From the NCBI GenBank assembly GCA_039819165.1, contig JBCBSM010000001.1, forward strand, positions 1,798,001 to 1,862,000: a stretch of DNA of 64,000 nucleotides, written 5' to 3'. The notes below the pieces were generated by a model that worked only from the letters and a program-made list of their open reading frames with translations, was not told where the DNA came from and made no database searches. The position numbers were made by a program, and so were the translations under genes. Of the stretch, positions 1 through 64,000 are shown piece by piece. The stretch's first letter is position 1; each line of letters begins with the position of its first letter. Origin of the DNA: Planctomycetota bacterium. Lineage in GTDB: Bacteria; Planctomycetota; Phycisphaerae; Phycisphaerales; UBA1924.

Positions 1-6
1 GCGTCC

Positions 7-1713
7 ATGCTGCCCGCGGCGTTGCTGATCCTGGGCGTGACCGCCGCGCGGATCGCCTACCTCATCTGGCTCTGCCCCTATGCGCTCATCGAGGACGAGG
101 CCCACTACTGGGAGTGGTCCCGCCATCTCGACTGGTCGTACTACAGCAAGGGCCCGGGCGTGGCGTGGACGATCTACGCGTCGACGGCGCTCTTCGGCGT
201 GGCCGAGTGGTCGATCCGCCTGCCCGCCGCGCTCGCGATGGGTCTTGCGGCGTGGTGGATCGCGCGGCTGGCGCAGCGGATGTTCGGCGACGCCCGCGCA
301 GGCTTCTTCGCCGCCGCGCTGGTGCTGCTGGTGCCCATCCTGCAGATGCTCGGCCTGTTGATGACCATCGACGGACCCTACCTGGCGTGCTGGGCGCTGG
401 CGTGCCTGGCCGCCCACGCGGCGCTGCGCAACCGGGCCCGATGGGCGTGGGCCACGCTGGGCGTGGCGGTCGGCGTGGGCTTCCTGTTCAAGTACACCAT
501 CCTGCTGCTGCTGCCGGGACTGGCGCTCACGGTGCTCGCGCTGCGATGGAGATCCGTGAGCGGCCTGCGGCTGGCACCCCGCTGGCCGGCGTGGGCGGCG
601 ATCGGCACCCTCGCCGGCGCAGCCGCAACGACGCCGGTGTGGATCTTCAATGCCCGCGAGGGCTGGCCCACCGTCCGCCACTTGCTGGGTCACGTGAATG
701 CGCCCGGCGGCGATACCACGGCCGCCACCGCGTGGTCGTACGACCCGGGCTGGACGCTCGAGTTCGTCGGCGTGCAGATCGCGCTCGTCGGGCCGGCGCT
801 CTTCCTGATGGCCTACTGCGCGTGGACGCTGTACCGGCGGCCCCGGACGTCCGGCGATCGGGCGGCGGCGGCCTTCGCGGCCGCGGTGGCGCTGCCGGTG
901 CTGGCCTTCTACCTCCTGCTCACGCTCATCACGCGCGTCGAGGGCAACTGGCCCGTGGCGGGCTACGTGTCGCTGCTGGCGCTCGCGGGCGGCGGCGTGC
1001 GGCTGGCCTTCGAGGAACGCCGCGTGCAGCGCGCGGAATGGAAGTCCTTCGGCGACGACGGCAGGCCGCCGCTGCGCGCGCGGATCTGGCCCTGGGCCCG
1101 AAAGCCCAACCTGCACCGCGTCGAGGCCTTCAAGCTCGCCATCGCATTCGGGCTGCTCGCGGGCCTGCTCGGCCCCAGGCTCGACCTGCTCAAGCCGATC
1201 CCCGTGCTGGGCAGCAGCTACACGCTGCCCTGGGACGAGCAGCAGACCGTGCGGCGGCCGATCGTGCCGGTGCAGCGGCTGATGGGCATCCGCGACGTGG
1301 CGGCCCGCGTGGACGGCCTGCGGACCGCCCTGCGCGACCGCACGGCCAAGGAGCCGTTCGTGATCGCCCAGCACTACGGCCGCGCGAGCCTGCTTGCGTT
1401 CTACCTCGAGGGTCGGCCCACGACCTATTGCTCGAGCGCGCTCATGGGCGGCCGCCGCACCCAGTACGACCACATCCCCGAGACCGATCTGCTGGATCCG
1501 GGCACGCATTCGCGCTTGCTCGGGCGGCCGGCGATCGCGCTGGGCGCGACCCACGAGCAATGGATGCACGGCTTCCCGGTCGTCGAGCGGCTGGGCGTCC
1601 TCCAGGGCGAGACCAAGCCCGACCGCGAGAGCTTCCGTGCGCTGCGCTACCGTGGCTTCCCCGAGGCGCGGCGGGCGCTGGAGGAGAGCGACACCGCGGG
1701 AGGCGAGCCCTGA
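7..1713 (+). CDS. Membrane glycosyltransferase, GT39/ArnT-like
   Basis: A polytopic inner-membrane protein of about 568 residues that probably moves a sugar from a polyprenyl-phosphate donor onto a lipid or protein acceptor on the outer face of the membrane. The first extracytoplasmic loop carries IEDEAHYWEWSRHLDWSYY (about residues 28-46), the acidic DE motif of the PMT/ArnT clan. About ten hydrophobic segments follow, then a soluble C-terminal region. The start used is ATG at 7, but the reading frame is open to the window edge, so the true start may lie upstream. The next gene starts within its stop codon, which points to co-transcription with the PAP2 phosphatase. The substrate cannot be read from the sequence. 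Confidence 0.8.
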   Translation: MLPAALLILGVTAARIAYLIWLCPYALIEDEAHYWEWSRHLDWSYYSKGPGVAWTIYASTALFGVAEWSIRLPAALAMGLAAWWIARLAQRMFGDARAGFFAAALVLLVPILQMLGLLMTIDGPYLACWALACLAAHAALRNRARWAWATLGVAVGVGFLFKYTILLLLPGLALTVLALRWRSVSGLRLAPRWPAWAAIGTLAGAAATTPVWIFNAREGWPTVRHLLGHVNAPGGDTTAATAWSYDPGWTLEFVGVQIALVGPALFLMAYCAWTLYRRPRTSGDRAAAAFAAAVALPVLAFYLLLTLITRVEGNWPVAGYVSLLALAGGGVRLAFEERRVQRAEWKSFGDDGRPPLRARIWPWARKPNLHRVEAFKLAIAFGLLAGLLGPRLDLLKPIPVLGSSYTLPWDEQQTVRRPIVPVQRLMGIRDVAARVDGLRTALRDRTAKEPFVIAQHYGRASLLAFYLEGRPTTYCSSALMGGRRTQYDHIPETDLLDPGTHSRLLGRPAIALGATHEQWMHGFPVVERLGVLQGETKPDRESFRALRYRGFPEARRALEESDTAGGEP

Positions 1714-2636
1714 CCTGGCGGTCCCCCTACGAGCGACGCGAACGCACCGTACGAGCCCTGCGCTGGACCGTGGCGGGCGTGCTGGTGTTCACCGTCCTGA
1801 CATTGCTCGACGGCGTGCTCTTCCGCGCCAGCGGCACCGGTCCGTATGAGTTGGGCGACGACCACATGCTCGCGCGCAGCCTGGGCCATCTGCCCGCGTG
1901 GATGCTGCTGGCCGCCGTGCTCACGCTGGTCGAGGTCGCCCGGCTGCGGTGGCTGGCCGCCACGCGGACTCGCTGGCTGGGCTGGCTGCCGCTGGTCGGC
2001 GCCGTCGTGCTCGGCGGGATCGCGTGGAAGGCCGAGGGTGGCATGACGGCGATCGCGGTGCTGGGCGTGGGGCTGTCGCTCGTGACGCTGTGGAATGCGC
2101 CGCGGCCCTCGGGCTGGACGCCCGCCCGCCGGGCGTGGGCCATGTTCGCCTCCGCCGCCATCTCGGGCATCATCGCCGAGGTCTTCAAGAGGATCGTGGG
2201 CCGCGAACGGCCCTTCCTGGATACCGAGGACCGCAGCGACTTCCACCAGACCACGCTGGAGCACGTCGGGGCGTTCTGGGTCCGGCTGGGCGAGGCCCGC
2301 GCCGCCGACGCGCCGACCGACCAGGAGTTGCCCGCCGCCGGCACCTACGTGTGGAAGGAGGGGCCCTTCGTCGGCGGCTGGATGGACGACTACAACCTGG
2401 GCTTCCCGAGCAGCCACACCGCCGTCGCCGCCGGGGCGCTCTTTCTGCTGGTGCGGTTCTTCCCGACGCTCTGGCCCGTCGCGATCCCGCTGGTGCTGCT
2501 GACGGGCTGGCAGCGGATGGACTCGAACGCCCACTTCGCCACCGACGTCTTCGGCGGGCTGGTCATCGGCCTGCTCGTGTCCCGCGTGGTCGCCGGCATG
2601 CTGCCCGACCGACCGGCGTCGGCCACGCCGGACTAG
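1710..2636 (+). CDS. PAP2-family membrane phosphatase
   Basis: An integral membrane phosphatase, likely acting on undecaprenyl diphosphate or another lipid phosphate. All three PAP2 signatures are visible: KRIVGRERP (motif 1), PSSH (motif 2) and RMDSNAHFATD (motif 3), with hydrophobic segments between them. An insert of about 50 residues separates motifs 1 and 2. The start is uncertain. A purine-rich site, GGGAGG at 1698-1703, sits 6 bases before a CTG that overlaps the preceding stop as CTGA, so CTG at 1710 is used here. GTG at 1770 is the next conventional start, but it has no good ribosome site. Pairing with a lipid-linked sugar transferase fits a role in recycling the lipid carrier. Confidence 0.8.
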   Translation: MTWRSPYERRERTVRALRWTVAGVLVFTVLTLLDGVLFRASGTGPYELGDDHMLARSLGHLPAWMLLAAVLTLVEVARLRWLAATRTRWLGWLPLVGAVVLGGIAWKAEGGMTAIAVLGVGLSLVTLWNAPRPSGWTPARRAWAMFASAAISGIIAEVFKRIVGRERPFLDTEDRSDFHQTTLEHVGAFWVRLGEARAADAPTDQELPAAGTYVWKEGPFVGGWMDDYNLGFPSSHTAVAAGALFLLVRFFPTLWPVAIPLVLLTGWQRMDSNAHFATDVFGGLVIGLLVSRVVAGMLPDRPASATPD

Positions 2637-2654
2637 CCTTCGCCCGGAGGTCCC

Positions 2655-3755
2655 GTGCGCCTGCTCGACCGCAGCATCGCTTTGCAGTTCGCGATGAACG
2701 TGTTCGTGCTGCTCATCATCCTGGGCAGCTTCGTGGTCGCCGTCGACGCCTCGCTCAACCTGGACAACTACTCGAAGGCCGCCGGTCGGGACGGCGGGTT
2801 CATCGGCAGGGCGATCGGCACGCTGGGCGTGGTCTGGTCGCTGTGGTGGCCCCGGCTGCTGCAGCTATTCAACGTCACGCTGGGCTTCGTGCTCGTGGCG
2901 GCGCTGGGCTTCACGTGCGCACAGCTGGTCGTGCGGCGGGAGTTCGTCGCGATGCTCTCCAGCGGCATCAGCCTGCGGCGGGCGATGGCGCCCGTGGCCG
3001 CGGTGTCGGCGGGGTTCTTCGCGGTCGCCATCGCCAACCAGGAGTTCGTGATCCCCAGGATCGCACCCGCCCTCGTCGCCGACGGGCTCAGCGGCGTGGG
3101 GTCCTCGGGCGGCCTGGGTGTGACGCAGGTGCCGACCACGCCCGATGCGCGGGGGCGGCTGTACTACGCGCGGGAGTTCGACCCCGACGAGGGCGTGCTC
3201 CGCAACCTGCAGGTCTGGGAGCGGGACGAGCGGGGCGTGCCCGTCGCGATGATCGCCGCCCGCGAGGCGGCCTGGGACGGCACGGCCTGGGTGCTCACCG
3301 ACGGCCGGATGCAGCCGGTGGGCCGGCCCGGCGCGGCGACGCCCATCGAGCGGCTGGAGACCGAGCTCGACCCCGCGGCGATGGCGGTCCGGCGATTCTC
3401 GGGCCTGGGCCAGAACCTGGGCTTCTTCGAGTTGGGCGAGATGCTCGACCAGGAGGGGGCGCTCACGCCCGACCTGCGACGCAGGCTGCAGAGGGACCGC
3501 TGGGGCCGGGTGGGCTCGTGGCTGGCGACGGCGCTGTCCCTCGTGCTGGCGGTGCCCTTCCTGGTGACCCGAGAGCCGAGGAACATGGCCATCCAGGCGG
3601 CCAAGTGCGCGCCGCTGGTGCTAGCGGCGCTGGTGCTCTCGGTGCTGGGGGTGTACGCGCCAGTCGCCGGGGTGCCCGCGTGGCTGAGCGTCTTCCTGCC
3701 GGCGCTGGTGCTGGCCCCCGCCGCGGCGGCCGCCGCCAGCAGCATCCAGACCTGA
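2655..3755 (+). CDS. LptF/LptG (YjgP/YjgQ) family permease
   Basis: A 366-residue membrane protein of the LptF/LptG family, whose members form the inner-membrane part of the lipopolysaccharide-export ABC transporter. Three hydrophobic segments near the N-terminus (about residues 10-110), a periplasmic beta-rich middle (about 150-270) and three C-terminal segments match the family plan. The stretch REFVAMLSSGISLRRA is typical of the cytoplasmic loop that meets the ATPase. The GTG start at 2655 has GGAGG at 2645-2649. Only one member of the usual LptF/LptG pair is here; the partner and LptB are not in the window. It lies 18 bases after the PAP2 gene, so cell-envelope genes are grouped here. Confidence 0.78.
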   Translation: MRLLDRSIALQFAMNVFVLLIILGSFVVAVDASLNLDNYSKAAGRDGGFIGRAIGTLGVVWSLWWPRLLQLFNVTLGFVLVAALGFTCAQLVVRREFVAMLSSGISLRRAMAPVAAVSAGFFAVAIANQEFVIPRIAPALVADGLSGVGSSGGLGVTQVPTTPDARGRLYYAREFDPDEGVLRNLQVWERDERGVPVAMIAAREAAWDGTAWVLTDGRMQPVGRPGAATPIERLETELDPAAMAVRRFSGLGQNLGFFELGEMLDQEGALTPDLRRRLQRDRWGRVGSWLATALSLVLAVPFLVTREPRNMAIQAAKCAPLVLAALVLSVLGVYAPVAGVPAWLSVFLPALVLAPAAAAAASSIQT

Positions 3756-3844
3756 CCCGAACGACGCGGCGGCACCCATCCCGCGGCCGCTCCGGGCGGA
3801 TATCCTGCCGCACCGGCCGATAGCGCCGAGTCGATTGTCCGCCC

Positions 3845-4669
3845 ATGCCCACTCGTCCAGTGCCCCAACCAATCCGCGTCGCGCATCGATGCCGGGTCCC
3901 TCGGCGGGGTCGTGCGTTCTCGCTGGTCGAGGTGCTGGTCAGCATGGCGGTCGTCGCGATCCTGCTGGGCCTGCTGCTGCCGACGCTGCGGTACGTGCGG
4001 TACTCGGCCAACAGCGCGATCTGCGGGACGAACCTCCGCCAGATCGGCATCGGCTGGCGGCAGTACGTCGACGAGCACCGGAGGCTGCCGTACCGCGGCG
4101 CGGACGCCGACTGGCGGTACGGCGGCGCGGCCTTCGTCGGCTCGGAGCGCCGCGCGGTGCTGGCGAGCGATCGGCCGGTCAATGCGTACATCGTCGCCGA
4201 TGCGGCGACCGACAACGACCGCATCGCGCAGCTGTTCCGCTCGCCGCTGGATCGCGGCTTTGCCTGGACCGATGCCGCGGGTCCGCGGGCGGGCCAGCCG
4301 GTGTATCCCGAGGCCACGGCGTTCGAGCGCTTCGGCACGAGCTACCGGGCCAATCCGCTGCTGCTGGACGCGTGCCGTCTTGATCCGGCGAGGCCGCCCG
4401 AGCCGCTGGGCGAGCACGAGATCGTGACGTCGCCCTCGCGGATGCTGCTCGTCGCCGTGCCGCAGTGGCAGATCGCCGTCGACGGCGAGCCGCGGATCGA
4501 CGCGTCGTGGCACCCCGAGCCGGATGTCGGCAACATGCTGCTGCTCGACGGCTCGGTACGGGTCAGCAACTTCCGCATCGAGAAGGGCCGTGGCTTCGAC
4601 TATGTGCCGGCGCCGATCGACGGCCCACGGCCGATCGTGGGCACGCCCGCACTGCCGCCGGCGTTCTGA
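3845..4669 (+). CDS. Prepilin-like protein with type IV pilin N-terminus
   Basis: A 274-residue protein whose N-terminus carries a class III signal: a basic leader, then RAFSLVEVLVSMAVVAILLG (about residues 19-38), with Glu at mature position 5 and Ala rather than Gly before the cleavage point. The rest is soluble and ends in a region with DGSVRVSN, reminiscent of the planctomycete pseudopilins that close with a DG motif (DUF1559 style). It is probably processed by a prepilin peptidase and held in the inner membrane. ATG at 3845 gives a 20-residue leader. It stands alone, 89 bases after the permease gene and convergent with gatB. The cargo or machine it serves is unknown. Confidence 0.7.
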   Translation: MPTRPVPQPIRVAHRCRVPRRGRAFSLVEVLVSMAVVAILLGLLLPTLRYVRYSANSAICGTNLRQIGIGWRQYVDEHRRLPYRGADADWRYGGAAFVGSERRAVLASDRPVNAYIVADAATDNDRIAQLFRSPLDRGFAWTDAAGPRAGQPVYPEATAFERFGTSYRANPLLLDACRLDPARPPEPLGEHEIVTSPSRMLLVAVPQWQIAVDGEPRIDASWHPEPDVGNMLLLDGSVRVSNFRIEKGRGFDYVPAPIDGPRPIVGTPALPPAF

Positions 4670-4692
4670 ATCGGCGACGGGCCCGGATCTCA

Positions 4693-6300
4693 CTAACCGC
4701 CCGCCAGGATCTCGAGCAGCCGGGCGCGGATGGCCTTGGGGTCTCCCGAGCCGCCCGCCGACTTCATCGCCTGGCCGATCAGCCGGCCGATTGCCTGCGG
4801 CTTGCCGCCGCGGACCTCGTCGGCGGCCTGCGGATGCGCATCGATCGCGGCGCGGCACCAGGCATCGATCGCGGCGTCATCGCGCACCAGCAGGATGCCC
4901 AGCTCGCGGGCGAGCCCCTCGGCGTCGAGCCCCGCGTCATCCCTTTCGACGAGCTCCGCGAACAGGTCGGCCGCGCCCTGGTTGCTGAGCGCGCCATCTA
5001 GCCGCAGGCGGACGACGCCGGCCAGCTGGGCGGCCGTGATGGCCAGGCGTCCGAGCGCGACCCCCCGCTCCCGGGAGAGCCGAGCGGCGGTCTGCGTGAT
5101 GGCGTTGGCGAGGCCGCCCGCCGCGGCCGCACGATCGACGCCCGCGTCTGCGAGCGCATCGAGCGCACCATCGAAGAGCGCGCCCACGTCCGAGTCCGAC
5201 AGCACGAGCGCCGCATCGGCCACGCCGACGTCGAGCTCTCCGTGCAGCGCGTGGAGACGCGCCAGCCATGGCGTGCCCACGCGAGACCTTGCCGCCGCCA
5301 GCATCGTCTCGGTCACGCGCACGGGCGGCAGGTCCGGATCCGGGAAGTACCGATAGTCCTGGGCGTCTTCCTTCTCGCGCTGCGGCACGGTGCGGAGGGT
5401 GGCGTCGTCCCAGCCGAAGGTCCGCTTGGCGCCGGGGCCCATCTCGCGGCCATCCTCCCTCCAACGCTCGGGCTGGGCGCGGATCTCGTGCTCGATGGCG
5501 CCCCGCACCGCGCGGTACGAGTTGAGGTTCTTGACCTCGACGATGGGCGTGCGGACCACCGAGCCGTCCTCCAACGCCAGCTCGCAGTTGATGTTGGGCT
5601 CGAAGCGCATCTGGCCCGCTTGCAGCACGCACGCACTGGCACCCATCAGGCGGATCGTGCTCCGCAGCAGCCGGCAGAACGCGACGGCCTGCTCGGCGGT
5701 CTCGAAGTCGGGCTCGGTCACGATCTCGAGCAGCGGCGTGCCCGCGCGATCCAGGTCGACGATCGAGTGGTCGATCGCGCCGCCACCCGGCGCCTCGTGC
5801 AGCAGCTTGCCGGCGTCCTCCTCCAGATGGGCCCGCGTGATTCGGACGCGGTGCGCCGGCCCGTCGAGCACGGGCTCGCCCCGGTCGTTGAAGGCCGGCA
5901 CGTCGACGGCGCCGCCCGCGCACAGCGGCTCGTCGTACTGGCTGATCTGGTAGGCCTTGGGCAGGTCGGGATAGAAGTAGCTCTTGCGATCGAAGCGGGT
6001 GATCCGCGCTATCGAGCAGCCGAGCGCGAGCCCGACGGCGATCGAGAGCTCGATGGCCCGTGCGTTGGCGACGGGCAGCGCGCCGGGGAGTGCCAGCACC
6101 ATCGGATCGATGCGGGCGTTGGGCTCGTCGGAGGCGTCGATCGCGCCCAGCGGATCGGCCGCCGGGTTGCGCGCCCGGGTGAACATCTTGCTCGCCGTCC
6201 CGAGCTCGACATGCACCTCCATGCCGATGATCGGACGCACGCCGCGGATGGCCGGGCGGTGCTGTTCCTGGTCCTCGATGGCGTGCGCGTCGGCGGTCAC
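4693..6300 (-). CDS. gatB: Asp-tRNA(Asn)/Glu-tRNA(Gln) amidotransferase subunit B
   Basis: The tRNA-binding kinase subunit of the GatCAB amidotransferase, which converts misacylated Glu-tRNA(Gln) or Asp-tRNA(Asn) to the correct amide form. The 535-residue length is usual. Family blocks are visible in order: GMEVHVELGT near residue 27, LPGALPVANARAIELSIAVG, SYFYPDLPKAYQISQYDEP, RAHLEEDAGKLLHE and VEVKNLNSYRAV. A C-terminal YqeY-like helical tail follows. The start is GTG at 6300, overlapping the upstream stop as GTGA, which shows translational coupling. gatA and gatC are not in the window. It is the last gene of a five-gene minus-strand operon. Confidence 0.96.
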   Translation of the reverse strand: MTADAHAIEDQEQHRPAIRGVRPIIGMEVHVELGTASKMFTRARNPAADPLGAIDASDEPNARIDPMVLALPGALPVANARAIELSIAVGLALGCSIARITRFDRKSYFYPDLPKAYQISQYDEPLCAGGAVDVPAFNDRGEPVLDGPAHRVRITRAHLEEDAGKLLHEAPGGGAIDHSIVDLDRAGTPLLEIVTEPDFETAEQAVAFCRLLRSTIRLMGASACVLQAGQMRFEPNINCELALEDGSVVRTPIVEVKNLNSYRAVRGAIEHEIRAQPERWREDGREMGPGAKRTFGWDDATLRTVPQREKEDAQDYRYFPDPDLPPVRVTETMLAAARSRVGTPWLARLHALHGELDVGVADAALVLSDSDVGALFDGALDALADAGVDRAAAAGGLANAITQTAARLSRERGVALGRLAITAAQLAGVVRLRLDGALSNQGAADLFAELVERDDAGLDAEGLARELGILLVRDDAAIDAWCRAAIDAHPQAADEVRGGKPQAIGRLIGQAMKSAGGSGDPKAIRARLLEILAGG

Positions 6301-7898
6301 CGCGGGATGGTACTCGCCCGGCCGCGGGCCGCGGCGATGGCAGCGCGGGTCGCACGCCGCACGTCCCGGCCGATCCAGGGTCGCGCGATGCCGAAGCGTT
6401 CGGCCAGGTGTCGCAGGGTCGCGGGCGGCTCGCCGAAGCCGAAGCGGGCCTCGAGCAGCGCCCGCTCGGAGGCCTCGAGGGCGACCAGGCCGACACGCAC
6501 GCGGGCGTCGGGCTCCAGGAAGGCCTGCCACGGCGAGACGTTGCGGGTCCAATCGGGGATGCGGACGCCCGCGAACGTCCGCCGCGCGCCGCCGCCGCGC
6601 GCCGATGCGGGGCGCTCCTGCGCGACGGCCCGGTCGACGGCAAGCAGCACCGCGGCGCTCAGTCGGCCGCCGTGCGTCGGATCGAATCGGGCCGCCTCGG
6701 CGCCCGCCGCCGCCAGCCCGGCGTGGAGCAGCGCCGCCGCGTCGCGCGCCGGCAGCGATTCGATGGGAGCATCGAGCCGGCCCTCTAGCCCACGCAGCAC
6801 GACGGGCAGCACGCCGCGCAGCGCCTCGGCCCGGTAGCGGCTTGCCCCGAGCAACTCGGCCTCGGCCTCGTCGAGCACCTCGCCCCGGATCCTCGCCGCC
6901 GAAAGCCCCGCGATGCGATCCGCGGCCGACGCCACGAGCAGCGCGGCGTGGGCCGTCGCCTCACGCTCGATCGCGGCGTCGGCCGCGCCGGCCGAGCGCA
7001 TCTCCGCGACCAAGTCCGCCAGCAGCCGCGGACCGGGCGCACCCACCGGAATCCGCGGCCGCGGCGCGGCCGGCACCCGCGCAGCGGATAGGTCCAGTTG
7101 CTGGAGCCGCCGCAGCCGGCCGGCGTCGATCATGCGGCGCACGGCGATGGACGGACGGCCCAGGCGATCCGCGATGGCGGCGGGCTCGGCGACGCGGTCG
7201 TGGCACCGCAGCACGAAACGCCGCTCGCGGTCGCTCCACGCGTTCGTGCCAACGCCGGCGTCGGGTGATTGCTCTAGCAGCGCACGGCGGACGCCCTCGT
7301 GGCTGCGGCCCAGCTCGGCCGCGATCGTCCGCGCGGCACGGCTCGCGCCCGTGCGGCGTTCGTCCGCGAGTTCGGCGGCGCGTCGTCGGATGTGGACGCG
7401 CTCGTCGTCGCTCATGCGGCGGAAGCGGCCGCCCCGCGCCAGCCGGTCGGCGTGCATCGACTCGAACGCCACCACGACCGGGGCCGCGAAGACCAGCCGC
7501 CAGCCCCGCGGGTGCCGGACGGCCCGCGGCACCAACCCGAGATCGCGGTACCGCAGCACGCTTCGGGCCGACATGCCCCACCGCCGGGCGAGCGACTGCA
7601 CATCGGCGGCGCCCTCGCCGGCGTCCTCGGCGGCCAGCCCCGCCTGCCGGCACAGGTGCTCGACGACCGGGGCAACGTCGGCCCGCAGCGCCTCGCCGGG
7701 CGTCTTGCCGTCCGCGCCGCCATCGTGGCCCGTAGCCGTCCGCAGCATCCAGCTCGCTTCGTGCAGCATCTCGGGATCGACGCCGAGCGCGGCGATCTCC
7801 AGCCGCTCGATGGCGCGGAGCAGGATCTTCCGGGGCGCGACGCGCAGCTCGCGGAGCACGAGGCGGCCGGCCTCCGTACGCGGCTCGCGGGGCGGCAT
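6297..7898 (-). CDS. Multi-HTH protein with sigma-70 region 4-like C-terminus
   Basis: A 533-residue Arg/Ala-rich cytoplasmic protein without a recognised catalytic motif. Helix-turn-helix-like stretches are visible at about residues 98-125 (QSLARRWGMSARSVLRYRD), 185-207, 222-258 and 478-528. The last one reads LEASERALLEARFGFGEPP and then LRHLAERFGI, which resembles sigma region 4.2. Region 2 (core-binding) is not evident, so it may be a divergent planctomycete sigma factor, an anti-sigma partner or a DNA-binding regulator. It lies between mqnA (3 bases) and gatB (4-base overlap), so it is co-expressed with housekeeping genes. Confidence is high for a real gene and modest for its role. Confidence 0.6.
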   Translation of the reverse strand: MPPREPRTEAGRLVLRELRVAPRKILLRAIERLEIAALGVDPEMLHEASWMLRTATGHDGGADGKTPGEALRADVAPVVEHLCRQAGLAAEDAGEGAADVQSLARRWGMSARSVLRYRDLGLVPRAVRHPRGWRLVFAAPVVVAFESMHADRLARGGRFRRMSDDERVHIRRRAAELADERRTGASRAARTIAAELGRSHEGVRRALLEQSPDAGVGTNAWSDRERRFVLRCHDRVAEPAAIADRLGRPSIAVRRMIDAGRLRRLQQLDLSAARVPAAPRPRIPVGAPGPRLLADLVAEMRSAGAADAAIEREATAHAALLVASAADRIAGLSAARIRGEVLDEAEAELLGASRYRAEALRGVLPVVLRGLEGRLDAPIESLPARDAAALLHAGLAAAGAEAARFDPTHGGRLSAAVLLAVDRAVAQERPASARGGGARRTFAGVRIPDWTRNVSPWQAFLEPDARVRVGLVALEASERALLEARFGFGEPPATLRHLAERFGIARPWIGRDVRRATRAAIAAARGRASTIPR

Positions 7899-7901
7899 CG
7901 A

Positions 7902-8777
7902 TCAGGCCCCGGCCGGAGCCCGCGGCGCGGGCAGCGCCGCCCAGGAGGCCCGGACCGAATCGAGCAGGCGCCGGCGGTGCCCCAGCTCAAAGAACCGCTC
8001 GACGGCCCGCCGCGCGTCGCCATCGACCTCGTAGCGCAGCAGCTCTCCCACGTACTCCTTCGCGAGGTCGAGCGGCCAGCGGGCTCGGGGCGCCCACTGC
8101 GCGATCAGCCAGTCCAGCCGCGTCGCGTTGTGCCGTCGCTGGCGATCGAGCAGGTCGGCCACGAGGCGTATCCGCGCGGCCGACTCGGGTTCGTCCAGGT
8201 CGTCGGTGCGGCACATCCAGGTGGCGTAGACGAAGGGCAGCCCGGTCCACTCCCGCCAGGCTGCGCCCAGGTCGAGCTGGTGGGGATAACGGATCGCCGG
8301 CGGGCTATGGGTCACGACCTTGTCGCCGATGACCAGCAGCGACGCGGGCCAGCCTTCGTCCTCCGCGGACGCGCCGCCGGCGGCGACGCGCTCGCGGACG
8401 TCGAAGGGCACGACCGACGGCTCGGCGCCGTACAGCTCGGCCAGAAGCAGCCGCGCGAGCACCACCGAGGTGTGGCTGTCGGCATCGACGTGCAGCTCGG
8501 CGATCTCCGAGGGCGGCGCCGCGCTGAACAGCCGGACCGTGAGCGTGCGGCCGTGGCATCCGATCATGCCGCAGTCCAGCAGGCTCAACGCGGGGGATTC
8601 GCCGCTCGTCGCATCGACCACCGAGGCAAGGCCCACGTCGGCCTCGTCCCGCCGGAGCATGCCGGCGATGTCTGCGGGCACGGCGGGGATGAGCGTCAGG
8701 CCCTCGAGGGTGTCGAGTCCCTCCACCAGCGGGGCGGTGTTGAGGTACTGCACGCAAGCGACGCGGATGGGCTGCAT
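7902..8777 (-). CDS. mqnA: Chorismate dehydratase of the futalosine menaquinone pathway
   Basis: A 291-residue protein with the periplasmic-binding-protein-like fold of MqnA/MqnD enzymes. MqnA removes water from chorismate to give 3-[(1-carboxyvinyl)oxy]benzoate, the first step of futalosine-route menaquinone synthesis. The N-terminus RVACVQYLNTAPLVEGL matches the family start, and DEADVGLASVV and SLLVIGDKVVTH are further typical blocks. It is cytoplasmic, with no signal peptide. The ATG at 8777 is 8 bases after the upstream gene. Other mqn genes are not in the window. MqnD is the nearest alternative, but the N-terminal YLNT block favours MqnA. Confidence 0.85.
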   Translation of the reverse strand: MQPIRVACVQYLNTAPLVEGLDTLEGLTLIPAVPADIAGMLRRDEADVGLASVVDATSGESPALSLLDCGMIGCHGRTLTVRLFSAAPPSEIAELHVDADSHTSVVLARLLLAELYGAEPSVVPFDVRERVAAGGASAEDEGWPASLLVIGDKVVTHSPPAIRYPHQLDLGAAWREWTGLPFVYATWMCRTDDLDEPESAARIRLVADLLDRQRRHNATRLDWLIAQWAPRARWPLDLAKEYVGELLRYEVDGDARRAVERFFELGHRRRLLDSVRASWAALPAPRAPAGA

Positions 8778-8785
8778 GGGCGATC

Positions 8786-10333
8786 CTATTGATCCACCGC
8801 CGGGCCCATCCGCCGCACGCGGTAGAGCGTGAACTCGAAGATGTGGACGGCTCCGCCCGCGATCGGCTCGATGCGATCGGCGAGGCCCGCGCGCTCGAAC
8901 GCGTCGATCTCCCGAGAGCCCACGGCGCCATCGGTGCGGATCGCGACGTATCCGCCCGGTTCGGGCAGCCCGGGCGCCCCGTCGAACGGGTAGGCCCAGA
9001 CGACGTGGCAGTTCGCGGCGCGACGCAGCGCGTGCAGCACCTCGGGACGCGCCTCGACGAGCTCGTGCGCGTACACCACCGCGTCCTCGGGCACGAACTC
9101 GGCCAGGGCGAGGCCGGCGCGCTCGCCGCTGCGTGCGTCGCGGGCGGGCTCGATCGCCCAGATGTAGACCTGGGCCCCCACCATCAGCGCGATGAGCCAG
9201 GCCACGCCCTGCCGCACGAGCACGCGGCCGTAGATGCGCGCCCGCCGCGCCTCGCCGGGCGGTAACGGACGGCCGGCGGCGAACTCGCGGTAGCGGACCG
9301 CCGCGTACCCGGCGAGCGGCGGCAGCAGCACGAAGGCGGGCATGGCGTACCGCGGGTTGCTCACGCCGACCAACGCCAGCAGCACGACGCCGCCCAGGCA
9401 CCCCAGCACGAGCGACAGCGCGATGCGGTCCCGCCGGTCCTCGGGCGACGGCGGCACCGCGGGCATCAGCAGCGCCATCGGCAGCGCCGACGCCAGGGCC
9501 ACGAAGGGCATCGCGAGGATCTGCGGGATCTTGCCGGGCTCGAATAGGAAGGCGGATGGAGCTTGGGTGACTGCCTGATCCACCGTCATCAGCCTGTTTG
9601 CGATGAATACCAGACCCAGGATCGCAAATCCCCAGATGGCACCCCAGATCCAGCCCCACTCTCGGTCCCACGCACGCGCTTCTTCGCGGCTCGATCGCTG
9701 GACCAGCAGGCGGGTGGCGAGCAAGATCGCGATCAATACCGTGGCCGATGCGGGCCCCTTCATAAGGAAGACCATCGCGATCGCAAGCAGCATCGCAAAT
9801 GGCACGATCGCAAAGACGATGCCGCGGGGTCGCGCACACGCCGCCGCGACGCACGCAAAGCACGCCACCTGCGTCGCCAGGTTGTTGGCTGCCTCGATCT
9901 CCGCGGCCCGACCGCTCTGCCAGAACAAGGGCATTAGCGCCTGCGCGCAGCCCGCCCAGATGGCCGCGGCCGACCCGAACCAGGCCCACGCCGCGATCGC
10001 CGCCACGCCGGCGGCCAGGATCATCGCCATCGCCGACACGAAGCGCGCCGACCAGGCGCTCTCGCCGAACGCCTGGGCGCTGAGCGCCATCAGCCACGGC
10101 ACGCCCGGCGGCTTGCGGAGGTAGGGCGTCTCGAAGAGCGTGGTGACGAGCAGATCGTTGTCGCCGGCGGTCACGCGGTCCCGCAGTTCCCAGCCCGTGA
10201 CGGCGCGGTGGCCCTCGCTATCGACCAGGCCATCGGCGCCCAGCCGCGGCAGGTACACGGTGCAGGCCACGAGCATCGCCAGCGCGACGCCGATGAGCCC
10301 GCGGCGCCGCCCGGCGGGGTCGGGCGTGCTCAT
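8786..10333 (-). CDS. GT39-like membrane glycosyltransferase
   Basis: A 515-residue polytopic protein of the PMT_2/ArnT type. After one N-terminal membrane segment it has LVDSEGHRAVTGWELRD and then TPYLRKPPGVPWLMALS, the hallmark donor-site region of these transferases. About ten more hydrophobic segments follow and a soluble tail ends the protein. It should use a polyprenyl-phosphate sugar on the outer face of the inner membrane. The ATG at 10333 overlaps the stop of the upstream phosphatase gene (ATGA). Bases 9541-9800 are less GC-rich than the flanks, inside the membrane-spanning part. It is a distant relative of the transferase at the window start. The acceptor is unknown. Confidence 0.75.
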   Translation of the reverse strand: MSTPDPAGRRRGLIGVALAMLVACTVYLPRLGADGLVDSEGHRAVTGWELRDRVTAGDNDLLVTTLFETPYLRKPPGVPWLMALSAQAFGESAWSARFVSAMAMILAAGVAAIAAWAWFGSAAAIWAGCAQALMPLFWQSGRAAEIEAANNLATQVACFACVAAACARPRGIVFAIVPFAMLLAIAMVFLMKGPASATVLIAILLATRLLVQRSSREEARAWDREWGWIWGAIWGFAILGLVFIANRLMTVDQAVTQAPSAFLFEPGKIPQILAMPFVALASALPMALLMPAVPPSPEDRRDRIALSLVLGCLGGVVLLALVGVSNPRYAMPAFVLLPPLAGYAAVRYREFAAGRPLPPGEARRARIYGRVLVRQGVAWLIALMVGAQVYIWAIEPARDARSGERAGLALAEFVPEDAVVYAHELVEARPEVLHALRRAANCHVVWAYPFDGAPGLPEPGGYVAIRTDGAVGSREIDAFERAGLADRIEPIAGGAVHIFEFTLYRVRRMGPAVDQ

Positions 10334-11067
10334 CCGTCCGGCTCGGCGGCGTCGGCCGACTCGACCGCGAAGGCCCGCGGCTCGGGCAGATCGAGCCGCT
10401 CGAAGGGCCCGACGCGGTCGCCGTTGGTTTCGCCCCGGCCCGCGCCGCCGATGCCGTCGGCCACCCGATCGAACTCGACGACGCCGCCCGCGAAGTACGC
10501 CTCGCGAACGCCATCCGCCCACCGCTCGAGCATGGCCCGCAGGTGCGGGTTCTTGCGCGTGCGGTGATCGAATCGCGTGGTCTCCGCGTACGCCGCATCG
10601 AGGTCCTCGCCGTCGTTCACGATGCGGTGCATCGCGACCAGGCAGCCCGTCCGCTCCGAGCCCGCGGCGCAGTGCACCCACACGGGCTGGTGCGCCGGGT
10701 CGTTCATGATGCGCAGCGCCAGCACGTAGTCGTTGGGATCGCCCGTCGCATCGCCGATGAGGCCGAAGCGATACCGCGTCACGCCCAGGGCATCCGCGGT
10801 CCGCTGGGCGAGGCGTTCCTCGGGCGTGTCGAGGGTGTGGGCGCCCAGGTCGATGATGGTTTTTATGCCGTACTCGCGGACGACCGCCTCGGTTGCGCCG
10901 GGCGTGGGCTCGCCGCTGCGGTAGATCGCGCCCTCCTGGACGACGCCGAAGCGCTTGGGCCAGACCTGCTCGTCGACGCCCGCGAACCACGCGATGGTGC
11001 CGACGGCGACCACCAGCACCACCATGTGCCACCACCGCAGCGCAATGCCCGGACCGCCGATCGCCAT
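10330..11067 (-). CDS. Membrane-anchored dual-specificity/tyrosine phosphatase
   Basis: A 245-residue protein with one hydrophobic N-terminal segment (about residues 12-29) and a DSP-type phosphatase domain. The signature HCAAGSERTG (about residues 133-142) fits HCx5R with the catalytic Cys and Arg, and an upstream IIDLGAHT block with Asp residues could hold the general acid. The N-terminal anchor suggests the domain faces the periplasm or is tethered at the membrane. Homologous enzymes dephosphorylate proteins, phosphoinositides or nucleotide-like substrates, so the true substrate is open. It is the first gene of the minus-strand operon and lies 31 bases from the divergent recR gene. Confidence 0.75.
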   Translation of the reverse strand: MAIGGPGIALRWWHMVVLVVAVGTIAWFAGVDEQVWPKRFGVVQEGAIYRSGEPTPGATEAVVREYGIKTIIDLGAHTLDTPEERLAQRTADALGVTRYRFGLIGDATGDPNDYVLALRIMNDPAHQPVWVHCAAGSERTGCLVAMHRIVNDGEDLDAAYAETTRFDHRTRKNPHLRAMLERWADGVREAYFAGGVVEFDRVADGIGGAGRGETNGDRVGPFERLDLPEPRAFAVESADAAEPDG

Positions 11068-11098
11068 GCACGAAGGGTAGAACGGCTAGCATCGCGCG

Positions 11099-11788
11099 AT
11101 GGCCGAGGGCCCCGCACCCAATCCCCCGCCCCAGCGAGCCGGATCGGCCGGCCGCGGCGGCTACCCCGAGAGCGTCGAGCGGGTCATCGCCGAATTGGCC
11201 CGGCTGCCGGGCATCGGCCGGCGGACGGCCGAGCGGCTGGCGTTCTTCTTGCTCAAGGCGCCCCGCGACGACGCCACGGGGCTGGCGCGCGCGATCACGG
11301 CCATGCGCGACCAGGTCGGCCAGTGCGGCATCTGCGGCAACCTCACCGACGCCTCGCCCTGCGACATCTGCGGCGCCGCGACGGCCGGCGAGGCCGGCCG
11401 TGACGGCTCGGTCGTGCTCGTGATCGAGCAGCCCAAGGACCTGATTGCCGTCGAGCAGAGCGGCGCCTTCCGCGGCGTGTACCACGTGCTGATGGGCCGC
11501 CTCAGCCCGCTCGACGGCGTGGGCCCGGCCGACATCAACATCGCCGACCTGCTGGCCCGCGTCGACGAGCCCGCCCGCAACGCCGGCGGCGTGCGCGTGG
11601 CCGAGGTCGTGCTCGGGCTCAACCCCACGCTGGAGGGCGACGGCACGGCGATGTACCTCGCCCGCGAACTGGAAACCCGCGGCGTGAAGGTCAGCCGGCT
11701 CGCCCGCGGCCTGCCCACGGGCAGCCAGCTCGAGTGGGTCAGCAAGGCCGTGCTCGCCGACGCCATCGAGGGACGGCACGCGTTCTAG
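11099..11788 (+). CDS. recR: Recombination mediator RecR
   Basis: A 229-residue RecR, which helps load RecA in the RecF gap-repair pathway. In order: a helix-hairpin-helix region (RLPGIGRRTAERLAFFLL, about residues 34-51), a zinc finger with the C-x2-C-x8-C-x2-C pattern (CGICGNLTDASPCDIC, about 78-93), and a Toprim domain (VLVIEQPKDLIAVEQSG) with its Glu and the later Asp-rich block. About 20 extra residues precede the usual start. It is not beside dnaX/ybaB as in many bacteria, but divergent from the phosphatase operon. No clear ribosome site is seen before the ATG. Confidence 0.95.
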   Translation: MAEGPAPNPPPQRAGSAGRGGYPESVERVIAELARLPGIGRRTAERLAFFLLKAPRDDATGLARAITAMRDQVGQCGICGNLTDASPCDICGAATAGEAGRDGSVVLVIEQPKDLIAVEQSGAFRGVYHVLMGRLSPLDGVGPADINIADLLARVDEPARNAGGVRVAEVVLGLNPTLEGDGTAMYLARELETRGVKVSRLARGLPTGSQLEWVSKAVLADAIEGRHAF

Positions 11789-11879
11789 CGAGCCCGGATC
11801 TGCTTGCGGCGTCCGCGAGTTCCTGTAGAATGAGAGCGGGCGGTGCGACGGCCTCCCGCCCGCTTGAAGGAGCACCAAG

Positions 11880-12566
11880 TTGCGATCTACACTCATCGTG
11901 GCGGCTCTGGGGACCGCCGCGGGCGCGCTCGCCGACAGCGATCCGCGGTACATCATCCACGTCGTGGTCGATCGGCCGGTGCTCGAGCCGGGCGAGACGG
12001 CGACGATCGAGCTGCGAGCCGGATTCGATTCGGCTTCGGACTGGGCGATGAGCGACGTGTTCCTCGACCTGCTCCTCGACACCGGCGGCGACGCGTTCGA
12101 CGACTTCGGCGTGCTGCGACCCATGGACGCCGTCGGCTCGGATCCAGGCGTACCCACGGGACGGGGCATCGAGGGCATCATCGCCGGGCAGCTCCAGTTC
12201 CACAACATCTTCGCCGACCCGACCGACCCGATGGCGTTCTGGCGGGGCACCTACGTCGCGCCGAGCGAGCCGGGCGTCGAGAACGTCCACACCAGCACGA
12301 CGCAGTTCCAGGTCTATCCATGCCGGGATTGCGTCCGCCCGCTCTCGCGGATGGACGTCCTCATCGAGGAGGCCTCCGTTCTTCGAATCGTCTCCTGCCG
12401 CGCCGACCTCGATGAGGACGGCTCGCTCACGCTGTTCGATTTCCTGGCGTTTGCCAACGCCTTCGAGTCGGGCGATGCGCTCGCCGACTTCGACTTCGAC
12501 GGCGAGTTGACGCTGCTGGACTTCCTGGAGTTCCAGAACCGCTTCGACCTGGGCTGCCCGCCCTGA
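11880..12566 (+). CDS. Exported protein with C-terminal dockerin-like repeat ending in GC
   Basis: A 228-residue protein with a short signal peptide (cleavage likely after GALA, near residue 17) and a beta-rich middle of unknown fold. Its C-terminal tandem calcium-type repeat holds LDEDGSLTLFDFLAFANAF and DFDGELTLLDFLEFQNRF. It closes with DLGCPP. The repeat matches the one ending the gene at 51815 and is of the kind found at the C-terminus of many Phycisphaerae exported proteins, where it probably acts as a sorting or anchoring tag. The start is TTG at 11880, set by AAGGAG at 11867-11872 seven bases before it. The function of the body is not recognised. Confidence 0.72.
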   Translation: MRSTLIVAALGTAAGALADSDPRYIIHVVVDRPVLEPGETATIELRAGFDSASDWAMSDVFLDLLLDTGGDAFDDFGVLRPMDAVGSDPGVPTGRGIEGIIAGQLQFHNIFADPTDPMAFWRGTYVAPSEPGVENVHTSTTQFQVYPCRDCVRPLSRMDVLIEEASVLRIVSCRADLDEDGSLTLFDFLAFANAFESGDALADFDFDGELTLLDFLEFQNRFDLGCPP

Positions 12567-12632
12567 GCGACCGCCAGGGGCCGCCCTATGGACCGCTCTC
12601 GGGGCTGATGCCCCCGGGCGGATCCGGCGGGC

Positions 12633-12661
12633 TTGACTCGGGCTTCGATGGAACCAATACT
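12633..12661 (+). promoter_or_regulatory. Sigma-70-type promoter of the ars cluster
   Basis: TTGACT at 12633-12638 and AATACT at 12656-12661 are separated by 17 bases. The expected transcription start falls at about 12668, which is the A of the arsR ATG, so the message is probably leaderless. No Shine-Dalgarno site precedes the ATG, which agrees. The spacing and the -35 box are strong; the -10 box matches at four of six positions. Confidence 0.55.
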
Positions 12662-12667
12662 TGCACG

Positions 12668-13099
12668 ATGGCGTCAATAACCCAATCTGGGATCGGCTCC
12701 CGGCCCAGGCCGGCCGCTTCGCCCAAGCAGGCGGCCCGGCGGCGGTCGGGCGTCGATCGCCACCTGGATACCGACCTGTTCAAGGCCCTGGCCGACCCCA
12801 CGCGGGCGCTGCTGCTGCGGTGCCTGATCAAGTGCGGGCGGCCGTGCTCGGTGAGCGAAGTCTCCGAGTGCTGCTCTGTGGACTTCTCGGTGGTTGCGCG
12901 GCATCTCACCACGCTCGCGCGGGCCGGCGCGGTCGACGCCGAGAAGCAAGGCCGCACGGTCTGGTACCGCGCCCGGTGTGTCGAGCTGTCGGCCCGGCTG
13001 CGGACGCTGGCCGACGCCATCGACGAGTGGTGCCCCGACGGCTGCTGCGACGACGGTGATGCGTGCCGCGGCGGCCGCTGCGGATGCGAAGCGAGCTAG
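12668..13099 (+). CDS. arsR: ArsR/SmtB-family metalloregulator
   Basis: A 143-residue winged-helix repressor. The core reads LFKALADPTRALLLRCL (about residues 37-53), then SEVSECCSVDFSVVARHL, the recognition helix region with a vicinal Cys pair, and then GAVDAEKQGRTVWYRA for the wing. The C-terminus is Cys-rich (CPDGCCDDGDACRGGRCGC) and could add metal-binding thiols. Members leave DNA when As(III), Sb(III) or other thiophilic metals bind. The ATG at 12668 sits at the predicted transcription start. Downstream are a reductase-like gene and arsM, so arsenic is the likely inducer. The N-terminal 30 residues are low-complexity and basic. Confidence 0.85.
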   Translation: MASITQSGIGSRPRPAASPKQAARRRSGVDRHLDTDLFKALADPTRALLLRCLIKCGRPCSVSEVSECCSVDFSVVARHLTTLARAGAVDAEKQGRTVWYRARCVELSARLRTLADAIDEWCPDGCCDDGDACRGGRCGCEAS

Positions 13100-13141
13100 A
13101 TCCTCCCAACGTCCATGCCCACCTATCCGGAGAACGATGCG

Positions 13142-13900
13142 ATGATCCAACGACCCCATTGCCGCGGAGCGTGCTGGTGTCGCGTTGCGCTGCTGTGCGG
13201 CGTGCTCGCCGCCGCGGTGCTCGTCCCGCCCTCGGTCCTCGCCCAGGAGTCCGCACGCATGCACGCCGACGCTGCGCAGGCCAGCCTGTACCCCGAGCTG
13301 CGGCGCTTCCTCGCCGATCGCCGCGGCGAGTTCGACCGCATCCCCGCCGAACGCAAGGAGCTGCTCGAGGAACTCGGCGCCTTCGTGCGGCGGCACCACG
13401 AGGCCGACAAGCCGGTGGACCTCATCTTCGTCTGCACGCACAACAGCCGCCGGAGCCACATGAGCCAGCTGTGGGCGCAGGCGGCGGCCGACATGCTTGG
13501 CCTCCGCGTGACCACCTACTCGGGCGGCACCGAGGACACCGCCTTCAATCCGCGGGCCGTGGCGGCCATCGAGCGGGCGGGCTTCCGCGTCGAGAAGACC
13601 ACCGAGGCTCGCAATCCGATCTACCACGTCCGCATGGCCGACGATCGGCCGGCGATGACGTGCTTCTCGAAGGCCTACGACGCACCGCCCAACCCCGATG
13701 GGGGCTTCGGCGCGGTGATGGTCTGCGACGACGCCGACGAGGCCTGCCCGGTCGTCGATGGCGCCGCCGGCCGCTTCGCGATCCCCTTTGTCGATCCCAA
13801 GGTGTCCGACAACACGCCCGCCGAGGCCGCCACCTACGACGAGCGGTGCGCGCAGATCGCTCGCGAGATGCTCTACGCCATGACCCGGGCCCGCGGCTAG
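13142..13900 (+). CDS. Exported arsenate-reductase/LMW-phosphatase-like protein
   Basis: A 252-residue protein with a Sec-type signal peptide (hydrophobic core VALLCGVLAAAVLVPPSV, cleavage likely near VLAQ, residue 36). The domain that follows has a CTHNSRRSH loop (Cx5R type) preceded by VDLIFV, the P-loop of low-molecular-weight phosphatases and thioredoxin-type ArsC enzymes. A second Cys (MTCFSKAYD) and a third (DDADEACPV) could serve in a disulfide relay. Its place between arsR and arsM points to arsenate reduction, but arsenate reductases are normally cytoplasmic. GGAG at 13129-13132 favours ATG 13142; ATG 13115 would add nine residues. It could instead be a periplasmic phosphatase. Confidence 0.72.
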   Translation: MIQRPHCRGACWCRVALLCGVLAAAVLVPPSVLAQESARMHADAAQASLYPELRRFLADRRGEFDRIPAERKELLEELGAFVRRHHEADKPVDLIFVCTHNSRRSHMSQLWAQAAADMLGLRVTTYSGGTEDTAFNPRAVAAIERAGFRVEKTTEARNPIYHVRMADDRPAMTCFSKAYDAPPNPDGGFGAVMVCDDADEACPVVDGAAGRFAIPFVDPKVSDNTPAEAATYDERCAQIAREMLYAMTRARG

Positions 13901-13965
13901 CAGCCCGGCATCCGGTTTCCGTTTCTTGCTCGCACCACCAACCTCCGGGGAGCACGGGAGCACCG

Positions 13966-14817
13966 ATGCAGAAGAACCCACGCGACACCGGCGATGACAT
14001 GCGCGATCAAGTCCGCCGGGGCTACGCCGCCATCGCGACCGCGACCGAGGCCGAACCGTGCTGCGCCGGCGGCTGCTGCGGCGGTGATGCGCAGGCGCCC
14101 GAACAGATCGCGGCTGCCGTGGGCTACGACGCCGACGACGTCCGCGGCCTGCCCGATGGGGCCAACATGGGGCTGTCCTGCGGCAACCCGCACGTCATCG
14201 CCTCTCTGCGAGAGGGCGAGACCGTCCTCGATCTCGGCAGCGGCGGCGGGTTCGACTGCTTCCTGGCCGGCCCCAAGGTCGGTGCCGCCGGCCGGGTCAT
14301 CGGCGTCGACATGACGCCCGAGATGCTCGCGAAGGCCCGCCGCGGCCTGGACGCCTACCGCCGATCGACCGGGCTCGGCAACGTCGAGTTCCGGCTGGGC
14401 GAGATCGAGCACCTGCCGGTGGGCGACGCGTCGGTCGACGCGGTGATCTCCAACTGCGTGCTCAACCTCGTGCCCGACAAGCCGCGGGCGTGGCGGGAGA
14501 TCGCCCGGGTGCTGGCGCCGGGCGGCCGCGTGGCGATCTCGGATCTCGCGCTGCTGCGCCCGCTGCCCGCCGACCTGCAGAATGACGCGGAGGCCCTCGT
14601 CGGCTGCATCGCCGGGGCGGTCGAGGTGGACGCCATCCGCCGCGATGCCGAGGCCGCCGGCCTGGTCGACGTGCGCATCGAGGCCCGGACGGACTACGTC
14701 GACGCGATGTCGACCTGGCAAGATCCGCTGTACGCCCGCCTAGCGGGCGGCCTGCCGGAGGGCGCCACGCTAGCCGACTTCATCACGAGCGCGGCCATCT
14801 CGGCCCGCAAGCCCTAG
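13966..14817 (+). CDS. arsM: Arsenite S-adenosylmethionine methyltransferase
   Basis: A 283-residue class I methyltransferase that should add methyl groups from SAM to As(III), giving methylated and partly volatile arsenicals. Visible are the SAM motif VLDLGSGGGFDCFLAG (about residues 87-102), GVDMTPEMLAKAR, and the family cysteines: CCAGGCCGG near the N-terminus, LSCGNPHVIA, and SNCVLNL near residue 164. The length and layout match ArsM. GGGAG at 13956-13960 precedes the ATG. With arsR and the reductase-like gene it forms a three-gene detoxification unit; no ArsB or Acr3 efflux pump is adjacent. A strong hairpin follows. Confidence 0.9.
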   Translation: MQKNPRDTGDDMRDQVRRGYAAIATATEAEPCCAGGCCGGDAQAPEQIAAAVGYDADDVRGLPDGANMGLSCGNPHVIASLREGETVLDLGSGGGFDCFLAGPKVGAAGRVIGVDMTPEMLAKARRGLDAYRRSTGLGNVEFRLGEIEHLPVGDASVDAVISNCVLNLVPDKPRAWREIARVLAPGGRVAISDLALLRPLPADLQNDAEALVGCIAGAVEVDAIRRDAEAAGLVDVRIEARTDYVDAMSTWQDPLYARLAGGLPEGATLADFITSAAISARKP

Positions 14818-14852
14818 CCGCCTTCGATCACGGCCAACGAGAACCCCGGAAG

Positions 14853-14888
14853 CCGCGGGCCGCTGCGCGAGTGCGTGGCGGCCCGCGG
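14853..14888. terminator. Strong hairpin after arsM
   Basis: A perfect 11-base-pair GC stem (CCGCGGGCCGC at 14853-14863 with GCGGCCCGCGG at 14878-14888) and a 14-base loop. No T-run follows on either strand, so it is not a textbook intrinsic terminator, but it sits where the ars unit should end and before rpoN. It may stop transcription or protect the 3-prime end of the message. Confidence 0.4.
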
Positions 14889-15038
14889 TCGCTGGCCGGT
14901 CGCGCAACCGAGTGCGCGCCGGTTGCACGCGTGATGCCGATCGTGCCGGGCGAGCCGGCCGGTCCGCCCGCGCCATCCACCGGTCCTCCCCGCATGGATG
15001 GACCGGCGACCGCTCGCCGACCGACTAGACTCGTACGG

Positions 15039-16622
15039 ATGCGTTTCGATACCAGCCAGCACATGCGGCTCGGGCAGCAGATGAAGCTGTCGCCCCGGGT
15101 GATCCAATCGATGGAGATCCTGCAGATGCCGCTGGCCGATCTGGAGCAGCGCATCGAGGAGGAACTCGAGAGCAACATGGCGCTCGAGGTGGTCGAGAAG
15201 ACCACCGACGGCCGCGACCGACGCGATGCCGACCAGACCGATCGCCCCGATCGCGAGCTTGCGATCAGCGACAACAACGGGTCGGCCGACGACTTCGCGC
15301 GGCTCGATAGCTTCCAGGCCGACCAGCCCGACGCCGCCGACAACGCCTTCGAGGGCACGGCCGACGGCGCCACGCTGCCCCGCGACGCCGGCCTTGGCAC
15401 GCGGGACCTCGCCAGCCGCCGGCTGAGCGGCGAGCGCGACGGCAAGATGGACGCGATGGCCGCCGCCCCGGCGCGGCAGGCATCCGTATCCGAACAGCTC
15501 CAGGAGCAGTGGTCGCTGGCGGAGATGGACGGCGAACTGCGGACCCTCGGCGAGTACCTCATCTCGTTCATCGACGAGGACGGCTACGTCCGTACGCCGC
15601 TTGACGAGATCGCCGAGCGTGCGCCCGAGCCCGTCGCGGAACTCACCGGCGGCCGCGTCAAACTGCTCGAACAATTGCCGTGGGTCCTGGAGGAAGTCCA
15701 GCTCGTGCTCGAGCCCGCCGGCGTGGCGGCGCGGGACGCCCGCGAGTGCCTGCTGCTCCAGCTCGACGCCGTCCAGAACGACCCGGACTTCAACGAGGAC
15801 GACCAGACCGACGACGCGATCGAGGCGGCCCGCTGGCTGGTGGCCGACCACCTCGACGACCTCATGAACAATCGGCTGCCGCGGATCGCCGACAAGACCA
15901 CGCTGACGATGGACGAGATCAAGGGCGGCGTGCAGCTGCTCCGCCGGCTGAGCCTCGCGCCGGGCAAGCGGCTGGCACCCGACCGCCGCGAGCCGATCAT
16001 CCCCGACGCCATCGTGGAGTTCGACGAGGACAACGACCGCTACATCGCCTACCTCAACGACCGCAGCACGATGAACCTGCGGATCAACCGCGAGTACGCC
16101 GAGATGGTCCGCACCCGCGAGCTCGACAAGCAAGGCCGCGACTTCGTCCGCAAGAACCTCAGCAATGCACAGTGGCTCGTCGACGCCATCGGCCAGCGGC
16201 GGGACACCCTGCTCCGTGTCATCCACGCCGTGCTCGATGCCCAGCGGGACTACTTCGATTACGGCCCGGAGAGCCTGAAGCCCCTGCCAATGACGCAGGT
16301 GGCCGAGCAGCTGGGCATCCACGTCGCCACCGTCTCGCGCGCGGTGTCGGACAAGCACCTGCAGACGCCCCGGGGCGTCGTGCCCCTCCGCCGCTTCTTC
16401 ACCGGCGGCACGCAGAACGACCAGGGCGACGACGTGAGCTGGGACGCCATCAAGGCCGCCCTCTCCGACGTCGTCGAGAAGGAAGACAAGGCCAAGCCGC
16501 TGAGCGACGAGGCCATCGTCCGCGAACTCAAGAAGCGCGGCGTCGAGATCGCGAGGCGGACCGTCGCGAAGTACCGCGACCAGCTGGGCATCCCGTCGGC
16601 GCGGCTGCGGAAGACGTACTGA
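15039..16622 (+). CDS. rpoN: RNA polymerase sigma-54 factor
   Basis: A 527-residue sigma-54. Region I is clear at the start (LGQQMKLSPRVIQSMEILQM). An acidic linker follows (about residues 45-130), then core-binding and DNA-binding regions with a HTH (MTQVAEQLGIHVATVSRAVS). The RpoN box ARRTVAKYR lies near the C-terminus with LGIPSARLRKTY after it. It directs polymerase to GG/GC promoters and needs AAA+ activators, none of which are in the window. The ATG at 15039 gives the standard N-terminus. It sits 221 bases after arsM beyond a strong hairpin and converges with the GGT gene. Confidence 0.95.
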   Translation: MRFDTSQHMRLGQQMKLSPRVIQSMEILQMPLADLEQRIEEELESNMALEVVEKTTDGRDRRDADQTDRPDRELAISDNNGSADDFARLDSFQADQPDAADNAFEGTADGATLPRDAGLGTRDLASRRLSGERDGKMDAMAAAPARQASVSEQLQEQWSLAEMDGELRTLGEYLISFIDEDGYVRTPLDEIAERAPEPVAELTGGRVKLLEQLPWVLEEVQLVLEPAGVAARDARECLLLQLDAVQNDPDFNEDDQTDDAIEAARWLVADHLDDLMNNRLPRIADKTTLTMDEIKGGVQLLRRLSLAPGKRLAPDRREPIIPDAIVEFDEDNDRYIAYLNDRSTMNLRINREYAEMVRTRELDKQGRDFVRKNLSNAQWLVDAIGQRRDTLLRVIHAVLDAQRDYFDYGPESLKPLPMTQVAEQLGIHVATVSRAVSDKHLQTPRGVVPLRRFFTGGTQNDQGDDVSWDAIKAALSDVVEKEDKAKPLSDEAIVRELKKRGVEIARRTVAKYRDQLGIPSARLRKTY

Positions 16623-16623
16623 T

Positions 16624-18384
16624 CTAGTACCCCACCGCCTGGCCGTCCGCACGCAGGTCGCTCGCGGCGACGTAGCCATCCTCCAGGCGGTAGATGATCT
16701 GGCCCCGCCCGAACGTGGCGCTGCGGCCGCGGCGGGGCGCCAGCCGGTGGCCCATCGATTCCAGCTGCTCGTACACCGCGTCGTCGAAGCCCGGCTCGAT
16801 GAGCACGCGGTTCTGGCGGTCGACCTGCCAGCGGGGCGCGTCGAGCACGGCCTGGGGGTTCTGCCCGTGGTCGACCATCCGCACGACGACCTGGGCGTGC
16901 CCCTGGGGCTGCATGAAGCCGCCCATGACGCCGAAGGCCATGCTCGGCTCACTGTTCATGGTGACGAAGCCCGGGATGATGGTGTGGTATGGCCGCTTGC
17001 CGGGGCCGATCTCATTGGGATGGCCCGGCTCGAGCGTGAAGTTGCCACCGCGGTTGTGCAGCGCGATGCCGTACTCGGGAACGACCATGCCCGAGCCGAA
17101 GCCCGTGTAGTTGCTCTGGATGAAGCTGACCATGTTGCCGTCGGCGTCGGCGGTCGTCAGCAGCACGGTGCCGCCGGGCTTGGGCTCGCCGTAGTCGAAC
17201 AGCGTCGCCTTGCTGGGATCGACACGCTTGGCGCGCTGCTCGAGATAGCCCGCGTCGAGCAGCGACGCCACATCGACGTCCATGTGCGCCGGATCGGCGA
17301 TGTAGCGGTGCGCATCGGCGAAGGCCAGCTTCATCGCCTCGATCTGCAGGTGCAGCCACGCGGCGCTGTCGACGTCCATGCCCGCCAGGTCGAAGTGCCG
17401 TGCGATGCCGAGCGCGAGCAGCGCCGTCAGGCCCTGGCCGTTCGGCGGGATCTCGTGCAAGCGCCAGCCGCGATAGTCGATCGCGATGGGGTCGACCCAG
17501 TCGGCCTGATGGTCCGCGAGGTCCTGCGCTCGTAACGCACCGCCGTGCTCGCGGGCGGCCGCCTCGATCGCCTGCGCGATCTCGCCCTCGTAGAAGGCTC
17601 GGCCCTTGGTGCTGGCGATGAGTTCGAGCGCACGGGCGTGCCCCGGCAGCGTGGCGAGCTGGCCGGGCCTGGGGGCGCGGCCGCCGGGGGCGAAGGTCTG
17701 CTGCCAGCCCCCGAACTTCGCCGCGCCGCGGTACCGCCGCGCCGAGGAACCCCACCCCGCGGCGACGCCGGGCGAGACGAGATAGCCCTCCCTCGCGTAG
17801 CGGATGGCCGGCTCGAGCACACGCTCGAGCGGGAGCGCGCCGAACCTGTCATTCACGGCCACCCAGCCCGAGACGGCGCCGGGCGTGGTCACCGCCTCCC
17901 AGCCGTAGAGCGGGATGCTCTCCAGACCCTCGTAGTCCGATCGCTTCAGCCCCTTCGGTGCGCGGCCCGAGGCATTGAGGCCGTGCAGCCTGGCGTTGCC
18001 GTTGCCGTCCTTCATCCACAGGAGCGCGAAGTTGTCGCCGCCGATGCCGTTGGCCGTGGGCTCGACGACGGTGAGAGCGGCCGCGGTTGCCACGGCGGCG
18101 TCCGCGGCGTTGCCCCCGATGCGGAGCATCTCGAGGCCGGCCTGCGCCGCCAGCGGCTGGCTGGTCGCCACGCAATTGCGCGCCAGCACGGGCATCCGCT
18201 GGCTGGTGTAGGGCAGGCGATAGTCGAACGGCGGATCGTCCACGCCGGCATCGTTGCCCGCCCGCGAGGCCTGCTGCCCGGCACCGCCGGCCAACGCCCG
18301 GCCGCTGCCGGCTGCCGCCAGCGCGGCGCCGGCTCCGAGCAGGAACCCGCGCCGCGATACGCCACCATCCGTCCGCTCGTTCAT
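16624..18384 (-). CDS. ggt: Tat-exported gamma-glutamyltransferase
   Basis: A 586-residue Ntn-hydrolase that transfers or hydrolyses gamma-glutamyl groups, as in glutathione breakdown in the periplasm. The N-terminus has a twin-arginine signal (SRRGFLLGAGAALAAAG, about residues 10-26), so it is exported folded. GGNAADAAVATAAALTVVEP and GGDNFALLW are typical large-subunit blocks. The likely self-cleavage Thr is in GGTVLLTTADADGNMVSF, with the later NRGGNF and MGGFMQPQGHAQV blocks of the small subunit. The form is closer to YwrD-type enzymes than to E. coli Ggt. GGGAG lies about 8 bases before the ATG. Confidence 0.9.
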   Translation of the reverse strand: MNERTDGGVSRRGFLLGAGAALAAAGSGRALAGGAGQQASRAGNDAGVDDPPFDYRLPYTSQRMPVLARNCVATSQPLAAQAGLEMLRIGGNAADAAVATAAALTVVEPTANGIGGDNFALLWMKDGNGNARLHGLNASGRAPKGLKRSDYEGLESIPLYGWEAVTTPGAVSGWVAVNDRFGALPLERVLEPAIRYAREGYLVSPGVAAGWGSSARRYRGAAKFGGWQQTFAPGGRAPRPGQLATLPGHARALELIASTKGRAFYEGEIAQAIEAAAREHGGALRAQDLADHQADWVDPIAIDYRGWRLHEIPPNGQGLTALLALGIARHFDLAGMDVDSAAWLHLQIEAMKLAFADAHRYIADPAHMDVDVASLLDAGYLEQRAKRVDPSKATLFDYGEPKPGGTVLLTTADADGNMVSFIQSNYTGFGSGMVVPEYGIALHNRGGNFTLEPGHPNEIGPGKRPYHTIIPGFVTMNSEPSMAFGVMGGFMQPQGHAQVVVRMVDHGQNPQAVLDAPRWQVDRQNRVLIEPGFDDAVYEQLESMGHRLAPRRGRSATFGRGQIIYRLEDGYVAASDLRADGQAVGY

Positions 18385-18470
18385 GGCCGTGCTCCCTTGC
18401 GTCCGCCGACTCTAGCCGGACCCCGGAACCACGCACGATAGAATGTGTTCGCGATCTGGGAGGGCTCGAC

Positions 18471-19217
18471 TTGAGGACGCACGAGGCTTCGATCCGCGGC
18501 ATGCACTGCGGCGGCTGCGCGACGAGGATCCGCGACGCCGTCGAGACGCTACCGGGCGTCCGGAGCGTGCGGGTGGACCCCGAGGCCGGCAGCGCGGTCA
18601 TCGTGGCGGACGATGCGCTCGAGCGCGATGCGGTCGACCGGGCCGTCGCTGGGGCCGGTGCGTACGCAATCACCGAGCTGCGGGAGGTCGATGAACCCCG
18701 CGAGCCATCGGCGGCCGGCGACCAAGCCGCGGCCGCCGAGCCGGCCGAGAGCCTGTACCCGCTCTTCCTGATCGTCGGCTACATCGCTGGCGCCACCGTG
18801 CTCATCGCCGGCGCCACCGGTGCGTGGTCGATCGAGGCGATGATGCGGCACTTCATGGCGGGCTTCTTCCTGGTGTTCTCGTTCTTCAAGCTGCTCGATC
18901 TGCGCGGCTTCGCGTCCGCCTACCGGCGGTACGACATACCGGCGACGTACGTGCCCGCGTGGGCATACGCGTATCCGTTCGTCGAGCTGGGGCTCGGCAT
19001 CGCCTACCTGCTGGCGTTCGCGCCGGTCGCGACCAACATCGCCACGCTCGTGCTGATGCTTGTGGGCGCGGCCGGCGTGCTGCGGGCGCTGCGGGGCGGC
19101 CGCCGCATCCGCTGCGCGTGCCTCGGCACGGCGCTCAACCTGCCGATGACCACGGTGACGCTCATCGAGGACCTGACCATGGCGGCCATGGCGGCGGCGA
19201 TGCTCGCCCTGGCGTAG
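18471..19217 (+). CDS. HMA domain fused to MauE-like membrane protein
   Basis: A 248-residue fusion. Residues 1-70 form a heavy-metal-associated domain with the CxxC ligand pair (GMHCGGCATRIRDAV) and the usual ferredoxin-like pattern. After an Ala/Glu-rich linker come four membrane segments of the MauE/DoxX type, with a CACLGT motif on the last loop. HMA domains carry Cu(I), Zn(II) or Hg(II); MauE relatives help disulfide formation or metal handling at the membrane. The start is TTG at 18471, chosen because GGGAGGG at 18458-18464 lies 6 bases upstream. The gene stands alone. The metal is unknown. Confidence 0.75.
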   Translation: MRTHEASIRGMHCGGCATRIRDAVETLPGVRSVRVDPEAGSAVIVADDALERDAVDRAVAGAGAYAITELREVDEPREPSAAGDQAAAAEPAESLYPLFLIVGYIAGATVLIAGATGAWSIEAMMRHFMAGFFLVFSFFKLLDLRGFASAYRRYDIPATYVPAWAYAYPFVELGLGIAYLLAFAPVATNIATLVLMLVGAAGVLRALRGGRRIRCACLGTALNLPMTTVTLIEDLTMAAMAAAMLALA

Positions 19218-19328
19218 CCGCCGGATTGGTCGCGGTCCGGGACGGTCGCGCGGCAACCGATCCACAAAAGGCCTTGCGAGGATCCGCCGGCTGCATTAGC
19301 GTACAGCGATATGCCGAAGGAGATGCCC

Positions 19329-20609
19329 ATGCGCACCCCGCTTCTCTCGATGCTGCTTTCCACTCTGCTCCTGCCACTGGCTTGTTATGCATCCCCCGCG
19401 ACGGACGCCCAGGCGTCCGACCCCGTGGTGCGGGCGCTGACGGCCAACGGCGCGACCCTCTCGACCGCCATCGGCACCCTCGAGGACCTCGCCGACGCCG
19501 ACCCGGGCCGGGCGCGGCTCGCGCTGGGCATGGCCCGCTTCTTCCGCGGCGGCGAGCGGGTGGTGCAGACGCTGCACCGCTACGGCGCGGGCGAGCCGCT
19601 GCGGACCGCCTCCTTCCTGTTCGCGCGGCAGGTGATGCAGATCGCGCAGAACCCCGAGCCGGAGCGCATCTCGGCGGACGACGTGCGGGCGATGATCCAG
19701 CGATGGATCGACGACCTGCGGGCCGCCGACGCGGACCTCGCCACGGTCGATCTCGACGGCGACCCGAAGCTGACTATCGATCTTGCGCAGCTGCCGATGG
19801 ATCTCAACGGCGACGGCGTGTGCTCGCCCCGCGAGGAGCCCGCCAGCGCCTTCGCGGCGCTGTTCCGGGGAGGCGTGCGCCTGCCGGAGGGGCAGGACAG
19901 CTTCGTGCTGGGCATCGATGCGGCCGACGTGCACTGGATGCGGGCCTATTGCCACGTGATGATGGCGGCCGGCGAGATGCTGCTGGCCTACGACAACCGC
20001 GACATGTTCCACCGCTGCGGGCACCTCTTCTTCCCGAACGTCGCATCGGACTACCCCTTCCTGCAGCAAAAGCGGCCTCTCGACTTCACGGGCACGCAGG
20101 TCGACTTCGGCGACGTGGCGGCCTTCGTCGGCAGCCTGCGATTCCCGCTGGCCGAGGGCGACGGCGCCGCCCGAACGCGCCGGGCCCGGACGCACCTGCT
20201 CGAGGCCATCGGGCACAGCCGCGCGATGTGGGCGGCCGCCAAGGCCGAGACCGACAACGACCGCGAGTGGCTGCCCGCCCCGCACCAGTCGTCGGCGCTG
20301 TCGCAGGTCCGCATCACCGAGCAGCGCGTCGCGATGTGGCTCGACCTGCTCGACGAGCTCGAGGCGGTGCTCGAGGGGCGGGCGCTCGTGCGCTTCTGGC
20401 GAGGCGACGGCACGCGTGGCATCAACCTGCGGCGGGCGCTCGACGAGCCCCGCGATTTCGACCTGTTCTACTGGGTCCAGGGGTCGGCCGCCGCCCCCTA
20501 CCTGGAAGACGCCACGCCCGAGACGCCCTTCACTCGCGAGAGGCTGTGGGCGGACATGGAGCGGGCCTTCGGTGACGACCTGATCTGGAGCCTGTTCTAC
20601 ATCAACTGA
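19329..20609 (+). CDS. Exported protein of unknown function
   Basis: About 426 residues with a signal peptide (LLSMLLSTLLLPLACYA, cleavage likely after CYA). The LAC could suggest a lipobox, but the Pro before it argues against that. The mature protein is largely helical and acidic, with one EF-hand-like loop (DLNGDGVCSPREE, about residues 158-170) and a block HWMRAYCHVMMAAGEMLLAYD. No family is recognised with confidence. The start was chosen at ATG 19329 because AAGGAG at 19317-19322 precedes it by 6 bases; ATG at 19311 and 19323 are also in frame. No operon partner is seen, and a tRNA gene follows after 261 bases. Confidence 0.65.
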   Translation: MRTPLLSMLLSTLLLPLACYASPATDAQASDPVVRALTANGATLSTAIGTLEDLADADPGRARLALGMARFFRGGERVVQTLHRYGAGEPLRTASFLFARQVMQIAQNPEPERISADDVRAMIQRWIDDLRAADADLATVDLDGDPKLTIDLAQLPMDLNGDGVCSPREEPASAFAALFRGGVRLPEGQDSFVLGIDAADVHWMRAYCHVMMAAGEMLLAYDNRDMFHRCGHLFFPNVASDYPFLQQKRPLDFTGTQVDFGDVAAFVGSLRFPLAEGDGAARTRRARTHLLEAIGHSRAMWAAAKAETDNDREWLPAPHQSSALSQVRITEQRVAMWLDLLDELEAVLEGRALVRFWRGDGTRGINLRRALDEPRDFDLFYWVQGSAAAPYLEDATPETPFTRERLWADMERAFGDDLIWSLFYIN

Positions 20610-20836
20610 TCTCTCTATCGACCGGTCCTCGTCCGCGGGCCGCACGCTTGGCCATCGAAGCGGGCGAAGAAGGGCCGCCGCACCAGGCCGGAATCCCGAG
20701 TATGGTCCACGATGTGCCCAGGGCCTTGTGGTGGACCCGCCGGAGGGAGTCCCGGCATCGCCGGAGCGAACTCTCGAAGCGGCCCCGCGGCCGCCGCGAC
20801 TTGCGTGGCGCGGACGAGCAGATCGCCTCCGGCGGC

Positions 20837-20842
20837 TATACT
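20837..20842 (+). promoter_or_regulatory. Likely -10 box of the tRNA-Ala promoter
   Basis: TATACT lies 29 bases before the tRNA 5-prime end in a stretch that is otherwise very GC-rich. No good -35 box is seen 16-18 bases upstream. The 261 bases between the exported-protein gene and the tRNA hold nothing else that is supported. Confidence 0.4.
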
Positions 20843-20870
20843 CGCTCCCTCCGGCATCGCGACCGGACAT

Positions 20871-20943
20871 GGGGCGGTAGCTCAGCTGGTAGAGCGCATC
20901 GTTCGCAATGATGAGGTCGTCGGTTCGAATCCGGTCCGCTCCA
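20871..20943 (+). tRNA. tRNA-Ala (anticodon CGC)
   Basis: A 73-base cloverleaf. The acceptor stem pairs GGGGCGG with CCGCTCC and includes the G3:U70 wobble that identifies alanine tRNAs. The D-stem is GCTC/GAGC. The anticodon stem is CATCG/TGATG with loop TTCGCAA, anticodon CGC, which reads GCG codons. The T-arm is GTCGG-TTCGAAT-CCGGT. The discriminator base is A, and the CCA end is not encoded. GCG is a frequent Ala codon in this GC-rich genome. Confidence 0.96.
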
Positions 20944-20960
20944 CTTCCCGCCAGCCGGTG

Positions 20961-21521
20961 ATGGCACAGCCCGACACCGAGACACGCCAGGAGACGCCGA
21001 CGCCCCGCACGGGTGCCGCGTTGTGGGCGGTGCGCCCGCCGCTGGCGGTATCTCGAGAACTCGGCGTCGGGATCGGCCAGGCCCGCGGGCTCGTGCGGGT
21101 GGTCCGCCGCCGGCATCCCGCGGCCATCGCGATGGTCATCGCCGTCCAGATCGCCGCCACGCTGGGGTGGATGCTGCTCGTCACGTCCATCACGCGTGTC
21201 TACGAGACCACGACGACGTTCCACCCCGACGGCAGCGTCCAGAGCGAGGAGACGCTCGGGCCCTTCGGCGTCACGGTGGCTCCGATGGTGATCGGCCTCG
21301 CCTTCGGCCCCGGGCTGGCGCTGGTGCTGGGCGCCGCAGCCGGGTTTACGGTCGACTTCCTGCTCATCGGCCGCGAGACGCGGCGCTGCGTCCGCCGGCC
21401 GGCGTGCTTCGGCTGCGGCTACGACCTGGCCGCCATCACGGCGGGCGTGTGCCCCGAGTGCGGCGACGCACGGCCCGCGGCCCACGCCGATGCGGGCCGG
21501 CCGCGTACCGTCGAGCCATGA
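20961..21521 (+). CDS. Small membrane protein with C-terminal zinc ribbon
   Basis: A 186-residue protein with two hydrophobic segments (about residues 47-68 and 97-125) and a short zinc-ribbon-like tail, CFGCGYDLAAITAGVCPECG. The tail has the CxxC...CPxCG layout seen in many planctomycete membrane proteins of unknown role. The gene at 43697-44338 has the same architecture. GTG at 20958 is an alternative start. It begins 18 bases after the tRNA and its stop overlaps the start of the exporter permease (ATGA), so the two are co-translated. Confidence 0.65.
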   Translation: MAQPDTETRQETPTPRTGAALWAVRPPLAVSRELGVGIGQARGLVRVVRRRHPAAIAMVIAVQIAATLGWMLLVTSITRVYETTTTFHPDGSVQSEETLGPFGVTVAPMVIGLAFGPGLALVLGAAAGFTVDFLLIGRETRRCVRRPACFGCGYDLAAITAGVCPECGDARPAAHADAGRPRTVEP

Positions 21522-22288
21522 ACTTCTTCCGCCACAGCGGGTACATCTGGCGGACGGCGATCGCGGACGTGCGGCACCGCTACGCGGGCGCGGGGGCCGG
21601 CGCCCTGTGGAACCTGCTGGATCCGCTGAGCCGCATCGCGATCTACTCGGTCGTGTTCTCGCAGATCATGTCCCGCGAGCTGCGCGACGAGGCGCCCTAC
21701 GCCATCTTCCTGTGCAGCGCACTGCTGCCCTGGCTGGCCTTCGGCGAGTGCATCAGCCGCGGCACGCGGGCGCTCATCAGCAACGCGCAGTACCTCCGCA
21801 AGATGCCCATCCCCGAGAGCGTGTTCGTCGCGCAGGTCGTCGTCGCGGCGGCCATCGGGCTGGTGATCAGCTACGCGCTGCTCGCCATCGTGGCGACCAT
21901 CATCGGGTTCACGCCCACCTGGCACTGGCTGCTGCTGCCGCTGCCCTTCGCCATGCTGCTGCTGCTGGGCTTCGGCTGTGCGCTCATCACCGCGTCGATC
22001 TTCCCGTTCATCCGCGACGTCGGCGAGATCGTCAACGTGCTGCTCATGGTGGGCTTCTGGTCCTACCCGATCATCTACGTCCGCGACATCCTGCCCGAGG
22101 GCCTCCAGGGGGTGCTGCCCTTCAACCCGGTGTATCCGGCGCTCGAGGCGACGCGGCAGCTGGTCATCCAGCACAAGATGCCCGACCCGTGGCTCTGGGC
22201 CGCGGGGCTGGGCTGGGGCCTAGCGGCGACGCTCCTTGGCCTGGCGGTCATGCGGGGCGTACGGGCCGAGATCCGCGACGTGATCTAG
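21518..22288 (+). CDS. ABC-2 type exporter permease (Wzm/TagG-like)
   Basis: A 256-residue permease with six hydrophobic segments and the ABC2_membrane pattern. The N-terminus has YIWRTAIADVRHRYAGAGAG and then LGALWN-type residues before the first segment, as in polysaccharide, teichoic-acid and O-antigen exporters. FWSYPIIYVRDILPEG and FNPVYPALEATRQLV are typical of Wzm/TagG relatives. It would pair with an ATPase (Wzt/TagH) that is not next to it here. The ATG at 21518 overlaps the preceding stop. The substrate is likely a lipid-linked glycan, in keeping with the transferases elsewhere in the window. Confidence 0.85.
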   Translation: MNFFRHSGYIWRTAIADVRHRYAGAGAGALWNLLDPLSRIAIYSVVFSQIMSRELRDEAPYAIFLCSALLPWLAFGECISRGTRALISNAQYLRKMPIPESVFVAQVVVAAAIGLVISYALLAIVATIIGFTPTWHWLLLPLPFAMLLLLGFGCALITASIFPFIRDVGEIVNVLLMVGFWSYPIIYVRDILPEGLQGVLPFNPVYPALEATRQLVIQHKMPDPWLWAAGLGWGLAATLLGLAVMRGVRAEIRDVI

Positions 22289-22299
22289 CTCCGAAGAGC

Positions 22300-22317
22300 T
22301 CCCGTGAGGACACGGGA
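22300..22317. terminator. Hairpin between convergent genes
   Basis: TCCCGTG (22300-22306) pairs with CACGGGA (22311-22317) over a four-base AGGA loop. It sits in the 35 bases between the exporter permease stop and the YgfZ stop on the other strand. It could end transcription from both sides, although no T-run is attached. Confidence 0.4.
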
Positions 22318-22323
22318 ACGCCG

Positions 22324-23526
22324 CTAGGCCTCCATGGGCCAGGACCGCAGCCGCGGCTGGACCACGAAGGGTGCGAGCACGCCGTCCACGCGGATGAGCA
22401 GCGCGCCGCCCTCGGTCGCGTGGGCCGTGCGGACCTTGGCGAAGCAGATCGGCCGCGCCCCGAGCATCGGGCTGACGGTCGAGCTGGTCACGGTGCCCAC
22501 GGGCTTGCCGTCCGGCTCGTCGGGCCGCAGCACCTCGGCGCCCTCGATGGGCAGGTGCGGCTCGGCGCCGGGCTCGGGGTGCAGCGCGACGAGCAGTTGC
22601 TTGGGCTTGCCGAGGGCGTCCATGCGGGCGACGACTTCCTGCCCCAGGTAGCAGCCCTTGGTGAACGAGACCCGGTCGCGGAGCACGGCGGTCTCGGCGG
22701 GCAGCGACTCGGTATCGAAGTCGATCTGGAAGAGCGGCCAGCCGGCCTCGATGCGGGCGATGTTGTACGCCATCCAGCCCGCGGGGCGGAGGCCGAAGGC
22801 GTGGTCGTTGCGTGCATCGTCGGCGGTGGCGGGGTCGAAGCCGGAGGCCGCCTGCTCGAAGCCCCCGCCGCCGGCCTCGAAGAGGTGGCGGTAGACGACG
22901 GCGGCATCGTCGGCCGGCACGGTGAGCACGAAGCCCGGCTCGCCGGTGGCGTCCTCGCGCTCGACCAGCACCCGCACGCCCCGGATGGCCAGGTCGATCG
23001 CCACGCCATCGGGCATCGCGACGGCCTGATCGGTATCGGCGGCGGCCTCCAGCAATGCCGAGGCCCGGGGGCCGTGCAGCGCCATCCGGTGCAGGTGGTC
23101 GCTGGCGTCCTCGATAGCCACGTCCTCGGCGAAGACGAATTCGCCCAGGCTCGCCGATGTGTCGGATGCAACGAGCGCGTCGACGTCGACGAGCATGCGG
23201 TCGCCCAGCTCGCAGAGCCGCAGGTCGGCGTCGATGCGGCCCTTGCGGTTGAGCCAGAAGGACCGCGTGGTCGCGTAGGGCTGCAGGCCCTTGAGCTCCT
23301 GGGTGACCACGTTGTTGAGGAAGTCGATGCGGTCGCCGCCGGTGATCGAGAGCGTGCCGTGATGGGGCAGATCGACCACGACGCAGCCGCGACGCAGCGC
23401 GGCGTACTCCAGCTCGACCTCGCCGAAGGCCATCGGCACGAGCAGCCCGCGCTCCGCCGATCCGTAGGGCTGGAGGGTGGCGGCGACCCGCTCGTAGAGA
23501 TCGGCCATGGGCGTGCGGGCGGCCAT
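22324..23526 (-). CDS. ygfZ: YgfZ/GcvT-like folate-binding Fe-S cluster protein
   Basis: A 400-residue member of the GcvT-like family that uses folate to help assemble or repair iron-sulfur clusters. The family signature KGCYLGQEVVARMD is present near residue 290, with the conserved Cys. An N-terminal aminomethyltransferase-like fold (GGDRIDFLNNVVTQEL) and a C-terminal beta-barrel follow the usual order. At 400 residues it is longer than the E. coli protein (326), through inserts around residues 130-250. It is cytoplasmic. ATG at 23526 or the in-frame ATG six codons later could both serve. Confidence 0.9.
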   Translation of the reverse strand: MAARTPMADLYERVAATLQPYGSAERGLLVPMAFGEVELEYAALRRGCVVVDLPHHGTLSITGGDRIDFLNNVVTQELKGLQPYATTRSFWLNRKGRIDADLRLCELGDRMLVDVDALVASDTSASLGEFVFAEDVAIEDASDHLHRMALHGPRASALLEAAADTDQAVAMPDGVAIDLAIRGVRVLVEREDATGEPGFVLTVPADDAAVVYRHLFEAGGGGFEQAASGFDPATADDARNDHAFGLRPAGWMAYNIARIEAGWPLFQIDFDTESLPAETAVLRDRVSFTKGCYLGQEVVARMDALGKPKQLLVALHPEPGAEPHLPIEGAEVLRPDEPDGKPVGTVTSSTVSPMLGARPICFAKVRTAHATEGGALLIRVDGVLAPFVVQPRLRSWPMEA

Positions 23527-23618
23527 GGCGGAGTCTACGACCGCCCCCTCCGGCCGACCGGCGGCTTGGGTCGCCCCCGTACACTGCCGCCCCGACCCAC
23601 CACCGAGAGGAGCCCGGC

Positions 23619-24725
23619 GTGAAGGACGACCTGAACATCGATCTGCTGAAGCGGCTGTGCGAGACCCCGGGCGTGCCCGGGCGGGAGGAGCGGGTCCGTG
23701 CGGTCATCGAGGATGAGATCGACGGGCTCTTCGACGAGACCCGCGTGGATGCGCTTGGCTCGCTGATCTGCACTCGCAACCCGCGACCCAAGGGCGGCAG
23801 CAAGAAGAAGACGACCAAGAAGAAGGCCGTCGCGGGCCGGGTGGGCGGCACGCGGCGGGTCATGCTGCTCTCGCACATGGACGAGATCGGCTTCTACGTC
23901 AGCCACATCGACGACAAGGGCTTCCTCCGCCTGAACCCCGCGGGCGGCTTCGATACGCGGAACCTCTTCAGCCGCCGGGTGCTGGTATGCACGGGCTCGG
24001 GCGACCTCAAGGCCGTGATGAACCCCGGCGGGCGGCCCGTGCACATCGCGTCGGCCGAGGACCGCAACAAGGTGCCCGAGGTCAAGGAGTTCTTCGTCGA
24101 TACCGGCATGCCCGCCGACGAGGTGAAGGCCAAGGTCCGCATCGGCGACTACGTGGTGATGGACGAGCCGCTGATCGAGATCGGCACCAAGGTCGTCAGC
24201 AAGGCGCTGGACAACCGCTTTGCGTGCTGGCTTGGCATCGAGGCCGTCCGCAAGCTGCACAAGAGCGGCTCTGGGCACGGCTGCGAGATCGTGGTCGCGT
24301 TTACGACGCAGGAGGAGGTCGGCCTGCGGGGCGCCAAGACGGCGTCGTACGCGGTGCAGCCCGATATCGGCCTGGGCATCGACGTCAGCCTGTCGTGCGA
24401 CACGCCGGGCGTACCCGAACCCGAGGCCGTGAACACCCAGGGCAAGGGCTTCGGCTTGCACCTGCAGGACAGCAGCTTCATCGCCGACCACGAGCTGGCC
24501 GAGGCCATCGAGGGCATCGCCAAGAAGAAGCGGATCCCCTACCAGCGGACGATCCTGGCGCGGGGCGGGCAGGACGGCGCCGCGGCGCAGCAGGCGGCCG
24601 CCGGCGCCAAGGCCATCGGCATCGTGTGCGGGACGCGGTACATCCACACGGTGACCGAGATGATCGATCGGCGGGACCTAGCCGCCGCGCGGGACGTCGC
24701 CGCCGCCGCCCTCGCGGCGCTCTAG
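23619..24725 (+). CDS. M42-family metallo-aminopeptidase
   Basis: A 368-residue dinuclear metal peptidase of the M42 (PepA/TET or FrvX-like) family, which trims peptides in the cytoplasm as a large assembly. Metal and catalytic residues are visible: His in LLSHMDEIGF, Asp in KALDNRFACWLG, Glu pair in FTTQEEVGLRGA, Asp in LGIDVSLSCDT and His in TRYIHTVTEM. Family members once carried the name endoglucanase. An unusual Lys-rich insert, GGSKKKTTKKK (about residues 61-71), lies just before the first metal ligand. The start is GTG at 23619 with GAGAGGAG upstream. It converges with the regulator gene at 24736. Confidence 0.9.
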   Translation: MKDDLNIDLLKRLCETPGVPGREERVRAVIEDEIDGLFDETRVDALGSLICTRNPRPKGGSKKKTTKKKAVAGRVGGTRRVMLLSHMDEIGFYVSHIDDKGFLRLNPAGGFDTRNLFSRRVLVCTGSGDLKAVMNPGGRPVHIASAEDRNKVPEVKEFFVDTGMPADEVKAKVRIGDYVVMDEPLIEIGTKVVSKALDNRFACWLGIEAVRKLHKSGSGHGCEIVVAFTTQEEVGLRGAKTASYAVQPDIGLGIDVSLSCDTPGVPEPEAVNTQGKGFGLHLQDSSFIADHELAEAIEGIAKKKRIPYQRTILARGGQDGAAAQQAAAGAKAIGIVCGTRYIHTVTEMIDRRDLAAARDVAAAALAAL

Positions 24726-24735
24726 GCCACCACCC

Positions 24736-25314
24736 CTAGGCAGCGACGCTGGCGACCGACTCGATCGCCCGCAGCGCCTCGCGGGCGGGGAAGGGCTTCT
24801 TGAGGAAGCCGTCGAAGCCCTGGTTCTGGAGGGCCTGGGCCTGACCATCGGTCAGCTTGCCGCTCATGGCGACGACGCGGGTCATCGCGAGCTGGTCGTT
24901 GCCGCGGACCATGCCCAGCAGCTGCTGGGCGTCGCCGTCGCCCAGGTGCAGATCAACGAGCAGGACGTGCGGGCGGTTCTTCTCGCAGAGCATGCCGGCC
25001 TCGAAGCTCGACTGGGCGGCCAGGACCTCGTAGTCGGTTTGCTCGGAGAGGATCTGGCCCAGCGCGTCGAGCACGGCGGGGTCGCCGTCGACGATGAGCA
25101 CGCGGGTGCTGCCGGTCTGCAGGCCGTCGAGGGGCATGCGGTGGCGTCGCATGAAGTCGATGAGCGAGGCCAGGGGGATGCGGCGGTCCTTGGAGCCCGG
25201 AATCCGATAACCGGGCAGGGCCCCGGAATCGAACCACTTGGACACGGTCCTTGGGGCGACCTTGCAGATCGCCGCCACCTCGCCGGTCGTGAGCACGTCC
25301 TTATCGATCGGCAT
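24736..25314 (-). CDS. Response regulator with N-terminal excisionase-type HTH
   Basis: A 192-residue protein with reversed domain order. Residues 5-60 form a MerR/excisionase-type DNA-binding domain (LTTGEVAAICKVAPRTVSKW, then RRIPLASLIDFMRRH). Residues 70-190 form a receiver domain with the phospho-acceptor Asp in VLLVDLHLGDGD, the Thr/Ser site in VVAMSGK and the conserved Lys in FLKKPFP. A sensor kinase is not adjacent. The start is ATG 25314, just before the HTH. The upstream 500 bases are shared with the divergent HEAT/pseudo-receiver gene, which it may control. Confidence 0.82.
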   Translation of the reverse strand: MPIDKDVLTTGEVAAICKVAPRTVSKWFDSGALPGYRIPGSKDRRIPLASLIDFMRRHRMPLDGLQTGSTRVLIVDGDPAVLDALGQILSEQTDYEVLAAQSSFEAGMLCEKNRPHVLLVDLHLGDGDAQQLLGMVRGNDQLAMTRVVAMSGKLTDGQAQALQNQGFDGFLKKPFPAREALRAIESVASVAA

Positions 25315-25826
25315 CGAGCACCTCGCATCCCTCCGGGCGCCACGGGCACCCGTCTCCATCCGGTGCAAGGCGGATCGGCCGCGCCGAGCGGGCGCTTGAT
25401 CCGTTGGTTGGGAACACGCCGTAAGTTCAAGCTTCAATGAGGGTTAACCGGACGCATCCGCCCTTATCAGCAGCACTATCTGGACACACGGGGTGTTGTG
25501 GGACGTGGGGCGAGCCCGCGCCCGGGGGCCCGGAACCACTGCGCGGGAGCGATGCCTACGCGCCACCTGGGCGTCGCCCGAGCGGGGCCTAGCCGTCCGC
25601 CGGGGGCCGCCTGATGCATCCCCGCGGCGTCTCGGACGTAGGGTTTGCCACGCCCGCCTCGGTGGTGGCGGGCGTGCTGTCGGTCGGGCCCGCGTCGGGC
25701 TATCCTGCCGGCCGCGTCCCGCCGGTCGTCGCCATCTCGGGCGGCGTGCGGGGTGCGTGCCGACTCGTGCGCCCCGCGTGCGGCCAAAAAAGTGGACCGC
25801 CGCAACCTGCCTGAGGAGTGCCGCTC
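25315..25826. other. Long divergent intergenic region with a hairpin
   Basis: About 510 bases without a convincing gene between two divergent starts. It contains a relatively AT-rich patch near 25421-25447 and a perfect 10-base-pair hairpin, CACGCCCGCC at 25649-25658 with GGCGGGCGTG at 25667-25676. The hairpin could form in the leader of the downstream gene. Short open frames here lack ribosome sites and recognisable content. The length suggests regulated promoters in both directions, but no box is clear enough to call. Confidence 0.45.
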
Positions 25827-27986
25827 GTGCCCCAGCTCTCGCGATCCATCCTGCCCGTGCTCGTCGGCGGCCTCGTGCTGGCGTTCGCCTCCCCCACGCT
25901 GGCCCAGGACGACCCCACGCGGCTGACCGACCGCCAGGTGCTCGAGGAGTTCATCCACTTCACCTTTATTGATCGCGACGACGTGGCGGCCGACTACGGC
26001 CAGCAGTTGCTGGAGCGGGGCGTGGACCCGCAGGCCTTCGTCGACCTGATCGAGACCGCGGGGCTGGCCGACCGCTTCGACCGCGCGGTGGGCGAGGCCA
26101 TCCGCTCGGGCGTGGCCGAGACCGTGGCGGCCGACCTGCGGCGGCTGTTCGAGGAGGGCAAGCTGCAGCGGGTCCGCGATCCGCAGCAGATCGCCGAGAG
26201 CATCGCGCTGCTGACCGGCCCGCTCCGCGGGCGGCTGATCGCCAAGGAGCGGCTGCTGGCGGCGGGCGAGTACGCCGTGCCGCAGCTGCTCCGCGTGATC
26301 GAGGACGGCCAGGACTCCGCCCTGGTGCGGGAGGTTCGGGCGGTGCTGGTCGACATGCGGCAGCAGGCGGTGCTGCCCCTGAGCGTGGCGCTCCGCGAGG
26401 CGGCGCCCCGATCGCAGCGGGTCATCGCCGACCTGCTCGGGCAGATCGGCTTCGATACCGCGGTCCCGTTCCTGGCCGAGGTGCAGCGGGCCAGCGACAA
26501 CGAGGACGTTCGCGCCGCAGCGGCCCGCGCGATCGACGCCATCACCGGCGAGCAGTCGGCGACGGCCCACGAGTGGTACGTGCGGGTCGCCGAGAACTAC
26601 TCCCGCGAGGACGCCGGCGTCACGAGCTTCCCGGGCGAGCCCAACCAGTTGGTCTGGAGCTACCAGCCCGAGGTCGGCGGCCTGGTCTTCGATGCGGTGC
26701 CGTCGCAGGTCTTCCACGAGCTGATGGCGATGCGGCTGAGCGAGGACTCGCTCGAGCTGGTCCGCGAGCCCAACCGCACCGCGCTGGCGCTGTGGGTCGC
26801 GTCGTACCTGCGGCTGGACATCGAGCGGGCGGACGGCGACGCGATGGACCTCGGCCTGCGCGAGCCCATGTACTACGCGGTGGCGTCGGGCTCGACCATC
26901 GCCCAGAGCGTGCTGGGCCGGGCGCTGCGGACCAGCAACACGCAGCTTGCCCGCCGATCGATCGAGGCCGTCTCCCGCACGGCGGGCGGCAGCGACCTGT
27001 GGGCGGGCAGCGCCGGGTCGGCCCAGCCGATGGTGGAGGCGCTGACCTATCCCAACCGGCGGGTGCAGTACGAAGCGGCGCTGGCGTTCGCCTCGGCGCA
27101 GCCGCGGACGCCCTTCGAGCGGGCCGATGTGATCGCGCCGACGCTGGCGTCCTCGGTCCGCGGCGCAACGACGCGGTACGCCCTGGTGGTGGCCGCCGAC
27201 GAGGAGGTCTATCGAGGTCTGGCCCGCATGCTGGACGGCATGGGCTACGACGTGGCGCCCTTCGCCGGCTCGCTGGATGCGCTCAGCCAGGAGTATTCGG
27301 CCGCCCCGAGCGTCGACCTGGTGGTCTCGAGCCTTCCGCTCGACCAGACCGTGGGCCTGGTCACCCAGCTGCGGTCGACGACGCGGCTGATGGCCGCCCC
27401 GCTGCTGGTGCTCTCGGACGCGGGCGACGAGACCGAACTGCGGCGGCGATACGGCGCCGACCGGACCATCGCGTTGCGGCCGGCGGGCATCCGCAGCGAC
27501 GAGATGCAGGCGAGCATCGACGATCTCGTCGAGCGGACGCTGGGCGGGCCGATCTCGGCCGAGGAGGCATCCATCTATGCGTCGCGCTCCATTGCGGCGC
27601 TGCTGGAGCTGGCGATCTCCGATAACGGGGTGATCGTGGCGGAGGACGCCGCGAGCCAGCTGATCCGCGCGTTGCAGGAGGACTCGGGCGAGTTCGAGCT
27701 GCCGCTGGCGGAGCTGCTGTCCTGGTTCGATAACGCCGACGCGCAGCGGGCGATCTTCGATCGGGCGCTGCAGGCGCAGGGCGCGCAGCGGATCGCGCTG
27801 CTCGGGCACGCGGCCGACTCGGCGCGTCGGTTCGATAACCAGTTGCTCGATCGGCAGGTGCAGCGTCTGCTGCAGATCGCCCGCACCGGCGCGGACGCCG
27901 AGGCGATCGCCGCCGCCAGCCTGCTGGGCGCCCTGGGCGTGCCGACGGGCGACCTAGCGGGCCTGATCCTCGACGCCCGCGGCTAG
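25827..27986 (+). CDS. Exported HEAT-type protein with degenerate receiver domain
   Basis: A 719-residue protein with a Sec signal peptide (LPVLVGGLVLAFASPTLAQ, cleavage near residue 27). Helical HEAT-like repeats follow (about residues 90-250 and 300-440). At about 450-573 is a stretch that reads like a receiver domain: YALVVAADEEVYRGLARML, then SVDLVVSSLPLDQ where Ser stands for the phospho-acceptor Asp, and IALRPAG where Arg stands for Lys. A helical tail ends it. It probably works in the periplasm as a binding scaffold. GTG at 25827 is chosen because GAGGAG (25813-25818) lies 8 bases upstream. The pilin genes follow after a terminator. Confidence 0.65.
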   Translation: MPQLSRSILPVLVGGLVLAFASPTLAQDDPTRLTDRQVLEEFIHFTFIDRDDVAADYGQQLLERGVDPQAFVDLIETAGLADRFDRAVGEAIRSGVAETVAADLRRLFEEGKLQRVRDPQQIAESIALLTGPLRGRLIAKERLLAAGEYAVPQLLRVIEDGQDSALVREVRAVLVDMRQQAVLPLSVALREAAPRSQRVIADLLGQIGFDTAVPFLAEVQRASDNEDVRAAAARAIDAITGEQSATAHEWYVRVAENYSREDAGVTSFPGEPNQLVWSYQPEVGGLVFDAVPSQVFHELMAMRLSEDSLELVREPNRTALALWVASYLRLDIERADGDAMDLGLREPMYYAVASGSTIAQSVLGRALRTSNTQLARRSIEAVSRTAGGSDLWAGSAGSAQPMVEALTYPNRRVQYEAALAFASAQPRTPFERADVIAPTLASSVRGATTRYALVVAADEEVYRGLARMLDGMGYDVAPFAGSLDALSQEYSAAPSVDLVVSSLPLDQTVGLVTQLRSTTRLMAAPLLVLSDAGDETELRRRYGADRTIALRPAGIRSDEMQASIDDLVERTLGGPISAEEASIYASRSIAALLELAISDNGVIVAEDAASQLIRALQEDSGEFELPLAELLSWFDNADAQRAIFDRALQAQGAQRIALLGHAADSARRFDNQLLDRQVQRLLQIARTGADAEAIAAASLLGALGVPTGDLAGLILDARG

Positions 27987-28057
27987 CGGAACGCCCATAA
28001 CCGCCGCATCCCCGCTTCGGGGCGGCGGCCGGGCCTCCCCCAGCACACACATCCGCT

Positions 28058-28087
28058 ACAGCCCCCCCGCGGGGCTGTTGTCTTTTG
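28058..28087 (+). terminator. Intrinsic terminator after the HEAT-type gene
   Basis: An 8-base-pair stem (ACAGCCCC 28058-28065 with GGGGCTGT 28071-28078), a five-base CCCGC loop and then TGTCTTTTG. It lies 70 bases after the stop of the HEAT-type gene and separates it from the pilin genes. Confidence 0.75.
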
Positions 28088-28247
28088 TGGTTGCACGCCG
28101 AACCTCGTCGGGTGGATCCGATGCTCTCGGCACGGGCTTGCCGTTGTGGCAACCCGGTTTCGAGGAGGTCGCCCGCGCGAGCGTGACGACGTGCTGCCGA
28201 GCAGGTTCGGCTGCAACGCGGGCGGCGGGTACCCGAGGAGGGCACGC

Positions 28248-28694
28248 ATGATGCGCGCACGAGTTCGCAAGGCGTTTACGCTGGTCGAGATCCTGATCGT
28301 TGTGGTGATCCTGGGCATCCTGGCCGCGATCGTTATTCCGCAGTTCACCAACGCCAGCGAGGAGGCGCAGTCCAGCAGCGCCGCCAGCCAGCTGTCGACG
28401 GTGCGCAACCAGATCGAGCTGTTCCGCGTGCGGAACAACGGCACGGCTCCGGCCATCGCCGACATCTTCGTCGAGGAGGTCGCCGGTGACGAGCCGTGGG
28501 ACGGCGTTGTCAACCCGGACTACCTCCGGGCCGCTCCGGTCAACCCCCGCACCGGCACGTCGACGCTCGCCGCCGGCACCGCCGCTCCGACCAGCTCGGT
28601 CGCCGCGGGTGACGATGGCTGGATCTACGACGCCGCCACCGGCTCCATCTGGATGAACGGCTTCGACGAGGTCAACCAGGAATGGATCCCGTAA
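28248..28694 (+). CDS. Type II secretion G-like pseudopilin, copy 1
   Basis: A 148-residue pseudopilin. The N-terminus is a seven- to eight-residue basic leader, then KAFTLVEILIVVVILGILAA, with Glu at mature position 5 and Ala before the cleavage point. The C-terminal globular part ends in DDGWIYDAATGSIWMNGF. It would be cut by a prepilin peptidase and polymerise into the pseudopilus that drives type II secretion, or into a type IV pilus. ATG 28248 follows GAGGAG at 28235-28240. It has its own terminator at 28712, so it may be made at a higher level than its neighbours. Confidence 0.88.
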   Translation: MMRARVRKAFTLVEILIVVVILGILAAIVIPQFTNASEEAQSSSAASQLSTVRNQIELFRVRNNGTAPAIADIFVEEVAGDEPWDGVVNPDYLRAAPVNPRTGTSTLAAGTAAPTSSVAAGDDGWIYDAATGSIWMNGFDEVNQEWIP

Positions 28695-28711
28695 TCGCGT
28701 CTTGAACATTC

Positions 28712-28747
28712 GCCCGGCCTGGGTGGAAGCCCCGGCCGGGCTTTCTT
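28712..28747 (+). terminator. Intrinsic terminator between the two G-like pilin genes
   Basis: The stem GCCCGGCC (28712-28719) pairs with GGCCGGGC (28734-28741) over a 14-base loop and is followed by TTTCTT. It lies 18 bases after the stop of pilin copy 1 and should reduce read-through into copy 2. Confidence 0.75.
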
Positions 28748-28783
28748 CGTGTGTGCGGGACCGCCCGGAGGGAGCACGCAGCC

Positions 28784-29212
28784 ATGGCAGCCATCCGCCC
28801 CAGAGCATTCACGCTCGTCGAGATCCTCATCGTGGTGGTGATCCTCGGAATACTGGCCGCGATCATCGTGCCGCAGATGGTCGGCGCGCAGACCGAATCG
28901 CAGATCAGCGCGACGCTCTACGACCTGGGCAAGATCCGGCGGCACGTGGTGGCCTACGAGGCGCGCAATGATGCCTTCCCCGAGGTTCAGGCCGGCGACG
29001 GCACGTGGGGCCAGATCGTCGGCACCAGCGGCGACTACCTGATGTCGGCGCCCATTAATGCCTACGTCGGCGGCGGCAACCGCGGCGTGATCATCCTGCG
29101 GGACTCGGCCGACACGGCCTTCCAGACCGACCACGGCTGGATCTTCGACGCGGCGGTGGGCGAGGTGTGGGCCGGCGGCTTCAGCGCTCAGGACGCCCCG
29201 CTGCCCAAGTAG
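28784..29212 (+). CDS. Type II secretion G-like pseudopilin, copy 2
   Basis: A 142-residue paralogue of the preceding pilin. The N-terminus reads RAFTLVEILIVVVILGILAA, again with Ala at -1 and Glu at +5. The C-terminal block DHGWIFDAAVGEVWAGGF matches the end of copy 1, so the two arose by duplication. The central part differs, which suggests a different surface or a different place in the filament. ATG 28784 has GGAGGGAG at 28767-28774. The next gene starts 31 bases on, so copy 2 and the GspH-like gene are probably one unit. Confidence 0.87.
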   Translation: MAAIRPRAFTLVEILIVVVILGILAAIIVPQMVGAQTESQISATLYDLGKIRRHVVAYEARNDAFPEVQAGDGTWGQIVGTSGDYLMSAPINAYVGGGNRGVIILRDSADTAFQTDHGWIFDAAVGEVWAGGFSAQDAPLPK

Positions 29213-29243
29213 CCCACGCGGGCGCACACGATCGGAGGACGCG

Positions 29244-29774
29244 ATGCGTCGCCAACGCTCTGCCTACACGCTGGTCGAGGTGCTCGTCGTCGTGACGGTG
29301 CTCGGCATCGCCGCGGCCCTGGTGGTTCCGGCGATGGGATCGGCGGGCAACCTGCGGGTGCAGTCGGCGGTCCGCGAGGTCGTGGCCGACATCACCTTTG
29401 CGCAGTCCGACGCGGTGGCCTACCAGGCGCGGCGGGCCGTCGTCTTCTTCGAGGGCGAGGGCCGCTACGTGGTCTGCGAGGTCCGCGGGGCGACGATCGA
29501 CCCCGAGACCGACGCGCTCTTCGACCGCACCCGGCCCGACGAACGCTACGACGTGATCTGGGACAACCAGCAGACCAACGGGGCGGCGATCATCGACGTC
29601 GACTTCGACGGCGACAACGTCCTGATCTTCGACGAGCTGGGTGGCCCGGTCGAGACCGCCGCGGGCGATCGGCCCGGTGCGGGCGGCGAGATCCGCATCC
29701 GCGACGCCTCGGGCCAGACCTTCGTGATCATGGTCGAGCCCTACACCGGCCGCGTCACCGTCGAGCGCGAATAG
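29244..29774 (+). CDS. GspH-like minor pseudopilin
   Basis: A 176-residue protein with a class III leader and SAYTLVEVLVVVTVLGIAAA at its N-terminus: Ala at -1, Tyr at +1 and Glu at +5. The next block, VREVVADITFAQSDAVAYQA, resembles the conserved helix after the membrane segment of GspH/FimT minor pseudopilins, which cap or prime the pseudopilus. The C-terminal half is acidic. A ribosome site (CGGAGGACG) precedes the ATG. It follows the two G-like pilin genes and precedes a small membrane protein and the secretin. Confidence 0.8.
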   Translation: MRRQRSAYTLVEVLVVVTVLGIAAALVVPAMGSAGNLRVQSAVREVVADITFAQSDAVAYQARRAVVFFEGEGRYVVCEVRGATIDPETDALFDRTRPDERYDVIWDNQQTNGAAIIDVDFDGDNVLIFDELGGPVETAAGDRPGAGGEIRIRDASGQTFVIMVEPYTGRVTVERE

Positions 29775-29833
29775 GCCCTCACGCCCCCCCACCGGCGATG
29801 CCGACATAGAGACCGGGAGGCGTCGACGCACGC

Positions 29834-30079
29834 ATGCGGAGCACTCGGGCACGGCAGCAGCGGAGCACCTTCTCGGTCGTCTTCGGCCGGGGCGGGTTCT
29901 CGATCGCGCTGGCGCTGCTGCTGTTCACGGCCCTCATCTGGCTGCGGCTCCGCATCGTGACCGATGTGCCCCGGATGGCCTACGCCGAGCCCGAGAACGC
30001 GGCCGCCGAGCGCACCGATGGCGCGTCCGATGCGCCGGAGGCGCGTGATCCGGACGCGGCGGCCCCCGGCGGCCGCTAG
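29834..30079 (+). CDS. Small single-pass membrane protein in the pilin-secretin cluster
   Basis: An 81-residue protein: a basic N-terminus, one hydrophobic segment (FSIALALLLFTALIWLRLRI, about residues 22-41) and an acidic, Ala-rich tail outside the membrane. GGGAGGCG lies upstream of the ATG. Its length and place between the GspH-like gene and the secretin suggest an accessory or assembly role like the small GspC/GspN-type parts, but no family is recognised. The coding potential rests on the ribosome site, the membrane segment and the context. Confidence 0.55.
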   Translation: MRSTRARQQRSTFSVVFGRGGFSIALALLLFTALIWLRLRIVTDVPRMAYAEPENAAAERTDGASDAPEARDPDAAAPGGR

Positions 30080-30294
30080 CGGCGGCGCCGCACCCTCACA
30101 GCCCGCACGCCCCGACCAGGCGCTCGGCCTTGCCCGGCCGTCGTAGGGCGACCGCATTGCGCGGATCGCGCAGCCAACGAGCGAGATGGCGGATTGACGG
30201 GCCGAGGAATACCGCGGGATGCCTCGTTGGGCGCGCCGGTGGTCGGCCGCCATCGAGCCTCTCGCGGGGCACCGCGGACAGAGGGATTACAACA

Positions 30295-33200
30295 ATGACC
30301 GCTCGCAGCACGAAGCCGAACGCGCTCGCCTCGAACCTGTCGCTGACGACGGCTTCGGCCGCCGCCCTTGGCGCAGCGGGGCATACTCCGGTGACGCTGG
30401 CCCAGGCCGGCGACGCCTTCTCGATCGAGAAGACCCCGCAGATGACGGCGGTCGGCACCGAGGCCACACCTAGCGACGAGGCCGCGTTGCCCAACAACGG
30501 TGAGATCACCGTCGACGAGCACCTGATCGTCGACCTGCACGTCGTCGACGAGGACCTGGCCGACGTGCTCCAGCTGCTCTCGATCCAGAGCCAGCGGAAC
30601 ATCGTCGCCAGCAACAGTGTGTCGGCCACCGTGACGGCCACGCTCTACGGCGTGACCTTCTACGAGGCACTCGACGCCATCCTGCACGTCAACGGCTTCG
30701 GCTACATCGAGGAAGGCAACTTCATCTATGTGTACACGGCCGAGGAGATCCAGCGGATCATCGATACGAGCCGCAAGCGCTCGTCGGCGGTCATCCCGCT
30801 GGATTACCTCAACCCGACCGACGCCGCCGAGTTCGCCCAGGCGCTGCTGAGCGAGTCGGGCCAGATCAAGGCCCCGGGGCGGACGGCTCCGTTCCAGATC
30901 CCCGATAACGCGCCGGTGGGCGCCGACGACCTGGCAACCGAGTCGTTCATCGTGGTGGTCGACTTCGACAGCAACATCGAGGAGATCCGCAACCTCCTCA
31001 CGCAGATCGACACCAAGCCCAGCCAGGTGCTGGTCGAGGCCACCATCCTGCAGGCGGCCCTCAACGAGGCCAACGCCTTCGGTGTGGACTTCTCGATCAT
31101 CGGCAGCCTGAACTTCGGCGACTTCCTGGGCGGCCCGCTGGACGCCGTCGACACGCTGATCTCGGGCCGCAGCGAGGACGAGTTCGGCACGCCCATCCTG
31201 GTGCCGGGCGAGGCCAACCAGCCCGGCGGCGCCATCACGAGCACCGCGGGCCAGACCAGCAAGGGCGGCACGCTGAAGCTCGGCTACGTCGATGGCGACT
31301 TCGCCGCCTTCCTCCGCGTGCTGGACGAGGTCACCGATACGACCATCATCGCGCGGCCCAAGGTGCTGACGCTCAACCGCCAGCCCGCCCGCGTGCTGGT
31401 CGGCGAGCGCGTCGGCTACCTGAGCAGCACGACGACCGAGACGGGCACGACGCAGACCGTCGAGTTCCTGGATACCGGTACCCAGCTGTACTTCCGCCCG
31501 TTCGTCTCGCGCGACGGGCTGATCCGCATGGAGCTCAAGCCCCAGGTCTCCGAGGCCGTCATCCGCGACGCCACCGATACCGGCGGCTCGACGGTGACCA
31601 TCCCCGACGAGACGACCAACGAGCTGACCGCCAACGTCATGGTCCGCGACGGGCAGACCATCGTGCTGGGCGGCCTGTTCCGCGAGCGGACGCAGTACAC
31701 CCGCCGGCAGGTGCCCTACATCGGCGACCTGCCGTTCATCGGGGCAGCCTTCCGCGGACAGGAGGACGCGGTCGACCGCGCGGAGATCATCTTCATGATC
31801 ACGCCGTCGATCATCAACGACCAGGTCATCTCCGAGTCGGCCGAGCGCGCCAAGGCGCTCATCGAGGGCGCCGTGACCGGCACCCGCGAGGGGCTGCTGC
31901 CCTTCAGCCGCGACAAGCAGGCCTCGCGTCTGCTCGTCGAGGCGCAGCAGCACGCCGCCGATGGCAACACCGACAAGGCGATCTACTGCGTGCGGCGTTC
32001 GCTCTCGCTGAGCCCCAACCAGCCGCAGGCCCGGGTGCTGCTCGAGCGTCTCAGCAACGACGTGCGGACGTGGCCCGAACGGAGCATGCTCCAGGACGTC
32101 TTCGAGATGGAGCTGACCGAGTCGACCGACGAGATCACCGAGGATATCGAGGGTGACGAGGTCGACACCGAGGTTGCTCTTGCCGACGGCGAGATCACCG
32201 AGAGCGAGGAGGCCGCGGACGACGGCGACGCGCTCCAGGTGTCGACCCCGCCGCTGGGGCTGACCGAGATCCCCGACGCCGACGAGGCCGAAGGCGACAC
32301 GACCGACGGTGACGAGCCGGCGGACGGCGAGGACATCTCGGACGAGGCTGATGAGGCCGAGGACGGCGACGAGTCGGACGAGGTCGCCTCGGATCCGACC
32401 GAGGATGCGACCGAGCTTGAGGACGATTCGCTCGCGGAGGCCGACATCGATCCGGAGGCCGCCGAGGCCGAGGCGCTCGCCGCCGATACCGAGACGCTCG
32501 ACGAGACCGAACTGGCCGATGCCCGCGAGGGCGCGGACGGCCAGACCGAGAGCGCCGAGGAGGCCTTCGAGGGCGCCGACTGGGTGTCGCAGCTGGCCGA
32601 CAGCGAGATCGAGAGCGCGGCCGACGCGCTCCCGGTCGAGGGAGCCGACGCGGGCGAGCAGCCCGTGGAGATCGCCGAGGAGGCGATGGCCGAGGCCGAG
32701 GAGCCGACCGAGGGCGTCCTCTTCAACGCCGAGGCGCAGACCGTCGACGTGCTGGTGAGCAACACCGACATGCAGGACGTGCTGCGTGACCTGGGTCGCG
32801 TGTCGCGGCGGAACATCGTGGCCGATCGCGCGGTGACCGGCAACGTGACGGCAACGCTCTACGACATGGACTTCTACGACGCGCTCGACATCCTGACGGG
32901 CATGAACGGCGCGGGCTACGTCGAGGACGGCAAGATCATCTACGTCTACACGCAGGAACAGCTCGACACCATGGCCGCCGCCGAGCGTGCCGAGGCCGAG
33001 GCGCTCGCGGCCGCCGAGGCCGAGGCCCTCGCCGAGGCGGCGCGCGACGACGAATCCACCGATCCGGTCGACCAGACCGAAGGCGATGAGCTCGCATCGG
33101 CCACTGACACGACGCCCGCGGCGGACGACGCAGCGGACGAGGCGACCCCCGACCTGGCGTCCATCTTCGGCGGCGAGCCGGCTACCGATGGGGCCGACGA

Positions 33201-33609
33201 GCCGGCCGAGACCGAGACCACGACCGACGGCGGATCGACGCTCATCGACGAGCCGATGACGCTCGACGACGACCCGACCGACTTCGGGCCCGAGGGCTTC
33301 GGCGAGGACGACTTTGGCAACGGCGGCTTGGGCGAGGGCGGCTTGGGCAACAACGCCGACGCGGGCGCCAACGGTGATATGCCGGCGTTCTCGGGCGTGT
33401 TCGGGGAGGACGGCGAGGTGCTGCCCGAGGCCGAGCCGGTCGAGCGTGAGATCAACGACGCGGCGGCGAAGGCGCTGCTGGGCTCGCTGAGCTTCAGCAC
33501 GTACGAGTGGTCGCCGAGCACGACGCGGGACGCCTTCATGGAGCCCACGCCGTGGGTCAAGGAGCCGGCGTCGATCGACGATGCGGACGCCGAGGCGCTC
33601 ATCGACTAG
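30295..33609 (+). CDS. Secretin with a second, C-terminal STN domain
   Basis: A 1104-residue outer-membrane pore of the GspD/PilQ type. Residues about 78-155 are an STN/N0 domain. N1-type repeats and the secretin core follow (about 245-510), with RVGYLSSTTT, VRDGQTIVLGGLFRE and VPYIGDLPFIGAAFR, the standard C-terminal secretin blocks. A TPR-like helical patch (about 530-600) and a very acidic linker (about 605-800) come next. A second STN copy then sits at about 815-890, sharing RNIVA, VTATLY and IYVYT with the first. The tail is Glu/Gly-rich. The start is ATG 30295. Usual secretins end soon after the beta-barrel, so the extension is unusual. Confidence 0.88.
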   Translation: MTARSTKPNALASNLSLTTASAAALGAAGHTPVTLAQAGDAFSIEKTPQMTAVGTEATPSDEAALPNNGEITVDEHLIVDLHVVDEDLADVLQLLSIQSQRNIVASNSVSATVTATLYGVTFYEALDAILHVNGFGYIEEGNFIYVYTAEEIQRIIDTSRKRSSAVIPLDYLNPTDAAEFAQALLSESGQIKAPGRTAPFQIPDNAPVGADDLATESFIVVVDFDSNIEEIRNLLTQIDTKPSQVLVEATILQAALNEANAFGVDFSIIGSLNFGDFLGGPLDAVDTLISGRSEDEFGTPILVPGEANQPGGAITSTAGQTSKGGTLKLGYVDGDFAAFLRVLDEVTDTTIIARPKVLTLNRQPARVLVGERVGYLSSTTTETGTTQTVEFLDTGTQLYFRPFVSRDGLIRMELKPQVSEAVIRDATDTGGSTVTIPDETTNELTANVMVRDGQTIVLGGLFRERTQYTRRQVPYIGDLPFIGAAFRGQEDAVDRAEIIFMITPSIINDQVISESAERAKALIEGAVTGTREGLLPFSRDKQASRLLVEAQQHAADGNTDKAIYCVRRSLSLSPNQPQARVLLERLSNDVRTWPERSMLQDVFEMELTESTDEITEDIEGDEVDTEVALADGEITESEEAADDGDALQVSTPPLGLTEIPDADEAEGDTTDGDEPADGEDISDEADEAEDGDESDEVASDPTEDATELEDDSLAEADIDPEAAEAEALAADTETLDETELADAREGADGQTESAEEAFEGADWVSQLADSEIESAADALPVEGADAGEQPVEIAEEAMAEAEEPTEGVLFNAEAQTVDVLVSNTDMQDVLRDLGRVSRRNIVADRAVTGNVTATLYDMDFYDALDILTGMNGAGYVEDGKIIYVYTQEQLDTMAAAERAEAEALAAAEAEALAEAARDDESTDPVDQTEGDELASATDTTPAADDAADEATPDLASIFGGEPATDGADEPAETETTTDGGSTLIDEPMTLDDDPTDFGPEGFGEDDFGNGGLGEGGLGNNADAGANGDMPAFSGVFGEDGEVLPEAEPVEREINDAAAKALLGSLSFSTYEWSPSTTRDAFMEPTPWVKEPASIDDADAEALID

Positions 33610-33752
33610 GGACGAGGACTGATAACCCCGCTGGCGGCGGGAGAGTGATGCAGTTGGGCCCGCATCGGGCCGATGCCAGGAGCAACCGAGCGGGCGCCGC
33701 GGCACCCGCTCCCAACGGGGACGCCCTCGGGCGGCACAAGGGACGCAGGACG

Positions 33753-35063
33753 ATGCACAACCACCGACGCACGAACACGATGACGCTCGCCGCCCGCGTG
33801 CTCTTCGCCGCCGGCCTGGCCGGCAGCGTGGCGCTCACCGGCTGCATGGGCAGCCGCGGCTCGGCCGAGAACCGCAACCTCGCCGAGGCCAGGCTCTCGG
33901 GGATGAAGAGCGGCACCGAGTGGGACATGGCACGGCAGGCCTTCCTGTCGGGCGATCCCGATAAGGCCCTCGACCACATCGATCGCTCGCTGGCGCTCAA
34001 CGACGGCGTCGTGCGGTCGCACGTGCTCCGCGGCCGCATCATGATGGAGCTGGGCAACTTCGAGGAGGCGATGGCGTCGCTGCAGCAGGCCGAGATCCTC
34101 GGCCCCGAGGACGTCGACGCCAAGTACTTCCTGGGCGTTGCCAACGAGCGCATTGGCGAGAAGGAGGAGGCGATGGGCCACTACCAGGCCGCCGCCGAGC
34201 TGGATAGCTCCAAGGCGATCTACGCCGTCGCGGCCGCCGAGATGCTGATCGACATCGGTCGCATCGACGACGCCGAGGCGTACCTCGTGGACCGCCTCGA
34301 GGTGTACCGCCACAGCGCGGGCGTGCGGCAGACGCTCGGACACATCGCGATGATGCGCAATGAGTCCGAGTCCGCCGCCGCGTGGTTCACCGAAGCCCGC
34401 TTCCTGGCGCCCGACGAGCCGGGCGTGCAGGAGGACCTGGCCCGCGCGGAGCTGGCCGCCGGCCGCTACGCCGAGGCCGAGTACAACCTGGCCGAGCTGC
34501 TGCAGCGCGAGGGCTTCGAGGATCGCCGCGACCTGCAGCACATGCGGGCGCGGTGCCTCGTCGAGGTCGATCGCCCGGTGGAGGCCCGCGAGCTCCTCAT
34601 CGAGCTGACCGACAGCGCGGGCGGCGAGAAGGACGTGGACGCGTGGATCCAGCTGGGCCACGTGTGCTACACCCTGCGGGACCTGTCGCGGGTCCGCCGG
34701 TCGGCCTCCCGCGTGATCGCGCTGGCGCCCACCCGCCCGGAGGGATACCTGCTGCGGGCGCTCCAGCAGCGGAGCACGGGCGACCTGGACGCGGCGCTGG
34801 CGAGCCTGGACCTGGCCATCGAGCGGGGCGAGGGCGATCCGTCGCCGCTGATCCTGCGGGGCCTGATCGCCCAGCAGGCCGACATGCCGGGGCTGGCCCG
34901 CACCAGCTTCCAGAGGGCCTTCGAGCTGGATCCGGATAACCAGAGCCTCGAGCGGATGATCGCGGCGCTGGACGGCCAGCAGGACGACGCGCTTGCGACC
35001 GAGCCCGAGCGGCCCAACGCCGAGCCGGCCGAGGCCTTCACCTCGGTGACCGACAACCCCTAG
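33753..35063 (+). CDS. TPR-repeat lipoprotein
   Basis: A 436-residue lipoprotein. The signal peptide ends in VALTGCMG, a good lipobox with the acylated Cys at about residue 34. The mature protein is made of about nine TPR-like helical pairs (for example KALDHIDRSLALNDGVVRSH and GNFEEAMASLQQAEILGP). Placed directly after the secretin, it may act like PilF/PilW or GspS pilotins that help secretin reach or assemble in the outer membrane. Its repeat number is larger than in PilF. ATG 33753 has AAGGGACG upstream; ATG 33780 is an alternative. Confidence 0.8.
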   Translation: MHNHRRTNTMTLAARVLFAAGLAGSVALTGCMGSRGSAENRNLAEARLSGMKSGTEWDMARQAFLSGDPDKALDHIDRSLALNDGVVRSHVLRGRIMMELGNFEEAMASLQQAEILGPEDVDAKYFLGVANERIGEKEEAMGHYQAAAELDSSKAIYAVAAAEMLIDIGRIDDAEAYLVDRLEVYRHSAGVRQTLGHIAMMRNESESAAAWFTEARFLAPDEPGVQEDLARAELAAGRYAEAEYNLAELLQREGFEDRRDLQHMRARCLVEVDRPVEARELLIELTDSAGGEKDVDAWIQLGHVCYTLRDLSRVRRSASRVIALAPTRPEGYLLRALQQRSTGDLDAALASLDLAIERGEGDPSPLILRGLIAQQADMPGLARTSFQRAFELDPDNQSLERMIAALDGQQDDALATEPERPNAEPAEAFTSVTDNP

Positions 35064-35069
35064 GACGCC

Positions 35070-36851
35070 CTACGGGATGAGCCGTGCGTCGGCGATCTCG
35101 CCACGCACGGCCGTCGTGCCGCGGAAGGTCTCGACCTTCGGCACCAGCACGGCATCGAGCCGCGACGCGGCGCGGAGTCGCTCGGCGTGGCGGCCCCAGT
35201 TCCAGCCGACGAGCCGGACGGCCGCGTCGTCCTGCCCCACCACGATCGAGAGATGCCCGCCACCGGCGCCCATGAGCGTCGGGGGCTGGGCCACGCGCAC
35301 GCCGCGGACGAGGACCCGCGGGGCCGGGTTGCCCATGCCGAAGGGCGCGAGCCGATCGAGCTGCGCGACCGCATCGACGGTGAGTTCGGGCAGCTGCGCC
35401 TCGGCATCGATCGAGAGCGTGGGCATGAGGTCGTCGACCTCGATGTCGCGGTTGGTGGCCGCCGTGAAGGCGTCCGCGAACGCGTCGAGGCGATCGCTGG
35501 CCAGCGCGAGCCCCGCGGCGGCATCGTGCCCGCCGAAGCTCAGGAGGTGCTCGCCGCACTCGCCCAGCGCGGCGTGCAGGTTGAACCCCGGGATGGACCG
35601 GCCCGAGCCGCGGCAGATATCGCCGTCGCGCTGCAGCAGGATGGTCGGGCGGCCGTAGCGCTCGACGAGCCGCGAGCAGGCGATGCCGATGACGCCGGGG
35701 TGCCAGTCCTCGTGGGCGAGCACGATGGCGCGGCGTTCGTCGCGATGCATGCCCGCGTCCTCGGCGAGCCGGGCCGCCTCCTCGACGATCCGCTTCTCGA
35801 TCGCCTGCCGCTGGCCATTCAGGCGATCCATCTCGGCCAGGATGGGCTCGATGCGGGCGGCGTCGTCGGTGGTGAGCAGTTCGACGGCGGCGGCGGCATC
35901 GGCGACGCGGCCCAGCGCGTTGATCCGCGGGCCGAGCCGGAAGCCCAGATCGCTGGCGCGGATGGGCTCGCCGGGCTTCGTGCAGCGTTCGGCCAGCGCG
36001 GCGAGGCCGCGGACGCGGGTGCCGCGGAGCATCGCCACCCCGTGCGCCACGATGGCGCGGTTCTCGCCGACGAGCTTCATGACGTCGGCCACGGTGCCCA
36101 GGGCGGCCAGCGGCAGCAGGTCGAGCAGCAGCCGGCGCATCTCGGGCATGGCGCGCGCGCCGCCTGCCATCGTTGCCAGACGCCATGCCAGCTTGAATGC
36201 GACGCCCGCGCCGCACAGGTGCTCAAAGGGATACTCCGAGTCCGGCCGCCGTGGATGCACGACGGCGTCGGCGGGCGGGAGCTCGTCGAGCCGCGCGGGC
36301 GGGTTGTGGTGGTCGGTGATGATGAGCGCGAGACCCAGCTCGCGTGCGCGGCGTGCGGGCTCCCGGGCCGTGATGCCGCAGTCGACGGTGACGACCGTCC
36401 GCGCTCCCTCCGAGGCCAGCTCCTCGAGCGCGTGCGCGTGCAGGCCATAGCCCTCGCGGGTGCGATGCGGCACGTAGTGCAGCAGCCGCGCTCCGGGATC
36501 GAGGCCCTTCAGGGCGTGGTGCAGGATGGCCGACGCCGTAGCGCCGTCGACGTCGTAGTCGCCATAGATCGCAATCGTGCGGCCCTCGGCAAGATCGGCC
36601 AGCAGCATCCCGGCGGCACGATCGAGGTCGGGGATGCCCGAGGGATCGTGCATCGCCGTCAGGCGTGGCTCGAGGTCGCCTTCGCGTAGCGCCGGGCGGG
36701 CGGCCAGCACGCGATCGAGCAATCCCGGGGGCCGATTTCCGAGGGAGTTCTCGGGGGGCAGCCGCCAGCGACGCGTCAGGCCCCGTAGGGGGGCGTGCCC
36801 GGAATCCGTAGGTGCGTGGGCTGTTGCGTCGTGCAACGGTGCGGCGGACAT
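35070..36851 (-). CDS. recJ: Single-stranded-DNA exonuclease RecJ
   Basis: A 593-residue DHH-family nuclease that degrades single-stranded DNA 5-prime to 3-prime in recombination and mismatch repair. Motifs are visible in order: IYGDYDVDGATASAI (motif I), VTVDCGI, ITDHHNPP (DHH motif III), GTVADVMKL, and in the DHHA1 part LSFGGHDAAAGLAL. The C-terminal OB-like region follows (FGMGNPAPRVLVRG). The length is normal. The start used is ATG 36851, before MSAAPLHDA. It is convergent with the TPR lipoprotein gene, with six bases between the stops. Confidence 0.94.
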   Translation of the reverse strand: MSAAPLHDATAHAPTDSGHAPLRGLTRRWRLPPENSLGNRPPGLLDRVLAARPALREGDLEPRLTAMHDPSGIPDLDRAAGMLLADLAEGRTIAIYGDYDVDGATASAILHHALKGLDPGARLLHYVPHRTREGYGLHAHALEELASEGARTVVTVDCGITAREPARRARELGLALIITDHHNPPARLDELPPADAVVHPRRPDSEYPFEHLCGAGVAFKLAWRLATMAGGARAMPEMRRLLLDLLPLAALGTVADVMKLVGENRAIVAHGVAMLRGTRVRGLAALAERCTKPGEPIRASDLGFRLGPRINALGRVADAAAAVELLTTDDAARIEPILAEMDRLNGQRQAIEKRIVEEAARLAEDAGMHRDERRAIVLAHEDWHPGVIGIACSRLVERYGRPTILLQRDGDICRGSGRSIPGFNLHAALGECGEHLLSFGGHDAAAGLALASDRLDAFADAFTAATNRDIEVDDLMPTLSIDAEAQLPELTVDAVAQLDRLAPFGMGNPAPRVLVRGVRVAQPPTLMGAGGGHLSIVVGQDDAAVRLVGWNWGRHAERLRAASRLDAVLVPKVETFRGTTAVRGEIADARLIP

Positions 36852-37005
36852 CGGCGGTAGACTAGCCGGGAGAAACCCGCCGATACCGATGGTGTCCGGC
36901 GGCGCCCGCCGCGGACGGGCCGGACCGATTCGTGCCGCACCCGCACGTACCCCGCCGAATCCTGCGGGGCCGGTTCGTGCCGGGAACGGGCTGCTTGGGG
37001 GTTGG

Positions 37006-37617
37006 ATGGTCAAGCTCAACAAGATCTACACCCGCTCGGGCGACGGCGGCACGACCGGCCTGGGCGACGGCAGCCGCGTGGCCAAGGCCGACGTCCGCGT
37101 CGAGGCCTACGGCACGACCGACGAGGCCAACGCCGCCGTCGGGCTGGCGATCCTGGCCTGCCGGGGCGCCGGCGGTCCCGCCGGTGAGCTGGCGTCGCTG
37201 CTGGAGTCGATCCAGCACGACCTCTTCGACTGCGGGGCCGACCTGTGCGTGCCCATCGACGACGCCGAGCGGGCGGGCGACCTCGAGCACCCCAGGCTCC
37301 GCGTGCTGGCGAGCCAGACCGAGCGGCTGGAGGGCGCCATCGATCGGCTGAACGCCGACCTCGAACCGCTGCGGAGCTTCGTGCTGCCCGGCGGCACGCC
37401 GGCGGCGGCGGCGCTGCACCTGGCGCGGACCATCGTGCGGCGGGCCGAGCGGGGGGCGACCATCGCGGTCGAGCGGCACGCCGACTCGACCAACGCCGAG
37501 GTCGTGCGGTACCTCAACCGCCTGAGCGATCTGCTGTTCGTCATGGCGCGGGTGGCCAACCCGGCGGGCGACGTGCTGTGGCAGCCCGGGGCGACGCGGG
37601 GCGAGGGAGCCGGATAG
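37006..37617 (+). CDS. PduO-type cob(I)alamin adenosyltransferase
   Basis: A 203-residue ATP:cobalamin adenosyltransferase that makes adenosylcobalamin, as a trimer in the cytoplasm. KIYTRSGDGGTTGLGDGSRV binds ATP, VEAYGTTDEANAAVG is the second family block, and the C-terminal ERHADSTNAEVVRYLNRLSD holds the Arg/Asn/Asp residues of the active site. The ATG at 37006 begins right before this conserved N-terminus; ribosome site GGGGG is weak. It is divergent from recJ, with about 150 bases between the starts. No B12 riboswitch or B12-dependent enzyme is adjacent. The SpoIIE-type gene follows after six bases. Confidence 0.92.
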   Translation: MVKLNKIYTRSGDGGTTGLGDGSRVAKADVRVEAYGTTDEANAAVGLAILACRGAGGPAGELASLLESIQHDLFDCGADLCVPIDDAERAGDLEHPRLRVLASQTERLEGAIDRLNADLEPLRSFVLPGGTPAAAALHLARTIVRRAERGATIAVERHADSTNAEVVRYLNRLSDLLFVMARVANPAGDVLWQPGATRGEGAG

Positions 37618-37623
37618 ACCGCC

Positions 37624-39042
37624 ATGGCCCAGCCCACGTTCACCAGCGAGTTCACCCACGAGTTCGAGGCCGAGACCGGACGGCTGCTGCGCAAGCGGTT
37701 CCTGTGGTTCCTCGGCACGATGCTCGCGCTGTGGGTGATCGAGCACTCGGTGGCGCTGATCGGCTGGAAGGCGATCGCGTCGCTGGGAACCTGGATGGTG
37801 GCGCTCACGGCGTTGCTGGCCGTCGCCGACTTGGCGGTGTACGGCTGGCTGCTGCAGCGGGTGCGGGGGAGCCGTCCCGAGAAGCCCTCGCTGCTGCGGC
37901 TGACGCGGATCCTGCTGATCTACTTCGGGTGCAAGAGCCTGTTCGAGCAGGTGTTCATCCCCATCGACATCGCCTTCCCGGTGGCGATGATCAGCTTCGG
38001 CTTCGCGTTCCTGATGGCCGCGGTCTTCCTGCCGTGGTCGCCGCGGGAGGTGTTCCGCACCGTCGCGATCGTGACCGGGCTGCACCTGGTGGTGTTCCTG
38101 TGGCAGAACCTGCCGCCCAACTGGAGCTGGCTGTGGATCGCCACCTTCCCGGTGTTCCTCGGCCCGGGCTTCGCGGTGACGGCCGTCAAGCACAGCAGCC
38201 GCATGAAGGCCTTCAAAATGCGGTTCCTGGCGCACCGCTACGGCGAGGTCCGCCGCGAGATGACCGACGCCCGGCGCATCCACGAGGACCTGTTCCCCGA
38301 GCCGCGGGACGTCGGCGACCTGTGCTTCCGCTACCTGTACCAGCCCATGCGGCAGATTGGCGGCGACTTCCTGTTCTTCCATGAGTCGCCGGGCATCGAG
38401 GGGCGGATACCCACCAGCTGCGTGCTGCTGGATGTCACGGGCCACGGCCTCGCGGCGGCGCTGACGGTCAACCGGCTGCACGGCGAGCTGGAACGGATCT
38501 TCGCCGAGGAGCCCAACGCCGAACCGGGCCGCGTGCTCACGCAATTGAACCGCTACGTGCATCTGACTCTCGCGCAGCACTCGATCTACGCGTCGGCGGT
38601 GTGCATGCGGGTCGATCCGGTGACCAGCGAGCTGACCTACGCCAGCGCGGGCCATCCGCCGGCGTTCCTCCGCGGCGTCGACGGCACGGTCGAGGAGCTC
38701 CACAGCACCACCCTGGTGCTGGGCGCGTGCGCACCGGCCGACTTCCTGGCCGAGGCCGAGAGCCGGCCCTTCGGCCCCGGCGACCTGCTGATCGCCTACA
38801 CCGATGGCGCGATGGAGGCCCGCAACGAGGAGGGCCGCATCATCGGCCGCCAGTGGCTGATGTCCATGGTCGCCGGCGCCGATTGCGGGCCGGGCGAATG
38901 GCCCAAGCGGGTCGTCGGCGAGCTCGACGCCCGGCGGCACGGCCCGCCCGAGGACGACACCCTGGTCATCGAGATCCACCGGCTGCTCGAGCGCGACGCG
39001 GGATCCCCCGAGGATGCCGAGGCGTCGCACGCCACCCGCTAG
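37624..39042 (+). CDS. Membrane-bound SpoIIE/RsbU-type Ser/Thr phosphatase
   Basis: A 472-residue protein. Residues 1-190 hold about five to six membrane segments of no known sensor family. Residues about 240-455 form a PP2C-like SpoIIE domain, with QIGGDFLFF, LLDVTGHGLAAALTVNRL, YASAGHPPAFL and YTDGAMEARNEEGR as its metal-binding and family blocks. Such phosphatases act on anti-anti-sigma (STAS) proteins in partner-switching control of sigma factors. No kinase or STAS gene is adjacent. The stop codon TAG (39040-39042) lies inside the first base positions of repeat copy 1. Confidence 0.88.
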   Translation: MAQPTFTSEFTHEFEAETGRLLRKRFLWFLGTMLALWVIEHSVALIGWKAIASLGTWMVALTALLAVADLAVYGWLLQRVRGSRPEKPSLLRLTRILLIYFGCKSLFEQVFIPIDIAFPVAMISFGFAFLMAAVFLPWSPREVFRTVAIVTGLHLVVFLWQNLPPNWSWLWIATFPVFLGPGFAVTAVKHSSRMKAFKMRFLAHRYGEVRREMTDARRIHEDLFPEPRDVGDLCFRYLYQPMRQIGGDFLFFHESPGIEGRIPTSCVLLDVTGHGLAAALTVNRLHGELERIFAEEPNAEPGRVLTQLNRYVHLTLAQHSIYASAVCMRVDPVTSELTYASAGHPPAFLRGVDGTVEELHSTTLVLGACAPADFLAEAESRPFGPGDLLIAYTDGAMEARNEEGRIIGRQWLMSMVAGADCGPGEWPKRVVGELDARRHGPPEDDTLVIEIHRLLERDAGSPEDAEASHATR

Positions 39043-39166
39043 AGCATCTTCGAGCGCTCCGTCGCGGCCGTCCGGCCGCGACGCTCGCTCTGGTACGGCC
39101 TCGCCGAAGTGAATCCGGCGGGCCTGAACGAACGCACACGCGATACCTGGATCAAGTCTGCGCTAG
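39039..39166 (+). repeat. 127-bp interspersed repeat, copy 1
   Basis: Starts CTAGAGCATCTTCGAGCGCT and ends CTGCGCTAG. Inside are two hairpins shared with the other copies: CGCGGCC-GTCC-GGCCGCG and one around GTGAATCCGGCGGGCC. CTAG stands at both ends. It begins in the stop codon of the SpoIIE-type gene and ends 71 bases before the next start. It carries no open frame of its own that looks real. Copies 2 and 3 are at 43574 and 48737 in the same orientation. Confidence 0.85.
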
Positions 39167-39237
39167 CGTGGCCTTCCCGCCATCCAGCTCCTCGGCGAGC
39201 ATGGGGCTGGCGCGGGCACACGACTGGAGGACGGCAC

Positions 39238-39915
39238 ATGCGCATCGGCACGCTTGGTACGGGAAACATGGCCCGCGCCGTCGGCGGCTCGCTGGCGGAT
39301 GCCGGCCACGAGGTGATGCTCGGATCCCGCGACGCCGAGAAGGCACGCGCGATCGCCGACGAGCTGGGCCGGGGCGTGCGAGGCGGCACCAACGACGAGG
39401 CGGCCGAGTTCGCCGAGATCATCCTGCACACCGTGCGAGAGGTGCCCAGCTCGTTCCTGCGGAGCACCGAGCCGCTGGCGGGCACGATCATCATCGACCT
39501 GAACAACCGCGACTTCCCGCGGGACATCGCCGGCGGGCCGCTGTTCCCCTCCCTGCACGCGCAGAACCAGGCCGACGTGCCGAAGGCGCAGGTCGTCAAG
39601 TGCTTCAACACGATGGCGATGCAGATCTTCGCCCACGACGCCGAGACGCTCCGCGGCTTCGGCGTGGCGGCCTACGTCGCCGGCGGCAACGCCGACGCCC
39701 GCCGCGTCGTGGCGGATCTGGCGACGCAGATCGGCTTCGAGGCCATCGACATGGGCGGCGCCGACACGGGCCATCCGCAGGCCGCCGACGTGACCGAGAT
39801 GCACGGGGATTTCATCCGCACGCTGATCTTCGGCCGCCAGGACCCCATGATGACGTCTCAGGCGCGGTCGATCCCCACGCCGGCGTCGATGCCCTACGGC
39901 GAGCCGCGGTATTGA
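39238..39915 (+). CDS. NADPH-dependent F420 reductase-like oxidoreductase
   Basis: A 225-residue Rossmann-fold protein related to F420H2:NADP oxidoreductases and to the STEAP-like reductases. The nucleotide site is at the N-terminus (IGTLGTGNMARAVGGSLADA) followed by VMLGSRD, whose Ser-Arg favours NADPH over NADH. DLNNRDFPRD and VKCFNTMAMQIF match the family's middle. Bacteria without F420 also carry such genes, so the electron partner is open. TGGAGGAC at 39225-39232 precedes the ATG. It stands alone between repeat copy 1 and the MazG-like gene, with which it converges. Confidence 0.78.
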   Translation: MRIGTLGTGNMARAVGGSLADAGHEVMLGSRDAEKARAIADELGRGVRGGTNDEAAEFAEIILHTVREVPSSFLRSTEPLAGTIIIDLNNRDFPRDIAGGPLFPSLHAQNQADVPKAQVVKCFNTMAMQIFAHDAETLRGFGVAAYVAGGNADARRVVADLATQIGFEAIDMGGADTGHPQAADVTEMHGDFIRTLIFGRQDPMMTSQARSIPTPASMPYGEPRY

Positions 39916-39928
39916 GCACGCCTCCGAC

Positions 39929-40252
39929 CTAGTGCTTCACGCCCTCGACGCGGCCGGGATCGGTGTACTTGGCCGTCGCGTCGGCTAGGTCGACGCCGGC
40001 GATGTTGGCCAGGGTGCTCAGCCAGGCCAGCACGTCGGCGAACTCCTCGGCCAGGTTGGCCCGCTGGGCGTCGGTCGGATTCTGGCCGGGCTGGCACTCC
40101 TGGAGGGCCGTCGCCAGCTCGCCCACCTCCTCGATGAGCCACATGAAGGTGCCCGGCACGCCGCGGGCGTTGTCGGTCTCGAAGTAGCGGTCGCGGATGA
40201 GGCGCTGGAAGCCTCGGAGGGTCACGTCGCCGGGGGGTGGCTGGTCGGTCAT
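39929..40252 (-). CDS. MazG-like nucleotide pyrophosphohydrolase
   Basis: A 107-residue all-alpha NTP pyrophosphohydrolase. The metal-binding pattern is clear: WLIEEVGELATAL followed by LAEEFADVLAWLSTLAN, giving ExxE12-28ExxD. Such single-domain enzymes clear non-canonical or excess nucleoside triphosphates to monophosphates. ATG 40252 is used; the frame could also start at GTG 40261. It is divergent from rpsL, with about 105 bases between the starts, which must hold the promoters for both. Confidence 0.85.
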   Translation of the reverse strand: MTDQPPPGDVTLRGFQRLIRDRYFETDNARGVPGTFMWLIEEVGELATALQECQPGQNPTDAQRANLAEEFADVLAWLSTLANIAGVDLADATAKYTDPGRVEGVKH

Positions 40253-40356
40253 GGGTGCCACCCTAGACGCGAAGGCGGGGTGGGAGCTACAGTTGCGGCC
40301 CGCCGGAGCGTTCGGCCGGGCCCAGACACCTCCGGAATCAGGACACGCACGCCAGC

Positions 40357-40728
40357 ATGCCGACCATCAACCAGCTCTGCCGCAAGCCCCGCCGCACGCC
40401 GCAGGTCAAGTCGAAGGTGCGCGACATCGAGGGCTGCCCGCAGCGTCGCGGCGTGTGCCTGAGCGTCAAGACGATGACGCCCAAGAAGCCCAACTCGGCC
40501 CTCCGCAAGGTGGCCCGCGTGCGGCTGAGCAACGGCCGCGAGGTGACCGCGTACATCGGTGGCGAGGGCCACAACCTGCAGGAGCACTCGATCGTGCTCG
40601 TGCGGGGCGGCCGCGTGCCCGATCTGCCCGGCGTGCGCTACCACGTCGTCCGCGGCTCGCTGGACAGCCTGGGCGTCGACGGCCGCAAGCAGGGCCGCTC
40701 GAAGTACGGCACCAAGAAGGGCAAGTAG
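40357..40728 (+). CDS. rpsL: 30S ribosomal protein S12
   Basis: A 123-residue S12, the decoding-centre protein. The sequence is textbook: [15 protein letters not shown] at the start, the [18 protein letters not shown] block with Lys residues at the streptomycin-sensitive site, then [20 protein letters not shown] and the basic tail. Lys at both classical resistance positions indicates a streptomycin-sensitive type. It is followed by rpsG after 140 bases with a hairpin between them. fusA and tuf do not follow rpsG, so the str operon is split here. Confidence 0.98.
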
Positions 40729-40784
40729 CAACGAAGACCGGGCTCTGGGCTACGAGCATCGGCGTCCGGATATTGGCAAGTAAT

Positions 40785-40810
40785 CCCGCCCATCGGCCAG
40801 ATCGGGCGGG
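40785..40810 (+). promoter_or_regulatory. Hairpin between rpsL and rpsG
   Basis: CCCGCCC (40785-40791) pairs with GGGCGGG (40804-40810), and ATC/GAT can extend the stem with a bulged C. No T-run follows. It lies 58 bases before the rpsG start. In other bacteria S7 represses its operon by binding the rpsL-rpsG spacer, so this is a candidate site; it could also be a pause or RNA-processing site. Confidence 0.4.
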
Positions 40811-40868
40811 GTGAACACACGGCCGGCGACCGCAGCGTTGCCGGCGGATGAGCCGAAAGGAAGAGATC

Positions 40869-41360
40869 ATGGCCGGCCGGATTACCGCGTCCGAGAGTCA
40901 GCTTCGCCCCGACCCCAAGTACGACAACCTCGTGCTGGCGAAGTTCATCAACTGCATCATGCAGGACGGCAAGAAGACGCGAGCCACCCGCGTGATGTAC
41001 GACGCGATGGATCGCATCCGCGGCAAGCTCGACAAGGAAACCGACCCCGAGAAGCCCGAGAACGAGCTCGACCTGTTCATCGCGGCCATCGAGAACGTCA
41101 AGCCCTTCGTCGAGGTCCGCTCCAAGCGCATCGGCGGCGCCAACTACCAGGTGCCCCAGCCCGTGCGGGGGCGGCGGCAGCAGTCGCTCGCGTTTCGGTG
41201 GATCATCGCCGCCGCCCGCAAGGAGCGGGGCCGCCCGATGGCCCAGCGGCTGGCCGACGAGCTCTACAGCGCCGCCAAGGGCGAGGGCGAGGCGATGCGG
41301 AAGCGCGACGAGACGCACCGCATGGCCGACGCGAACAAGGCCTTCGCGCACTTCGCCTAA
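40869..41360 (+). CDS. rpsG: 30S ribosomal protein S7
   Basis: A 163-residue S7, which nucleates assembly of the 30S head by binding 16S rRNA. Family blocks: DPKYDNLVLAKFINCIMQDG, then EVRSKRIGGANYQVPQPV, RRQQSLAFRWIIAAAR and a C-terminal AFAHFA. It is slightly longer than the usual 156 residues through an insert near residue 60. The ATG at 40869 has AAAGGAAGAG upstream. It is co-transcribed with rpsL; the MoeB/ThiF gene starts 61 bases later. Confidence 0.98.
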   Translation: MAGRITASESQLRPDPKYDNLVLAKFINCIMQDGKKTRATRVMYDAMDRIRGKLDKETDPEKPENELDLFIAAIENVKPFVEVRSKRIGGANYQVPQPVRGRRQQSLAFRWIIAAARKERGRPMAQRLADELYSAAKGEGEAMRKRDETHRMADANKAFAHFA

Positions 41361-41420
41361 GTCCGTCCTATCAGGGTGCATGAGCACGCGGCTCGGACGG
41401 ATGTGCGAATACACTTCGCC

Positions 41421-42479
41421 GTGGCTGATTCCCGCTACCACCGGCAGATCCTGATCCCCGAGATCGGCGTCGAGGGCCAGCGAAAGCTGGCCGAGGGCCG
41501 CGTGCTGCTCGTGGGCTGCGGCGCACTGGGCTGCGCGATCGCCGACCAGCTCGCGCGGGCGGGCGTCGGCTCCATCCGCATCGCCGACCGCGACACCGTC
41601 GAGCCCACCAATCTGCAACGCCAGACGCTCTACGCCGAAGCGGACGTTGGCCGCGCGAAGGTCGAGGCCGCCGCCGATCGCCTGCGGGCGATCAACTCGA
41701 CGATCGAGATCGAACCGGTGGCCGCGGACGTCACGGCCGAGAACGCCGAGGAGCTTGCCGTGGGCGTCGATGCCATCCTCGACGGCACGGACAACTTCGA
41801 GACCCGCTTCCTGCTCAACGACCTTGCGGTGAAGCGCGGCGTGCCGTACGCCTACGGCGGGGTGATCGCCGCCCGCGGCATGGCGGCGACCTTCGTGCCG
41901 CGTCCGCACGCGCACGCCACGCCGTGCCTGCGGTGCATCATCCCCACGCCGCCTCCCGCGGCCAGCGTGCCGACGTGCGACACCGCGGGCGTGCTCGGGC
42001 CGGCGGTGGCGATCGTCGCCGCGCAGCAGGCCGCCGACGCCATCAAGATGCTGCTCGGCCGCTTCGACCTGCTGGGCGGCACGATGCTCGACTTCGACCT
42101 GATGGCGAACAGCCGCCGGCGGTACGTGCTCGCGGACCTGGCGCCGGAGGATGGCTGCCGCGCATGCGGCGAGCGCCGCTTCGACTTCCTGGAACGCGAG
42201 AGCGGCGGCGACGCCCGCGCGCTCTGCGGCCGCAACGCGGTGCAGGTGACGCCGGGCCGCGTCGAGGACGGCGCACGAGCCATCCCGCTCGACGCACTCG
42301 CCGACCGCCTCGGCCTGCACGGCTCGTGCCAGCGCATCGGCCCGCTGCTGAAGGCGAACGTCGAGAGCGACGGCCGCCGCTGGCAGCTGACGATCTTCCC
42401 CGATGGCCGCACGATCGTGGCGGGCACCGAGGATCCGGCCGAGGCGCGATCGGTGTACGCGAGGCTCATCGGCGCATAG
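41421..42479 (+). CDS. E1-like adenylyltransferase, MoeB/ThiF/HesA family
   Basis: A 352-residue enzyme that adenylates the C-terminal Gly of a ubiquitin-like sulfur carrier (MoaD or ThiS). In order: VLLVGCGALGCAIADQLARA (ATP-binding GxGxxG), IRIADRDTVEPTNLQRQ, DGTDNFETRFLLND, a zinc site from CLRC and CRAC, and the catalytic Cys block TCDTAGVLGP. A C-terminal extension (about residues 265-352) replaces the rhodanese domain of some relatives. The start GTG at 41421 places MADSRYHRQILIPEIG at the N-terminus. Whether it serves molybdopterin or thiamine synthesis cannot be settled here. Confidence 0.88.
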   Translation: MADSRYHRQILIPEIGVEGQRKLAEGRVLLVGCGALGCAIADQLARAGVGSIRIADRDTVEPTNLQRQTLYAEADVGRAKVEAAADRLRAINSTIEIEPVAADVTAENAEELAVGVDAILDGTDNFETRFLLNDLAVKRGVPYAYGGVIAARGMAATFVPRPHAHATPCLRCIIPTPPPAASVPTCDTAGVLGPAVAIVAAQQAADAIKMLLGRFDLLGGTMLDFDLMANSRRRYVLADLAPEDGCRACGERRFDFLERESGGDARALCGRNAVQVTPGRVEDGARAIPLDALADRLGLHGSCQRIGPLLKANVESDGRRWQLTIFPDGRTIVAGTEDPAEARSVYARLIGA

Positions 42480-42494
42480 CCCGTAGACTGCGGC

Positions 42495-43577
42495 ATGCTC
42501 CGACGCCACCTTGCCATGCTCGCGTGCTCCCTCGCCGCGGGCTGCGCCGCCTGGGCCCAGGACGCGCCGCCAGCCGACCCGCCGTCGTTCCGTGTCATGA
42601 CCAAGGCCACGCCGCCCTTCGTGATCGAGGGTGCCGGCGGCGAGTTGAGCGGCCTAAGCGTCGACCTGTGGTCCCGCGTGGCCGCCGACCTGGGCGTGCA
42701 GACCGAGTGGGAACTCGCGCCGCTGGAGGACATGCTGGCGGCGGTGGAGGCGGGCGAGGCCGACGCAGCGATCTCGGCGATCACCATCAGCGCCGAGCGC
42801 GAGGCCAGCATGGACTTCTCGCACGCCTACTTCAGCTCCGGATTGGGCATCGCCGTGCCCGCCGAATCGTCGGGCATGGCCGGCCTGTGGGGCATCGTCG
42901 GGGCGTTCTTCTCGGTGGCATTCCTGCAGGCCGTCGCGGCCCTCGCGTTGGTGCTCTTCGTCAGCGGCGTGCTGATGTGGCTCTTCGAGCGACGCAGGAA
43001 CGCGGAGCAGTTCGGCGGCGGCGCTGCGGGGGTGGCCAACGGCTTCTGGTGGTCGGCCGTTACGATGACCACGGTGGGCTACGGCGACAAGGCGCCGGTG
43101 ACCCTGGGCGGGCGGCTGGTCGCGCTGGTCTGGATGTTCGCGAGCATCATCGTGATCGCGGCCTTCACCGGCGGCATCGCCAGCGCCATCACCGTCGGCG
43201 CACTCGAGGGCAAGGTGCAGGGGCCCGAGGACCTGCCGGGCGCCCGCGTCGCCGCCCCCGCCGGCACCACGGCAACCGGCTACCTCGCCCGCAACGGCGT
43301 GCCCACCACCACCACCGACAACATCGAGGATGCGATGGCGCTGCTGGCCGACGGGCAGGTCGACGCCGTCGTGCACGACGCGCCCGTGCTGCGGCACCTC
43401 GCCCGCACCGACCGCGACGGCGTGGTGCGGGTGCTCGAGGCGACCTTCCAGCCCCAGAACTACGGCATCGCGCTGCCCACGGGCAGTCCGCTCCGCGAGC
43501 GGATCAACCGGGCGATCCTGGCCGAAACCAGCTCGCTGGAGTGGCAGGAGACGGTGCGGCGGTACCTGGGTCGCTAG
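42495..43577 (+). CDS. GluR0-like ligand-gated potassium channel
   Basis: A 360-residue protein with a signal peptide, then a split periplasmic ligand-binding domain interrupted by a channel. S1 runs about residues 30-125 (FRVMTKATPPFVIEG, SAITISAEREASMDFS). Then come a membrane segment (about 130-160), a pore loop with the potassium filter TTVGYGD (about residue 193), and a second membrane segment. S2 (about 235-360) contains ARVAAPAGTTATGYL. This is the layout of bacterial ionotropic glutamate receptors such as GluR0. The ligand is likely an amino acid. It begins 15 bases after the MoeB-like gene. Its stop TAG lies in repeat copy 2. Confidence 0.9.
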   Translation: MLRRHLAMLACSLAAGCAAWAQDAPPADPPSFRVMTKATPPFVIEGAGGELSGLSVDLWSRVAADLGVQTEWELAPLEDMLAAVEAGEADAAISAITISAEREASMDFSHAYFSSGLGIAVPAESSGMAGLWGIVGAFFSVAFLQAVAALALVLFVSGVLMWLFERRRNAEQFGGGAAGVANGFWWSAVTMTTVGYGDKAPVTLGGRLVALVWMFASIIVIAAFTGGIASAITVGALEGKVQGPEDLPGARVAAPAGTTATGYLARNGVPTTTTDNIEDAMALLADGQVDAVVHDAPVLRHLARTDRDGVVRVLEATFQPQNYGIALPTGSPLRERINRAILAETSSLEWQETVRRYLGR

Positions 43578-43700
43578 AGCATGCTTGATCGCTCCGTAGC
43601 GGCCTCCGGCCGCGACGCTCGCTTCATGACGGCCTCGCCGGAGTGAATCCGGCGGGCCTAAACGGACGCACACGCGACACCCGGATCGAGCATGCTCTAG
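43574..43700 (+). repeat. 127-bp interspersed repeat, copy 2, most intact
   Basis: The ends are near-perfect inverted repeats: CTAGAGCATGCTTGATC at the left and GATCGAGCATGCTCTAG at the right, differing at one of 17 positions when aligned. Inner hairpins are GCGGCC-TCC-GGCCGC and CGCCGGA-GTGAA-TCCGGCG. The left CTAG holds the stop of the plus-strand channel gene and the right CTAG holds the stop of the minus-strand zinc-ribbon gene. The form resembles a miniature inverted-repeat element; no transposase is nearby. Confidence 0.88.
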
Positions 43701-44338
43701 CCAGCCCCGCACTCCGGGCAGCGCACGACCGCCTCGCCCAGCTCGTAGTTGCACGCGACGCACAGCCCGCGCTTCCGCCGGCGGGCGATGCGACGCCAGC
43801 GGAGGGTGGTCCAGGGCAGGAAGACCAGCGCCGCGTAGAACGCGGTGTTGGCGAACAGGCCGGGCCAGTAGGGCAGGATCGGCATCGCGTAGATTCGCTT
43901 GTTGAGCGCCACATAGAGCAATCCAAACTCGCGGCACGCTGCCGAGTCGCGGCGTTCGATGTCCCCGGCCCACATGGCGCCGGGCAGCGGCCAACCGAAG
44001 CCAGCAACTCCGAACGCCACAACGCCGGGGTCGTCCTGCCACCTCCCGAGGGGGCCAGGAAGCGACTGGACTAGGCGGACGGGCTGCGGCTCGACGTCAC
44101 TATCAGGCCGCTCTACTGCCCAGAAGGCCCATGCCACTCCTAGCGCGTCCCTTAAAAGATAAACCTCGTAGCGCTGGCCGCGAGACTCGTAGTCCCGAGG
44201 ACCGCTGCGATGCCCCCGCAGGTCTAGTCGATGTGTGAGCAAGACAGCAGCCGGCACGCTGGCCACCGCCAGCAGCGCACCCACCTGAACGCTCGCCAGG
44301 CCCACCCGCCAGTGCCAGATCCGCGGCTGCCGCGCCAT
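43697..44338 (-). CDS. Membrane protein with C-terminal zinc ribbon
   Basis: A 213-residue protein: a membrane segment at about residues 12-33, a periplasmic middle of about 110 residues without known domain, a second hydrophobic segment (LFANTAFYAALVFLPWTTL, about 160-178), a basic stretch and the tail LCVACNYELGEAVVRCPECG. It shares the CxxC...CPxCG tail and two-segment plan with the gene at 20961. The function of this planctomycete-type family is unknown. Base composition of part of the gene is lower in GC (34 of 60 at 44101-44160) than its surroundings. Its stop codon is supplied by the right end of repeat copy 2. Confidence 0.65.
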   Translation of the reverse strand: MARQPRIWHWRVGLASVQVGALLAVASVPAAVLLTHRLDLRGHRSGPRDYESRGQRYEVYLLRDALGVAWAFWAVERPDSDVEPQPVRLVQSLPGPLGRWQDDPGVVAFGVAGFGWPLPGAMWAGDIERRDSAACREFGLLYVALNKRIYAMPILPYWPGLFANTAFYAALVFLPWTTLRWRRIARRRKRGLCVACNYELGEAVVRCPECGAG

Positions 44339-44444
44339 CCCCCGCCCCTTCGCGTTCCGGTGGACCCCCGGTGGATCCCACTGCCCGCACGCCCGATCTC
44401 CTACCCTACGGAACCCGCGCACCGGCGGGCCCCAAGGAGGCGCC

Positions 44445-45914
44445 ATGACCCAGGTGGATTCCAAACAAACCGGCTTCGAGCACCTCCACGGCTCCCTGGC
44501 GGGCCACGCCCTCCGCGAGGATCCGGCGGTGCTGGCGGCCATCGACGCCATCGTCGAGCGGACGCGGGCCCACGCCGAGGGCATCACCGACGTGCGGCCG
44601 CCCTCGGGCGAGGCGGCGGCCTCCTTCGACGACCTCGTCCGGCGGGCCGAGGCGATGAAGGGCCGCCCGCTGCTGTACAAGTACGTCGGCAGCGGCCTGG
44701 GCAACGGCGCCCTCGTCGAGCTGGCCGACGGCAGCGTGAAGTGGGACATGATCGGCGGCATCGGCGTGCACTTCTTCGGGCACAGCCACCCCGAGCTGGT
44801 GCGGGCCCAGGCCGTCGCGGCCCTCGACGACACCGCCAAGTCGGGCAACCTGATGTCCAACTTCGAGGCCTACCGCTTCGGCGAGACGCTGCTGGAGTAC
44901 GCCGGCCGCAACAGCAAGCTCAGCGAGGCCTTCATCACCACGTCGGGCGCGATGGCCAACGAGAGCGCCCTGAAGGTGTGCTACCAGAAGCACTTCCCCG
45001 CCTCCCGCGTCATCGCCTTCAAGCACTGCTTCATGGGCCGCAGCGTGACGATGGCCCAGATCGGCGATTCGGCCGGGGGCCGCGAGGGCCTGCCGCTATC
45101 CACCCAGGTCGACTACATGCCCTTCTGGAACGACGTGGCGGCCGAGAAGGTGGGCGGAAAGACCGCGTTCATCGACCACTGCAAGTGGCGGCTGCAGCAG
45201 TTCATCGACCGCTACCCGAGGATGCACGCCTGCTTCATCTTCGAGCTGGTGCAGGGCGAGGGCGGGTTCAATACCGCGCCCCGGGAGTTCTTCGTCGAGC
45301 TCATGGACATGTGCAAGGCGAGCGGCATCGCCGTGTGGGACGACGAGATCCAGACCTTCGGCCGCACGCGGAACATGTTCGCCTACGAGACCTACGACCT
45401 GGGCGAGTACGTCGACGTCTTCTGCGTGGGCAAGATGACCCAGGCCTGCGCCACGCTGTGGACCGACGAGTACAAGCCCAAGCCCGGCCTGCTCAGCGGC
45501 ACGTTCACCGGCAGCGGTACGGACTTCACCGTGGGCACCCGCATCCTCGAGATGCTGGGCGAGGGCGACTACTACGGCAACGACGGCCGCATCGCGCAGC
45601 ACCACGCCGCCTTCCGCGAGCAGGTGCAAGCGCTCATGGGCCGCCACCCCGAGTGGTTCCCCGAGGCGCTGTTCACCAGCGAGCTCGTCGGCGGCGAGGG
45701 CGGCATGATGCGCTTCACGCCCTTCGGCGGCGAAAAGGCCAAGATCGCCGCCGCCTGCAAGGCCTGCTTCGAGGAGGGCGTCATCCTCTTCTGGTGCGGC
45801 CACGGCCCCTACCACGTCCGCATGCTGCCGCCGCTGGGCGTGATGGACCTCGCGGACTGGCCGCGGGTGTTCGGGGTGGTGGAGCGGGCGCTGGCGAAGG
45901 TTGCCGCCTCTTAG
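44445..45914 (+). CDS. Class III PLP-dependent aminotransferase, probable AstC-like role
   Basis: A 489-residue fold-type I aminotransferase. Visible are TTSGAMANESALKVCYQKHF (cofactor phosphate site), WDDEIQTFGRTRNMFAYE with the PLP-ring Asp, and the Schiff-base Lys in VFCVGKMTQACATL. The KMTQ form is closer to lysine 6-aminotransferases than to classical ArgD/AstC. Its place directly before astA and astD suggests it does the succinylornithine (or ornithine) aminotransfer step of arginine breakdown. AAGGAGG lies just before the ATG. If the operon reading is wrong, it may be a lysine or 4-aminobutyrate aminotransferase. Confidence 0.83.
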   Translation: MTQVDSKQTGFEHLHGSLAGHALREDPAVLAAIDAIVERTRAHAEGITDVRPPSGEAAASFDDLVRRAEAMKGRPLLYKYVGSGLGNGALVELADGSVKWDMIGGIGVHFFGHSHPELVRAQAVAALDDTAKSGNLMSNFEAYRFGETLLEYAGRNSKLSEAFITTSGAMANESALKVCYQKHFPASRVIAFKHCFMGRSVTMAQIGDSAGGREGLPLSTQVDYMPFWNDVAAEKVGGKTAFIDHCKWRLQQFIDRYPRMHACFIFELVQGEGGFNTAPREFFVELMDMCKASGIAVWDDEIQTFGRTRNMFAYETYDLGEYVDVFCVGKMTQACATLWTDEYKPKPGLLSGTFTGSGTDFTVGTRILEMLGEGDYYGNDGRIAQHHAAFREQVQALMGRHPEWFPEALFTSELVGGEGGMMRFTPFGGEKAKIAAACKACFEEGVILFWCGHGPYHVRMLPPLGVMDLADWPRVFGVVERALAKVAAS

Positions 45915-45936
45915 GTCCGTCGAAGAGCGAGTCCGA

Positions 45937-47184
45937 ATGTACATCATCCGCCGTGCCAAGATCGAAGACGCCGACACGCTGCTGAAGCTGGCGAAGATGG
46001 TGCACTTCATCAACCTGCCGCCCGACAAGGAGATCATCACCGAGAAGATCCTCCGCAGCCGGGATTGCTTCAAGCACGTCGGCCGCGGGCTGCCGCCGCA
46101 GCAAAAGGACTCCCGCCGCCGCTCGCACGGCCTCCGCGAGACCATGAACGAGAGCGAGCTGTTCGCCTTCGTCGTGGAGGACGTCGAGACCGGCGCGGTG
46201 CTGGGCAGCAGCCAGCTGGTGGCCTCCATGGGCGGACCTGGCAACCCCAACGTGGGCTTCAAGATCAGCGAGCGGAAGTTCTTCAGCCAGAGCCTGCACA
46301 CGGGCGTGACGCACATGGTCGCCACGCTGCACCTCGACGAGAGCGGGCCGACCGAGATCGGCGGGCTGATCCTCCAGCCGGCGTACCGCGCGCACAAGGC
46401 CAAGCTGGGGCGATTCCTCAGCTTCGTGCGGTTCCATTTCATCGGGCTGCACCGCGCGCACTTCGCCGACCACGTGCTGGCCGAGATGATGGCGCCGCTG
46501 ACCAGCGACGGCGACAACCGCTTCTGGGATGCGCTGGGACGCCGGTTCATCAATCTGAGCTACGACGAGGCCGACCGCTTCTGCCAGTACAGCCGCGAGT
46601 TCATGTTCAGCCTGCTGCCGCGGGAGGACATCTACCTCACGCTGCTGGCGCCGCAGGCGCGGCAGGGCGTGGGGCAGGTTGGCCAGGACACCATCCCCGC
46701 ACGCAAGATGCTCGAGAAGCTGGGTTTCGAGTACAGGGGCGTGGTCGACCCCTTCGACGGCGGCCCCCACCTGCAGGCCGCCACCGACGACATCCCCCTC
46801 GTCCGCGCAACGCGGACGGTCGAGCTCGGCAAGCCCGTCGCCGCCAGCAGCTACAAGGGGCTGGCGATCCTCAGCGTGCTCGACGGCGAGGGCGAGTTCG
46901 TCGCGGTCCAGACGCCCCTAGCCGAACGCGGCGGCACCGTCCGCATCCCGCGGCAGATGATGGAGGCCCTGGGCGTGGGCATCGGCGACCGCGTGGCCTG
47001 CACCCTCATCGATCCGATGCCCAAGCTCGCGGAACCGGGCGACAACGGCGCAGCCACCTCGCCCGAGCGACGACGGTCCACCAAGAAGCCGGCCGCCAAG
47101 AAGGCCACCGCCACGAAGAACAACACCAAGACCAGATCCAGGAAGACCAGCAAGAAGCCCTCGCGGAGGAAGACCACCGGATGA
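45937..47184 (+). CDS. astA: Arginine N-succinyltransferase with a basic C-terminal tail
   Basis: A 415-residue AstA, which transfers succinyl from succinyl-CoA to arginine in the first step of the AST pathway. The GNAT-like N-terminus (MYIIRRAKIEDADTLLKLAK), FKISERKFFSQSLHTGV, the LILQPAYRAHKAKLGRFLSF block and AGVGQ-type LLAPQARQGVGQVGQDTIPA match the family. Beyond the usual end (about residue 345 in E. coli) the protein continues into a Lys/Arg/Thr-rich tail of about 45 residues (STKKPAAKKATATKN...), like histone H1. The ATG at 45937 follows GAAGAG. Its stop overlaps the astD start (ATGA). Confidence 0.88.
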   Translation: MYIIRRAKIEDADTLLKLAKMVHFINLPPDKEIITEKILRSRDCFKHVGRGLPPQQKDSRRRSHGLRETMNESELFAFVVEDVETGAVLGSSQLVASMGGPGNPNVGFKISERKFFSQSLHTGVTHMVATLHLDESGPTEIGGLILQPAYRAHKAKLGRFLSFVRFHFIGLHRAHFADHVLAEMMAPLTSDGDNRFWDALGRRFINLSYDEADRFCQYSREFMFSLLPREDIYLTLLAPQARQGVGQVGQDTIPARKMLEKLGFEYRGVVDPFDGGPHLQAATDDIPLVRATRTVELGKPVAASSYKGLAILSVLDGEGEFVAVQTPLAERGGTVRIPRQMMEALGVGIGDRVACTLIDPMPKLAEPGDNGAATSPERRRSTKKPAAKKATATKNNTKTRSRKTSKKPSRRKTTG

Positions 47185-48740
47185 CCACCGCCGCCCCAAG
47201 CGTGCTCGCCAACCCTCCTAGCGACCTCGTTGGCGGGGAGTACCGATCCATCGCCGGCGACGCCCTCGTCTCGTTCGATCCCGCCGAGCGGGACCGCGTG
47301 GTGTGGTCGGGCGCGCCGGCCCCGGCGCACGTGGACGATGCCGTCGCCGCCGCGCGTCGCGCGCTCCCCGAGTGGAGCCGGTGGGATGTCGAGCGCAGGG
47401 CCGAAGTCCTCCGCCGCTACCAGCAACTCGCCACGGAGCGAGCCGGCGACATCGCGCGGCTCATCAGCGAGGAGACCGGCAAGGCGCTCTGGGATTGCAC
47501 GGGCGAGGCCGCCGCCGTCGCGGGCAAGGTCGACATCACGCTCGAGGAGGGGCCGCACGCGGGCCGCCAGCGCGTCAGCGGCTTCAGCCTCGACCTGGGC
47601 GCCACCAAGGAGGGCCGCTGCTGGTTCCGCCCGCATGGCGTGATCGCGGTCATCGGGCCGTTCAACTTCCCCGCCCACCTGCCCAACGGCCACATCGTGC
47701 CCGCGCTGCTGACGGGCAACACCGTGGTGCTCAAGCCCAGCGACAAGACCCCCGCGACGGGCCAGCTCATCATCGAGCTGTTCCAGCAGGCCCTGGACGA
47801 CTGCGACGCGCCGAATGGCGTGGTGAACCTGGTGCAGGGCGGCGCCGACGTTGCCGCGCGACTCACCACGCACGACGCCATCGACGGCATCGCGTTCACG
47901 GGATCGTGGCCCGTGGGCCGCAAGATCCTCGGTGCCAACCTCGATCGTCCCGGCCGCATCGTGGCGCTGGAGATGGGCGGCAACAACGGCGTGCTCGTGC
48001 TGCCCGACGCCGACCTGCGGCAGGCCGCCATCGAGATCACCCGCGGCGCCTTCGTCACCACGGGCCAGCGGTGCACCTGCGGCCGCCGGCTGATCGTGCA
48101 CGAATCGGTCGCCCACACGCTCGTGCCGGCAATCCTCAAGGCCGCCAGCGCGCTCATCGTGGGGCCGCCCCGGGCCGAGCACCCGGTATTCATGGGCCCG
48201 ATCATCAATGACCAATCCCGCGACGCCGTCATCGCGGCCCAGAGCGGCATGGCCGATGCCGGCGGCGAGGTGCTGCTCCAGGCGACTTCGCACCCCACGC
48301 TGACCGACGGCTCGTACGTCACGCCCGGCGTGATCCGCGTCGATCGGTTCACGCCGACGGACGGGACGGACGCCGGCTGCGACGTCGAGGTCTTCGGGCC
48401 GCTGCTACGCATCTGCGTGGTGTCGTCCTACGAGGAGGGCATCGAGCAGGTGAACGCGACGCGCTACGGCCTAGCAGCGTCGATCTTCACCAAGGACGAG
48501 GCCCGCATCGCCGACTTCCTGCACGACGCCCGGGCCGGCTGCGTCAACCTGAACTGCGCCACGGCCGGCGCCAGCAGCAAGCTGCCCTTCGGCGGGCTTG
48601 GCTATAGCGGCAACCACCGGCCCGCCGGCGCCTTCGCGCTGGACTACACCGCCTATCCGGTTGCGGGCATGCTCGAACGCGGCGACGCCGCCACGGTCGC
48701 GCCGGGCATGGCCTTCGAGGACGGCTGGCTGCCGGCGTAG
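47181..48740 (+). CDS. astD: Succinylglutamate-semialdehyde dehydrogenase
   Basis: A 519-residue NAD(P)-dependent aldehyde dehydrogenase. It should oxidise N-succinylglutamate semialdehyde to N-succinylglutamate, the fourth AST step. IGPFNFPAHLPNGHIVPALL is the typical AstD block; VLKPSDKTPATGQLI, AFTGSWPVGRKI, the catalytic Glu in ALEMGGNN and the catalytic Cys in GQRCTCGRRL are all present. The start ATG overlaps the astA stop, so the two are translationally coupled. astB and astE are not in the window. Its stop TAG (48738-48740) falls in repeat copy 3. Confidence 0.92.
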   Translation: MTTAAPSVLANPPSDLVGGEYRSIAGDALVSFDPAERDRVVWSGAPAPAHVDDAVAAARRALPEWSRWDVERRAEVLRRYQQLATERAGDIARLISEETGKALWDCTGEAAAVAGKVDITLEEGPHAGRQRVSGFSLDLGATKEGRCWFRPHGVIAVIGPFNFPAHLPNGHIVPALLTGNTVVLKPSDKTPATGQLIIELFQQALDDCDAPNGVVNLVQGGADVAARLTTHDAIDGIAFTGSWPVGRKILGANLDRPGRIVALEMGGNNGVLVLPDADLRQAAIEITRGAFVTTGQRCTCGRRLIVHESVAHTLVPAILKAASALIVGPPRAEHPVFMGPIINDQSRDAVIAAQSGMADAGGEVLLQATSHPTLTDGSYVTPGVIRVDRFTPTDGTDAGCDVEVFGPLLRICVVSSYEEGIEQVNATRYGLAASIFTKDEARIADFLHDARAGCVNLNCATAGASSKLPFGGLGYSGNHRPAGAFALDYTAYPVAGMLERGDAATVAPGMAFEDGWLPA

Positions 48741-48863
48741 AGCATCCTTGAACGCTCCGTAGCGGCCTACCGGCCGCACACTCGCTCTGGTACGGCCGCG
48801 CTGGAGTAAATCCGGCGGGCCTGGACGAATGCACACGCTACGTCTGGATCGACACTACTCAAG
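48737..48863 (+). repeat. 127-bp interspersed repeat, copy 3, most diverged
   Basis: Starts GTAGAGCATCCTTGAACGCT and keeps the inner hairpin GCGGCC-TACC-GGCCGC and the core AAATCCGGCGGGCC. The second hairpin keeps pairing through a T-G wobble (CGCTGGA with TCCGGCG). The outer inverted repeats are decayed and the right end lacks CTAG. It follows astD and precedes the end of the minus-strand gene at 48880. Confidence 0.8.
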
Positions 48864-48879
48864 ATCGAGCGAATCGCAC

Positions 48880-49479
48880 TCACGCCGGCTTCTGCCGCAG
48901 CGCCAGGATGAGCTCGATCGTGCCGACCTGCTGGTCCAGCTCGCGGGCGATCTCCAGCGGCGACCTGCCTCGGTCGGCCAGGGCGTAGACGTCCTCGCGG
49001 AGCGGGTCGGCCGACGCGGCGTCCTCCGCATCGCCGGACGATGCCTCCGGTCCGTCGGCGGACCACGAGGCCTCGGCACGCTGCGGATGCGGGACGGGAT
49101 GGGCATCGAGACTGCCAAGCGGCCGCACGCTCGAACCGAGCCGCGCCTCCAGCTGCTGGATCCGCTCGTCGGCCTGCTCGAGCAGCACCTCGAGCCTGTC
49201 GGCGCGGTTCTCCAGCCGGGCGGCGAGGTCGGCCACGATCGCCGCCATCTCGCCGGCCCGCTCGGATTCCTGGGCGCGAGCGTCGACGTACTCCCGCATC
49301 TGGTGCACGGGGCTCTCGTCCTCGCCCCGCCGCCGCCGCTTCCATTGCAGCCGCATCATGACCCACACCAGGATCGCGATGCCCGCGGCGATGAGCAGCC
49401 ATTGCATCCGCGAGCCATCCAGCACCTCGGTGGGCGCGGCGGCGGCGGGATCGGCGATGTCCTGCAACGCGAGGAGCAT
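48880..49479 (-). CDS. Single-pass membrane protein with coiled coil and HTH-like tail
   Basis: About 199 residues. A membrane segment (MQWLLIAAGIAILVWVMMRL, about residues 25-44) is followed by a basic patch, a coiled coil of about 60 residues (MAAIVADLAARLENRADRLE) and a linker. A DUF2802-like tail with HTH character (YALADRGRSPLEIARELDQQ) ends the protein. Proteins of this kind occur near motility or chromosome genes, but nothing here tells its role. The start is uncertain: ATG 49479 lies in a palindrome shared with tilS, and ATG 49407, directly before the membrane segment, is plausible. Confidence 0.62.
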   Translation of the reverse strand: MLLALQDIADPAAAAPTEVLDGSRMQWLLIAAGIAILVWVMMRLQWKRRRRGEDESPVHQMREYVDARAQESERAGEMAAIVADLAARLENRADRLEVLLEQADERIQQLEARLGSSVRPLGSLDAHPVPHPQRAEASWSADGPEASSGDAEDAASADPLREDVYALADRGRSPLEIARELDQQVGTIELILALRQKPA

Positions 49480-49485
49480 GCTCCT
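49472..49485. promoter_or_regulatory. Palindrome with Shine-Dalgarno on both strands
   Basis: AGGAGCATGCTCCT is a perfect 14-base palindrome between two divergent starts. On the plus strand its AGGAG lies 9 bases before the tilS ATG at 49486. On the minus strand the mirror AGGAG is only one base from ATG 49479. It may be an operator, or just a ribosome site that reads the same both ways. Confidence 0.4.
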
Positions 49486-50556
49486 ATGTCGGCCGATGCA
49501 GCCCGGATCCATTCGTTACGATCGGCCGTGGGACACGCGGACCGGGCAGACCACGCCGAGCAACCCGACGCACGGGCGGCCAGCCGCGCGATCGTGCGGT
49601 CCTGGCGGGAGCTTACCGGCGGCTCAAGCGTCGACGACGCCGACCGCCCGACGCTGCTTGCGGTCTCGGGCGGCGCGGATTCCTCGGCCCTCGCGCTCGC
49701 GCTCGGCCGCACGCGGGGCGTGCGGAGCATCGGGCACGTCGTGCACGACATGCGGCCGAGGCAGGACGCCGAGGCCGACCGCCGGCTCGTCGAGGCGCTG
49801 GGGCGCGTGCTGGACCTGCCCGTCCGCGTGGCGTACGCGGACGCGGGCAACTCGGAGGCCGCCGCCCGTACGGCGCGATACGGGGCGCTCGCACGCCTCG
49901 CCCGGAACGCTGAATGCCGCTACGTCGCCGTCGCGCACCAGGCCGACGATGTGCTCGAGACCATGCTGGCCAACCTCATCCGCGGTGCGGGCCCCCGCGG
50001 GCTGCGGGGGCCCGCACCGCGGCGTGCGATCGGCGACGGCGTGACGCTCGTGCGGCCCATGCTGGGCGTCGGCCGCGCCGAGGCCGAGGCGATCTGCCGC
50101 CATGCGTGCTGGACCTGGGCGTACGACGCGACCAACGACGACCCAACCCGGCTGCGAGCGGCGCTGCGGGCCGAGGTCACGCCCGTACTCGAGCGGTTGC
50201 GGCCGGGCGCCTCGCGCCGGGCCGCCCGGGCGGCCCGGGCCATCCGCGAGGCCGCCCGCGTCGTGCGGGACGCCGTCAACGAGGCCTGGCCCCGCGTCGC
50301 AATGCGGACGCCAAGCGGGCTGGAACTTGCGCAGCCGCCGATGGTCGACCTGCCGCCCGCCGTCCGCGAGGGACTGCTCCGCCGCGCCATCGACGAGGTC
50401 GCGGGCCGGGGGCACGACCGCCTCTCCGCCGCCACCGCCCGTTCGCTGTCGGCCTGGCTGGTGGACGGCCGCGGCGTGCGTACGGTGGCGGGCCTGCGCC
50501 TCGAGCACCGGGGCGGCACCATCGCCATCACGCCAGCGCCCCGGGAGGACGCATGA
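49486..50556 (+). CDS. tilS: tRNA(Ile)-lysidine synthase
   Basis: A 356-residue PP-loop ATPase that joins lysine to C34 of the CAU anticodon tRNA(Ile), so that it reads AUA. The PP-loop is LAVSGGADSSALALAL (about residues 60-75), followed by HVVHDMRPRQDAEADRRLVE and the VAVAHQADDVLETMLANLIR block with the family HxxDD. YDATNDDPTRLRAALR is also typical. C-terminal TilS domains are short. ATG 49486 has GAGGAG 9 bases upstream. The stop overlaps the next start (ATGA). Confidence 0.92.
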   Translation: MSADAARIHSLRSAVGHADRADHAEQPDARAASRAIVRSWRELTGGSSVDDADRPTLLAVSGGADSSALALALGRTRGVRSIGHVVHDMRPRQDAEADRRLVEALGRVLDLPVRVAYADAGNSEAAARTARYGALARLARNAECRYVAVAHQADDVLETMLANLIRGAGPRGLRGPAPRRAIGDGVTLVRPMLGVGRAEAEAICRHACWTWAYDATNDDPTRLRAALRAEVTPVLERLRPGASRRAARAARAIREAARVVRDAVNEAWPRVAMRTPSGLELAQPPMVDLPPAVREGLLRRAIDEVAGRGHDRLSAATARSLSAWLVDGRGVRTVAGLRLEHRGGTIAITPAPREDA

Positions 50557-51764
50557 CCGCGAAGCCCATCGACCTCGCAGAGATCAAGACGCGCCGCGAG
50601 CGGGTGGCCGCGCAGCTCGACGGCGGCGCGGCGGTCGTCTTCGCGGGCGAGCACAGCCCGAGCCTGCGGGGCGACTGGGAGCCGGCGATCGAGTTCCTCT
50701 ACCTCACCGGGCTGGCCGACGAGCCCAACGCGGCGCTGGTGCTCGATCCGACCAACCCCAACCCCCGGCGTCGGGAGGTCCTGCTGCTCCGCAGCCGCGA
50801 CCCCGAGGACGAGCAGTGGCACGGGATCCGCGAATCGATCTCGCCCGAGATGCGGGACCGCTTCGGCGTCGGCACCGTGTTCCGCACGAGCCGCCTGCAC
50901 TGGCTGCTGACCGACGCCGCCGCGCGAGCGGGACGCCTGGTGTGCCTGCACGCGCCGCGGCCCGCGCCGGCGCCGATCAACGCGGACCTTGCCGCCTACC
51001 GCCGCGCCGCGGAGCGCGTGCCGGGCGTCTCGATCCACGCGGGGTGGCAGCGGCTCCGCACGCTCATCGCCGCCAAGAGCCCGGCCGAGCGGACGCTGAT
51101 CCAGGTGGCCGTCGACGCGACGATAGCCGGCGTCCGCGCCGCGGCGCGCGAGATCCGCCCCGGCGCGAGCGAGGGCGCGGTCGTCCGCACGCTGCAGGCC
51201 ACCTTCGCCGAGCACGGCGGCGAGGGCAACGCCTTCAACCCCATCGCCGGCTCGGGCATCAACGCCACCGTGCTGCACTACGGCGCCAACGACCGCGTGA
51301 TGCAGGATGGCGACATGCTCGTGCTCGACAGCGGCACCAAGATCGGCGGCTACTGCGCCGACATCACGCGCACGTTCCCGGTCAACGGCACGTTTAGCTC
51401 CACGCAGGCCGACGCCTACGAACTCGTGCTGGAGGCGATGCGCGCCGCGATCGAGGCCTCCACCGTCGGCACCTGGATGCACGACGTCGACATGGCCGCC
51501 CGCGAGGTCATCGACAAGGCCGGCTACGGCCACGCCTTCTTCCACTCCATCGGCCACCACCTGGGTCTAACCGTGCACGACCCCGACCCCCAGCAGCCAC
51601 TGGCCGAGGACGCAGTGATCACCATCGAGCCCGGCCTCTACCTGCCCGAGGAGAACATCGGCATCCGCATCGAGGACGACATCCACGTCACCACACAGGG
51701 CCCAAGGAACCTCAGCAGAGATCTGCCGCTGGACCGCAAGGGCGTGGAGGGCCTGATGCGGTAG
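50553..51764 (+). CDS. Xaa-Pro aminopeptidase (M24B)
   Basis: A 403-residue PepP-type metallopeptidase that removes an N-terminal residue before proline. The N-terminal creatinase-like domain (EFLYLTGLADEPNAALVL) precedes the pita-bread catalytic domain. The five dinuclear metal ligands are visible: Asp in MLVLDSGTK, Asp in CADITRTF, His in SIGHHLGL, Glu in TIEPGLYLP and Glu in GIRIEDDIH. It is cytoplasmic and coupled to tilS by a four-base overlap. An exported dockerin-type protein follows after 50 bases and is probably separate. Confidence 0.93.
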   Translation: MTAKPIDLAEIKTRRERVAAQLDGGAAVVFAGEHSPSLRGDWEPAIEFLYLTGLADEPNAALVLDPTNPNPRRREVLLLRSRDPEDEQWHGIRESISPEMRDRFGVGTVFRTSRLHWLLTDAAARAGRLVCLHAPRPAPAPINADLAAYRRAAERVPGVSIHAGWQRLRTLIAAKSPAERTLIQVAVDATIAGVRAAAREIRPGASEGAVVRTLQATFAEHGGEGNAFNPIAGSGINATVLHYGANDRVMQDGDMLVLDSGTKIGGYCADITRTFPVNGTFSSTQADAYELVLEAMRAAIEASTVGTWMHDVDMAAREVIDKAGYGHAFFHSIGHHLGLTVHDPDPQQPLAEDAVITIEPGLYLPEENIGIRIEDDIHVTTQGPRNLSRDLPLDRKGVEGLMR

Positions 51765-51814
51765 CGGCCGCAGATGTCCTTGCGTGCGCGCAAGCGGTGC
51801 GGTATCGTGGCGGT

Positions 51815-53176
51815 ATGGCCCCGCGCATGCCCGTCGCTGTATTCGCCATCTCCACGCTCGTTGCCTGCCCCGCGAGCGCGCCTGCCCAGTGCTCGCCCGA
51901 CTGGGACGCCGCCATCGGCCAGCCCGGCCTCGATCGCGGCGTGCGGCGCGGGCTGGCGGCGCTCGACGAGGGCGGCCCGCTGCTGATCGCCTCGGGCGCA
52001 TTCTCGTCGGCCGGGGGCGTGGCCGTGGGCGGCGTGGCCGCGTGGACGCCCGACGACGGCTGGCGGTCCTTCGGCGGCAGCGGCCTGACACGCGGCGGAT
52101 CGATCGTCGGCGCCAACGCCATCGCCGTGTTCGACGGCGAGCTGTACGCCGGCGGACGCTTCACCGAGGCCGGCGGCGAGGCCATCGAGGGCGTCGCCCG
52201 CTTCGACGGGGACCGATGGCACCCGCTGGGCGGGGGCATCGACGGCCAGGTGCTCGGCATGCGCGCCGTCGACTTCCAGGGCCGGGACCTGCTCATCCTC
52301 TGCGGCACGTTCACGACCGTCTTCCAGCCGGGCGGGGCGGGCGAGAACAGCCCCGCGGTTGCCGGCTGGGACGGCACCGCCTGGGTCGCGCTGGGCGGCA
52401 ACCTCATCGGCTCGGCCAACGACGCCATCGTGTGGGACGACGGCGCCGGCGACGCGCTGTACGCCACGGGCGCATTCGACGTCGACGGCGGACGCGGCCT
52501 GGCGCGCTACGACGGCAGCGAGGCGTGGGAGGTGGTCGGCGATGGCTTCAGCGGTGGGACCAATCCCCGCGGCAACACCCTGGCGGTCTACGACGACAGA
52601 CGCGCCAACGCGCTCTTTGTCGGCGGCAACTTTGCAGACGCTCGGCCGCTGAGCGGCCCGCCCCCGCTGAACGTCGTCCGCTGGGACGGCGACAACTTCG
52701 AGGCAGTCCGCGACGGCTTCGACAACACCGTGTCATCGCTGCTCGTCGCCGACGCGGGCGACGGCGAGCGGCTGTACGCCGGCGGCACGTTCTTCCTGTC
52801 GGGCTCCGACGCCGTCAGCGGCATCGCGGTGCTGGGCAGCACCGCCTGGGAGCCGCTCGGCCTGGGCATCGCCGGCGGCAGCGTCCCGGGCATCGGCGGG
52901 ATGGCCGCGAGCCCCTTCGGCGACGGCCTGTTCGTCGCGGGCGGATTCTCGTTGGCGGGCGACGACGAGGCCAACAACATCGCCCGCTGGGGCTGCGGCT
53001 CGGTGGCGTGCCCGCCCGACCTAGACGGCGATGGCGAGCTCACGCTCTTCGATTTTCTCGCGTTCCAGAACCTGTTCACCGACGGCGACCCGCGGGCCGA
53101 CTTCGACGGCGACGGCGAGCTGACGCTCTTCGATTTTCTTGCATTCCAGAACGCGTTCGACGCGGGGTGCGAGTAG
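51815..53176 (+). CDS. Exported beta-propeller-like protein with tandem dockerin-like end
   Basis: A 453-residue exported protein. The signal peptide ends near PASAPAQ (about residue 25). Repeats of the kind LYAGGRFTEAGGEAIEGVAR and LYATGAFDVDGGRGLARYDG, each with a Trp-containing strand, suggest a beta-propeller of six to seven blades. The C-terminus holds two calcium-type repeats (DLDGDGELTLFDFLAFQNLF and DFDGDGELTLFDFLAFQNAF) and ends DAGCE. The same type of tail closes the protein at 11880. The tail probably serves surface sorting or scaffold binding. The ligand is unknown. Confidence 0.75.
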   Translation: MAPRMPVAVFAISTLVACPASAPAQCSPDWDAAIGQPGLDRGVRRGLAALDEGGPLLIASGAFSSAGGVAVGGVAAWTPDDGWRSFGGSGLTRGGSIVGANAIAVFDGELYAGGRFTEAGGEAIEGVARFDGDRWHPLGGGIDGQVLGMRAVDFQGRDLLILCGTFTTVFQPGGAGENSPAVAGWDGTAWVALGGNLIGSANDAIVWDDGAGDALYATGAFDVDGGRGLARYDGSEAWEVVGDGFSGGTNPRGNTLAVYDDRRANALFVGGNFADARPLSGPPPLNVVRWDGDNFEAVRDGFDNTVSSLLVADAGDGERLYAGGTFFLSGSDAVSGIAVLGSTAWEPLGLGIAGGSVPGIGGMAASPFGDGLFVAGGFSLAGDDEANNIARWGCGSVACPPDLDGDGELTLFDFLAFQNLFTDGDPRADFDGDGELTLFDFLAFQNAFDAGCE

Positions 53177-53205
53177 CACGCCTCGCACGCCGAACCGGCG
53201 CCGGC

Positions 53206-54327
53206 CTACGCCTCGATCCGCAGCATCCGCCGGATCTCATCGGTCTTGAAGCCCAGCAGCATGGGGCGGGCCACGCCCCTGAGCGCGATCACGTCGTACA
53301 GCTCGCGGACCACGCCCTCGACGCGGAGCCAGTGGTCGGTCCCGCCCGTCTCCAGGTTGATCGCGTGCAGCGCGCACCGCGGCTCGGCGTCCCGCGACGC
53401 CAGGTTTTCGTCGAGCGGCATGCCACGAAACGTGCGGTTCTCTCGGGCGGCGCTCAGCCCGACGACGGCGTGCTTCCCGGCGAAGGCCATCCCCCGCGTG
53501 AAGCCCGGGCAGAACGCGACGTCCGTGAACGCGCCGCTGTCCAGGTCGACGTACCCGAAGAAGCCCGTGCCCGCGTTGAGCAGCCACACCCGGCCCGGGT
53601 AGTCCGGGTGCACGCGGGGCGAGTGCGGCATGCTCAGGTTCTCGGCCACCACCGCGCCGCCGTTCGCCCGCACGTCGATGAGCACGCCCCCGCCGACGCG
53701 GCGATCCCGCCAGCCGTCGCTGACGTCCGACCGGCTCACCGCCGTGACGTACGCCGGCGCGCCGGTCTCGGGGTCGCCCGCCAGGCCGTTGAGGTGGCAG
53801 CGATCCTCGGGCGGCAGCGTGGCCAGCGTGCCCGAGATGAACTCGGGCTTCCAGACCGGCTTGAAGCTGTGCGTGTGGCTCGTCGTGGCGAGGCAGTTGA
53901 AGGCCGTCGCGCAGAATACGGGCTGGCCATCGGGCCCGACGACGATGTCGTGCGTGTCGATGTCGCCCGTGGTGTAGCCCACCGTCGGCACGTACAGCCG
54001 GTCGTAGCCATCGGGCGTGGCCTGGCCGGGCGGCACGTAGTTCTCCATGCGCCAGAGCTGGTACAGCGAGGCCATCCAGATCGTCTGCGCATCCGCCGAC
54101 GCGTGCAGCCCCATGCAGCGGTTGAACGTCCGCTCGTAGACGCTCAGCCGTCCGTCGGGCTGCAGGCCGATGAGGAACATCTTGCCGGCCTGGTAGGTCG
54201 AGAAGCCCAGGCTGAGCCGCTCGCGGGCCAGCCACTCGGGCAGATGGCGGCTGGCGCTGATGGCCAGGTCAACGGGCTTGGATGGCGGCTGCTGGCCGGA
54301 CTCGGCAGGCTGAGAGTGGCTATCCAT
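53206..54327 (-). CDS. TIGR03032/DUF4915-type conserved protein
   Basis: A 373-residue protein recognised by its N-terminal pattern LGFSTYQAGKMFLIGLQPDG, then NRCMGL and LYQLWRME, which are typical of the TIGR03032 family of probable beta-propeller proteins. Further blocks are DTHDIVVGPDGQPVFCAT, NGLAGDPETGAPAYVTAV and SMPHSPRVHPDYPGRVWLLN. Members often sit near peptidyl or sulfotransferase genes or in repeat-protein islands, and their function is unknown. No signal peptide is seen. It converges with the dockerin-type gene, with 29 bases between the stops. Confidence 0.72.
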   Translation of the reverse strand: MDSHSQPAESGQQPPSKPVDLAISASRHLPEWLARERLSLGFSTYQAGKMFLIGLQPDGRLSVYERTFNRCMGLHASADAQTIWMASLYQLWRMENYVPPGQATPDGYDRLYVPTVGYTTGDIDTHDIVVGPDGQPVFCATAFNCLATTSHTHSFKPVWKPEFISGTLATLPPEDRCHLNGLAGDPETGAPAYVTAVSRSDVSDGWRDRRVGGGVLIDVRANGGAVVAENLSMPHSPRVHPDYPGRVWLLNAGTGFFGYVDLDSGAFTDVAFCPGFTRGMAFAGKHAVVGLSAARENRTFRGMPLDENLASRDAEPRCALHAINLETGGTDHWLRVEGVVRELYDVIALRGVARPMLLGFKTDEIRRMLRIEA

Positions 54328-54365
54328 GTGCGAGGATAGCTGACGCCGGACGGCTATCGTCGCGG

Positions 54366-55061
54366 GTGTCGCGGCCAGACTCCAGCGATGTGAGCTACGA
54401 ACAGTGGCTGGACTACGCGTTCACGCAGGGCTACGGCGACTTTAGTTCGGATTCGCCCGAAGCGTTCGCACGCTTCGAGCACTACGACGTGATCCCCGCC
54501 CCAACCGTTGCGTCCTTCCTGCTGCAACTCTGCTCAAATCCGCAGACACTCAGATTCCGATTCACTCCGGACCAGATCGGCGATGGCGTCACCTACGCCT
54601 TCGGGTGCGCCACCTTCAATTGGCACACCATCCGCGATGATAAGGTGTCGATCGAGACCCAGCAGGCGTGCTGGGCCGCGATACCAACGATCTATCGCCA
54701 GCTATTCGACGCGTTGTGCTGCCGGGACGGCACCGCACCGGATGACGACTGCAGAAACGAAGCTCGGATCGACGGCGCTGTCTACATGATCTGGGACATG
54801 GGTGGCGGCATCGCGTCTCCAACGCTCTTTCCAGAGGAGCATCCACAACTCGCCGATGTCGCCTTCCGGTCCCTCGAGACCATCCTCCACCAGTGCCGCA
54901 CATCCACGTGCCGTATCAGTGCCCTGCACGCACTCAGCCACGCGCAGCTCTCGTCCCCAGCGCGGATCGAGGCGATCATCGATCGCTTCACGAGCACGAC
55001 GCGGCTGCCGCCCTTCTTGGCCGACTACGCGGTGCGAGCACGAACCGGCCCCATGTATTAA
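54366..55061 (+). CDS. Unrecognised protein of lower GC content
   Basis: About 231 residues, soluble, with no signal peptide or known domain. Visible are a helical N-terminus (YEQWLDYAFTQGYGDF), a Cys-rich middle (DALCCRDGTAPDDDC) and an Ala/Leu-rich helical end (ISALHALSHAQLSSPARIEA) that may be a single HEAT-like repeat. Base composition is lower than the flanks: 36 of 60 G/C in each of two sampled lines, against 47 of 60 in a line of the next gene. That hints at more recent arrival. GTG 54366 is used; GTG 54390 is an alternative. It starts 38 bases from the divergent TIGR03032-type gene. Confidence 0.6.
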   Translation: MSRPDSSDVSYEQWLDYAFTQGYGDFSSDSPEAFARFEHYDVIPAPTVASFLLQLCSNPQTLRFRFTPDQIGDGVTYAFGCATFNWHTIRDDKVSIETQQACWAAIPTIYRQLFDALCCRDGTAPDDDCRNEARIDGAVYMIWDMGGGIASPTLFPEEHPQLADVAFRSLETILHQCRTSTCRISALHALSHAQLSSPARIEAIIDRFTSTTRLPPFLADYAVRARTGPMY

Positions 55062-55064
55062 TTT

Positions 55065-55766
55065 CTAACCCCGCCTCACGAACGGATTGCTCTCCCGCTC
55101 GGCGCCGATGGTCGTCGGCGGGCCGTGGCCCGGCAGCGCGAGGCAGTCGCTCGCCAGGGTGTAGAGCTGCTCGCGGATGGCCGACGCCAGCGTGTCGAAG
55201 TCGCTGCCCGGAAAGTCGGTACGGCCGATGCTGCCCGCGAACAGGGCATCGCCCACGACCGCAAGCCGCCCGCCCGGCGCGACGAAGGCGCAGCCGCCCG
55301 GGCTGTGGCCCGGCACGTGGCGGACCTCCCACCGCTGCTCCCGCGCACCGTGGCCGATGGCCAGCGTGTCGCCGTGCGCGAAGGTCCGCGTGGGCTCGGG
55401 GGCGGCGAAGGGCACGCCCATGCCCTGGCTGAGGTTCTTGGCGGGGTCGGCCGGCCAGTCCTCCTCGGCCTCGTGGATGAGCACGGGCGTATCGGGGAAG
55501 GCCTCCAGCACCTCGGCCAGGCCCAGGATGTGGTCGGCGTGGGCGTGGGTGAGCAGCACGGCCTCGACCGTCCAATCGTGCTCGCGGATGGCCCCGATGA
55601 CCCCGGCCGGCTGGTAGCCCGGATCGATGATCCAGCAGGGAACGCCGCCATCGGATCCGTTCGGGGAATAGACGTAGCAATTGGTCTGGTGGGGCCCCAG
55701 CGGAGCGGCGAGCATGGCCGCCGTGGGGTGCCCCTCGACGCGGCCCTCGATGTCGATGGCGTCCAT
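55065..55766 (-). CDS. MBL-fold hydrolase, glyoxalase II-like
   Basis: A 233-residue metallo-beta-lactamase-fold hydrolase. The HxHxDH zinc motif is in VLLTHAHADHILGL (about residues 74-87). GHSPGGCAFV, VVGDALFAGSIGRTDF and LPGHGPPTTIGAERESNPF supply the later His and Asp ligands. Family members hydrolyse thioesters such as S-lactoylglutathione or related compounds. It is short and lacks the substrate-binding helical domain of true GloB. ATG 55766 is used, with ATG 55796 also in frame. It is convergent with the lower-GC gene (three bases between the stops). Confidence 0.85.
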   Translation of the reverse strand: MDAIDIEGRVEGHPTAAMLAAPLGPHQTNCYVYSPNGSDGGVPCWIIDPGYQPAGVIGAIREHDWTVEAVLLTHAHADHILGLAEVLEAFPDTPVLIHEAEEDWPADPAKNLSQGMGVPFAAPEPTRTFAHGDTLAIGHGAREQRWEVRHVPGHSPGGCAFVAPGGRLAVVGDALFAGSIGRTDFPGSDFDTLASAIREQLYTLASDCLALPGHGPPTTIGAERESNPFVRRG

Positions 55767-55797
55767 CGGCGAGCCTAGGGCGGCCCGGCGACGCATC

Positions 55798-55825
55798 TTG
55801 CGGCCCCGTTTGGCCGTTATATACA
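55798..55825 (+). promoter_or_regulatory. Candidate promoter before the repeat-protein gene
   Basis: TTGCGG at 55798-55803 and TATACA at 55820-55825 are 16 bases apart, in an AT-rich patch (GTTATATACACTGG) that stands out from the flanks. Transcription would start near 55832, leaving a leader of about 60 bases before ATG 55894. Confidence 0.45.
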
Positions 55826-55893
55826 CTGGAGTGCTGCGCACGCGGCATCGGAGGAGGGGGTCCGCAACCCCGCAAGACCCGAGGGACCGGGCG

Positions 55894-57000
55894 ATGAACA
55901 CCAGCGCATCCACGAGCCGTCCGACCAGCGCCCGCCCGCACGGGGCCGCCCCGCCCGCGCGGGCCGCCGCCGCGGAGATCCACCCCGTGCCCATCGATGG
56001 CGACGCCCCGCCGGCCGATGTCCGGCCGCGTTCGAGCGACGGGCTGGGGCTGCTGGTCATCCTGGCGGCCCACGGGCTCGCCTTCGCCGCGGGCATCGCG
56101 GGCGTGCTGGCGGGGGCCGTCGGGCCGACCTTCGGCCTGCCCGCGGGGCTGGAGGGCCTGGCCTACGCGGGCCTGATCGCGATGGTGCTGGCCGTCGTGC
56201 TCGCGCCGATCTCGGTGGGCGTGCTCCGCGTGGTGCGGGGCCTGCGCGAGACCCACGAGGCCGCCGTGCACGCCACGCTCGCGCTGCGGGCGCTGGGCGA
56301 GCAGGCCGCGCTCTCCGACGACGCCCGTCGGGTGCTCAACCGGGGCCGCGACCGCACCCTGCTCCGCCGCGCCATCGAGGAGGACATCGCCCGCGAGGAC
56401 TGGGAGGCGGCCCTGGTGCTGGCCGACGAGCTGGCCCACCGCTTCGGCTACCGCCAGGACGCCGAGGACTTCCGCCGCCGCATCGACCGCGCCCGGCACG
56501 TCACGCTCGAAGCCCAGCTCGACGGCGCGATGGCGCGGCTCGACGCGATGGTGCTCGACCGCCAGTGGGACGAGGCCCGCCGCGAGGCCGCCCGCGTCGC
56601 CCGCACCTTCGACGACAGCCCCCGCGCACAGGCCGCGGGCGATCGCGTACAGCGGGAATTCGAGCGGTTCCGGGCCGACCTGGAGCGGCAGTTCCTCGAG
56701 GCCGCCGAGGACGAGCGCGTCGACGAGGCGATGCAGCTGCTGCGGCGGCTCGACCAGTTCCTGACCGAGGACGATGCCGAGCCGCTGCGGGAGGTCGCCC
56801 GCGGCATCATCGGCAAGGCCCGCGAGAACCTGGGCGCCAAGTTCAAGCTCGCCGTCAAGGACAAGCGGTGGGTCGAGGCCGCGCAGGTGGGCGAGCGGAT
56901 CATCGCCGAGTTCCCCAACAGCCGCATGGCCGCCGAGGTCCGCGAGCTGCTCGACGGCATCCGCGACCGCGCCTCCAAGATCGTGCTGTCGTCGAGCTAG
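55894..57000 (+). CDS. Membrane-anchored helical-repeat protein
   Basis: A 368-residue protein with a Pro/Ala-rich N-terminus, two hydrophobic segments (about residues 52-79 and 88-112) and a long charged helical domain of TPR/Sel1-like units (for example REDWEAALVLADELAHRFGY and DRQWDEARREAARVARTFDD). It likely faces the cytoplasm and binds partners. GAGGG precedes the ATG. The last four bases CTAG serve as the stop for this gene and, on the other strand, for lspA. No enzyme motif is seen. Confidence 0.7.
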   Translation: MNTSASTSRPTSARPHGAAPPARAAAAEIHPVPIDGDAPPADVRPRSSDGLGLLVILAAHGLAFAAGIAGVLAGAVGPTFGLPAGLEGLAYAGLIAMVLAVVLAPISVGVLRVVRGLRETHEAAVHATLALRALGEQAALSDDARRVLNRGRDRTLLRRAIEEDIAREDWEAALVLADELAHRFGYRQDAEDFRRRIDRARHVTLEAQLDGAMARLDAMVLDRQWDEARREAARVARTFDDSPRAQAAGDRVQREFERFRADLERQFLEAAEDERVDEAMQLLRRLDQFLTEDDAEPLREVARGIIGKARENLGAKFKLAVKDKRWVEAAQVGERIIAEFPNSRMAAEVRELLDGIRDRASKIVLSSS

Positions 57001-57737
57001 CCGGCGTCGCCGCTCGCGCCCGGGGCATCGCTCTTGGCATCACCCCGCTGCGCATCTTCGGGCTTGGGGGCACGCCACAGGTGCACCACCAGCACGCACA
57101 CCCCGATGATCAGCCACAGGTCGGCCAGGTTCGAGACGTACGGCCAGACCTCCGTGCCCGACCACGGCGTCGAGATGCCGAAGGGGAACTCGACGCCCGG
57201 CAACGGGTGGATGAAGTCACGCACGCAGGCAAAGCGGATGCGGTCGTAGACGTTGCCCAGCCCGCCCGAGATCACCAGCCCGATGGCGGCGTGCGCCGCC
57301 CAGTGCCGCCGCGTCGTCAGCCGCGCGAAGACCCAGAGCGCAAAGGCGATCGCCAGCGCCGTCGACACGATGAAGAAGACCCGCTTGCCCGCCCCGATGC
57401 CGAAGAGCGCGCCGGGGTTCAGCACCAGCTTGAACTCGAGCAGGGAGGGCACGACGACCGTGGGCTCGTGCGGCGGCAGCAGCCTCGCCAGCTCGGGCGT
57501 GGCCTCCATGACCTCAACCCGCCGGACCTCCACGGGGTCGTCGGCCAGCGTCGCGAACATGATCTGCTTGCTGGCCAGATCGGTGACCAGGCCGAGCACT
57601 GTCACGACGAGCAGCAGCAGGAGGCTCCTGCGGCCCGGCCGCAGGGACGCGTCGTCCGAGCCGGCGGCGGCCTGGGCCTTCGCGGGGCGTTCGGGGTTCG
57701 CCTCGGAGCCGGCGGCGTGTGGCGCGGCGTCCGCCAC
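56997..57737 (-). CDS. lspA: Lipoprotein signal peptidase (signal peptidase II)
   Basis: A 246-residue inner-membrane aspartyl protease that cuts signal peptides of diacylated prolipoproteins. The catalytic Asp pair is visible in [20 protein letters not shown] and [10 protein letters not shown], with [11 protein letters not shown] as the third family block. It is longer than usual (about 165 residues) through an N-terminal extension and an insert between the first two segments ([16 protein letters not shown]). The start GTG at 57737 lies two bases after the DksA-like stop. Its substrates would include the TPR lipoprotein at 33753. Confidence 0.9.
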
Positions 57738-57739
57738 GG

Positions 57740-58801
57740 TCAGCGGCGTCCTTCGAGCTGCCGGGCGGCCGCGATCGAGTACCGCGCCCAGGGCAGTTCC
57801 TCCAGCCGCTCGCGGCGGATCGGCTTGCCCGTCAGCTCGCAGACGCCGTAGACGCCCTCGGCGATCCGCTTGAGGGCCGCATCGATGTCCCGCAGCAGGT
57901 TGCGCTCGGCGGCGGCCAGATCGAGCGACAGCGTCTGGTCGGCGGCGTCGCTGCCCTGGTCGGCCATGTGCTGGGGCATGTGGCTCAGGTTGCCCGAGCC
58001 GCCGCCCGTGAGCGCACCGCCCTCCAGCCCGGTGATCTCGCCGAGCACCTCGGCCCGCTTGTCGAGCAGGATGCGGCGGAACTTCTCGAGCTCCCGCTTG
58101 TTGAACGGCGACTTGACGGGGCCGTCGGCGGCGGCCTCCACCTTCGCGTCGCTCCGTCGCGTCTTCGACGACGGGATCAGCGGCTTGGGCGCCGGCCCCC
58201 CCGGCGCGAGCAGACCGCCGATGCCCTCGGGCATCACCGCGGCCGGCGGCTTGGGGCGCTTGGGCCGCTGCGGGCCCTTGCGGTCGAAGTCCCGGCGGGG
58301 TGGCGTCGAGGCCTTGCCGTCGGCCGAGCCTCCCGACGCGGACGCGGCCCCCTTGGTGTTCGCGGGGGCGGGCGCCTTCGCGGCGGCGGGCTTCTTCGCC
58401 GAGGAGGTGCTCGCCGACTTCTTGGGCGGGGCCTTGCTCGCCCCGGACGTGCCGGAGGACGACTTGCCGGCGGCCGCCTTCTTCGCCGGGGCCTTCTTCG
58501 GGGTCGGCTTCTTGGAGGGGGCCTTGGACACCGGCGTCTTCTTGGTCGTCGGCTTCTTGGCGACCTTCTTGGATGCGGCGGCCTTCTTGGTGACCTTGCG
58601 TGCCGGAGCCTTCTTGGCGGGCATCTTCTTCGCCGGGGTCTTCTTGGACGGAGCCTTCTTGGCCGTCGTCTTCGCGGGGGCCTTCTTGGTCGTCGTCTTC
58701 TTGGACGCGGACTTCTTGCCGGCCGCGGCATCGGCCGACGCGGCGGACGAGCGGCCGCCGGTCTTCTTGGTGGTCTTCCGGGTGGTCTTCTTCTTGGCCA
58801 C
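57740..58801 (-). CDS. DksA/TraR-family protein with a long histone-H1-like N-terminus
   Basis: A 353-residue protein. Residues 1-200 are a low-complexity Lys/Ala/Pro/Thr tail (repeats such as [17 protein letters not shown]), as in histone H1, which would bind nucleic acid. Residues about 240-353 match the DksA/TraR fold, with [20 protein letters not shown], the coiled coil, and [20 protein letters not shown]. Only one of the four zinc Cys remains; RYSIA stands where the second pair would be, as in YocK-type members. The start GTG 58801 yields MAKKKTTRK. It is probably a transcription modulator bound to RNA polymerase. It is co-transcribed with lspA. Confidence 0.82.
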
Positions 58802-58928
58802 CGTTACCCCGGGGCTGGAGTGCTCCGGGCAGCGAGCCAACCGTGGGGGCCGCCCGCCCGAATGAGGCCAAGCGTAGGGACGATAACCCGTTCCGTCAAA
58901 AGGGCCCGGAGCTGGCTGCGGCGGGCCG

Positions 58929-60038
58929 CTAGGCCCTGGCGGCGGCCGACCCGCCCCCGTTCCTGTTCGTATCTTGATCGGATGCGCCCTCCGCCGGGCC
59001 GGCCTCGGGCGGCTCTGCCTCAGGGGGAACCTCCTCGAAGGCGCCGAGGCGGCGGAATCGCCGGTAGCGGTCCTCTAGCAGCCGCTCGGACGGTCGGCTG
59101 GTGAGCTCCCGCAGCTCGGAGACCACCCACCGCTCGAGGCGGCCGGCGGCGTCGACCTTGTCGCGGTGCGCCCCGCCGACGGGCTCGTCGATGACGGCGT
59201 CGACCACGCCCAGCTCGAGGTTGTCGCGGGCCGTCAGCCTGAGCGCCGTCGCCGCCTGGCTGTTGGTCCGCTCGTTGGCCTGCTTCCAGAGGATGGCGGC
59301 GCAGCCCTCGGGGCTGATCACCGAGTACCACGCGTGTTGCAACATCGCCACGCGATCCGCCACCGCGATGCCCAGAGCACCGCCCGAGCCGCCCTCGCCG
59401 ATGACCACCGACACGATCGGCACGGGTAGGCGGCTCATCTCGCGTAGGTTGAAGGCGATGGCCTCGGCCTGCCCCCGCTGCTCGGCCTCGATGCCCGGGA
59501 ACGCGCCGGGCGTATCGACCAGCGTAACGATGGGCACGCCGAACTTCGCGGCCAGCTGCATCTTGTGCAGCGCCTTGCGATAGCCCTCGGGGTTCGGGCA
59601 GCCGAAGTGGCAGCGGAGCTTCTCCTGGGTATCGCGGCCCTTGTGGTGCGCAACCACCATGCACTTGAAGTCGCCGATGCGGCCGAAGCCCGTGACGATC
59701 GCGGGATCCTCGCCGCTGCGGCGATCGCCGTGCAGCTCGGTGAAGTCGCGGCAGATCGCCTCGATGTAGTCCCGACCCTGCGGCCGCTTGGGGTGCCGCG
59801 CCACGCGGACGGTGTTCCACGGCGTCAGCTCGCGGTACAGCTCGGCCAGCGTCTCGCTGTGCCGCGCGACGCGGTCGGCCAGCGCGTGCTCGGCCTCGGC
59901 GAGCTCGGCGGCGCTCGGGCCGGCCTCGTCGGGCGTCGCGGCGGGCGCGAGGGCCGCCACGCGGGTCCGCAGCTGGGCGATCTCCTCCTCCAGCGTCCGC
60001 AGCGGCTGCTCGAAATCCAGGGAGTAGTGGCTCGACAC
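58929..60038 (-). CDS. accA: Acetyl-CoA carboxylase carboxyltransferase subunit alpha
   Basis: A 369-residue crotonase-fold subunit that with AccD transfers CO2 from carboxybiotin to acetyl-CoA for fatty acid synthesis. The N-terminus [17 protein letters not shown], the block [58 protein letters not shown] and [13 protein letters not shown] are standard. A Pro/Glu-rich tail of about 40 residues follows the usual end. The start is GTG 60038, with GGAGG four bases upstream. accD is not adjacent. It is divergent from proC. Confidence 0.96.
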
Positions 60039-60154
60039 GCATCCTCCGCCGTGGGCTGGCGGGGGCGTGATCGTGCGAAGCCCCCGGCACGAGGATTGTA
60101 GATCCGTGGCCCGGCGCACCGGATGCCCCGGTGGCCGCGGCGATACCGTGGGCG

Positions 60155-60973
60155 ATGGCCGCCTCGGCTCGAGAACGCGTCACGCCCCTGGGCGTTATCG
60201 GTGGTGGCGCGATGGCGTCGGCCATCCTTGCGGGCGCCGCGCGGGCGAGCCTGCTGGACGGGCCGTGCGTGGTCGCCGAGCCCGACGCCGCCAAGCACGC
60301 CGCGCTGCGGTCCATCGCGCCATCGTTGGCCGTCGTGCCCACGGCCCGCGAGGCCATCGCCGCGCTGCCAGCCGACGCGGCGGTGCTGCTCGCAATCAAG
60401 CCCCAGATGCTGCACGGCGTCGCGGCCGAGACCGGCCCGCTGGGCGACCGGGCGGTCATCACCATCCTGGCGGGCACCACCACCGATCGCATCCGGGCCG
60501 AACTCGGCGGCCGGCCGGTCCGCGTCATGCCCAACCTGCCCGCCCGGGTGGGGCTCGGGGCGTCGGCACTGGCCGCGAGCGGGCACGCCCGCGAGGCCGA
60601 CGCCGACCTCGCGCGGGCCCTGTTCCGGGCGGTCGGTGAGGTGTTCGAGATCGAGGAGGCGCTCATCGACGCCTTCACGGGGGTCGCCGGCAGCGGGCCC
60701 GCGTACGCCTTCTTGCTGGCCGAGGCGATGGAGCGGGGTGGCATCGACGCGGGGCTGCCGCAGGCCGACTCTCGGCGGATGGTCGCCGCCACGCTCCGGG
60801 GGGCCGCCGCCATGCTCGACGGCGACGCCGATGCGGCGCTGCTCCGAGCCGCCGTCACCAGCAAGGGGGGCACGACGGCGGCGGCGCTGGGCGTGCTCAT
60901 GGACGCCGGCGTGCCCGAGGCCGTCGCGCGGGCCGTCGTCGCGGCACGGGATCGGGCGCGCGATCTGGCGTGA
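60155..60973 (+). CDS. proC: Pyrroline-5-carboxylate reductase
   Basis: A 272-residue NAD(P)H-dependent enzyme for the last step of proline synthesis. The Rossmann motif is at the start (LGVIGGGAMASAILAGA), with LLAIKPQM, MPNLPARVGLGASAL, GVAGSGPAYAFLLAEAM and AVTSKGGTTAAALGVL. The last is the substrate-binding signature. It is cytoplasmic, usually a decamer. ATG 60155 gives the standard N-terminus; GTG 60131 is also in frame. A GGDEF gene follows and may overlap if its first start is used. Confidence 0.94.
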   Translation: MAASARERVTPLGVIGGGAMASAILAGAARASLLDGPCVVAEPDAAKHAALRSIAPSLAVVPTAREAIAALPADAAVLLAIKPQMLHGVAAETGPLGDRAVITILAGTTTDRIRAELGGRPVRVMPNLPARVGLGASALAASGHAREADADLARALFRAVGEVFEIEEALIDAFTGVAGSGPAYAFLLAEAMERGGIDAGLPQADSRRMVAATLRGAAAMLDGDADAALLRAAVTSKGGTTAAALGVLMDAGVPEAVARAVVAARDRARDLA

Positions 60974-61155
60974 TCGCACGGGTCCGCGCGGAAGACCCCG
61001 CACCCGCACGGACCGATATCGCGAAGCCGCCGCTCCCGCGTCGCACGTCCCCATGCCGCCCGCCCAACCGGCGCAGGTCACCCCGGCGGACCATCCGACG
61101 CCGCAACACCTATGCGATCTTCCAGCGTGGACGGGCGACCCCCGATGACACCGCC

Positions 61156-62475
61156 GTGGTGCACGGGATCTCACCCTTCGAGGCTATCGGGCTGGGCGTC
61201 TCGCTCCTGGCCATCGGCTGCCTGATGCCCATGATCTGGCGCAGCGGCAAGCTGTCGGCGTGGCTCGGGCTGCTGCTGGCCTGCGTGGGCGTCTTCACGC
61301 TGGGCATCCACGGCGCATTCTTCGGGAGCGCCACCATCGGCACCGACGACCCGGCGTCCAATGAGATCGCCCTGTGGCGGATGATGGAGATCGTCGGCGT
61401 GCTGTCGGCGGCACTGGGCTTCGTCGCCCTCTCGGTCATCGCCGACCGCAGCCACCGCGACCGCGCCTTCGACCGCACGCTGGTGCGCGTCGAGGACGGC
61501 CTGGCGCTCTCCCAGACGACGCTGGCCGCGCTGCTCGACTCCACCGCCGACCTGATCCTGCTCGTCCGCCTGGATTCGGGCGACGACGCCGACGCCGACC
61601 TCGAGATCGAGTGCGCCAGAGTCTCCGACGCGGCGCGGCGGACGCAGCTGGCCGGGGCCGTGCACGCCCAGCGCATCGGCGACATCCTGCCCGAGCACCT
61701 CCGCGACACGGTGCGGCGTCTCGTCGGCCAGACGCTCGACAGCGGCACGCCCACCAGCGGGCACAGCGGCTCGATCGACGCCGGCTCGATGCTCGACGTC
61801 TGGGTCGTGGCGATCGACTCGATCGCGCTGGTCCGCGTGTGCGACATCACCGACCGGGCTGCCACCGAACGCGAGCTGCGGCGGCGGGCGTTCACCGACA
61901 CGCTCACGGGGCTCGCCAACCGGCGGCGCTTCGAGGAACGCCTGGCGTGCCTCCCCCAGCCGCCGCGCGGCGAGGACCGCATCGCCCTTGCCTACCTGGA
62001 CCTCAACGGATTCAAGGAGGTCAACGACGCGTACGGGCACAAGAGCGGCGATGCCATCCTCGCCGCGTTCGCGGACCGTCTCCGCAGCACCCTGGACGAA
62101 CACGTACCCGGGCCCGCGGTGGGCGAGGCCGCCCGCATCGGCGGCGACGAGTTCGTCGTGCTCGTGACCGGCCTGGACGACGAACGCGTCGCCGCCCTCG
62201 CCGATGCGCTGCACGACGAGCTGGCCAGGCCCTACAGCATCCGCGGACGCGAGATCCGCTGCGACGCGAGCATCGGCGTCGTGGGCTTCACGCCCAAGAT
62301 CGGAAGCACCTCGGCGCTGCTCGAGCACGCCGACGCCGCCATGTACGCCGCCAAGTTCGGCCAGGGGCGGACGCTCTCGGTGCGGCTGGGCCGCGACGGC
62401 GACGCCGTGCAGCGCCGCCGCAAGTCGGACTGGCACATCGAGCAGCCGCCGCCGAGCAGCGCGAGGGGCGCTTGA
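61156..62475 (+). CDS. Membrane-bound GGDEF diguanylate cyclase
   Basis: A 439-residue protein. Three hydrophobic segments (about residues 8-28, 35-57, 75-97) lead to a PAS-like sensory region (about 110-250) and a GGDEF domain (about 265-420) with an intact RIGGDEFVVL and DTLTGLANRRRFEERL. It should make cyclic di-GMP. No RxxD inhibitory site precedes the motif, so product inhibition may be absent. Start choice: GTG 61156, as the 62 extra codons from GTG 60970 read like non-coding sequence. The next gene starts inside its stop codon (TGATG). Confidence 0.86.
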   Translation: MVHGISPFEAIGLGVSLLAIGCLMPMIWRSGKLSAWLGLLLACVGVFTLGIHGAFFGSATIGTDDPASNEIALWRMMEIVGVLSAALGFVALSVIADRSHRDRAFDRTLVRVEDGLALSQTTLAALLDSTADLILLVRLDSGDDADADLEIECARVSDAARRTQLAGAVHAQRIGDILPEHLRDTVRRLVGQTLDSGTPTSGHSGSIDAGSMLDVWVVAIDSIALVRVCDITDRAATERELRRRAFTDTLTGLANRRRFEERLACLPQPPRGEDRIALAYLDLNGFKEVNDAYGHKSGDAILAAFADRLRSTLDEHVPGPAVGEAARIGGDEFVVLVTGLDDERVAALADALHDELARPYSIRGREIRCDASIGVVGFTPKIGSTSALLEHADAAMYAAKFGQGRTLSVRLGRDGDAVQRRRKSDWHIEQPPPSSARGA

Positions 62476-64000
62476 TGCCCGAGCTACCCCACGACCCCGC
62501 GGCTGAACCCGCCACCGACGCCGCCGAGCAATTTGCGCGGAGCCTCGGGAAGCTGTGGGAGTGCATCCGGCTGTACGAGGACGGCCATCCCTCGCGGACC
62601 GACGCGCTCGAACGCTGCGTCCGTGATGCCGCGACGCTGGGGCCGCCGTTGCGATTCGCGGCGACCGAGACCGGCCTCGCCAGCGTGCCCGACGCCCGGT
62701 GGCGGCAGGCTCGCTCGCTGGCCGAGCGGCTGCGGAGCGGCAGCATCGTCGGGCTCACCATCGATCGGCGGCCGGACGCCGCGGCGCTGATCGCGTTCCT
62801 GGAGACGCTCAGCCGCGGTCACGACGATCCCCGTGCCCTCGTCGAGGCCGTCCACGGCGCGACCGGCGGCGCCATCGGTGCGCACCGGCCCACCGAGCGG
62901 CTCGCGGCATCCACCCAGACTGAGCCGCCGCATGCCGAAGAGGACGGCGAGCGCATCCTCACGTTCGGCGACGCCACGCCTGGGTCCGCGGGCGGGGCGC
63001 GACCCACGAACCGACCCGAGCTCGATCCGCCCGAAGAAGTCCGATCGGTCCTGGACGGTCTCGCCGAGCTTCCCTTGGGCGGCCGCCCCGTGATCGCGGG
63101 CGGCGCCACTGCAGCCGAACACTCGGCGGACGACGCGGATCGGGCGGGCGACGATTCGCCGCTCGAACCCATCCACTGGTTCCAGGGGCAATTCGACGCG
63201 CTCTCCGACGAGCAACGGAGGCTGCTGTTCCAGGGCCTCGCGGCCGACGGCGAGCTGCCCTTCGAGAACGCGGCGTTCGCGCTCTCGCAGATGCCGATCC
63301 TCAACATTGCCGACGCCATCGCGGTGCTGCGGCGGGGTGATGCGCAGGTCAGCGAGACCTCGCTGCTGCTGCTCCGCCGACTCGCGGACCTGGCCGTCGG
63401 CTCGGAGAGCGACCTGCGCGCGCTCGCGTCGGTCGCGCGAGACTGGGGTGACGACGAACCCGAGCCCGGCAGCCAGGAGGACGCCGCCCGCGTCGCCGCC
63501 GAGATCCTCGAGCGGCAGGCCGACGGCGAGTTTCGCTCGCGGGATTACTCCGAGCTGCTCGATCGCGCGCTCCGCAGCGCAACCGTCGCGCGCACGCCGA
63601 TCGCGATCCGCCTGGAGGACGAGCGGGCCTCGATCGCCGAGCTGGCGACCGACATCATCTGCGACATCGCCGAGGAGCCAGCCTCCGACGAGATCGATGC
63701 CTCGGGGATGTACGAATTCCTCACGTCGAGGGCGGCGATGCTCGCCGAGAGCGGCCGCTTCGACACCATCCAGCGGATCACCGTGCTCGCGACCTCGACG
63801 CTGCGTCGGAGCACGACCCAGGACGAGCGCGACGCGGCGCATCGGCTGCTGGAGCGGGCCCGACGCGAAAACTGGCTCGCCGAGGCCCTGGCGCGATCGT
63901 CCAACGCCGAGGTGCTCGCCCAGCAGCTCGAGCGGACCCGCGACGACGGCGCGGACCCCGTGGGCCTGCTGCTCGACGTCGCCGAGCGGGCGCAGACCAC
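62475..64000 (+). CDS. Large helical protein, partial at the window end
   Basis: An open frame of 508 codons without stop that runs off the window. The N-terminal part (FARSLGKLWECIRLYEDGHP) resembles the start of HEAT-repeat or HD-domain-linked proteins found near signalling genes in delta-proteobacteria and planctomycetes. The rest is acidic and helical, with Leu-rich stretches such as VSETSLLLLRRLADLAVGSE. The ATG at 62475 shares bases with the stop of the GGDEF gene, so it is likely co-translated and perhaps part of the same c-di-GMP or surface-sensing unit. No catalytic motif is visible in the part seen. Confidence 0.7.
   Translation, partial: MPELPHDPAAEPATDAAEQFARSLGKLWECIRLYEDGHPSRTDALERCVRDAATLGPPLRFAATETGLASVPDARWRQARSLAERLRSGSIVGLTIDRRPDAAALIAFLETLSRGHDDPRALVEAVHGATGGAIGAHRPTERLAASTQTEPPHAEEDGERILTFGDATPGSAGGARPTNRPELDPPEEVRSVLDGLAELPLGGRPVIAGGATAAEHSADDADRAGDDSPLEPIHWFQGQFDALSDEQRRLLFQGLAADGELPFENAAFALSQMPILNIADAIAVLRRGDAQVSETSLLLLRRLADLAVGSESDLRALASVARDWGDDEPEPGSQEDAARVAAEILERQADGEFRSRDYSELLDRALRSATVARTPIAIRLEDERASIAELATDIICDIAEEPASDEIDASGMYEFLTSRAAMLAESGRFDTIQRITVLATSTLRRSTTQDERDAAHRLLERARRENWLAEALARSSNAEVLAQQLERTRDDGADPVGLLLDVAERAQT

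Follow-up and report, generated by a model that had tools for sequence, protein, structure and literature searches.

A second N0 domain behind the barrel of a planctomycete secretin

We find that a secretin encoded in the window (the whole 64,000-nucleotide stretch of DNA analysed here) carries a second N0 domain behind its barrel. Residues 817–892 of the protein repeat the first N0 domain, residues 79–154, with 38 of 76 positions identical at an offset of 738. To our knowledge secretins have been described with their N-domains before the barrel, and what follows the barrel is no more than a short segment that binds the pilotin. A literature search, the coverage of which left out most subscription papers and all preprints, returned no account of an N0 behind a secretin barrel. 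The window secretin has a known domain in a new place. Table 1 lists the positions of its parts and of the neighbouring genes.

Table 1. Positions in the window of the secretin gene, its parts and the neighbouring genes
Feature	Residues	Position	Strand	Remarks
Pseudopilin-like gene 1		28248..28694	+	Pfam N_methyl, E 8e-7; listed frame begins at 28146
Pseudopilin-like gene 2		28751..29212	+	Pfam N_methyl, E 4.8e-7; its head is matched by a domain in the tails of other secretins
GspH-like pseudopilin gene 3		29244..29774	+	Pfam N_methyl, E 2.6e-6; Pfam GspH, E 1.5e-4
Secretin gene	1–1104	30295..33609	+	Single open frame, ATG at 30295 to stop ending at 33609; 1104 aa
First N0/STN domain	79–154	30529..30756	+	Pfam type_II_gspD_N0, best stretch 83–144
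Secretin_N (N1-like)	165–244	30787..31026	+	Pfam 19.9 bits, below the cut-off of 28.2
Secretin barrel region	245–507	31027..31815	+	Pfam Secretin 343–507; strands at 244–507 in the model
Helical TPR-like region	509–619	31819..32151	+	Weak Pfam TPR_14, E 0.7
Acidic linker	621–814	32155..32736	+	Mostly disordered, pLDDT mostly below 50
Second N0/STN domain	817–892	32743..32970	+	38/76 identical to the first copy; N0-like model
C-terminal tail	922–1104	33058..33606	+	Mostly disordered; short helix at 1048–1064 in the model
TPR lipoprotein gene, pilotin candidate		33753..35063	+	Pfam TPR_2, E 2.5e-30; lipobox LTGC

A duplicated N0 domain and its predicted fold

By shuffling the first copy and comparing it anywhere within residues 601–1104 we obtained at most 18 identities in 1,000 trials. 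Aligned locally with the same region, the first copy attains a BLOSUM62 score of 191, and 500 shuffles never exceed 51; at the DNA level positions 30619–30738 and 32833–32952 are 75% identical. A duplicated STN domain behind the barrel had been claimed in a first-pass annotation of this DNA, and these figures confirm it. The register given there, 79–154 against 816–891, was one residue off in its second range, since exactly 816–891 yields only 7 identities in 76. The GspD N0 family of Pfam finds two stretches in the protein (overall E 8.1e-9). Taken alone, the second copy of the window scores 22.2 bits, below the cut-off of 27 for this family, and the counterpart tails in two other genomes, G014 and G021, score above it at 27.6 and 29.7 bits. 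A match of the first copy to the Pfam STN family (residues 102–148) lies below cut-off. We take the second N0 of this genus to be derived from the secretin's own N0 family.

The start of the gene at 30295 is consistent with the aligned starts in members of the same genus. A Pfam Secretin match (PF00263) of 140.9 bits, against a cut-off of 27.5 (E 3.8e-41), places the protein in the secretin superfamily, and behind this core the window protein has a tail of 592 residues. The full-length model, made from 18 sequences, is of low confidence overall (mean pLDDT 57.6, pTM 0.33), with residues 1–76 at a pLDDT below 50; its best Foldseek match is the PilQ structure 6w6m. In this model the first N0 consists of strands and helices at 78–148, N1 is placed at 163–238, and the TPR-like region forms helices in which the pLDDT of 10-residue blocks reaches up to 92. 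The linker, with 38% D+E over about 190 residues, is predicted to contain short helices at 720–731, 737–745 and 763–777. The second N0 appears at 816–886 as a confident island between disordered stretches, with 10-residue means of 83–93. The order of barrel, TPR-like patch, about 200 mostly acidic residues and second STN is as the first pass had described it (the linker measures about 195 residues); absent from that description were a helix that in the model continues out of the second STN, at 887–921, the further disordered stretch behind it and the short helix at 1048–1064. Near its end the C-terminal tail holds a motif that is conserved in the genus.

Modelled alone, the second N0 reaches a mean pLDDT of 87.3 and a pTM of 0.76. 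Its best match among solved structures is the PilQ N0 domain 4ar0 (Foldseek E 8.4e-6), to which it aligns with a VIA-align Z of 12.3 and an rmsd of 3.1 over 88 residues, so that in prediction the region does fold as an N0 domain; failure to do so was what the first pass had named as refuting its claim. Since 20 of the 24 rows in the alignment used for this single-domain model are first copies, which biases it towards the N0 fold, the model tests fold compatibility more than it proves the fold. One row, L049, was excluded from the structure alignments because it contains an X.

The structural matches to the second N0 include the signalling domains of PupR, FpvA and FecA. Given this common fold family and a weak Pfam FecR_C match (E 0.14), the domain might act as the STN does in TonB-dependent transducers and talk to a FecR-type anti-sigma factor. 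We consider such a signal relay very improbable and reject FecR-type signalling, as a search of the secretin's own genome at E 0.01 found no FecR, where the same search was positive in 4 of 14 control genomes.

Secretin class and gene neighbourhood

By its sequence matches the window protein is an outer-membrane secretin of the PilQ/GspD class. It has the same N0–N1–barrel core as PilQ (TIGR02515; structures 6ve2, 6w6m and 4av2), and its best PDB sequence match is PilQ 6ve2 (residues 75–513, E 3.7e-35); on the NCBIfam PilQ model TIGR02515 it scores 236.3 bits, short of the cut-off of 284.35. PilQ lacks the approximately 600 residues and the second N0 that the window secretin has behind its barrel. 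In proteobacterial PilQ, AMIN domain(s) precede N0, and no AMIN domain is among the six Pfam families that the window secretin matches at E up to 1. The PilQ gene adjoins pilM-pilN-pilO-pilP. The window secretin gene is not found beside these genes; matches to PilM and PilN lie elsewhere on contig C1, where they occur together with one of the T2SSE-type ATPases at about 986–991 kb, and the same genome contains four further secretin matches. With GspD (TIGR02517) the window secretin shares the barrel and a GspD-type N0, but differs in having, in the model, one N1-like domain only, and its 215.7 bits remain below the GspD cut-off of 351.35.

Three pseudopilin-type genes lie upstream of the secretin and a gene for a TPR lipoprotein lies downstream. 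The lipoprotein matches the NCBIfam PilW model (TIGR02521) with E 2.8e-19 and 69.6 bits, below the cut-off of 154. A homologue is present downstream and on the same strand in 164 of the 168 secretin loci that have more than 300 nt of downstream sequence, although TPR proteins are mutually alike and some of these 164 matches are therefore perhaps not orthologues. Being a TPR lipoprotein encoded beside a secretin, the protein is a candidate TPR pilotin of the PilF/PilW/TadD type.

Distribution and history of the second domain

Of the family's 163 genomes, 158 have a secretin homologue (E up to 1e-60). We examined 150 of these 158, leaving out the other 8, and together with 21 genomes from the order's other families and 3 paralogues they provided 174 frames. 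Using a profile of the first copy, we detect another copy downstream of the barrel in 8 of the 174 frames, six of them from the genus (G000, G001, G003, G004, G005 and G006) and the others from G014 and G021, and in the genus member G002 the second copy is on another contig than the first. All weaker second-copy matches in the 174 frames have E above 5, and a profile of the nine second copies run against the tails matches those nine only, the next E being 2.7. The second N0 is hence found in 9 of the 150 family genomes examined: the genome search suggested by the first pass recovers the two-STN layout in all seven genomes of the genus and in G014 and G021. It is missing from the other 141 and so is dispensable for basic function, a point against the docking reading given below. 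In a class-wide sample, STN profile matches occur in 344 of 397 genomes. Among the matches listed, we selected 24 genomes with at least two and searched them again; two of these, G411 and G447, have several matches in one frame, and we therefore make no claim that only this family has the layout.

An assembly artefact is unlikely, since all seven genus genomes have the second N0 and one of these genomes is a single contig. Independently assembled genomes that differ in sequence show the same layout, among them G004 (one contig) and G005 (two). On the strength of these independent assemblies, not of reads, we reject the artefact and assign it a practically negligible probability.

On the secretin core tree (FastTree, 172 of the 174 rows) the second copy needs three changes, with the genus, G014 and G021 lying apart from one another. 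In a tree of the STN domains the seven second copies of the genus group together (support 87/87), and the second copy of G014 joins its own first copy (100/88) on a very long branch. With moderate confidence, the trees suggest three gains of the second N0. A single origin of all nine second copies is disfavoured (p-AU 0.04, with the bootstrap not settled and with long branches). Recent gene conversion from the first copy is not supported, the third-position identity between a genome's own first and second copies being 0.40–0.63 in the eight genomes compared.

In the closest pair, G003 and G005, the two N0 copies have dN/dS values of 0.047 (first) and 0.052 (second), as against 0.38 for linker and tail, and nonsynonymous changes are fewer in the second copy than in the linker (p about 4e-8, from approximate counts). 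These computations show that the genus retains the second N0 and that its closest pair conserves the domain but not the linker. Between the window and G004 the second copy is 37% identical with a dN/dS of 1.3, against 91% identity for the first copy; between the window and G005 it is 38% identical with a dN/dS of 0.88, against 91–92% for the first copies. On these sequence comparisons, the fast divergence of the second copy is as compatible with relaxed or diversifying evolution as it is with docking. It may be that insertions are tolerated in the tail and that the second N0 is what a duplication left behind, neutral and by now in decay. The fast divergence between species, the great diversity of the tails and the many family members without a second N0 would be in keeping with such a passenger, whereas the low dN/dS of the second copy relative to the linker in G003/G005, its presence in all seven members of the genus and its intact predicted fold argue against it; we think it unlikely.

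The sister pair G004 and G001 has identical first copies, linkers that are 73% and tails that are 68% identical, and second copies that are only 44% identical. Within a stretch of about 60 codons nucleotide identity drops to 0.50–0.63, rising again to either side of it, and third positions (0.45) give no pointer to conversion from the genome's own first copy. Exchange of the second N0 with an unsampled lineage would explain this pattern, with the caveat of a mixed metagenome assembly because the matching records are MAGs.

The median length of the tail behind the core is 306 aa across the 174 homologues. The tails vary greatly in sequence, and 139 of the 149 tails longer than 180 aa are net negative. 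The long acidic linker reported in the first pass is present, but long acidic tails are usual among homologues of the family and order and not special to this secretin. A pseudopilin head domain occurs in 11 of the 174 tails, twice in that of G033 and alongside the second N0 in that of G021, and needs six changes on the core tree. These heads resemble the window pseudopilin at 28751–29212 (phmmer against the tails, best E 8.6e-18). In Pfam searches the G118 and G033 tails match no pilin family, and neither does the G021 head apart from the N0, so the pseudopilin assignment rests on direct comparison. The tails of these homologues hold at least two kinds of domain, of which the STN is one.

Possible roles of the tethered domain

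The reading we prefer, while placing it somewhat short of an even chance, is a joint one in which the C-terminus exits into the periplasm, the second N0 adds an outer layer by docking and the pilotin binds to the end of the tail. The tail would leave the barrel on the periplasmic side. Both barrel ends would face the periplasm, so that docking of the tethered N0 is probably at the N0 region. From each channel 12 to 15 tethered N0 copies would hang outside the periplasmic ring and could attach to the N0 region, their own subunit's or a neighbour's, or to the inner-membrane partner of that region. Once docked they would form an outer, second N0 layer, stiffening the ring or coupling it to the inner-membrane platform during passage of the filament. 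The extreme C-terminus would provide a grip for the neighbouring TPR lipoprotein, as the pilotin taking the secretin to the outer membrane. The full-length model is silent on the docking site of the second N0.

A precedent is provided by VirB7 of the Xanthomonas type IV secretion system, for which the published account describes an N0 on a flexible segment and proposes an extra ring layer (PMC3093366). As in the window secretin, the N0 of VirB7 is carried on a disordered segment of an outer-membrane complex; VirB7 differs in being a small separate lipoprotein with the disordered segment N-terminal to its N0 (PMC3093366). Docking on neighbouring N-domains, or cross-linking them in the way that the first pass suggested for neighbouring subunits, fits the proposed periplasmic topology and this precedent.

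Plugging or gating had been suggested as well. Here the second N0, or elsewhere the pseudopilin head, would sit in the channel lumen and be displaced by the filament, and a lumen built to take pilins would suit the pseudopilin heads of homologous tails. However, known secretin C-termini lie outside the barrel, and 12 to 15 tails of 592 residues would hardly fit inside. From the size of the tail and its exit side we infer that plugging or gating the lumen is the less likely role, and we regard it as improbable. A further argument against a lumenal tail comes from the Tad secretin RcpA, whose S-domain binds TadD (PMC10499894).

RcpA also bears on the pilotin component of the preferred docking reading: its last residues, ending in D416, are described as binding the groove of the TPR pilotin TadD (PMC10499894). 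The window pair resembles RcpA–TadD in combining an unstructured secretin C-terminus with a TPR lipoprotein partner, which in the window is a candidate. RcpA differs from the window secretin in being short (416 residues) and in having no described N0 on the C-terminal side (PMC10499894).

Alternatively, the tethered N0 may compete with the ring N0s for the inner-membrane partner, as a bait or brake that regulates docking and adds no structure. N0 is the partner-binding domain in PilQ, where it is bound by PilP (PMC3441751). In sequence the second copy is unlike the first and evolves more quickly, and the pseudopilin head of other tails is likewise a copy of a machine part. PilP, the candidate partner, is however without a match in the secretin's own genome at E up to 1, a search so insensitive (it matches only 1 of 14 control genomes) that the missing PilP says little. 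Competition of this kind and the passenger explanation given above rank next after the docking reading, and we give competition the same low probability as the passenger.

Beyond this secretin, we tentatively propose, with considerable doubt, that in this family secretin tails are a recurrent landing place for copies of pilus-machine parts, namely N0 (three gains) and pseudopilin heads (11 tails). Such copies might make up an extra, evolvable layer that mimics, and so tunes, docking, with an N0 cassette that could be exchanged between species (G004/G001). With a tethered N0 behind the barrel in 9 of 150 family genomes, assigned by the gene tree to three lines, it seems that these channels can acquire an extra layer while the ring itself is not rebuilt. 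The pseudopilin heads at the same tail position raise the question whether secretins use their tails to display copies of machine parts and in this way control assembly.

Two observations concern the ends of the tails. A VPT-like motif near the C-terminus occurs in 58 of the 174 tails, compared with a shuffle mean of 21 (maximum 31 in 200 shuffles) and with 21 of 124 in a control window; it is suggestive only, and in that form is absent from the window protein. The last residue is charged in 129 of the 169 complete tails, five tails that run off the locus being excluded, and is D/E in 82.

Second STN domain in sister species and multiple STN matches

When the secretins of two sister species were compared (locus L008 of G004 with locus L009 of G001), identity fell sharply across the second STN domain, a pattern in the aligned sequences that looks as it might after domain exchange.

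Using the STN profile, we also found open frames with more than one match in other families of the class, two in a single frame of genome G411 and three in a single frame of G447; these are counts per open frame.

Secretin tails and the upstream gene

The C-terminal tails of homologous secretins enclose pseudopilin head domains at 11 loci, and those of L142 and L032 (genomes G135 and G020) carry WWxSPEFxxFxxxW-type repeats. In the window, the gene with the HEAT-like stretch precedes the pseudopilin genes.

Features and their locations
Feature	Location	Strand	Remarks
Protein with HEAT-like stretch	window 25818-27986		Pfam HEAT_2 stretch, below its cut-off
Pseudopilin head in secretin tail	L026 (G021), L164 (G033), L156, L158, L075, L084, L159, L023, L175, L019, L071
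Two STN-profile matches	G411:C201:15592-16098
Three STN-profile matches	G447:C213:7971-9779
Giant secretin frame	G000:C1 ~1,470,000-1,485,000 (L202:13965-20000 + L203:1-9033)	minus	Secretin_N stretches and Secretin domain

Giant secretin frames

Outside the window, genome G000 holds a giant secretin in a single open frame of 5023 codons (frame length, not counted from a defined start). It contains a Secretin domain and about 39 Secretin_N stretches, summed (15 + 24) across the two loci that split the frame. By our own count from the relatives' matches, 29 of 61 have a secretin match inside a frame of more than 3,000 codons; the domain make-up given here is that of the G000 giant.
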